The notes beneath the pieces were generated by a model. It was not told the origin of the DNA. It did no database searches and saw only the letters and a list, made by a program, of their open reading frames with translations. Below are positions 1-35,206 of a stretch of DNA of 35,206 nt, in pieces. Each line of letters starts with the position of its first letter. The first letter of the stretch is position 1. Source of the DNA: Acidobacteriota bacterium (GTDB lineage: Bacteria > Acidobacteriota > Holophagae > Holophagales > Holophagaceae); the NCBI GenBank assembly GCA_021812805.1, contig JAKAMQ010000009.1, positions 1 through 35,206 of the forward strand, read 5' to 3'. The position numbers were made by a program, and so were the translations under genes.

Positions 1-25
1 GCGTTGTGTGAAGAGGGGCTGCGGC
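1..25 (-). repeat. Variant CRISPR repeat at the leader-distal side
   Basis: The last 25 bp (plus-strand sense) of a repeat lie at the window edge. It reads GAGGGGCTGCGGC where all other copies read GAGGCGCTGCGGC, a single C to G change. Degenerate repeats are typical of the leader-distal end, so the array may finish near or just beyond the window edge. The edge hides the other 11 bp. Confidence 0.8.
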
Positions 26-1556
26 TTTCGATGTGCTGCACTGGCTGCCGGATGCGCTGGATCGTGCCCGCTGCGCGTTGTGTGAAGAGGCGCTGCGGCC
101 ATGGTGGCTCCTGTGGTGTGCGGGTGATTCCCGACAGTGCCCGCTGCGCGTTGTGTGAAGAGGCGCTGCGGCTGTGCGGGTGATTCCCGACAGGACCAGT
201 ATCGGCTGTGCCCGCTGCGCGTTGTGTGAAGAGGCGCTGCGGCGATCACCCTCCTGCTCCAGGGCGGCCATGACGTCGGTGCCCGCTGCGCGTTGTGTGA
301 AGAGGCGCTGCGGCCGCCTGGGTCAACCTGCTCATGGGATGGCCCATCGCGTGCCCGCTGCGCGTTGTGTGAAGAGGCGCTGCGGCGCGTTTGGTTAGGT
401 TCCGAAGCAGCACCAACCCATTAGTGCCCGCTGCGCGTTGTGTGAAGAGGCGCTGCGGCAACCTGATGCTGGATGCCGGGGTGGACCCCATCACCATCGT
501 GCCCGCTGCGCGTTGTGTGAAGAGGCGCTGCGGCTGGTCCCGGCCAATTCCATGCCGTCGTCGCTGTACCCGTGCCCGCTGCGCGTTGTGTGAAGAGGCG
601 CTGCGGCGTGACGACAGCCTCGCCCGTGAGATCGCCGCGCTGATGTGCCCGCTGCGCGTTGTGTGAAGAGGCGCTGCGGCAATGGCTGTTCCAGCGGCAT
701 GAGTTGCAGCAATAGATCGTGCCCGCTGCGCGTTGTGTGAAGAGGCGCTGCGGCAAGCTAATTTTCAGGCAAACATTCAGGCATCCCAAAAGTGCCCGCT
801 GCGCGTTGTGTGAAGAGGCGCTGCGGCGGGTGAACGGGGGATCCAATGGGTGGGACCGGTTCAAGGTGCCCGCTGCGCGTTGTGTGAAGAGGCGCTGCGG
901 CCACTTGGCGGGCGTCTCCAGCCAGGGCCGCACGTTGTGCCCGCTGCGCGTTGTGTGAAGAGGCGCTGCGGCGGAGTAGCCCAGCGGGATCAGGTCAAGA
1001 TAGGTGGGTGCCCGCTGCGCGTTGTGTGAAGAGGCGCTGCGGCGCGGATTCATGCTTCGCGCCAAAGACTGGACCTCCCTCACGTGCCCGCTGCGCGTTG
1101 TGTGAAGAGGCGCTGCGGCGCCAGAAGCCCGTAGCCGCCGCGCTGGACGTTCCCGGTGCCCGCTGCGCGTTGTGTGAAGAGGCGCTGCGGCGCGCCTGAC
1201 CCGCTGGAGGTGCAGTGATGCCTATCCCAGTGCCCGCTGCGCGTTGTGTGAAGAGGCGCTGCGGCGACGCCAGAGGGAGGGACCGAAACCCAACCTTGGC
1301 GGGTGCCCGCTGCGCGTTGTGTGAAGAGGCGCTGCGGCGGCCTCAAGGTGCTTACAGATGGCCTGGAACAATTACTGTGCCCGCTGCGCGTTGTGTGAAG
1401 AGGCGCTGCGGCGGACGAGCAGGCCGAAGCGTGGTATGTGAACTATCAGTGCCCGCTGCGCGTTGTGTGAAGAGGCGCTGCGGCCAAGCGGAAGCCAGCA
1501 GCGGCGGGGGTGGTCTGATGGTGCCCGCTGCGCGTTGTGTGAAGAGGCGCTGCGGC
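1..1556 (-). CRISPR. Type V-B CRISPR array, 22 repeats (first cut by the edge) and 21 spacers
   Basis: A 36-bp repeat recurs at plus-strand starts 64, 137, 208, 279, 351, 424, 499, 572, 645, 719, 792, 866, 937, 1008, 1084, 1156, 1230, 1303, 1377, 1449 and 1521, plus a 25-bp remnant at 1-25. Spacers are 35 to 40 bp. Full copies look identical. Read on the minus strand the repeat begins GCCGCAGCGCC and ends GCAGCGGGCAC; the GGCAC end adjoining the spacer is the same as in known Cas12b repeats. This, the co-orientation with cas genes and the position of the tracrRNA set transcription as right to left, so the newest spacer should be 1485-1520 and the oldest 26-63. The repeat ends are partly self-complementary, with one bulge and one mismatch. 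Confidence 0.98.
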
Positions 1557-1704
1557 GGCGTCCTTGCAAAGCCTTTATGAGGCGCCACTCCGGGGCCTGC
1601 CGTGCGAGCAGCGATCCTCCCGGGATCGTCGCAGGCCTGGAACGGCTGGAACCTCTACGGCAAAATGCGGCGAAAAGGGAAGCTACCCAATGAATTAGGC
1701 TGCC
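1557..1704 (-). promoter_or_regulatory. Leader region of the CRISPR array
   Basis: This stretch separates the tracrRNA-side hairpin from the first repeat and has no convincing coding frame. By position it is the leader, where array transcription and spacer integration should be specified. On the minus strand it holds AT-richer patches (TAATTCATT near 1697-1689, CATTTTG near 1667-1661, CATAAAGG near 1579-1572). A weak inverted repeat, GATCC/GGATC, lies at 1613-1627. I could not define a convincing -35/-10 promoter. Confidence 0.6.
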
Positions 1705-1745
1705 GCGAGCACCTCCCAGGTTTCTGGACATCCGGAGGCGCTCGC
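1705..1745 (-). terminator. 12-bp hairpin just 3' of the tracrRNA anti-repeat
   Basis: On the minus strand GCGAGCGCCTCC (1745-1734) pairs with GGAGGTGCTCGC (1716-1705) over all 12 positions, one being a G-U wobble, with a 17-nt loop. It starts six bases after the anti-repeat. The tract after it is CAGCCTAATTC, not a clear run of T, so it is either an atypical terminator, a 3' end stabiliser for the tracrRNA, or a structured part of the leader. Confidence 0.5.
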
Positions 1746-1751
1746 GAACAT

Positions 1752-1868
1752 GCCGCAGCGCATTCTCAAAGACACAAGCGCAACGCCTGGGGGTGCCGGT
1801 CCTCTGGCCTTGGGGGGGGAACCGGCTGGGGCACGTGGCCAGGGTTGAGGAGACTCTGTGCCTCTTCT
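1752..1868 (-). ncRNA. tracrRNA of the type V-B system (predicted from sequence)
   Basis: The RNA should pair with the crRNA repeat to form the Cas12b guide. On the minus strand an anti-repeat runs from 1787 to 1752. It contains GCGTTGCGC, then TTGTGT, and ends with GCGCTGCGGC, which is exactly complementary to the first ten bases of the repeat. Upstream, GTGCCC (1834-1829) complements the repeat end GGGCAC. Between the two, GCCGGT (1826-1821) and ACCGGC (1800-1795) form a hairpin. CAACCCTGG (1847-1839) pairs with CCAGGCGTTG (1790-1781) with one bulge. This order (5' arm, GUGCC, hairpin, closing stem, anti-repeat) is that of the Alicyclobacillus Cas12b tracrRNA as I recall it. The 5' end is uncertain: a stretch like AAGAGGCACAG near 1865 resembles the known 5' region, so the RNA probably starts at the cas2 stop codon. 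No promoter is obvious; it may be processed from the cas transcript. Confidence 0.85.
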
Positions 1869-1869
1869 C

Positions 1870-2175
1870 TCAAAAAATCAAGAGATCCAGGTTACGCGGT
1901 TCCCACGGGCGCCCAAGCCATGACACAGCGAGCGCCATGGGTTCATCGTCGTCTTCGGCAACGGGCCCCAGATCAAGGAACAGGATCTGATCCTCGGTCT
2001 TGTGGACAACCTTGTGGAGCCGCTCTTTCAGGATCACCAGATCCTTCCTAGAGAACTGACCGTGGTACACGCTGTACTGGACGCGGTCGCAGGCATCCGC
2101 AACGGCTTTCTGGACTTTCTTCACGCGGCGCTCATCGGCAATATCGTAGGCGATCAGCAGGTGCCGGCGACTCAT
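1870..2175 (-). CDS. cas2: CRISPR-associated endoribonuclease/integration subunit Cas2
   Basis: Cas2 is the structural subunit of the Cas1-Cas2 spacer integrase. The protein is 101 residues, a normal length. It opens with the beta strand LLIAYDIAD, in which Asp11 is the usual conserved acidic residue, followed by RRVKKVQKAV and the YSVYHGQFS strand expected of the ferredoxin-like fold. The ATG at 2175 overlaps the cas4-cas1 stop codon in an ATGA arrangement, which implies translational coupling and fixes the start. The frame stays open further upstream, to 2589, but that part lies inside cas1 and is not Cas2-like. The stop codon at 1870 abuts the predicted tracrRNA. Confidence 0.95.
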   Translation of the reverse strand: MSRRHLLIAYDIADERRVKKVQKAVADACDRVQYSVYHGQFSRKDLVILKERLHKVVHKTEDQILFLDLGPVAEDDDEPMALAVSWLGRPWEPRNLDLLIF

Positions 2176-3878
2176 CGGGTCACCAGCGGGTTCCAGGAAG
2201 CGATCCCTCCCTCCAGCCATTGGGTCAGCAGGCGGGCTTCCAGTTCCAGCACCCGGCGGTAGCTGATCCGATACCCGAAGGCTGGATGGGTAATGAGTTC
2301 GCTCATACGCTGCTCGTACGCCTCGATGAGGCGCGGGCGCGCCGCATCCGTGAGGGCCGCGCCTCCCGGTGTGACGAGGACGTCTCCCGGTTCGAGCATG
2401 CCGGTATTGAGGGCGCGCAGGACGGCGCTGTCCGCGATCAGAGGCCGGAAGGGCTCCATGAGATCGAGGGCCAGGGCCGGACGACCTGGCTTCAAGGCGT
2501 GGTAGGCGCCGAACATGGGATCCAGGCCAACCTGGCTCAGAACGACGGCGGCATCTCGGGCCAGGAGGGCGTAGGCGAAGCTCAGACATGCATTCACCGC
2601 ATCCCTCGGGGGACGGCGGCTGCGGCCCTTCATGAGCGGCTGCCAGGCGGGCTCGAGCATGCCGGGGAACGCCTCGAAATAGTGCCGGGCTGCGCTGCCC
2701 TCCAAACCCAACAGGGTGTCCAGGGAGGCTGCGTCCTGTGTGGCCTTCGCCAGATCCGCCAGGGCTTCCTGGACGGGTTTCCCGGGATGGTTCCGCCGGA
2801 GAAGAACGCGCTGGTTCCGAATCTTGGCTTCCACCAGGTCCCGGGCAATGGCCAGGCGAAGGCTGGGCAGGGAAAACTTCACGAACTGGAGGCGCCGCAG
2901 CTCCACATTCTGGGTGGCCAACGGCATGGTGAGGCCCAGAAGGCGCCCGCCGCGGCTCAGGTGGGCCACGCTGCGCTGGTTGTCCATCAAGAAGTGCAGG
3001 GCCTGGGAGGTGATCTGGATGCCTTGGCCGAAGGCTGCAACCTGAATCACATCCTTGATGGGCACTTTCTCGATTACCTGCCCCTTCTCCTTCACCACGA
3101 TGGCATCACCATCCTTGGCCAGCAGAAGCCCTGGGGTGCTGAGATACAGCACCCCGCCATCGGGCCGTGCGGGGAGAATGCGGCGCGGCTCTCCCACGCG
3201 GTGCTTCAGCAGGTTGGTCTCATCGGGCAGACACACCGGAGCCAGGGAGCAGCCGAGGCATTTTGGGCTGTCCATCAAGGGATCCGGGAGCGGGGCATCC
3301 TGTAGGGTTCGGGCGCGAGACACAGCCTCCCGGAAAGCGGCTTCCAGAGATGGCGTGCGGGGAACCCTGGCATGGGTACGGCTCTCCCGGTAGTAAAGCT
3401 CCCCATGGGCAGTCGGATACCCATTGGCTTCCAGGAGGAGGATCTGTCCCATGACCTGCACCTGGTCCCCATCCCATGCACCCGGCGGAAGGTCGTGACC
3501 GCGCCACCGCTGGGGGCGGCCGGGGTCTGGCGCACGGCCGTGTTTGGCTTCGACAGGCACCAGCTTGCCATCCTCCGCGTGAACGGCATCCAGCCGTCCC
3601 ACGAGTCCCAGTGATTCGCTCACCAGATGCAGCTGTTCCGGCAGGGCCCAGGGCGGCGCAGCTCCTTCCGCCTGCACCAGCCGGTCCTTCCCCTTCCGGC
3701 GGATCTGGGCCCGGGCGTGCTGACCCGTGCCTTCGAGGGTGTCACCGCTGTGGACCATGATCCCCTGGACGGCCATGAGGTGGTACAACCGCTCGCAATA
3801 GACCAGCTCGGTCAGCATGCGCAAGGGGATGAGCGGATCAGGTTCCACCGTCAGAAGCCGTGGAATTCGGCAGACCAA
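2172..3878 (-). CDS. cas4-cas1: Cas4-Cas1 fusion, spacer-acquisition nuclease/integrase
   Basis: One 568-residue chain joins Cas4 (about 10-220) and Cas1 (about 230-568); this fusion is characteristic of V-B and a few type I systems. The Cas4 half has the iron-sulfur cysteines Cys28 and Cys207, Cys210, Cys216, plus GRLDAV (Asp97) and VEAKHG (Glu110, Lys112) of the RecB-type nuclease core and QVMGQILLLE. It trims prespacers and selects the PAM. The Cas1 half has GLEGSAARHYF (Glu393), GAYH (His460) and LDLMEPFRP (Asp472, Glu475), the metal ligands of the integrase. The 3878 start is a TTG that overlaps the end of cas12b by 28 bp. A GTG at 3848, three bases after the cas12b stop, is an equally plausible start and loses only ten residues. 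The gene is coupled to cas2 by an ATGA overlap. Confidence 0.95.
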   Translation of the reverse strand: MVCRIPRLLTVEPDPLIPLRMLTELVYCERLYHLMAVQGIMVHSGDTLEGTGQHARAQIRRKGKDRLVQAEGAAPPWALPEQLHLVSESLGLVGRLDAVHAEDGKLVPVEAKHGRAPDPGRPQRWRGHDLPPGAWDGDQVQVMGQILLLEANGYPTAHGELYYRESRTHARVPRTPSLEAAFREAVSRARTLQDAPLPDPLMDSPKCLGCSLAPVCLPDETNLLKHRVGEPRRILPARPDGGVLYLSTPGLLLAKDGDAIVVKEKGQVIEKVPIKDVIQVAAFGQGIQITSQALHFLMDNQRSVAHLSRGGRLLGLTMPLATQNVELRRLQFVKFSLPSLRLAIARDLVEAKIRNQRVLLRRNHPGKPVQEALADLAKATQDAASLDTLLGLEGSAARHYFEAFPGMLEPAWQPLMKGRSRRPPRDAVNACLSFAYALLARDAAVVLSQVGLDPMFGAYHALKPGRPALALDLMEPFRPLIADSAVLRALNTGMLEPGDVLVTPGGAALTDAARPRLIEAYEQRMSELITHPAFGYRISYRRVLELEARLLTQWLEGGIASWNPLVTR

Positions 3879-6800
3879 GGCTCCTCATCCGCAGGGCGGC
3901 CCGCCGCTGCGGCCATGGCGTTCTGGATGCGGGAGCGGACCACGCCCCAGAACGTCTTGCCGTCGTACCAGCGGTCCCGGCGAAGCACCAGCCCGCTCGG
4001 ATCCCGGAAGAAATTCACGGGCCGCCCGTGGGCTTCATGGACCCCCTCGGCTTCCTGGGCGTCCTCAAGCTCGGCTTCGTCCATCAACTCTCCTTCGTCC
4101 AATCCAGCCTCGGATTCCGGCCCAGATTTGTCGCGTTTGGTCTTCTTGATGCCCGTAGCCTTCCGCCAATCCTTCTCTGCCAGGGGTTCGAACCGGAACG
4201 CCCCTGATTCTCCCTCGCAGGGGATCAGGCGGCCTCCAACGTGGCCATAGGTCGCCCGCAGGGCCCCTTGGATCCGCGCTCCCTCACTGAGGGTGATCCA
4301 CCCGCCATCAGCCTCCTGACGGGCAGCCACCTTGAAGGCCTCGCCATGCCGACGGAAATACCGGCGGGCCAGACTTCCGGCCGCGTTGAGATCGGCCGCG
4401 AGCGGCTGCGTGTCGAGAACCAGGGACCGGCCTGGGCCCAAAGTGGCAAAACCCACGCCCCCGGTCCAGTGGATCCATTCTCCGGCTTTCAGTGTGTCCT
4501 TCTTCAAGTGGCGGGCCTCCAGCTCCTTCTGCAACCACTCGGTTCCGAGATCCGCTTCCTCGATCTGCCGAACCCGGACGCCGGGCGCCCCGGTGGCCGC
4601 ATGGAACCGGGACGAGTAGTCCGCGCCAGTTGTTTCCACGGCGATGCCGAACAACTGGGCCATCTCCTTCACCTTGTCCAGGAGGCTCCGGTGGTTCCAG
4701 ACCATGAGCTGGCTGTTCTCATGGCGGGGCCGATCCTTGAGGGTGCGGTAGCGGTTGAGATCCTCCAGCAGGAGGACGTGGCAGGGGTCATGGATCTGGC
4801 TCCAGGTGCCCACAGCCTGATCGAAGGCAAGGCCCCGCGCGGCATTCACCAGGAGGTTGGCCCCTTCCTTGAGGCGGTCCTCCCGCAAGGCGTTGATGTG
4901 TACCAGCAGATCGGCGGCGAAGGTGCCCTCGCGCTCACGCTCGGCACGCTTGATCTGGCCTGAGCGGGCTCGATTCTGCCAACGCCGGAGCAGGGTGCGG
5001 ACATCCTCCAGGTGTTCGATCCCTCGGATGCTCTTGCCGAATACATCCTGGCGCCGGGGATCCCGGCGACGACTGCGCCCCCGCCAAACCCCCAGCAGGG
5101 CTTCCAGGGCCCAATCCCAATCGCGGCGGCGGGCGCCCAGCGCCTCCGGCGAGTCCATCGGGCGCACAGGAGCCAATCCAAAGGCCTCCCGCAGCACAGG
5201 TTCCCAGCGTGCCCGATCCTTCAGGTCCACGGGGAGATGGCCATGGGGCGGATCATCGGCCCGCAACAGGTCGGCCAAGGCCGCATCAAGGCGGGCACGG
5301 GCGGGGAGGTTGGCCTCTTCCTCTTGGAGGGCTTCCGCAAAAGCCTCAGGATCGAAGGGCCGCAAGGCTGCGCATCGGGCCAGGGCTCTGCGTCGGCTCA
5401 GGGCCCGCTTGAAGAGCCATAGGGGTTCAAGGATGGTTTTCTGCCGCTGATGCCGGGCGGTCCAGACCTCGGGGGCATCAGCACCCTGCTCCCCGGGCAG
5501 GGCGAGCAGGCGCTTGCTTCCGGGCACCTCCACCGCCCACCAGCGGCCAGCCCCTGTGGGTACGGGATGGGCGAGGCGGCCCGGCGCTGGTTCCTGATCC
5601 GTCAACTCGAAGGCCACCACAGCGCCGAGGGTTCGCACGCCGAGATCCACGCACAGCACCCGTTGGGCGGTTCGCAGGCCCACCTCATGCGATGTGGCCG
5701 GTCCGGCTTCCAAGCCGGAATTCAAGTGGTGCGCCCATTTGGGGCCGTCCTTGGACCAGGCCCCCGGCTCTTCGCGTAGGCATCCCGGTACATCCACGGG
5801 ATCCAGATCAAGGGTCAGTTTCAGAAAAGCGGAGCCCAGACGCCCGCTTTCTAAATCAGCGGGATCCGCAGGAAACCGCTCTCGATCGAACTGGATGAAG
5901 GCACTACCCACAGCGCCCTCCCAACGCTCCCAGGCCTCTCGGGCGGACGCCCGGTGCAGGGCCGGGGCCTGGATGAACGACAGCCTGGGCTTCCCCTTCT
6001 CGACTTCCCGGAGGGCTCCGGGAGCCACGGCCAGTTGGGCGCTGGGTGCCAGCTGGAACGTGGCCTCGATCTCCCGGAGGCCCGCCTCCTCCCGGCTCAG
6101 CAGCGGCAGCGCCACGAAGAGGATCCCCTCCCCGGATTGCTCCAATACGAACTTCTTGAGGTTGCTGCTAGCGGATTCGTATTCAAGCCAGTTGGGATGC
6201 CGCGTGGGATGAATGAGAGTGAGGGTCGCCCGGGGCTTGGTTCGGGCCAAGCGGCGACGTCCTTCGGTCGCCAGTGCCCAGAGCTGGACGAAGGCCACCC
6301 CGGCCTCGCTGCGCCAAAGGGCCTGGCCCTCAGAATGATCCACCAGCCAGCCGACGAAGACAGGATCCGGAAAGGCACGGGGATCCTTCTTCTGGAGGGT
6401 GGCAGCCGCTTCCCGAAGCGCCTTGGGATCGTCAGGGATGGGGCGCCATACCTCGGCCAGGCGGTCGAAGTGCCGCACGGCCCGGCGGCCCAGGGCGTAG
6501 GTCTCCTCCGAGGCCAGGGCTCCGGCCCGTGTCAAATCCACCTGCCGCCAGGCCTCGAAGGCGTGGAGATGGACCGTCAGATCTGGCTTTTGATTCAACC
6601 GCGCCTCGAGGCCCTCCACTCGCTGACGCCGCTCCTCGTGCTGGCCGGCGCAGCGCAGATTCCAGCTTTCCCAGGAAAGCAGCCGGCTGATGGCCAGCTT
6701 GAAGGCAAGGCGGTCCCACTTGCTCAAATAGCCACGTTCGCCTTTCCCCGGGGCCTGGATTCGCTGTTTCAACGGGGGGTGGTTCAAGAAGGGAAGAAGG

Positions 6801-7504
6801 CCCGCCGCCCGGAGTTCCTGCAACAGGGCCGATTCGCCCCCCGGCGCGATTTTGGCCGCATTGTCGGAAAGGGATTTGAGAAATGATTCAACCCAGCCTG
6901 ACAGCTGCATGGGGCCTTTCTTGAGGGCAGTCCTCCACCCGGCCTGCCGTCCAGTGGGGTTCGCATTCGCAGCCTCTGCGACCGCCCAGACTTGGGCTGA
7001 GGCCTCCCAGGCCGGATCTCCAGCCTCCTTCAGAGACACCCAAGCTGGGGCTTCAGCCTTGGCGTATGCGCCTGTGCCTCCTTCACTGGAAGGGTCCACC
7101 AGAGGGCCCATTAGGCGATTGGCCGCTTGAGCATCCCCGTCCCCTCCCTCCACGCTGGGCACCAGGAGCGCATAGAGGGACTGAAGCGTGGGGACCAGGG
7201 CCTGGGCCTCTTCTTTCGTCTTCTTGAACTGATGTTTCACCCGTTCGGCGAGATGTCGCTGAACCATGGCCTCGGGAAGCTGGAATAGGCCATCCGCATC
7301 GCGGCTGTCCTCCCCTGCGGGATGGCCCAGGGCTCGCGCCAGGGCGGCATCGCCCGTGGCGATGGCACGGCCTCGGAGCAGGAGCAGCTCCTGCATGTAG
7401 GAGGCGGCCTCTTCCATCACCACGCGATGCGTGGTGCCAAGGGCCCGCCAGGCCACAGCGTAATCGGGCGGGACCAGTTTCAGTTCAATGGAACGAACGG
7501 GCAT
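3851..7504 (-). CDS. cas12b: Cas12b (C2c1), RNA-guided DNA endonuclease, subtype V-B effector
   Basis: The single effector uses crRNA plus tracrRNA to bind and cut double-stranded DNA with one RuvC site; known relatives read a T-rich 5' PAM. The protein is 1217 residues, somewhat longer than the 1129 of Alicyclobacillus Cas12b. The N-terminus MPVRSIELKL matches MAVKSIKVKL of that enzyme. SRLLSWESWN (about 274-283) matches a conserved recognition-lobe motif. RuvC-I is CVDLGVRTLG (Asp620), RuvC-II is LLLEDLNRYR (Glu914) and RuvC-III is AADLNAAG (Asp1038), so the site looks intact. An Arg-rich bridge-helix-like segment follows RuvC-I, and TGAPGVRVRQ keeps the Nuc-domain arginine. The C-terminus carries FRDPSGLVLRRDRWY, also conserved. 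An acidic stretch sits near 1128-1157. The ATG at 7504 is chosen over an upstream in-frame codon (7543) because AGAGGGG lies 7 bases before it and the homologous N-terminus starts there. Confidence 0.97.
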   Translation of the reverse strand: MPVRSIELKLVPPDYAVAWRALGTTHRVVMEEAASYMQELLLLRGRAIATGDAALARALGHPAGEDSRDADGLFQLPEAMVQRHLAERVKHQFKKTKEEAQALVPTLQSLYALLVPSVEGGDGDAQAANRLMGPLVDPSSEGGTGAYAKAEAPAWVSLKEAGDPAWEASAQVWAVAEAANANPTGRQAGWRTALKKGPMQLSGWVESFLKSLSDNAAKIAPGGESALLQELRAAGLLPFLNHPPLKQRIQAPGKGERGYLSKWDRLAFKLAISRLLSWESWNLRCAGQHEERRQRVEGLEARLNQKPDLTVHLHAFEAWRQVDLTRAGALASEETYALGRRAVRHFDRLAEVWRPIPDDPKALREAAATLQKKDPRAFPDPVFVGWLVDHSEGQALWRSEAGVAFVQLWALATEGRRRLARTKPRATLTLIHPTRHPNWLEYESASSNLKKFVLEQSGEGILFVALPLLSREEAGLREIEATFQLAPSAQLAVAPGALREVEKGKPRLSFIQAPALHRASAREAWERWEGAVGSAFIQFDRERFPADPADLESGRLGSAFLKLTLDLDPVDVPGCLREEPGAWSKDGPKWAHHLNSGLEAGPATSHEVGLRTAQRVLCVDLGVRTLGAVVAFELTDQEPAPGRLAHPVPTGAGRWWAVEVPGSKRLLALPGEQGADAPEVWTARHQRQKTILEPLWLFKRALSRRRALARCAALRPFDPEAFAEALQEEEANLPARARLDAALADLLRADDPPHGHLPVDLKDRARWEPVLREAFGLAPVRPMDSPEALGARRRDWDWALEALLGVWRGRSRRRDPRRQDVFGKSIRGIEHLEDVRTLLRRWQNRARSGQIKRAEREREGTFAADLLVHINALREDRLKEGANLLVNAARGLAFDQAVGTWSQIHDPCHVLLLEDLNRYRTLKDRPRHENSQLMVWNHRSLLDKVKEMAQLFGIAVETTGADYSSRFHAATGAPGVRVRQIEEADLGTEWLQKELEARHLKKDTLKAGEWIHWTGGVGFATLGPGRSLVLDTQPLAADLNAAGSLARRYFRRHGEAFKVAARQEADGGWITLSEGARIQGALRATYGHVGGRLIPCEGESGAFRFEPLAEKDWRKATGIKKTKRDKSGPESEAGLDEGELMDEAELEDAQEAEGVHEAHGRPVNFFRDPSGLVLRRDRWYDGKTFWGVVRSRIQNAMAAAAGRPADEEPWSAEFHGF

Positions 7505-7573
7505 GGTGAACCCCTCTGGCGGAATTTTCCAGAAGCCTACCACCCCGAATCGGACAAAAAATGACCAATTCGT
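7505..7573 (-). other. Short gap between uvrA and cas12b
   Basis: Only 69 bp separate the uvrA stop from the cas12b start. On the minus strand it contains TTGGTC, a run of six T and the ribosome binding site AGAGGGG. No -10 box sits at a normal distance from TTGGTC and no hairpin precedes the T run, so neither a promoter nor a terminator is convincing. The cas operon could be read through from uvrA or start within the uvrA coding region. Confidence 0.5.
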
Positions 7574-10405
<2,832 letters not shown>

Positions 10406-10580
10406 CCTTCGGTTCTCTCCATCTATCGTGCGCGACAGCTAGTCGCGCACTCCCGCTCGCTCGCTCCGCTCGCTTGCGGAGATGGAGCCTCGGTTGTGCT
10501 CGCGGGCACCCTTGATATGGATCTGTTCCATGGGAGCCCCAGCTTACGCCCTTTTTTCGCCTCCCAGAAAAGCGTCTAGA

Positions 10581-11501
10581 ATGGCCCTCATGCATCCAGC
10601 CGAGCTGGCCATTCTGTTGCACCGCGCCCTGGAGGTGCGGCTGGCGCGTCTCCAGGAGCTGCTCGCGTCCGGGGACTGGCCCGAGGAGGTGGAACCGCTG
10701 CACCAGGTGCGCGTCGCGGCCCGCCGGCTCGGGGCTGTCCTGGATCTGGTGGATCCCGAGGCCTATCCCGCCCACAAATCCCATCGGCGGGCCCTGAAGG
10801 ATCTCGTAGACGCCCTGAGCCTCACCCGCGAGCTGGATGTCCACGCGGACCGCCTCCAGGCCCATCACGACACGGCCCGGACCCCCGCCCTGGCCGCGGT
10901 CGTCGAGCATGTGCAGGACCAGGTGGATCACGCCCGGACCAAGGCCCGCCGGACCCTGCGGCGCGATCTGGAACGCCTGAAGCTGGCCGGCCTGGCCCGC
11001 CTGCTCGAGGTGCCCAGCCTGCCCGATCCCTTCCAGTCCACCAGCCTCCAGGAAGCGGCCTGGGAGCTGCTGGCGACCCGGTCGGCGGCGGCGCTCCAGC
11101 CCCTGCCGGAGCTCCTGCAGCAGGAGGATCCGCCCACGCTGCACAAGGGCCGGGTGCGGATCAAGAAGCTGCGCTATGCCCTGGAGGCCCTGGAAAGCGC
11201 CTTCGTGGTCCCGCCGGAGGCGATGCTGGCCCCCCTGAAAGCCCTTCAGAGCGCGCTGGGGGAACACCACGACCTGGCCGCCCTGGAAGTCCTGCTCTGG
11301 GCGGAGGAGGCGCGCCTGCGCGACCGCCACCGGACGGTCCTGTGCGATGGCCTGCTCGAGCTGCTGGGTGAGGTGGCCGAGGCCCGGCGGGCGGCCTTCG
11401 TCCACGCCGGCACCCTGGCTCCGGCCTGTGCGGAGCCCGCCTTCACCGCCGCCATCCGGCCGGCGCTCGGACTCTCCGCTCCTGGCCGGACGCATCCATG
11501 A
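10581..11501 (+). CDS. CHAD domain-containing protein
   Basis: CHAD proteins are all-helical, with conserved histidines and basic residues, and are known to bind polyphosphate. This one is 306 residues, mostly one CHAD domain. The hallmark LHQVRVAARRLGAVLDLV lies near residues 39-57, SLTRELDVHADRL near 80, and the second half has GRVRIKKLRYALEALE and LGEHHDLAALEVLL. No CYTH triphosphatase domain is attached. The ATG at 10581 is preferred; ATG 10590 is close behind and the ribosome binding site is weak (GAAAAG). The stop codon overlaps the start of the kinase gene as ATGA, so the two are translationally coupled. A role in phosphate or polyphosphate sensing with the kinase is inference only. 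Confidence 0.9.
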   Translation: MALMHPAELAILLHRALEVRLARLQELLASGDWPEEVEPLHQVRVAARRLGAVLDLVDPEAYPAHKSHRRALKDLVDALSLTRELDVHADRLQAHHDTARTPALAAVVEHVQDQVDHARTKARRTLRRDLERLKLAGLARLLEVPSLPDPFQSTSLQEAAWELLATRSAAALQPLPELLQQEDPPTLHKGRVRIKKLRYALEALESAFVVPPEAMLAPLKALQSALGEHHDLAALEVLLWAEEARLRDRHRTVLCDGLLELLGEVAEARRAAFVHAGTLAPACAEPAFTAAIRPALGLSAPGRTHP

Positions 11502-13126
11502 GATCCCGCCTGCTGGCCTGGCTGCGCAGCCTGCATGCCAAGCTGTTCATCCTCATCGGTCTGGTTACGAGTTTCCTGACCGTGGGCGTGGCCTACTCCA
11601 TCATCCGCAACAGCCGGCGCGAGATCGAACGCTACTCCCGCAACCTCACCATTGACACCGTGCAGACCGTGGAGACGGACATCCTGGAGCGGGATCCCAC
11701 CTTCAAGGATCCCGACAAGCTGGATCAGCTGCTCGCCAGTATCGCCGGGCCCGACCGCAGCATCTTCCAGATTGATGTCTTCCGGCGGGTGGGGCGGAAC
11801 GAGGTGGAACTCCTGCGGTCCTCGGCGGATGAGGACTCGGTGGATTGGGGGCCGGACATCGGCAGCTACCTGACGCTGAAGGGCCCCCAGGCCGAACTGG
11901 TGGATCTCACCACCGGCACCAAGGCCTGGAAGGTGTACCTGCCCATCCGCAGCCCCCGCCCCGGCCATCCGCCCCTCGGCCTCATCCGGGCCTACTGCGA
12001 CCTCGAGCGCTGGCAGGTGGTCTGGAACCAGAACTTCAAGAAGACGATCCACACCCTGCCCGGCGTCCTGCTGGGGGAGTTCATCCTGCTCTGGCTCATC
12101 CTGCGCTGGCTCATCAGCGATCCCGTGGAATCCACGGTGCGGGCCATGCAGCAGCTCGAGCAGGGCGATCCGGCCGCCCGGGTGCCCGTCATCCGCAAGG
12201 ACGAGCTGGGCCTCATCGCCACGCGCTTCAATGACATGGCCAGCCGCCTCCAGGGCGCCGCCGAGGAACGCGAGGCGCTCTTCCACGAGATCCAGGGCCT
12301 CAACGCCAACCTGCAGGCGCGCATTGACGCGGCCCTGGCCGAACTCCAGGCGAAGAACGCCGAGCTGGCCCAGATGGCCGAGCGCAACGCCCTCCTCCGC
12401 GAGGAACTGGGCGCCCAGGAGCGCCTCGCCGTGGCCGGGCAGCTCACCGCCACCTTCGCCCACGAGGTGGGCACGCCCCTCAACCTGGTGAACGGCCACC
12501 TCCAGCTGCTGGAAGGCCAGCCCGAGCTGCCGGAGCGCACCCGCGAGCGCCTGGGCGTCATCCGCGCGCAGATCCAGCGGGTGGGCGACATCGTCCGCCG
12601 CATGCTGGACATGACCCGGCGGCCCCAACTGCTCCGCCAGCCGGTCTCCATGAGCGAGCTGCTGGCCAACCTGGGTCAGCTCTGGGCGCCCATGATGGCC
12701 GCCCACGGGGTCCGGGTGCAGGCCGATATCCCCGCGGCGTGCCGCCTGGAAGTGGACCGCAAGCAGATGGAGCAGCTCTTTCTGAACCTGATGAACAACG
12801 CCGTGGATGCCATGGCCGGGGGCGGGACGGTGCTCCTGGAGGCCGAGCCCGCCGCGGGCTCCACGCCCCAGAGTCCCTGGTGGGAGATCGCCTTCCGCGA
12901 TTCCGGCCAGGGCATCCCCGCCGAGGTGCTGCCCCAGGTCTTCCGGCCCATGTTCACCACCAAGCCCGAGGGCAAGGGCACCGGCCTGGGCCTCGCCATC
13001 TGCCGGGAGATCGTCCGCGGCCACGGCGGCGACATCCGCATCGAAAGCGCCGAGGGCCAGGGCACCAGCGTCATCTTCACCCTGCCCGGCGCGGCGGAGA
13101 CCACCGCGCCGGAGGCTGATGCTTAA
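11498..13126 (+). CDS. Membrane sensor histidine kinase (HAMP, HisKA, HATPase_c)
   Basis: The protein is 542 residues. A first membrane helix (LFILIGLVTSFLTVGVAYSII, about 16-36) is followed by a periplasmic sensor region of about 150 residues. A second helix (VLLGEFILLWLILRWLI, about 190-206) leads into a HAMP domain with DPVESTVRAM and IRKDELGLIATRFNDM. A coiled coil (about 255-310) connects to the phosphoacceptor box TFAHEVGTPLN (His322), N box LFLNLMNNAVDAM, G1 box DSGQGIP and F/G2 boxes FRPMFTTKPEGKGTGLGLAI. The last four bases overlap the convergent M61 gene in a shared TTAA. No response regulator gene adjoins it, so its partner is unknown. It is coupled to the CHAD gene upstream by ATGA. 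Confidence 0.95.
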   Translation: MRSRLLAWLRSLHAKLFILIGLVTSFLTVGVAYSIIRNSRREIERYSRNLTIDTVQTVETDILERDPTFKDPDKLDQLLASIAGPDRSIFQIDVFRRVGRNEVELLRSSADEDSVDWGPDIGSYLTLKGPQAELVDLTTGTKAWKVYLPIRSPRPGHPPLGLIRAYCDLERWQVVWNQNFKKTIHTLPGVLLGEFILLWLILRWLISDPVESTVRAMQQLEQGDPAARVPVIRKDELGLIATRFNDMASRLQGAAEEREALFHEIQGLNANLQARIDAALAELQAKNAELAQMAERNALLREELGAQERLAVAGQLTATFAHEVGTPLNLVNGHLQLLEGQPELPERTRERLGVIRAQIQRVGDIVRRMLDMTRRPQLLRQPVSMSELLANLGQLWAPMMAAHGVRVQADIPAACRLEVDRKQMEQLFLNLMNNAVDAMAGGGTVLLEAEPAAGSTPQSPWWEIAFRDSGQGIPAEVLPQVFRPMFTTKPEGKGTGLGLAICREIVRGHGGDIRIESAEGQGTSVIFTLPGAAETTAPEADA

Positions 13127-15021
13127 CGCGCCTTGAGCAGGTCCGTCAGGGTGTCGGGCCTGGAGGGATCCCGGACCAGGTGGGGGTACTGCAGGCCCCC
13201 GTGGTACACGATCTGGACGGTCTTGAACTCGTCGAAATCCTTCACGAGCAGCGCAATGGTCGCCTGGGGATCCTGGGCCGCGGCGGTGACAGCCGCCCGG
13301 AGTGCTTCGGCGCTGAAGGCGTGGCCGTTGACGGCGACGAGGGACATGCCCGGCGCCAGGCCCGCCTTGAAGGCCGGGCCATCCCAGAGCACATCCACGA
13401 GGGCGCCGGTGGGGGCCACGCTGAGGCCGAGGGAATAGGTGAGATCCGCGCCATGGCGGGCCGCTTCCATCGCCTTGGCCGCGGTCGAGGGCTTATCCGT
13501 GTAGACGAGCTTCCAGCCGTGGGCCTCGAACCCGTGGATCCAGGGCCCGTGCCCGTCGAGCCGGTCACGGAGGAAGGCCGCCCAGCCGAAGGGTTCGAGG
13601 CCGTCGAGCGCCTTCACCACATCCTCGAAGGTGTAGGTGCGGGTCGCCCACACGCCATTGTGCCCGCCGAAGAAGGCCCGGGCGAAGTCGTCCATGGACC
13701 GCGTCCCGTGGCTGAGCTCCCGCAGCTTGGCGTCCACATCGAGCCAGATCAGCAGGCCGGCCGAATAGTAGTCCTCGCTGGCCTGGTAGTTCCGGTACGG
13801 GAGCGGGGCGCGCTGGGCGATGATCGGATCGTTGGTGGTGTCCTGCACGGTGCGCCAGCTGGCCAGCCCGGGCCGGCCCCTGTCGTAGGTGGCGGCGAGC
13901 AGCGCGAGCATGTCGCGGGCCTGCTCCTGGGTCCACAGGCCCGCGCGCGCAGGCATCACGAACCCCCAGAACATGGTCTGGCCCTCATAGACCCACAGCA
14001 GCGAATCCTGCATGGGCACGTTGAAGTTGGGCGTCCACAGATCCGCCGGGCGGCGGTACTTGCCATCCCAGGAATGGTTGAACTCGTGGGGCAGCAGGGA
14101 GCGTTCCATCACGCGCTTGGCCCAGGCGGTGAAGTAGTCCGGTCCCACGCCATCCTCGCTGCAGCGGTGATGCTCCAGCCCTTCCCGGCCCATCTTGTTG
14201 CTGAGGGACAGGAGGAAGTCGTAATGGTCGAAGTGGCGCGCGCCGTACAGCTTGTCCATCTGCTGGACGAGGGCGCGGTGGGCCTGCAGCTGCTCGGGCG
14301 TGACCGCCAGATCCTCCGGCGCATCGGCCACGAGGTCCAGATGCACGGGCTGGGTGGAGCCGGGATCCAGATCCAGCCGCTTGAAGTACTTCCCCGCGTA
14401 GATCGGGGAATCCGCCAGGTCGTTGTAGGCGATGGGCTTGAAGGTGACGGTGGCGCCCGCGTGCGACGCCTCCTCCAGCGCGGTGCCGAACTGCCAGCCC
14501 GCCGGGAAGGTCACGCTCGCCAGGGTCGGGATGCGGCGCGCGTCGTACCCGGCTGGGTAGAGCGTGTTGGCGGTCCATTGGAGATCGAGCATCTCCGGCG
14601 TCATCACCACGCGGCCCTCGCCCGGATTCTGGGGCGAGAGGTACTCGAAGGCCACCGCCACCGCCTTGGCGTCCTGCGGAACCTCGACATGGAAGGCATA
14701 CACATCCAGCGGGTCGCGCCGCCAGGGCAGCACGCGCCCCTGGGCCGTCACCACCAGTCCCGCCAGCTTGGAGATGGGACCGCTGGGGGAATGGGTGCCG
14801 GGCAGCCAGCGCGGGTAGAGCAGGGTCAGCGGTCCGGGCCTGACGGGCAGCGTCTCCTGGACCCGGAAGATCCGGTGCGCCACGTCGGTGGCATCCACGT
14901 GGATCGTCAGGGTGCCCGGGTAGGGGACATCCTTCGGGGCGGGCACCTCGGCCCGGGCGGCCAGGCTGGCCCAGCCGAGGGCGGAGGCCGCAAGCAGTGA
15001 GGCGAGGCGGGGGATCGTCAA
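13123..15021 (-). CDS. M61-family (glycyl aminopeptidase-type) metallopeptidase with PDZ domain, exported
   Basis: The order of domains fits M61: an N-terminal beta domain (about 25-210), a thermolysin-like catalytic domain with HEFNHSWDGKYRRP (zinc ligands His312 and His316, Glu313 as base, numbered from the TTG start), and a C-terminal PDZ domain with GLAPGMSLVAVNG. The sequence TIPRLASLLAASALGWASLAARA is a signal peptide, so the enzyme should act in the periplasm. The TTG at 15021 has GGAGG five bases upstream and puts the signal peptide at the very start. An ATG at 15069 in the same frame would add 16 residues. About 632 residues from the TTG. It ends in a TTAA shared with the histidine kinase stop on the other strand. 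Confidence 0.9.
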   Translation of the reverse strand: MTIPRLASLLAASALGWASLAARAEVPAPKDVPYPGTLTIHVDATDVAHRIFRVQETLPVRPGPLTLLYPRWLPGTHSPSGPISKLAGLVVTAQGRVLPWRRDPLDVYAFHVEVPQDAKAVAVAFEYLSPQNPGEGRVVMTPEMLDLQWTANTLYPAGYDARRIPTLASVTFPAGWQFGTALEEASHAGATVTFKPIAYNDLADSPIYAGKYFKRLDLDPGSTQPVHLDLVADAPEDLAVTPEQLQAHRALVQQMDKLYGARHFDHYDFLLSLSNKMGREGLEHHRCSEDGVGPDYFTAWAKRVMERSLLPHEFNHSWDGKYRRPADLWTPNFNVPMQDSLLWVYEGQTMFWGFVMPARAGLWTQEQARDMLALLAATYDRGRPGLASWRTVQDTTNDPIIAQRAPLPYRNYQASEDYYSAGLLIWLDVDAKLRELSHGTRSMDDFARAFFGGHNGVWATRTYTFEDVVKALDGLEPFGWAAFLRDRLDGHGPWIHGFEAHGWKLVYTDKPSTAAKAMEAARHGADLTYSLGLSVAPTGALVDVLWDGPAFKAGLAPGMSLVAVNGHAFSAEALRAAVTAAAQDPQATIALLVKDFDEFKTVQIVYHGGLQYPHLVRDPSRPDTLTDLLKAR

Positions 15022-15112
15022 GGAAGCCTCCAGGTGGGATGAGATTCCATCCAGATTAGCTCGAAACATCGCCTTGCGAGGCTTCCTTTTCGCCCGACCG
15101 CCCGGGGTTGAG

Positions 15113-15148
15113 ATCAACGAGGCGTGCAGGCGGTCCTCCCTCGTTGAT
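15113..15148. repeat. REP-like palindrome, 10-bp arms
   Basis: ATCAACGAGG (15113-15122) and CCTCGTTGAT (15139-15148) are perfect inverted arms around GCAGGCGGTC-containing DNA. It lies between the M61 start and murI and resembles the second palindrome 47 bp further on. Confidence 0.7.
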
Positions 15149-15194
15149 GGCAGACGGTGTGTCACGGCTTGGCCGGGACACCCCGTGGGGGTGC

Positions 15195-15243
15195 ACGAGG
15201 GGGGACATCGCGAGCCGCAGGCGAGCAGGCGGTCCCCCCTCGT
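15195..15243. repeat. REP-like palindrome, 12-bp arms, downstream of murI
   Basis: ACGAGGGGGGAC (15195-15206) and GTCCCCCCTCGT (15232-15243) are perfect inverted arms around GCGAGCCGCAGGCGAGCAGGCG. It begins six bases past the murI stop on the minus strand and could end that transcript, though no T run follows. A smaller inverted pair, CACCCC/GGGGTG, lies beside it at about 15178-15193. The core is like the tract beside the uvrA palindrome, suggesting one family. Confidence 0.7.
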
Positions 15244-15248
15244 CCCTA

Positions 15249-16040
15249 TCAAATCTCCACGACCTCCACCTCGCCGAGGGCCTCTTCCAGGAAGCGGCTG
15301 CCCACCTCCTTCAGGCGGCTGCTGGCATCGGTGAGCTGGACGCGGAGGCTGCCGCGGGCGCCCGCGATGCGGTAGCCGAGGGTGCCCTGGAGGAGGCGGT
15401 CCACCGCCTGGGCCGTGACCCGGCCGCTGTCAATCCAGCGGGTGCCGGGGCGGCTGCGCTCCAGGCTGGACATGAGCGTGGGGTAGTGGGTGCACCCCAG
15501 CACCACCGTCTTCACCTCGAAGGGCAGCAGGTTCAGGTAGCGCCGGCAGATGGTATCGGTGACGGGATCATCGAACCAGCCCTCCTCCGCCAGGGGCACC
15601 AGCAGAGGACAGGCCACGCTGTGGATGACCTTGGCCGGATCGCGACGGCGGATGGCCGTCTCGTAGGCGGCACTGCTCACCGTGGCCAGGGTGCCGAGGA
15701 TGCCCACGGGACCGGGCTGCGCCGCCGCCGCCTCGGCCCCGGGTTCGATCACGCCGATGACCGGGCAGGGGCTCGCGGCCTGCAGCGCCGGCAGGCCGTG
15801 GGCGCTGGCGGTGTTGCAGGCGATGACGAGCAGCTTCGGATCCTGGCGCAGGAGCAGTTCGCCCATCTGGAGGGTGTAGCGCTCGATGGTGCGGTGGCTC
15901 TTGGTGCCGTAGGGCAGGCGGGCCGTATCGCCCAGGTAGACCAGATCCTCCTGGGGCAGAAGCTGGCGCAGGGCGTGGATGACGGTGAGGCCGCCGATGC
16001 CGGAGTCGAACACCCCGATGGGACGGTCGGCCCGGCTCAT
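15249..16040 (-). CDS. murI: Glutamate racemase
   Basis: MurI makes D-glutamate for peptidoglycan from L-glutamate in the cytoplasm. The protein is 263 residues, a normal length. It begins with GVFDSGIGGLTV (Asp11 and Ser13 of the substrate site), has YLGDTARLPYGTK, and both catalytic cysteines: ACNTAS (Cys75) and LGCTHYPTL (Cys183). GGGGAG lies about 4 bases before the ATG. The gene follows prmA on the same strand, separated by a 160-bp inverted-repeat element, and is followed by a REP-like palindrome. Confidence 0.97.
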   Translation of the reverse strand: MSRADRPIGVFDSGIGGLTVIHALRQLLPQEDLVYLGDTARLPYGTKSHRTIERYTLQMGELLLRQDPKLLVIACNTASAHGLPALQAASPCPVIGVIEPGAEAAAAQPGPVGILGTLATVSSAAYETAIRRRDPAKVIHSVACPLLVPLAEEGWFDDPVTDTICRRYLNLLPFEVKTVVLGCTHYPTLMSSLERSRPGTRWIDSGRVTAQAVDRLLQGTLGYRIAGARGSLRVQLTDASSRLKEVGSRFLEEALGEVEVVEI

Positions 16041-16055
16041 GCCGCTCCCCGATCA

Positions 16056-16200
16056 AAAAGAAAAAGCAGGAACACAGAGGACACGGAAATCCACGGAGGA
16101 CACAGAGAACCGCGCTCTGTCGGAACCCCTGCTCCCTTGACTATTTTCCTCTGTGTTCTCTGTGGCACGCGCTGTGTCCTCTGTGTTCCGCTTTGCTTTT
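16056..16200. repeat. About 145-bp inverted-repeat element with ACACAGAGGAC ends
   Basis: The left end reads AAAAAGCAGGAACACAGAGG and the right end, reverse-complemented, AAAAGCAAAGCGGAACACAG followed by AGGACAC. A second, inner inverted pair (around 16091-16110 and 16145-16164) makes the element largely palindromic. It fills the gap between prmA and murI and touches the prmA stop. A related element occurs at 25657-25795. It codes for nothing visible; a miniature mobile element or a folding terminator are both possible. Confidence 0.8.
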
Positions 16201-17066
16201 CAGGAAGTCCGCACCGCCAGCACGGCGATCCATTCGCCTTCCGTCAGCACCTTCTCGGGCTTGAAGCCGTGGGTGGCGAGGCTCACCAGGGCCTCGTCCG
16301 TGCGCTCGGCCAGGATGCCGCTGGCGATGAGCCAACCCCCGGGGGCCGCGCGTTCCGCCATGCGGGGCAGCAGGTCCTGGATGGTTTCCAGCAGGATGTT
16401 GGCCAGCAGGCCCGCGTAGGGGCCCGTGACCCGCGGATCCTCGAGGGTGCCCACGAAGCTCGTGTAGGGGGTCGCGCCCTTCAGCAGGTGGGTATTCAGG
16501 GTGATCAGCTCGTCCATGGCCGGGCCGCAGTCGGGATCCAGATCGAAGGCCGTGAGGCCCCGGGCGCCCAGGAGGAAGGCTGCCAGGGAGAGGATCCCGG
16601 TGCCGGCGCCGATATCCAGGATGGGGCCCTGGAGCCGCCCCGCCTCGGCCCGTTCCTCCAGCAGTTCCATGCACAGGCGGGTTGTCTCGTGGCCGCCGGT
16701 GCCGAAGGCCAGGCCCGGATTCACCACCAGATCCAGCCGGTCGGCCGGACCGGGGGTCGCATCCCAGAGGGGCCGCACATGGAACCGGCGCCCCACCTCA
16801 AAGGCGCCGAAGCCCTCGCGGCTCTTGGCCAGCCAGTCTTCGTCCGCAAAGGCCTCGGCTTCCAGCAGGCGCACCCCGGGAAACCCGGCAAGTCCCGCCG
16901 GGTCCGGCAACATCTGATCCGGAGGGAAGTAGGCGTAGCAGGCCCGGGGCGGATCCGCCTCCCGATAGAAGGCCGAGGAACCCCGGGCGTCCAGCCAGGC
17001 GCACAGGGCCTCTTCCTGGGGATCCGGAACCTCCAGCCGCCACCGCCGATGCACCGTGTTCGTCAT
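16200..17066 (-). CDS. prmA: Ribosomal protein L11 methyltransferase
   Basis: PrmA trimethylates ribosomal protein L11 using S-adenosylmethionine. The protein is 288 residues from the ATG at 17066. The N-terminal substrate-binding part is followed by the class I methyltransferase core: NPGLAFGTGGHETTRLCMELLE (about 115-136), motif I ILDIGAGTGILSLAAFLLGA, DLDPD in motif II, and LLANILLETIQDL, all characteristic of PrmA. A frame extends seven codons further, to 17087, but that codon has no better ribosome binding site. The stop codon sits at the edge of the palindromic element that separates it from murI. Confidence 0.95.
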   Translation of the reverse strand: MTNTVHRRWRLEVPDPQEEALCAWLDARGSSAFYREADPPRACYAYFPPDQMLPDPAGLAGFPGVRLLEAEAFADEDWLAKSREGFGAFEVGRRFHVRPLWDATPGPADRLDLVVNPGLAFGTGGHETTRLCMELLEERAEAGRLQGPILDIGAGTGILSLAAFLLGARGLTAFDLDPDCGPAMDELITLNTHLLKGATPYTSFVGTLEDPRVTGPYAGLLANILLETIQDLLPRMAERAAPGGWLIASGILAERTDEALVSLATHGFKPEKVLTEGEWIAVLAVRTS

Positions 17067-17154
17067 GGGCCCAGGGTAGCAGGGCACCCCGGGAACTTTC
17101 TCCGCGGCCCTGGCATTCAGGAAGTGCGGCGGGCTTCAGCCGTGATGTGCGGGA

Positions 17155-17195
17155 AACGTTCCGGGGGGAACGGCGGGGGGATCGGATCCCCCCGC
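17155..17195 (-). terminator. Double hairpin downstream of the small secreted-protein gene
   Basis: GCGGGGGGATC (17173-17183) and GATCCCCCCGC (17185-17195) form a perfect 11-bp inverted repeat. Next to it CGTTCC and GGAACG (17155-17170) form a smaller hairpin. They start about 20 bases past the stop at 17215. No strong T run follows, so the terminator role is inferred from position. Confidence 0.5.
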
Positions 17196-17214
17196 TCTTG
17201 TGTACCGGCCGCCC

Positions 17215-17649
17215 TCAGCGGGGCGCCAAGCCCAGCCAGTGCCTCGCGGTGGACCCCGCCGCCTCCAGGGCGACGCCCTGGAACACGGGGTGGCGGGTCC
17301 GGATCAGCTCCAGCAGCTGACGCCGGGGTGCCGGCAGATGATCCGCGGCCAGGAACAGGATCCGGCCTCCGAGGCGCGACAGGGGGAGATGGTGGACGAT
17401 TTCGCCCGCCTCCTCTCCCCCCTCGGCCTCCGGGTCCGGCGCGCGACGATCCACCTCCAGAGCCTCCAGGCGCCGCTCGGGCATCCGGTAAACGAACAGG
17501 AACTGGTGCTTCCCCTCGATCCGGTAGAACACCACGTGGGTCGTTCCCGGGGCCACCTGATCAAAAGGCAGGCCGCCGGGCGCCCCCGCCTGGAGGGCCC
17601 CCGCCACCGCCATCAACGGGGCCAGGCAGAGTCGGCTAGTACCAGCCAT
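17215..17649 (-). CDS. Small exported protein, function unknown
   Basis: 144 residues. The N-terminus RLCLAPLMAVAGALQAGAPG looks like a signal peptide. The body has a beta-rich stretch (HVVFYRIEGKHQFLFVYRMP) and a basic C-terminus. I recognise no family. The ATG overlaps the end of the gene upstream by 14 bp, so the two are probably translated together. Both encode exported proteins and may act jointly, but nothing in the sequence says how. Confidence 0.7.
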   Translation of the reverse strand: MAGTSRLCLAPLMAVAGALQAGAPGGLPFDQVAPGTTHVVFYRIEGKHQFLFVYRMPERRLEALEVDRRAPDPEAEGGEEAGEIVHHLPLSRLGGRILFLAADHLPAPRRQLLELIRTRHPVFQGVALEAAGSTARHWLGLAPR

Positions 17650-18349
17650 CCCCGTCCGGGTTCAGGATGGCCGCCGTCAGGGCCTGTTCCGCCGCACGGG
17701 CGGTGGCCTCGACCGAGCTGCCGAAAGGCACCACCACGTAGCGGACGAGCCCGGCCTCATCGTGATAGGCCGAGTGGTAGGCCAGGAAGGCCTCGCCCGC
17801 GGCCTTGCCCCCCAGGGTGAGTTTCTGGCCCGGCGCCAGGAACACCATCGTCACCGCATCGGATGTGGGCGGTGCGAGACGGCCCAGGCGAAGCGCGTTG
17901 TGGAGGAAATGCTGGAGGTCCAGGTCCGAGAGCGCCGGGGCCTGGGACAGGAGGGGCAGGACGCCTTCCTCGGCCACCGGGAAGCTGTAGGCGCTGAGCC
18001 CCTGGGGCTTCAGCGCGGCGAAGCGCTCCGATACACCGAAGGCCACGACGCTGGCACCCAGCCGCTTCATGAGGGCGGCGTGGGCGGGGGTGGACCAGGC
18101 GGTCCCCAGAAAGAGGGTCGAGACCCGGGGCGCGGCCACCACCAGCCCGCCATGGAAGTGGCGAACCGGCAGGGGGGCGGTGACGGACGCGGGGGGGATG
18201 ATCTCGACCCGCCCATCGTCGTCATCCACCAAGACCGTCTGGATCGGAGCGTCCTGGAGGGGCATCCGCGGCGGGGATTGGACCGCCCCCGCCAAGGGCC
18301 GCGCGAGTACCGCGGGAAGAAGGATCAGGGCTTTCAGCAGAACAGTCAT
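17636..18349 (-). CDS. Exported protein of about 237 residues, function unknown
   Basis: The N-terminus MTVLLKALILLPAVLARPLAGA is a signal peptide. The mature part is mixed alpha/beta with a VLVDDDDGRVEIIPP segment near residue 40, HFHGGLVVAAPRVSTLFLGTAWSTPAH near 63-90 and VTMVFLAPGQKL near 166. It is Ala- and Leu-rich. I recognise no catalytic motif. It overlaps the next gene (17649) by 14 bp and lies 29 bp downstream of the modular secreted protein's stop, all on one strand. Confidence 0.75.
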   Translation of the reverse strand: MTVLLKALILLPAVLARPLAGAVQSPPRMPLQDAPIQTVLVDDDDGRVEIIPPASVTAPLPVRHFHGGLVVAAPRVSTLFLGTAWSTPAHAALMKRLGASVVAFGVSERFAALKPQGLSAYSFPVAEEGVLPLLSQAPALSDLDLQHFLHNALRLGRLAPPTSDAVTMVFLAPGQKLTLGGKAAGEAFLAYHSAYHDEAGLVRYVVVPFGSSVEATARAAEQALTAAILNPDGDGWY

Positions 18350-18378
18350 GGGGCATCCGTGGGGGCAGGAGGTTGATT

Positions 18379-20511
18379 CTACTGGACGATCAGGCTCAGG
18401 TCGTCGAGGACGAAGGAAGTCTGCTGGGAGGCATCTTCGGTGCCTTTGAAGTAGATCTGCACCGTCTGGCCCTTGTAGGCCGAGAGGTCGAAGGTCTTCT
18501 GCACATAGCCGGACCCCGCATCCAGGTTGGAGTAGGTGGCCAGGGTGCCCAGCACCGCGCCGGAGCTGTTCCGAACCTGCACCGTCAGCGTGTCGTAGGC
18601 CGAGGTGGTGCTGGTCTCCGCCGTGTCCACGTGCAGCCAGAAGGCCAGGGTGGCCGTGGTGGCGGACGCCGGGAGGCTCACGGCCTGGTAGAGCGTATCC
18701 GTGTGGCTGCTGCCGTAGCCGTCCAGCCAGGCATCCCAGGTGCCGGTGTGGGCCGGCTCGCTGGTGCCGTTCTGGGCGATGACCCCGGACGTTTCCGTCC
18801 AGCCCGTGGCACCGCTCTCGAAGCCACCGTTGCTGATGAGATCCGTGGGTGTGCTGCTGCTGTTGTTGACGCTGAAGCTCACGGCGGAGGAACTGCCCAC
18901 GTTGCCCGCGGCGTCATAGGCCTTGGCCGTCAGCGAGTGGCCGCCGTTGGCCAGGGTGGCACTGTCCAGGGCCAGCGTGTACGGGCTGGCCGTGTCCGTG
19001 CCCGCGAGGGCGCCGTCCACGTAGAATTCCACCTTCGTGACCCCCACGTTGTCCGAGGCTGTGGCGTTGAAGGTGATCGTGCCGGCGGAGCCGTTTTCCG
19101 TGACGGAGACGGTGGGCGGGGTGGTGTCGGACCCGCCGCCGCCGGAGGTGGTGACGTTCAGGGCGAAGTCGTCCACCACGAAGGAGGTCTGGTTGGATGC
19201 GTTCTCGGTGCCCACCAGGTAGACCTGGATCGTCTGACCCTTGTAGGCCGTGAGATCAAAGGTCTTCTGGGTGAACCCGGAGGCCGCGTTCAGGTTGGAG
19301 TAGGTGGCGAGCGTCGCCAGGACGGTACCCGAGCTGGTGCGGACCTGCACCTTCAGGGTATCGGTGGCCGTGCTCGTGGTCGTCTCGGCCGTATCCACAT
19401 GCAGCCAGAAGGTGAGGGTGGCTGCGGTGGCCGTGGGATCAAGGGCCACCTGCTGGGTGAGCGTGTCCGTATGGCTGCTGCCGTAGCCGTCCAGCCAGGC
19501 CTTCCAGCTGCCGCCATGGGCCGCTTCGGAGGTGCTGTTGTCAATCACCCCCGAGGACGCCGACCAGGGACTTGCTGTCCCCGTCTCGAATCCGGGATTC
19601 CCCAATACCTGCGCCGTAGTACCCCCGCCGCCCGTGCCACCGCCTCCGGAGCTGGCTGGCGTGACCGTCACGGTGCGCGTGGCGCTCCCGCTGGCGCCCG
19701 TGCCATCCGTGGCCGTGAAGGTGGTGGTGTAGGTCGCATTCGAGGGCCCTGGGTTCGTGAAGGTGTGGCTGGCCGTGGCCCCAGTGGCCGTCGCGCCATC
19801 ACCGAAGGCCCAGACCTCGCTCAGACTGGCCGCGCTGCTGCTGTCCGTGGCGCTGCCAGTGAAGGACACCGCGGTCCCGCTGGCCACGGTAAGGTTGGAG
19901 GAGGGTGCCGTGATGCTGGCCGAGACGGTGTTCTGTGCCCCGGGGTTGAACTGGATATCAATGACCGGGTGCAACTCGATGCCGTTGGGCGCCACGCCGG
20001 TCTGGCCGTGGAGGAAGTCGAACATGCCCACCCCCGTGACGCGGACCGGCACGTTCACGGTCTGGAAGCTCGTGGTGGGCGTGTACACGGCCTGGAACTG
20101 GGACCGGGCGTTGGAGATCCCGGCGGACAGGGGGCTGGAGGAACCCACGCAGCCGGGGGAGGGGATCTCCGCAATCATCGTCAGCCCACTGGCATCCTGG
20201 AGGACGAGGTGGATGTCGGAGTCGTTCTCGAGCTTGAACTGGGTAAGGGTGGCGTTGAGCACCCACACCGTGGTCTCGTAGGGTGCCACGCGGTTATTGG
20301 CCGGGATGGGGTTCGGGGCGGACCAGCTCCGCATCGTGGCGATGGTGTTGGGTTGGGTGGTGGACAGGCTGATGAGGCTGGCGTCCGCATCCGTGCCCGT
20401 CTTCACCGACCAGCGTTCCACCCCGCAGGATTGCGCCCGCACCTGAACCGGGACCAGGACCATCCACGCCATCAACAGGCCGGTGACACTCCGCAAACGC
20501 ATGCGCACCAT
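18379..20511 (-). CDS. Large secreted modular protein with PKD, Ig-like and duplicated carbohydrate-binding-like domains
   Basis: 710 residues with a signal peptide ending near VRAQS. The first 210 residues contain a conserved block (TIATMRSWSAP, IPSPGC, GQTGVAPNGIELHPV) that I have seen in other bacterial secreted proteins but cannot name. A PKD-like domain follows (FGDGATATGATASHTFTNPG, about 235-310). Then come two near-duplicate beta-sandwich modules (about 320-465 and 570-710), each with AWLDGYGSSHTDTL, TFWLHVDTAET or AFWLHVDTAET, and FDL-AYKGQT. A bacterial Ig-like domain (VEFYVDGALAGTD) separates them. No peptidase or glycosidase motif is visible. The ATG has GGGAGG seven bases upstream. 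It lies downstream of a sigma-54-type activator gene on the same strand, which may control it. Confidence 0.85.
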   Translation of the reverse strand: MVRMRLRSVTGLLMAWMVLVPVQVRAQSCGVERWSVKTGTDADASLISLSTTQPNTIATMRSWSAPNPIPANNRVAPYETTVWVLNATLTQFKLENDSDIHLVLQDASGLTMIAEIPSPGCVGSSSPLSAGISNARSQFQAVYTPTTSFQTVNVPVRVTGVGMFDFLHGQTGVAPNGIELHPVIDIQFNPGAQNTVSASITAPSSNLTVASGTAVSFTGSATDSSSAASLSEVWAFGDGATATGATASHTFTNPGPSNATYTTTFTATDGTGASGSATRTVTVTPASSGGGGTGGGGTTAQVLGNPGFETGTASPWSASSGVIDNSTSEAAHGGSWKAWLDGYGSSHTDTLTQQVALDPTATAATLTFWLHVDTAETTTSTATDTLKVQVRTSSGTVLATLATYSNLNAASGFTQKTFDLTAYKGQTIQVYLVGTENASNQTSFVVDDFALNVTTSGGGGSDTTPPTVSVTENGSAGTITFNATASDNVGVTKVEFYVDGALAGTDTASPYTLALDSATLANGGHSLTAKAYDAAGNVGSSSAVSFSVNNSSSTPTDLISNGGFESGATGWTETSGVIAQNGTSEPAHTGTWDAWLDGYGSSHTDTLYQAVSLPASATTATLAFWLHVDTAETSTTSAYDTLTVQVRNSSGAVLGTLATYSNLDAGSGYVQKTFDLSAYKGQTVQIYFKGTEDASQQTSFVLDDLSLIVQ

Positions 20512-20696
20512 CGGTGCCTCCCATATTTAAAGGGCGAGACTCAGTCCCAGAAACATGGGTTCACTCTAGGCGCGCAGCGTGAAGCCGCTTGTTAATTGTT
20601 GTTAATTTATTGATTCGGATACAAACGAACGCCCATCTGGCTCTGGAACCCGGTGGGCTTCTGCGGACAGACTTCAATGGATGCGGGTTGGTGGGC
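20512..20696 (-). promoter_or_regulatory. Gap upstream of the secreted-protein gene, with a TTGTTAATT direct repeat
   Basis: This 185-bp gap is AT-richer than its surroundings. TTGTTAATT occurs twice (20589-20597 and 20599-20607) with one base between, a possible regulator or promoter site. I looked for a -24/-12 sigma-54 promoter and found no convincing match. The ribosome binding site GGGAGG of the secreted-protein gene is inside it. Confidence 0.4.
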
Positions 20697-22127
<1,431 letters not shown>

Positions 22128-22173
22128 AAGCTCCCGGATTGGAACCAGTCTGGAGACAGGCCCCTCTGGGTCA

Positions 22174-22189
22174 AGTCAAAAAAATGACT
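22174..22189. promoter_or_regulatory. AGTCA-N6-TGACT inverted repeat between divergent genes
   Basis: A 5-bp inverted repeat separated by AAAAAA lies in the gap between the sigma-54 activator (minus) and the thioredoxin-like gene (plus). It may be an operator for one or both. Evidence is only the symmetry and the position. Confidence 0.3.
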
Positions 22190-22248
22190 GAGAAAAAAAT
22201 CAGGTTGCTCCCGGGCGTACGATGAAGGGACGCCCTCCTGGAGATCCC

Positions 22249-22797
22249 ATGGCCTTGATGGAATCCACCATGGTCCCGCTCGGAACCCCTTGCCCGCCCT
22301 TCACCCTGCCGGGCGTGGACGGGCGCCTCTGGTCCCGGGACGACTTCCACACACCCGCCCTGCTGCTGGTCATCATGTGCAACCACTGCCCCTATGTGCA
22401 GGCGGTGGATGGGCGCCTCAACACCCTGGCCAGGGCCTATGCCGGCCGTTGCGCGGTGGTCGGCATCAATCCCAATGACGCCGTGGCCTATCCGGAGGAC
22501 AGCTTCGAGGCCATGCGGCAGCGGGCCAGAGCCCAGGGCTACGCCTTCCCCTACCTCTGGGATGAGGACCAGACCGTGGCCCTGGCCCTCGGCGCGGTGT
22601 GCACGCCGGATTTCTTCCTCTACGACGCCCACCGGCATCTGGTCTATCGCGGGCGCCTGGATGACAACTGGAAGGACGCGGCGAACGTGACCCGCCAGGA
22701 GCTGAAGGAGGCCCTGGATGCGGTGCTGGCCGGCGATCCGGCCCCCGAGGTGCAGCATCCGAGCATGGGCTGCAGCATCAAGTGGGCGGCGCGCTGA
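22249..22797 (+). CDS. Thioredoxin-like redox protein (AhpC/TSA-type fold)
   Basis: 182 residues with a thioredoxin fold. MCNHCPYV (Cys44, Cys47) is the active-site CxxC with the family's usual following Pro-Tyr. ALALGAVCTPDFFLYD carries the cis-proline loop. The protein resembles the thioredoxin family with CNHCPYV seen widely in bacteria, likely a thiol oxidoreductase or peroxiredoxin-like protein; its substrate is unknown. No signal peptide is visible. GGAG is six bases before the ATG; an in-frame ATG at 22222 lacks this. The end overlaps the thpR start by 16 bp. Confidence 0.88.
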   Translation: MALMESTMVPLGTPCPPFTLPGVDGRLWSRDDFHTPALLLVIMCNHCPYVQAVDGRLNTLARAYAGRCAVVGINPNDAVAYPEDSFEAMRQRARAQGYAFPYLWDEDQTVALALGAVCTPDFFLYDAHRHLVYRGRLDDNWKDAANVTRQELKEALDAVLAGDPAPEVQHPSMGCSIKWAAR

Positions 22798-23315
22798 GGC
22801 TCTTCTTCGCCCTGCCCCTGCCGGCGGACCTGCGCGGGGCTCTGGGGCGTTGGCAGCGGGCCCAGCCCGGGATCGGAGGCTGGTCCCGCCCCGAAGGGCT
22901 CCACCTCACCCAGGCTTTCCTGGGGGCCCGCGCCCCGGAAGGCCTGGCACAGCTCGAAGCCATCGGCGAGGCCGTGGCGGCGGGGCACCGGGCCTTCGTG
23001 CTGCGCACGGCCGCCCTCGGCGCCTTCCCCGACCCGGGGCGAGCCCGGGTGCTCTGGCTGGGCCTGGCGCCCAGTCCGGACCTGGAGCGGCTCTCGGCGA
23101 ACCTGCGCGAAGCCCTGGCCACCGCAGGGGAAGCCTTTGATCCCAAACCCTTCCGTCCCCATCTCACCCTGGCCCGGTTCCGCCGGGCCAGCCCCGTGGA
23201 CATGCTCCTTCCGCCCGCGCCCGCCGGATTCACGGCCGCAGCCCTGGTGCTCTTCGAGAGCCAGCCCCAGGGATGTTACAGCCCCGTCCGGACCTGGGAT
23301 CTGGACCGGACCTGA
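22782..23315 (+). CDS. thpR: RNA 2',3'-cyclic phosphodiesterase (ThpR/LigT, 2H superfamily)
   Basis: 177 residues. The two catalytic histidine motifs of the 2H phosphoesterase fold are HLTQ (His41) and HLTL (His127), and the protein opens with LRLFFALPLPADLR, typical of the family. It is thought to hydrolyse 2',3'-cyclic phosphate ends on RNA. The start is a GTG inside the upstream gene, with a 16-bp overlap suggesting coupling. Confidence 0.88.
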   Translation: MGGALRLFFALPLPADLRGALGRWQRAQPGIGGWSRPEGLHLTQAFLGARAPEGLAQLEAIGEAVAAGHRAFVLRTAALGAFPDPGRARVLWLGLAPSPDLERLSANLREALATAGEAFDPKPFRPHLTLARFRRASPVDMLLPPAPAGFTAAALVLFESQPQGCYSPVRTWDLDRT

Positions 23316-23322
23316 ACGGGAG

Positions 23323-23328
23323 GTATGA
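23323..23328 (+). promoter_or_regulatory. Possible -10 box for the barrel and phosphatase genes
   Basis: TATGAT lies 23 bp before the ATG of the outer-membrane gene, a good -10 match. The -35 region is weak (CTGGAC or TGGACC). A leader of about 15 bases with GGAG would precede the start. Confidence 0.35.
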
Positions 23329-23350
23329 TCGGACTTTTTGTGGAGCCTCC

Positions 23351-24007
23351 ATGCGTCCCGTTCTTCTCACTGCGGGCCTCGCGGCCCTCCTGCTTGGCGC
23401 CACCCCCCTGCGCGCCCAGTGGGATTTGCGCCTGGAGGTGCCGCGTCCCAGCGGCCAGAGCCTGCCTCAGACCCTCCTCACCGGCACGGGCCAGCTGGCC
23501 TCCGGGAGTCTGGACACCGGCCGCGGCGCCATCGCCTCGGTCTACCGCCAGCTCTTCCAGATCGGCCCCCTCTTCCGTGTGCAGGCGGGTCTCGAATACT
23601 CCCAGTGGAAGGCGGACGGCGCCCTGGCCCAGGGCGGCGCCCTCCAGGCCACGGCCCTGAAACAGCAGGGGGCGGGCGTGGGCCTGAATGCCCAGCTCTG
23701 GGTGCCCTTCGTGGGGCTGGCGGGTGAAATCGGCGTCATCCAGCGCTTCCAGCGGTACACCTTCGACACCAACGGCCTCTCCAACCGCCAGGATCTCAGC
23801 CGCACTTGGCTGCGCGTGGGCGCCCGCTGGCGCCTGCCGCTGCCCGTGCTGCATCCCTACCTGGCCGCCAGCTACCAGCAGCCCATCACCAGGGATCATC
23901 CCGTGCAGCTCCACAGCGCCTCCGATCTGGCCAGCTACTTCACGGCCCAGGGCAACGGCCAGGAATTCGAGCGGATGTGGACCTTCGGTGTGGGCGTGGC
24001 CTTCTGA
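23351..24007 (+). CDS. Outer-membrane beta-barrel-like protein
   Basis: 218 residues with signal peptide MRPVLLTAGLAALLLGATPLRAQ. Alternating strands such as GVGLNAQLWVPFVGLAGEIGVI and RTWLRVGARWRLPLP suggest a small porin-like barrel, and the C-terminus WTFGVGVAF ends in the phenylalanine typical of outer-membrane proteins. The specific family is not recognised. GGAG is six bases before the ATG. The stop overlaps the start of the phosphatase gene by one base (TGATG), so the two are coupled. Confidence 0.75.
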   Translation: MRPVLLTAGLAALLLGATPLRAQWDLRLEVPRPSGQSLPQTLLTGTGQLASGSLDTGRGAIASVYRQLFQIGPLFRVQAGLEYSQWKADGALAQGGALQATALKQQGAGVGLNAQLWVPFVGLAGEIGVIQRFQRYTFDTNGLSNRQDLSRTWLRVGARWRLPLPVLHPYLAASYQQPITRDHPVQLHSASDLASYFTAQGNGQEFERMWTFGVGVAF

Positions 24008-25635
24008 TGCGAGCCCGGACCCTGCTTCCCTGCCTCCTTCCCGCCCTGGCCCTGGCCGCGGTCCCGGGCCGGCCCCGGCTCGTGGTGGTCATCGCCATTG
24101 ACCAGTGCTCCGCGGAGCTCATCCAGACCTACGGACCGGAACTCACCGGTGGATTCCATCAACTCTTGACCCAGGGTGTCCAGTTCACCGAGGCCTACCA
24201 GGACCACGGCTTCACGGAGACGGGGCCGGGGCACTCGGTGCTGTTGAGCGGCCGTTTCCCGGCGCACACGGGCATCGTGGAGAATGAATGGGTGGACCGC
24301 GCCACCGGCAAGGTCACCTATTGCGTGGCCGATCCCACGGTCCGGGCCCTCGATCCCGATACGGCCCACGCCGCCTCCAACGCCACCTTCCTGGGAGACA
24401 CCCTCGGAGACTGGCTCCAGGCCCAGGTGCCCGGCAGCCGCGCCTTCTCCATCTCCGGCAAGGACCGGGCGGCGATCCTCATGGCGGGCCGCCACCCGAG
24501 CGGGGTGTTCTGGTTCACCGGCCCCTCGGGCTTCAGCAGTTCCACCGCCTACATGGCCCACCTGCCGGACTGGCTGGTGCGGTACGATCATGCGTTGTCC
24601 CGGCGCTTCGCCACCCAGAGCTGGCTCTGGACGAAGGAGCCCGGCACACCTGAGGGCCGCGTGGCCTCCTGGACCTACGGCGCGACCGTGGTGCGCAACG
24701 GCGCCCTGCCGCGGCTCATCCAGGGCGCGGGCATGCCGCTGGGCCCGGGCTTCACCGCGCGGTTCGACAAATCCCCGTTCCTCGACCAGGTCACCGAGGA
24801 GGGCGCGGAGGCCCTGGTGCGCGGCGAACACCTGGGCAGGGGCCCTGCCACGGATCTGCTCACGGTGAGCTTCTCCGCCACGGACTACATCGGCCACGCC
24901 TATGGCAACCTGGGCACCGAGATGCGTGATCAGATCCACCGGCTGGATCAGACCCTGGGCCGCTTCCTCGATGTCCTGAAGCGGCACGATCCGGATGTGT
25001 GGGTGGTGCTCAGCGCCGACCACGGCGGCATGGATGTGGTGGAGGCCCTCCAGGCGGAGGGCTTCCCCGCCCGCCGGGTGGACGGCGCGGCCTTCCTCGG
25101 CGCGCTGAACGCCGCCATGAAGGCCCGGTTCAAGGTCGCCGCGGATCTGTTCATGGCGCCGCCGGAACCCACCATGTTCTACCTGAAAGCGGCCCCCCTG
25201 AAGGCCGCGGGCTTGGACCGGACCCAGGTGCTGGGCGCGGCCGAGGCCTGGCTGCGGGCCCGGCCCGAAGTGGCCCGGGCCTTCACCGCGACGGAACTGG
25301 CCGCGGTGGATCCCGCCGCCACCGGCAGCCCCCGCGACAGCCGCCTCTCCGTGCTCCTGCGGCGCAGCTTCCGGGCAAGTCGAAGCGGGGACCTGCTGGT
25401 GGCCTTCCAGCCGCTGACCCTGTTCAACGCGCCGCCCAGGGGTTCCGCGGCCGGGCATGGCTCGCCCTGGGCCTACGACCGCCGTGTGCCCCTGGTCTTC
25501 TGGGGGCCCTGGAAGGCCGCCGAGCGGACCGATCCCGTCCGCACCGTGGACCTGGCCCCCACCCTCGCCCGGGAACTGGGGATCAAGCCCGGCGCGGTGG
25601 ACGGCAAGGCCCTGGACCTGGGACCCTTGAAATGA
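24007..25635 (+). CDS. Alkaline-phosphatase-superfamily enzyme, exported
   Basis: 542 residues with a signal peptide (LLPCLLPALALAAVPG). The metal site motifs of the family are visible: VVVIAIDQCSAELI (Asp ligand), GFTETGPGHSVLLSG with the Thr nucleophile, and FSATDYIGHAYG and LSADHGGMD with Asp and His ligands. It is closest to the nucleotide pyrophosphatase/phosphodiesterase-like group; its substrate is unknown. Coupled to the barrel gene by TGATG. An earlier in-frame opening to 23806 lies inside the barrel gene and is not part of it. Confidence 0.9.
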   Translation: MRARTLLPCLLPALALAAVPGRPRLVVVIAIDQCSAELIQTYGPELTGGFHQLLTQGVQFTEAYQDHGFTETGPGHSVLLSGRFPAHTGIVENEWVDRATGKVTYCVADPTVRALDPDTAHAASNATFLGDTLGDWLQAQVPGSRAFSISGKDRAAILMAGRHPSGVFWFTGPSGFSSSTAYMAHLPDWLVRYDHALSRRFATQSWLWTKEPGTPEGRVASWTYGATVVRNGALPRLIQGAGMPLGPGFTARFDKSPFLDQVTEEGAEALVRGEHLGRGPATDLLTVSFSATDYIGHAYGNLGTEMRDQIHRLDQTLGRFLDVLKRHDPDVWVVLSADHGGMDVVEALQAEGFPARRVDGAAFLGALNAAMKARFKVAADLFMAPPEPTMFYLKAAPLKAAGLDRTQVLGAAEAWLRARPEVARAFTATELAAVDPAATGSPRDSRLSVLLRRSFRASRSGDLLVAFQPLTLFNAPPRGSAAGHGSPWAYDRRVPLVFWGPWKAAERTDPVRTVDLAPTLARELGIKPGAVDGKALDLGPLK

Positions 25636-25656
25636 GGCGTTGACGCCGTTCCGGAA

Positions 25657-25795
25657 AAGCGGGAACACAGAGGACGCAGACTTCCCGCAGAGGGCGCAGA
25701 GGAGGACTCCGCCATGGAAAGCGCAGGCCTCCATCTCCAACTGCGGGGGGGCTTGACCCGTTCCCTGCGTCCTACCCGGGCCTCTGTGTACCGCT
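25657..25795. repeat. Second copy of the ACACAGAGGAC inverted-repeat element
   Basis: The left end reads AAGCGGGAACACAGAGGACG and the right end, reverse-complemented, reads AGCGGTACACAGAGG with AGGACGCAG a little further in. The interior repeats the CAGAGG theme (GCAGAGGGCGCAGAGG). It fills most of the gap between the phosphatase and the sirtuin. It is a diverged relative of 16056-16200. Confidence 0.75.
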
Positions 25796-25826
25796 GTTAG
25801 CGCCCCTCATCCTGAAGGGACCTCCC

Positions 25827-26528
25827 ATGAGAATCCCCCGCGAGGCCGGCCTCGTGATCCTCACCGGAGCCGGCATCTCGGCGGAGAGCGGGCTGAGGAC
25901 GTTCCGGGATGCGGATGGGCTCTGGGAGAACCATCGTGTGGTGGATGTGGCCACGCCCGAGGGTTTCCTGCGCAAGCCGGCGCTCGTGTACCGTTTCTAC
26001 AACGAGCGGCGCCGGGGCCTGTCCGCCGTCCAGCCCAACGCCGCCCACGCGGCCCTGGCGCATCTGGAAGCCGCCTGGCCCGGGGACTTCCTGCTAGTGA
26101 CCCAGAACGTGGACGACCTCCACGAGCGGGCGGGGTCCAAGAACCTCCTCCACATGCACGGCGAGCTGCTGAAGGCCCGCTGCCTGGCCTGCCGGAAGGT
26201 GGTCTCCTGGCCGGGCGACCTGGATGCCGACAGTGTTTGTCCATTCTGCCCGAAGGGGCGCCTGCGGCCCCACATCGTGTGGTTCGGGGAGCGGCCGCTC
26301 GAGCTGGAGCGCATCTACCCCGCCCTGGACCGCTGTTTCCTCTTCGCGGCCATCGGCACCAGCGGCCACGTCTACCCGGCGGCGGGCTTCGTGGAGTCCG
26401 TCCAGCCCTGGTGCCACACCGTGGAACTCAACCTGGAGCCCAGCAAGGTCGTGGACAGCTTCCTGGAGCACCGCTCCGGCAAGGCCACGGATCTGGTGCC
26501 GGCCTTCGTGGAGGAGTTGCTGGCCTAG
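25827..26528 (+). CDS. cobB: NAD-dependent protein deacylase, sirtuin class III (CobB type)
   Basis: 233 residues, cytoplasmic. The NAD-binding motif [15 protein letters not shown] (14-28) is complete, TQNVDDLH follows, and HMHGE carries the catalytic His111. Four zinc cysteines are present (Cys119, Cys122, Cys138, Cys141). Tyr58 and Arg61 in YRFYNERR match the Tyr-x-x-Arg pair that marks class III enzymes, which remove succinyl and malonyl as well as acetyl groups from lysine. It lies just after the palindromic element. Confidence 0.95.
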
Positions 26529-26560
26529 CGGCTTCGAGGGGGACAGCACCCTCCCCGGCG

Positions 26561-26590
26561 TTGTTGAGGAGTGCAAGGCGCACCTATACT
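26561..26590 (+). promoter_or_regulatory. Promoter-like site for the methyltransferase gene
   Basis: TTGTTG (26561-26566) and TATACT (26585-26590) are separated by 18 bp, a good sigma-70-type pair. The TTG start is 25 bp past the -10 box. It starts 32 bp after the sirtuin stop, so the methyltransferase gene may have its own promoter. Confidence 0.5.
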
Positions 26591-26615
26591 TTCCCTTCCC
26601 TCCCGAGGATGCCCG

Positions 26616-27281
26616 TTGGACGAAACGACCAAGACCAAGCGCCTGATGTCCGACTTCGAAACCTCCATCCTGGTGGGGAAGGGCATTGACATCGGCTGCG
26701 GACCGGATCCCGTGCGGCCCGAGGCCCTCGGGTTCGACCAGGGCCAGGGGGACGCGGCCGACATCCTGAACTACGTCCAGGGGGAGTTCGACTACGTGTA
26801 CTCGAGCCACTGCCTGGAGCACATGCCCGATCCCCGCAAGGCTCTCCTGGACTGGTGGCAGCTCGTCCGACCAGGGGGCCACCTCTTTCTCGTGGTCCCC
26901 GACGAGGACCTCTACGAGCAGGGCGTCTTCCCCAGCCGCTTCAACAGCGATCACAAGGCCACCTTCACCCTTTCGAAAGCCCGGAGCTGGTCGCCCGTGT
27001 CCTTCAACGTGCTCGACCTCGCCCAGTCGCTGCCCGAGGGCCAGCTCATCAGCCTCTCGCTCCAGGACCAGGACTACGACCGCCGCCTCCTGCGGTTCGG
27101 CCCCCAGCAGCCTGACCGCTTCACCCACCGCGTCCTCCGGCTCTACCGGAGCTTGCACAAGCGCCTCCACCTGCGCATCGGCATGATGGAGGCCCTCGCT
27201 GCCCACTTCTCCGTCGTGGACCAGACCCTCGACGCCCACGCGGTCGCCCAGATCCACTGCATCGTCCGCAAGTCGGGCTGA
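26616..27281 (+). CDS. Class I SAM-dependent methyltransferase, substrate unknown
   Basis: 221 residues from the TTG at 26616, with GAGG seven bases upstream. Motif I is GIDIGCGPDPV (about 23-33), an acidic residue follows in LGFDQG, and YSSHCLEHMPDP with LRPGG-like VRPGGHLFLVVPD (about 88-100) completes the fold. The CLEH and VPDEDLYE pattern is that of methyltransferases that work on sugars or cell-surface intermediates; this is only a family resemblance. Upstream in-frame starts exist (26571) but would overlap the promoter-like site. Confidence 0.85.
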   Translation: MDETTKTKRLMSDFETSILVGKGIDIGCGPDPVRPEALGFDQGQGDAADILNYVQGEFDYVYSSHCLEHMPDPRKALLDWWQLVRPGGHLFLVVPDEDLYEQGVFPSRFNSDHKATFTLSKARSWSPVSFNVLDLAQSLPEGQLISLSLQDQDYDRRLLRFGPQQPDRFTHRVLRLYRSLHKRLHLRIGMMEALAAHFSVVDQTLDAHAVAQIHCIVRKSG

Positions 27282-27291
27282 CCGGCCCCGC

Positions 27292-29214
27292 TCACTTCAC
27301 CACGGGCAGCTCCACGAAGCTCTCCTTCCCGGCTGTGTGCCAGACGCGCTGGGTGGCGGGGCGGTAGTCGCCGGGCTTGGCGAAGAAGATGTTGGGCACG
27401 AAGGTCTGGGGGTTGCGGTCGTAGAGGGGGAACCAGCTCGACTGCACCTGGACCATGACCCGGTGGCCGGGCAGGAAGACATGGTTGGCGGCAGGGAGCG
27501 CGAAGCGGTACGTGAGCGGTTCATCGGGAACCAGCGCCTTCGGCTCAGCCGGGTTCTCCCGATAGCGGCCCCGGAAGATGTCCGCCGACACCATGAGCTG
27601 GTAGCCGCCCAGGGCGGGCTGATCCGCCACCTCGGGCGGGTAGACGTCAATGACCTTCACCACCCAGTCCGAATCCGTGCCACTGGTGGAGGCCACCAGA
27701 TTCGCCACGGGGTTCCCGGCGATGCGCAGGGGCGCGGTCAGCGGCTCGGAGACGTAGGCCAGCACATCGGTGCGGCCCGAGGCCTCCCGCTGGTCGTCCG
27801 TCAGCCACCGGGGCCAGGTCCGGACGCCCTCGTAGCCGATGGGCATCACGGGCCGGGCGCGGTAGGGCACGGGCTTGGCGGGATCGGACACGTAGGCGTC
27901 GAAGGCCGTGCCACCGGCTTCCGGCGGCGTCTTCCCCACCTTCAGTCCGGGTTCCAGGTAGAAGCGCGTGGCGGGAATCGTCGTGCCCGCCCCGGCCCGG
28001 GGCCAGGTGGCGAGGCGTTCCCAGCGGTCCGTGCCCGTCTCGAAGGCCGTGACGGGCGCCAGATCCGCCGCCGGGGAACCGGGCTTCAGGTACTGGTCCA
28101 GGAAGGGCTTCAGCATGTCCCAGCGGAAGACCCGGGCCGTATCCTGGCTGAAGCGCAGGGGGCCGAGGCCGCTGCCGTCCTGGATCCCGCCCCCGTGGCA
28201 CCAGGGGCCCATGACGAGGTGGACCATCCGGCCGGAGGGATCCTTCGCGTGCAGGGCCTTCCACACCGCGAGGGCGCCGTAGATGTCCTCGGCGTCGTAG
28301 AGGCTGTGCACCAGCAGCACGGGCACCTTCAGGGGCTGCGCGGCCAGAATGCGGTCCATGGCCTGCTGCTGCCAGAAGCTGTCGTAGGCCGGATGCGCCG
28401 AGACCTTCCGCCAGAAGCCCAGCTGGTCCATGCCGTGGCTCCGGGCCATGTCGCCCGCGGAGCCCGCGGCCAGGAAGGCCTCGTAGTCGTCGTAGGCGGT
28501 GCTCCACCAGCCGAACCCTCCGGCCCGGGCGGCCTCCTGCTCGTAGATGTAGCTGAGGTTCTGCTGGCGGAAGGCGCCGTTGTGGAACCAGTCGTCGCCC
28601 CGCCAGCCGTCCACCATGGGATTCATGGGCACCGCCACCTTGAGGGCGGGATGCGGATCCACCAGGGCGGTCAGGGCCAGGTAGCCATCGTACGAGATGC
28701 CCAGGATGCCCACGCGGCCGTTGCTTTCGGGCACGTGCTTCACGAGCCAGTCAAGGGTGTCCCAGGTGTCGGTGCTGGGGTCCACCGTGGTGGGATTCAG
28801 GGGGCCCCGGAAGGGCCGGTTCATGACGTAGTCCCCCTCGGAGCCGTACTTCCCCCGCACATCCTGCACCACGCGGATGTAGCCGCCGGCCAGGATCACG
28901 TCCGTGGCGTTGTCGTAGCCCTGGAGCACGGGCCCCAGGTGGGCGCTGTCGGCGTGGCCCGTCAGCTTGTCGGCACTGTACGGCGTGCGGGTCAGGAGGA
29001 TGGGGGCGTCCTTCGCGCCCCTGGGCACGAGGATCACCGTGTGCAGCTTCACCCCATCCCGCATGGGGATCATCGCCTCACGGCGCGTGTACTCCCACTG
29101 CGTGGTCACCGGCCTGAAGGCCGCCGGGATCTCACTGGGCAGGCCCTGGGCGCCCAGGATCCCACCCGCCACCAGGAGGGCCGCCAGCAGGCCGGGGATC
29201 CGCGGATTCGCCAT
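27292..29214 (-). CDS. CocE/NonD-family hydrolase (S15-type alpha/beta hydrolase), exported
   Basis: 640 residues with a signal peptide (GLLAALLVAGGILGAQG). The nucleophile is Ser174 in GISYDGYLAL; YDAEDIYG and PWCHGG carry the likely Asp and His of the triad. The C-terminal half has the jelly-roll domain of this family. Relatives include alpha-amino-acid ester hydrolases, glutaryl-7-ACA acylase and Xaa-Pro dipeptidyl peptidase. It is probably a periplasmic or secreted acylase or esterase. It ends 10 bp from the convergent methyltransferase stop. Confidence 0.93.
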   Translation of the reverse strand: MANPRIPGLLAALLVAGGILGAQGLPSEIPAAFRPVTTQWEYTRREAMIPMRDGVKLHTVILVPRGAKDAPILLTRTPYSADKLTGHADSAHLGPVLQGYDNATDVILAGGYIRVVQDVRGKYGSEGDYVMNRPFRGPLNPTTVDPSTDTWDTLDWLVKHVPESNGRVGILGISYDGYLALTALVDPHPALKVAVPMNPMVDGWRGDDWFHNGAFRQQNLSYIYEQEAARAGGFGWWSTAYDDYEAFLAAGSAGDMARSHGMDQLGFWRKVSAHPAYDSFWQQQAMDRILAAQPLKVPVLLVHSLYDAEDIYGALAVWKALHAKDPSGRMVHLVMGPWCHGGGIQDGSGLGPLRFSQDTARVFRWDMLKPFLDQYLKPGSPAADLAPVTAFETGTDRWERLATWPRAGAGTTIPATRFYLEPGLKVGKTPPEAGGTAFDAYVSDPAKPVPYRARPVMPIGYEGVRTWPRWLTDDQREASGRTDVLAYVSEPLTAPLRIAGNPVANLVASTSGTDSDWVVKVIDVYPPEVADQPALGGYQLMVSADIFRGRYRENPAEPKALVPDEPLTYRFALPAANHVFLPGHRVMVQVQSSWFPLYDRNPQTFVPNIFFAKPGDYRPATQRVWHTAGKESFVELPVVK

Positions 29215-29366
29215 GATCGCCTCCGAACACCCCGCCTTCGGGAAACGACCCGGACACAGGGTGCGGGATCGGACCGGTCGCGGGGAGGTGGGCGTCAGTT
29301 TAGCGCAGCGCGTTCAGGGGCAGCGGGAGTCGGGAGTAGGATCACAGTCGCAGGAAGCGGGGGACC

Positions 29367-29834
29367 ATGATCAGGGCGACCAAGTTCAGCTTCGGGGGCA
29401 CGGCGGCGATCGTCACCAACATGGCGCTCATCATCGGCCTCGACGCGGCCACGGCCACGAAAGCCGCCATCGTGAGCGGGCTGCTCATCGTGGCCCTGGC
29501 GGACAACCTCACCGACTCGCTCAGCATCCACATCTACCAGGAGGCTGAGCATCTCGACGCCCGGGACGCCTTCCGCTCGACCCTGGCCAATTTCGCCACC
29601 CGGCTGGTGGTCTCGCTCACGTTCGTCCTGCTCGTCCTGTTCCTCCCGATCGCCACGGCGGCCCTCGCCTCGATCCTCTGGGGCATCCTCCTCCTGGTGC
29701 TCCTCAGCACCGTCATCGCCCGGCAGCGGCAGGTCAATGCCTTCTCCGAGGTGGCCAAGCACCTCACGGCCGCCGCCGCGGTGCTCCTGGTGAGCCGCGC
29801 CATCGGGGCCTGGATACCCGCGCACCTGGGTTAG
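29367..29834 (+). CDS. VIT-like membrane protein
   Basis: 155 residues, strongly hydrophobic, with four or five membrane segments (for example AIVTNMALIIGLDA, AAIVSGLLIVALADN, LVVSLTFVLLVLFLPIA, ILWGILLLVLLSTVI). The stretch GGLLIVALADN-like SGLLIVALADNLTDSLSIHIYQEAE resembles the first part of VIT1/CCC1-type iron and manganese transporters, though the cytosolic metal-binding helix of those proteins is short or absent here. GGGGG precedes the ATG. It ends next to a convergent gene with no gap. Confidence 0.7.
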   Translation: MIRATKFSFGGTAAIVTNMALIIGLDAATATKAAIVSGLLIVALADNLTDSLSIHIYQEAEHLDARDAFRSTLANFATRLVVSLTFVLLVLFLPIATAALASILWGILLLVLLSTVIARQRQVNAFSEVAKHLTAAAAVLLVSRAIGAWIPAHLG

Positions 29835-31130
29835 CTACGTCTCGCCGACCGCGCTCACGATGAGCCCGTCGCTCTCGCCTCCCTGGCGCCAGATGACGGC
29901 CACGTGTCCGGTGGCGGTGAGGGCCGTCGCGGGATCGCGGGTCTCCCGCCCCGGCGCCCCGAGCAGCAGCGGACGGGCGCTCCAGGCCTGGCCATCAAAG
30001 CGGCGCACGCACACCGAGGCCTGGGCCCCCTGGTCCTGGCACCACACGGCCAGGGCCTGGCCGGAGGCGTTCACCATCAGCGCGTGGGCCTCGCTCTGCC
30101 CCAGATCCTCCACCAGCTGGAAGCGCTGCTCGTCCCAGTGGCCTCCCGTGAAGCGCTTCGTGAACAGCTTCTTGACGCCGGCCACCTCCTGGCGCCACAG
30201 GGCATGGGCATCGCCCTGGTCATCGAGGCCCACCAGGGGCCACAGGATCGAGCGTCCCGTGGCCAGCACGGGGGAGGCGCTCCATTCGAGGGTGTGCGCG
30301 TCGAAATGGCTGGCATGGAGGCCCTGGAACCCGCCTTCGCCTTCGGCCACCCAGAGGACGATGGCGCCGCCCCGGGGATCCAGCGCCAGGCGGATGTAGC
30401 CCGCCGCGGACGGCGCCACGCGGGTGGGGCGATCGCTCCAGCAGCGCCCGGTGGGATCGTAGTGGCAGGCCACCAGACGCCCTTCGGCGCCCCGCCCTTC
30501 GCTCCAGACCACCAAGCCGTGGCCCGAGCGGTTGAGGGCGAGCTGGGGATAGACGGGCTCGGGGGAGGCCTGGCCGAGGATCGTGGGCGCCTCGTCCCAG
30601 GCGCCCGAGGCGGGGTCGTAGCCACAGGCGAACACCCGGTAGTCCCGCCCCCCGCCCTGGCACCACACCGTCTGGATCCCCCCCTGGTCATCCATCGCGG
30701 CGCGCAGGCTGAACACGTCGCCGGGCGCGGAATAGAGGGTCATGGGATAGGGCACCCAGGTTTCCGCCGCACCCAGCATGTGGCGGGCGGAGACCCGGGC
30801 GATGTCGCCTTCGCGCTCGTGCCAGACCACGGCCACTTCGCCCCGGTGATTCATCGCCAGTTCCGGGGCCCGGGCCTCGGTGCGGGCGGTGTCGAGACGG
30901 CGAGGCACCAGATCCCAGGCCCCCGCCTCCGCATGGAACCGGCAGATGTAGACCCCCTCGTGATCCTGCCCGCGGTGATGCCAGGCGGCCAGGGCCTGGC
31001 CCTGCGCATCCATGGCGATCTGTGGCCGGCCCACCCGCCCCCGGTCCAGCACCCGCGGCGCCGCCCAGCGCTCGGGGTCGGGCCGGGACTTCAGGGGCAG
31101 CCACCGGGTGAGCAGCGCTTGGAAGGACAT
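29835..31130 (-). CDS. Repeat-containing, probably beta-propeller protein, function unknown
   Basis: 431 residues from the ATG at 31130. About seven units of 45 to 55 residues share a pattern of A-x-D-x-x-G followed by A-x-x-V-W (for example AMDAQGQALAAW, AMNHRGEVAVVW, AMDDQGGIQTVW, ALNRSGHGLVVW, ALDPRGGAIVLW, GLDDQGDAHALW, MVNASGQALAVW). Such units fit a beta-propeller fold. There is no visible signal peptide. An ATG at 31160 in the same frame is an alternative start. Further upstream openings run into the promoter side of the divergent lipoprotein gene and are not supported. Confidence 0.75.
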   Translation of the reverse strand: MSFQALLTRWLPLKSRPDPERWAAPRVLDRGRVGRPQIAMDAQGQALAAWHHRGQDHEGVYICRFHAEAGAWDLVPRRLDTARTEARAPELAMNHRGEVAVVWHEREGDIARVSARHMLGAAETWVPYPMTLYSAPGDVFSLRAAMDDQGGIQTVWCQGGGRDYRVFACGYDPASGAWDEAPTILGQASPEPVYPQLALNRSGHGLVVWSEGRGAEGRLVACHYDPTGRCWSDRPTRVAPSAAGYIRLALDPRGGAIVLWVAEGEGGFQGLHASHFDAHTLEWSASPVLATGRSILWPLVGLDDQGDAHALWRQEVAGVKKLFTKRFTGGHWDEQRFQLVEDLGQSEAHALMVNASGQALAVWCQDQGAQASVCVRRFDGQAWSARPLLLGAPGRETRDPATALTATGHVAVIWRQGGESDGLIVSAVGET

Positions 31131-31230
31131 GGGGAAGCTCGCGTGGGTTCGGATCCTCATCCTACCCCGCCCCACAACCCTCGGGACGTCCGGGGAAGCA
31201 TCCTGGTACCATGGCTTTTTCGAGGTTCCC

Positions 31231-31653
31231 GTGACCCGCACTCCGACCCTTCTCGCATCCGTGGCCCTGCTCGCCCTCCTGGGCGCCTGCCACCGGGACT
31301 CCGCCCCCGTCACCGCGGCCCCCACCGGCCCCGCGCCCGCCCCCGCCGCGGCGCCGGCCATGCCCGACATGCCAGGCATGCCGGGCATGGGTGCCGCCGC
31401 TCCCGCGTCTGCCGCCACCGCCACCGGCACGGTGGAGGAGACCATGAACGCCTCCACCTACACCTACGTCCGGGTGAAGACGCCCCAGGGCGACATCTGG
31501 GCGGCGGCGGGCCAGTTCAAGGTGGCCAAGGGTGACAAGGTGGTGGTGCCGCTCAACATGCCCATGTCGAACTTCGAGAGCCGGACCCTGCACCGGACCT
31601 TCCCCATGATCTACTTCGCCTCCCAGATCGAGGTCCTGCCCAAGGGCAAGTAA
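31231..31653 (+). CDS. Small lipoprotein with NrfJ-like domain
   Basis: 140 residues. The GTG at 31231 has GAGG six bases upstream. TLLASVALLALLGAC is a lipoprotein signal with Cys21 as the lipidation site. A Pro/Ala/Gly/Met-rich linker (MPDMPGMPGMG) comes next. The C-terminal 75 residues (VEETMNASTYTYVRVKT, IWAAAGQFKVAKGDKV, NFESRTLHRTFPMIYFAS) resemble small OB-fold-like proteins called NrfJ in anaerobic respirers. Its function is not known; the methionine-rich linker might bind copper, which is speculation. Confidence 0.8.
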   Translation: MTRTPTLLASVALLALLGACHRDSAPVTAAPTGPAPAPAAAPAMPDMPGMPGMGAAAPASAATATGTVEETMNASTYTYVRVKTPQGDIWAAAGQFKVAKGDKVVVPLNMPMSNFESRTLHRTFPMIYFASQIEVLPKGK

Positions 31654-31681
31654 GCCGCCCGCAGCCGCTCCCCGCCTGCGG

Positions 31682-32665
31682 TCACCCCTGCAACAGCCGG
31701 TCCTCGGCCAGGCGCAGGAAGTGCTCGCAGGCGAGGAGCCCATCGCGGTGGTTCAGGCGCTCGAAATGCCCCCGGAGGTGGCGGAGGGTGCGGGGGATGG
31801 CCGGCGCGAAGTGCGCTTTGTGCCGATGGACCAGCTGGTGGCCGAAGGTGCCCAGGGCCTTGAGGTTCCGCTGGATGGCGCTGAGGTTCAGCTCACCGGC
31901 GAGGTCCGCATGGCTCCAGCCCAGCTCGTCCCGGAGGGGCTCCTCCAGCCGTTGGGCGGCTTCCGCCGTCCAGTCCCAGTAGCCGTCGTAGCGGATGCTG
32001 CCCAGATCGTAGGTGGCGGCGCCCCGGCGGGCGTCCTGGAAGTCCAGCACCACGAGGCGATCCCCGTGAACCATGAGGTTCCGCACGTGGAAATCGCGGT
32101 GCGTGAAGAAGCGGGCCCGGGTCTCGAGGCTGGCGTGGACCTCCTCCATGAACCGGTCCAGCCAGCGGGGCGGATCCTTCTCCAGGAAGTCCCGGAAGAA
32201 GTTGACGCGGCAGTACTCCCACTCGAAGGCGAACTTCGCCTCGTCGAAGGCCCGCTGCATGAAGAAGGTGTGCCCGGGCGCGCCCAGGGTGAGCGGCCCG
32301 GCCAGGGTGGCCAGCAGCCAGCCCGCCTGCCCCGCCCAGCGCAGCTCCTCCTCGGGATGCTCCACCAGCCGCGTCTCCAGGGTGGTGTCGCCCAGATCCT
32401 CCACCAACAGGCAGCGGTCCTCGTCGTGGTACTGGAGGATGGTGGGCACATGGACCACGGGGTCCAGGAAGGCCTGCAGGGCGCGGAACTCGAAGTAGCT
32501 GTCGTCCGGCTTCTCCGGCGTGTCCAGGGGATGCAGCACCACCAGCGCCGTGCCCACCTGGGGATGGTCCACCCGCAGGTACTGGCGGGCGCCCGCGTCC
32601 CCCGCCAGGGGCCGCGGGGTCTTCAGGTTCCAGCGCTCCAGGGCTCGGGCGAGTCGGGGGTCCAT
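31682..32665 (-). CDS. amgK: AmgK-like N-acetylmuramate/N-acetylglucosamine anomeric kinase
   Basis: 327 residues with an aminoglycoside-phosphotransferase fold. FTHRDFHVRNLMV carries the catalytic His189/Asp191/Asn196 pattern and VVLDFQDARRG the metal-binding Asp208. YWDWTAEAA and the C-terminal HFERL-type end match AmgK. AmgK phosphorylates recycled MurNAc at C1 and feeds it to MurU. The murU-like gene lies 41 bp upstream on the same strand, which supports the assignment. The ATG at 32665 fits; the frame is open further upstream into murU but that portion is not AmgK. Confidence 0.88.
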   Translation of the reverse strand: MDPRLARALERWNLKTPRPLAGDAGARQYLRVDHPQVGTALVVLHPLDTPEKPDDSYFEFRALQAFLDPVVHVPTILQYHDEDRCLLVEDLGDTTLETRLVEHPEEELRWAGQAGWLLATLAGPLTLGAPGHTFFMQRAFDEAKFAFEWEYCRVNFFRDFLEKDPPRWLDRFMEEVHASLETRARFFTHRDFHVRNLMVHGDRLVVLDFQDARRGAATYDLGSIRYDGYWDWTAEAAQRLEEPLRDELGWSHADLAGELNLSAIQRNLKALGTFGHQLVHRHKAHFAPAIPRTLRHLRGHFERLNHRDGLLACEHFLRLAEDRLLQG

Positions 32666-32706
32666 CCGATCAGGGTACTCCCGCCTGGAACGAGGGCCAG
32701 CGGCTT

Positions 32707-33537
32707 TCAGAGCCCCAGCCGCACCTGGTGGCCGCCCTCCTGGAACCAGAGGGCGTCGGCATCGGTGACAGCCGGAGGTGGCGCGGCCCCGGGGCCGAGG
32801 ACGCAGCGGGCGAGCCGACCCGAGGGGGTGGCCGTGGGATGGACGTAGCAGCCAGCCAGGCGCCCCTCCTGCATCGGAGCCAGTTCGGCGGCGGCGGCGA
32901 TGAGGGCCTCGGGCGTACCGATCTCCCGCCAGGGGAAGGGCTCGACCACCACGCCCAGATGGAGGGACAGGCGGGGGCGGAGGGCGTCCATCTCGCTGGG
33001 CCCCTCGGGCAGGAGCGCCAAGGCCTCCGGCGACCAGGCGGCGGCGCCCGTGAAGTGGAAGGGGCCCTGCACCCCGGTCACCCCCTTGGGCAGGACGCGG
33101 TCCTGCGCATCCAGCCACACGGGATTCCAGGGACCGCCGGGGTGCGGCACCAGGAGCCAGCTCAACTCGGCCCGGGCCGCGCGGTGCCGGTCGCGGAGGC
33201 GGTCGAAGGGCACCGCGTCGGCCCAGATGTCCGCGTTCCACACCAACAGTTCGGCTTCCACCCGACCGAGGGCGTGACGCAATCCCCCGGCGCTGCCGAG
33301 GAGCGTGGGCTCGTCACAGACCTCGAGCCCCTCGGCCACGTCGCGCAGCCGGTCGGGGAGCAGGTGGGCGTTGCAGGCGATCCGCGCGGCCCCGGCTCGG
33401 CGCAGGGCCTCGGCGCCCCACTGGAGGAGGGGACGCCCGCGCAGGGGCCAGGCGGGCTTGGGCAGGCAGGCGCTCAGGACGCCCATCCGCGTGCCCAGGC
33501 CCGCGGCCAGGAGGAAGCCGTCAAGGGGTTCCGGCAT
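32707..33537 (-). CDS. murU: MurU-like N-acetylmuramate-1-phosphate uridylyltransferase
   Basis: 276 residues. The nucleotidyltransferase signature FLLAAGLGTRMGVLSACLPK begins at residue 8, LVWNADIWAD carries the metal-binding Asp, and FHFTGAAAWSPEAL and FPWREIGTPEAL complete the fold. Made with AmgK, UDP-MurNAc bypasses de novo MurA/MurB synthesis, which can make cells less sensitive to fosfomycin. The protein is about 50 residues longer than typical MurU, with an extra C-terminal segment (YVHPTATPSGRLARCVLGPG) like a partial left-handed helix. Its start overlaps the CNNM gene by 17 bp. Confidence 0.85.
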   Translation of the reverse strand: MPEPLDGFLLAAGLGTRMGVLSACLPKPAWPLRGRPLLQWGAEALRRAGAARIACNAHLLPDRLRDVAEGLEVCDEPTLLGSAGGLRHALGRVEAELLVWNADIWADAVPFDRLRDRHRAARAELSWLLVPHPGGPWNPVWLDAQDRVLPKGVTGVQGPFHFTGAAAWSPEALALLPEGPSEMDALRPRLSLHLGVVVEPFPWREIGTPEALIAAAAELAPMQEGRLAGCYVHPTATPSGRLARCVLGPGAAPPPAVTDADALWFQEGGHQVRLGL

Positions 33538-34834
33538 CGTCCGCTTCCGGGGGCAGGGGCCGCAGCAGGAACTGGGCGGGAGCCAGGCCGCGCATGGCGA
33601 GCACGCGGATGTGCCAGCCCTGGATGCGCAATTCGTCGCCGGGACGGAGGATGCGCCCCAGCTGCTCCTGGAAGTAGCCGCCCAGGCTCACGGAGCCTTC
33701 CGTGGCCTGGAGGTCCAGGTGCAGGTGGTCCTCCAGCTGCTCCAGCAGGACGTTGCCCTGGGCCAGCCAGCCGCCGCCCCGGGTGCGCTTGAGCTGGATG
33801 GCCTCGCGGTCGAATTCGTCCTGGATCTCGCCTACCAGCTCTTCCAGCACATCCTCGAGGGTGACGAGGCCATCCACGCCCCCGTGCTCGTTCACCATGA
33901 GGGCCAGGTGCTGCTTGCGCTGCTGGAACTCCAGCAGGAGGCCCTGGATGGGCTTCATCTCGGGCACGAAGAAGGCGGGGCGGGCGAAGGCGCGGAGATC
34001 CGGTTCGCCCGGATGGTCCCGCAGGGCCCAGAGCACCTCCTTGAGATGCACGACGCCCACCACGCGGTCCAGGTCGCCGTCCACCAGGGGGATGCGGGTG
34101 TGGGGGGTGGTGCGGGCCAGGGTGAGGTTCTCCGCCAGGCTGTGCTGCAGGTCGAAGCAGACCACCCGGGCGCGGGGCACGGCGATCTCCTTCACGGTGC
34201 GGCGGGTGAAGTCGAACAGGTTCTCGATCAGCTCCTTGCGGCGCAGCCCGAGCTGGCCCTGGGCCTGGCTGTGCTCGAGCATCCGCTTGAACTCCTCCTC
34301 GGAGGGGAGGGCGTCCTCCGCGTCGCCGGGGCGGAGCCCGATGACCCTGAGCACGAGGTGGCTGGCCTGGGTGAGGGCCCAGGTCAGGGGCCACACCAGG
34401 CGGGACCAGGCCAGCAGGGGCCGCGCGGTACGCAGGGCCCAGGGGGTGGCGGCCTGGATGGCCACGCTGCGGGGCACCAGTTCGGCCAGCACCACGTCGA
34501 GGGTGGTCATGATGAGCAGGGCCAGGGCGCTGCTGAGGGGAAGGCGGAGGCCCGGCCAGGGGATGCGGCCGAAGAGGTGCCGGAAGAAGTGTCCGAAGAG
34601 GCCCTCGCCCACGGCGCCCAGCGACAGGGCGCACAGCACGATGCCCACCTGGATGGCGGAGAGGTGGTGGCCCAGGTTTCGGTGGATCTCCAGGGCCTGA
34701 GTGGCGCGAGGGTCATCCTCCAGCAGGGCTTCGAGCTGGGTGGGGCGCATCCGCACGGCCGCGAACTCCGCCAGCACGAAGAAGGCGCTGGCCAGGAGAA
34801 GGGCGAGGCAGAGCAGGGCCGCCGCGAAGGCCAC
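33521..34834 (-). CDS. CNNM/CorC-type membrane protein (DUF21, CBS pair, CorC_HlyC)
   Basis: 437 residues. The N-terminal DUF21 region has three or four membrane helices (LLCLALLLASAFFVLAEFAAV, AIQVGIVLCALSLGAVG, LALLIMTTLDVVLAELVPRS). Two CBS motifs follow (TRIPLVDGDLDRVVGVVHLK and LALMVNEHGGVDGLVTLEDVLEELVGEI), then a CorC_HlyC domain to the end. The family includes magnesium and cobalt efflux proteins and was formerly called hemolysin-like. The start is a GTG with GGGGG about five bases upstream. It is 11 bp downstream of the coiled-coil gene and overlaps murU by 17 bp. Confidence 0.92.
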   Translation of the reverse strand: MAFAAALLCLALLLASAFFVLAEFAAVRMRPTQLEALLEDDPRATQALEIHRNLGHHLSAIQVGIVLCALSLGAVGEGLFGHFFRHLFGRIPWPGLRLPLSSALALLIMTTLDVVLAELVPRSVAIQAATPWALRTARPLLAWSRLVWPLTWALTQASHLVLRVIGLRPGDAEDALPSEEEFKRMLEHSQAQGQLGLRRKELIENLFDFTRRTVKEIAVPRARVVCFDLQHSLAENLTLARTTPHTRIPLVDGDLDRVVGVVHLKEVLWALRDHPGEPDLRAFARPAFFVPEMKPIQGLLLEFQQRKQHLALMVNEHGGVDGLVTLEDVLEELVGEIQDEFDREAIQLKRTRGGGWLAQGNVLLEQLEDHLHLDLQATEGSVSLGGYFQEQLGRILRPGDELRIQGWHIRVLAMRGLAPAQFLLRPLPPEADDAGTP

Positions 34835-34845
34835 AATGCCCCCGG

Positions 34846-35206
34846 CTAGTCGCGGGCGGGGTCCGAACCCCGCCGCAGCAGATCCGAAGCCTCCTGCACG
34901 AGGGTTTCCAGACGGCCCGACCGTTCCCTGCTTTCGGCCAACTGGGCCTCCAGCCCTTGCCGGTCCGCCTCCAGGGCCGCTTGGGCTTCCTGCCGGGCGG
35001 CCAGCTCCTCCTGCTGGGAAGCCAGCGCCTGAGCCAGGCGGGCCAGTTCCGATTCCTTCTGGTCCAGCCCGTTCATGAGTTCCAGGCGCTCACCCTCGTG
35101 CTGGATGGTGGATTCGTCGTAGCGCTGCTGGAGTTCCGCGGCCCGCTGGGCCTGGACCAGGAGGTTCGCCTCCAGGCGCAGGGCCTCTTCGCTCCGGGCT
35201 TCCAGG
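34846..35206 (-). CDS. Coiled-coil protein, 5' part beyond the window
   Basis: The frame is open to the edge, so only the last 119 codons are seen. Residues are almost all heptad-like (ELARLAQALASQQEELAARQ, LEADRQGLEAQLAESRERSG), rich in Glu, Gln, Ala and Leu. An internal ATG at 35076 is not needed as a start because the coiled coil continues upstream in the same frame (LRLEANLLVQAQRAAELQQR). It is the first visible gene of the operon with the CNNM protein, MurU and AmgK. No function can be assigned. Confidence 0.75.
   Translation of the reverse strand, partial: LEARSEEALRLEANLLVQAQRAAELQQRYDESTIQHEGERLELMNGLDQKESELARLAQALASQQEELAARQEAQAALEADRQGLEAQLAESRERSGRLETLVQEASDLLRRGSDPARD

Follow-up and report, generated by a model that had tools for sequence, protein, structure and literature searches.

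A predicted tracrRNA gene in a divergent type V-B CRISPR-Cas12b locus of a Holophagaceae bacterium

Introduction

Characterised Cas12b proteins are dual-RNA-guided nucleases. We examined a locus that encodes such a protein in a fragmented, Holophagaceae-type genome (242 contigs, 88% complete), using as our window the whole 35,206-nucleotide stretch of contig JAKAMQ010000009.1. A preliminary description of this DNA had read the minus strand from 1868 to 1752 as a tracrRNA with four pairings in the order found in Alicyclobacillus. Our analysis leads to the same assignment, to which we give a probability of about 95% on sequence evidence: positions 1752 to 1868 of the minus strand would encode the tracrRNA of a type V-B CRISPR-Cas12b system.

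Results

A type V-B locus with a complete gene set

The minus strand of the window carries, in order, cas12b, a cas4-cas1 fusion, cas2, the tracr stretch, a leader of about 195 bases and a CRISPR array:

3851 to 7504, minus strand: cas12b (1217 aa from the ATG at 7504; the reading frame is open from a GTG at 7543)
2172 to 3878, minus strand: cas4-cas1 fusion (NF049935, Cas4g/Cas1g, 629.6 bits, cut-off 560)
1870 to 2175, minus strand: cas2 (TIGR01573 and PF09827)
1752 to 1868, minus strand: predicted tracrRNA gene (co-fold, joint architecture, cognate-repeat test, comparison across loci)
1 to 1556, minus strand: CRISPR array (21 identical 36-nt repeats at 1556-64 and a degenerate repeat at 25-1)

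The cas12b product matches the Cas12b equivalog NF033949 at 455.4 bits (cut-off 150, E 6e-136), the PADLOC Cas12b model (E 2e-170), Cas12b chains in the PDB (E down to 5e-85) and the domains PF22126, PF22202 and PF22077. Its residues D633, E927 and D1051 (ORF numbering), which we take to be the counterparts of the catalytic RuvC acidic residues of the Aac protein, are invariant in the Cas12b alignment. The fusion gene overlaps the end of cas12b by 28 bases, and the cas2 stop codon directly precedes the tracr stretch. Judged by these matches the protein assignments are firm, and with Cas12b, a Cas4g/Cas1g fusion, Cas2 and an array all present the locus classifies as type V-B. Cas12b is patchy in the genus (3 of 47 genomes), a distribution in keeping with the horizontal mobility that has been reported for V-B systems (PMC6342934).

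In crRNA sense the array repeat reads GCCGCAGCGCCTCTTCACACAACGCGCAGCGGGCAC. At window positions 1-25 the last repeat is cut by the contig end and carries one change (GAGGGGCTG), as might be expected of a degenerate terminal repeat. The neighbouring spacers at 100-136 and 173-207 overlap by 20 nt (TGTCGGGAATCACCCGCACA) and so probably both derive from one invader site. No spacer target was found in the phage collection, and the core common to the two overlapping spacers occurred in no viral contig and nowhere else in the genus, so that no PAM could be derived. The known Cas12b PAM is a T-rich 5' TTN; the 5' flank implied for the first overlapping spacer, a single case with no target found, is GGTCC and not TTN. 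A search for ectopic repeat-like sequences that might yield a regulatory crRNA gave weak, chance-looking matches only, and we rejected this idea.

Pairings of the tracr stretch

The tracr stretch has the crRNA sense and sits between the cas genes and the array; its elements and ends were placed by hand and could be off by a few bases:

1847 to 1867, minus strand: possible 5' hairpin GAGGC/GUCUC (minimum-energy fold)
1781 to 1847, minus strand: closing stem, CAACCCUGG at 1847-1839 with CCAGGCGUUG at 1790-1781 (constrained fold; counterparts in 14 loci)
1829 to 1834, minus strand: GUGCCC, pseudoknot to the repeat end GGGCAC (compensatory changes in relatives; formed in the co-fold)
1795 to 1826, minus strand: internal hairpin, GCCGGUUC at 1826-1819 with GGACCGGC at 1802-1795 (folds and co-fold)
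1752 to 1784, minus strand: anti-repeat GUUGCGCUUGUGUCUUUGAGAAUGCGCUGCGGC (duplex and cognate-repeat test)

All four pairings of the preliminary description exist at their given coordinates. The pairing of GUGCCC (1834-1829) with the repeat end GGGCAC lies at the place and on the strand proposed, and the GCCGGU/ACCGGC hairpin is likewise present. The CAAC...GUUG closing stem is there too but is longer than described, continuing as CCUGG/CCAGG with one bulged C. As described, the anti-repeat runs to 1752 and includes ten exact bases, GCGCUGCGGC being the exact complement of repeat bases 1-10; what had been missed is that it shares GUUG (1784-1781) with the closing stem. These four bases have two possible partners, CAAC and the repeat, and can take only one of them at a time, so the closing stem and a full-length anti-repeat compete. 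The co-fold puts the GUUG arm into the duplex with the repeat and leaves the closing stem unformed. In Alicyclobacillus GUUG is part of the stem and the anti-repeat begins after it, and by analogy the same arrangement is likely here.

Joint rather than single signals

Taken singly, the tracr elements are unremarkable in DNA this rich in GC. Nor is the RNA by itself more stable than dinucleotide shuffles (z = +0.95). Compared with 2000 dinucleotide shuffles, of which 2 were as good, the anti-repeat stands out (z = -4.0), but its energy alone is not unique, a chance site within a gene at about 22.0 kb reaching -48.4 vs -48.0. The co-fold of the minus-strand RNA with the repeat, proposed as a check in the preliminary description, gave a binding energy of -27.6 kcal/mol, as compared with -3.6 ± 2.5 for shuffled tracrs (0 of 500 as good) and -1.4 kcal/mol for the wrong strand. 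We also scanned both strands of the window, array excluded, for a knot with an enclosing stem, an inner hairpin and a downstream anti-repeat. Among 88 such architectures (from 298 knot candidates) the tracr site ranks first, and this top-ranked architecture is the one between cas2 and the array in the correct orientation.

Comparison with other Cas12b loci

Single-sequence scans gave no Cas12b relatives and an alignment query was needed to recover them; family and alignment searches yielded Cas12b loci from Bacillota, Pseudomonadota, Planctomycetota, Actinomycetota, Acidobacteriota, Hydrogenedentota, Myxococcota and Verrucomicrobiota. Our comparison set comprised 13 array-bearing loci including the window, the tracr of each being cut out by hand. 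The order of elements recurs across these 13 V-B loci with compensatory changes. The tracr's own repeat was the best partner in 12 of the 13, and none of 100000 permutations reached the diagonal, a result that holds without the two near-duplicate Alicyclobacillus. The pseudoknot shows two-sided changes (GUGCC:GGCAC, GUCCC:GGGAC, GUUCC:GGGAC and GUGUC:GACAC), and the base pairs of the tracr co-vary with those of its relatives, which span at least five phyla. What was observed for this tracr is its sequence, its location, its potential to pair and its covariation across the family. When the knot pentamer was constrained to be unpaired, folding gave the stem over the knot and the inner hairpin in most loci; three (L023, L030 and L033) fold otherwise, though the expected stems are available to them. 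MAFFT alignments of the divergent tracr bodies ignored the stems, so pairs were counted on hand-placed elements and constrained folds, and the counts lean on that placement. No Rfam family matched in window positions 1-8000.

Within the same genus, the V-B locus of an uncultured Holophagaceae bacterium (L006/L007/L020/L021) has the same gene order, tracr place and architecture, and its repeat likewise begins GCCGCAG and ends GGGCAC. The Cas12b of L021 is the nearest found (43% identical) and is sister to that of the window in the tree (100/100 support). The repeat of L021 differs, and the anti-repeat at the same place is changed correspondingly; its closing stem is CCUUCG/CGAAGG in place of CAACCCUGG/CCAGG(C)GUUG.

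The claim that the order of elements mirrors the Alicyclobacillus RNA was well founded, as the same order occurs in A. acidiphilus (L026), A. macrosporangiidus, A. suci and A. dauci as well as in loci of other phyla. The AaCas12b tracr of A. acidiphilus and other Alicyclobacillus tracrs share with the window a CAAC-first closing stem, the GUGCC pseudoknot, an internal hairpin, GUUG and the anti-repeat. As in the window, the Alicyclobacillus tracr lies between cas2 and the array, with the anti-repeat about 230-240 bases before the array. However, there is little sequence identity except GUGCC and CAAC/GUUG, and base composition is indeed very different (69% GC in the window tracr vs 49-54% in three measured Alicyclobacillus tracrs). 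The window tracr also has a larger internal hairpin and abuts cas2, and whereas a promoter-like sequence can be seen by eye before the tracr in Alicyclobacillus loci, none like it was seen in the window.

Several other loci vary in their own ways. Repeats of Acidobacteria bacterium BP9.bin43 (L017 and L030) and of an Actinomycetes locus (L031) end GGGAC, not GGCAC, and the tracr GUCCC matches; in L017 the array directly follows cas12b, with no room between for cas4-cas1. On an Alicyclobacillus dauci plasmid (L009, 8010-11374) cas12b, annotated twice, is divided between two overlapping frames and has probably suffered a frameshift; despite the split gene, the tracr and the array seem intact. 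A separate Cas12b clade whose open frames are long (about 1375-1499 aa in the complete cases; L036, L037 and L039-L041) is hosted by Planctomycetota, Myxococcota, Hydrogenedentota and Thermomonas, and its knot is GUGUC:GACAC where seen (L036, L039 and L040).

A leader motif common to types V-B and I-G

Behind the anti-repeat, the leader contains two further features:

1704 to 1746, minus strand: hairpin-forming dyad CGCGAGCGCCTC...GAGGTGCTCGCG (arms 1746-1735 and 1715-1704)
1603 to 1611, minus strand: CTGCTCGCA, a third copy of the arm (55 bases ahead of the first repeat)

The V-B leaders examined (L006-L040, several phyla) also contain such inverted arms, their cores spaced 35-36 bp, together with a direct third copy whose core lies about 52 bp before the first repeat. 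Two subfamilies have a different motif (CGAGCG/CGCTCG or CGCGAAC/GTTCGCG), and their third copy is changed along with it. In 27 of 28 leaders, vs 1.8 expected, the third copy occupies one and the same 5-bp bin, and a generic triad statistic detects the motif in 22 of 28, shuffled leaders averaging 0.14. Among the I-G leaders compared (within L059-L072), ten Acidobacteriota Cas4g/Cas1g loci with I-G-like repeats and no Cas12b match in their genomes, which we treat as type I-G, carry the motif in almost the same register. So does a plasmid locus annotated as type I-U (now I-G); the motif was not seen in L071, one locus with a Cas4-Cas1 protein. Some type I-C leaders have a similar GGTTCGCG copy, and the two I-D leaders examined have none.

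Type I-G resembles the V-B locus of the window in its Cas4-Cas1 fusion, Cas2 and three-copy leader motif but differs in having no Cas12b and a Cas8-Cas7-Cas5/6 effector; type I-G is not known to have a tracrRNA. Because V-B and I-G share Cas4-Cas1 and Cas2 and not the effector, the motif most likely serves spacer integration, and the hairpin behind the tracrRNA is probably an adaptation element rather than a terminator. As a tentative scenario, possible rather than probable, V-B may retain the leader motif of an I-G-like ancestor (an inverted pair about 140-190 bp upstream with cores 35-36 bp apart, plus a direct copy ~52 bp before the first repeat). This motif would anchor the Cas4-Cas1-Cas2 integrase, either alone or together with a bending factor, and insertion of the tracrRNA gene between cas2 and the leader would have accompanied the replacement of the I-G effector by Cas12b.

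Discussion

Three tests decide in favor of the tracrRNA assignment and bear out the preliminary reading of 1868-1752: the co-fold with the repeat, the best joint architecture in the window and the comparison across 13 V-B loci. They also make it extremely improbable that the pairings are chance complementarity in GC-rich leader DNA, with the real tracrRNA elsewhere or absent. Single-element energies equalled by chance sites and an RNA that alone folds no better than shuffles would fit such an origin, but no shuffle matched the co-fold, and the joint architecture, its position and its covariation in 13 loci speak against it. It is likewise very unlikely that the stretch is a non-functional relic, the decayed tracrRNA of a dead system: while the patchy presence of Cas12b in the genus and the lack of spacer targets found would agree with decay, cas12b, cas4-cas1 and cas2 are all open, the RuvC residues are kept, the array has 21 identical repeats, and tracr and repeat still match each other best.

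The remaining alternative concerns the 3' boundary only and not the assignment. A strong hairpin (1746-1704) lies 6 bases after the anti-repeat, and the tracrRNA could be longer and end in it as a terminator. We disfavor this and regard it as unlikely, as the hairpin has no U-run and a terminator search reports none there. Moreover, its arms recur 55 bases before the repeat and in leaders of type I-G, systems not known to use a tracrRNA, so that the hairpin looks like a DNA element of the leader.

For the predicted tracrRNA, transcription, processing, Cas12b binding and cleavage would follow the pattern of characterised Cas12b systems. Transcription of the minus strand would yield the RNA, either at the end of the cas operon transcript or from a promoter that our analysis did not recognise. 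We found no sigma-70 promoter in 1540-2250, and since the stretch also starts directly after cas2, the tracr may be cut from the cas transcript. Its 3' anti-repeat would pair with the repeat of the pre-crRNA and its GUGCCC loop would form a pseudoknot with GGGCAC, the end of the repeat that adjoins the spacer, the closing stem and hairpin providing a scaffold held by Cas12b. Guided by the dual RNA, RuvC would then cut invading DNA. For Cas12b loci already in the literature, small RNA-seq mapped the tracrRNA to the interval from cas12b to the array (PMC6342934), guide stem-loops 1 and 2 are indispensable (PMC6255809), and the duplex structure is conserved enough for swapping among orthologs (PMC6476878).

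The interpretation given in the preliminary description is supported, although its novelty was overstated, the tracrRNA being a component that a system of this known kind is expected to have. The locus is a complete, divergent V-B system whose tracrRNA belongs to an already known type, presumably in function too, and its novelty is modest. What it offers is a complete, divergent Cas12b system with a predicted guide RNA, ready for testing as a nuclease. Beyond this organism, the comparison yields a covariation-backed consensus for V-B tracrRNAs, which had no Rfam match here, and a candidate adaptation element common to V-B and I-G leaders.
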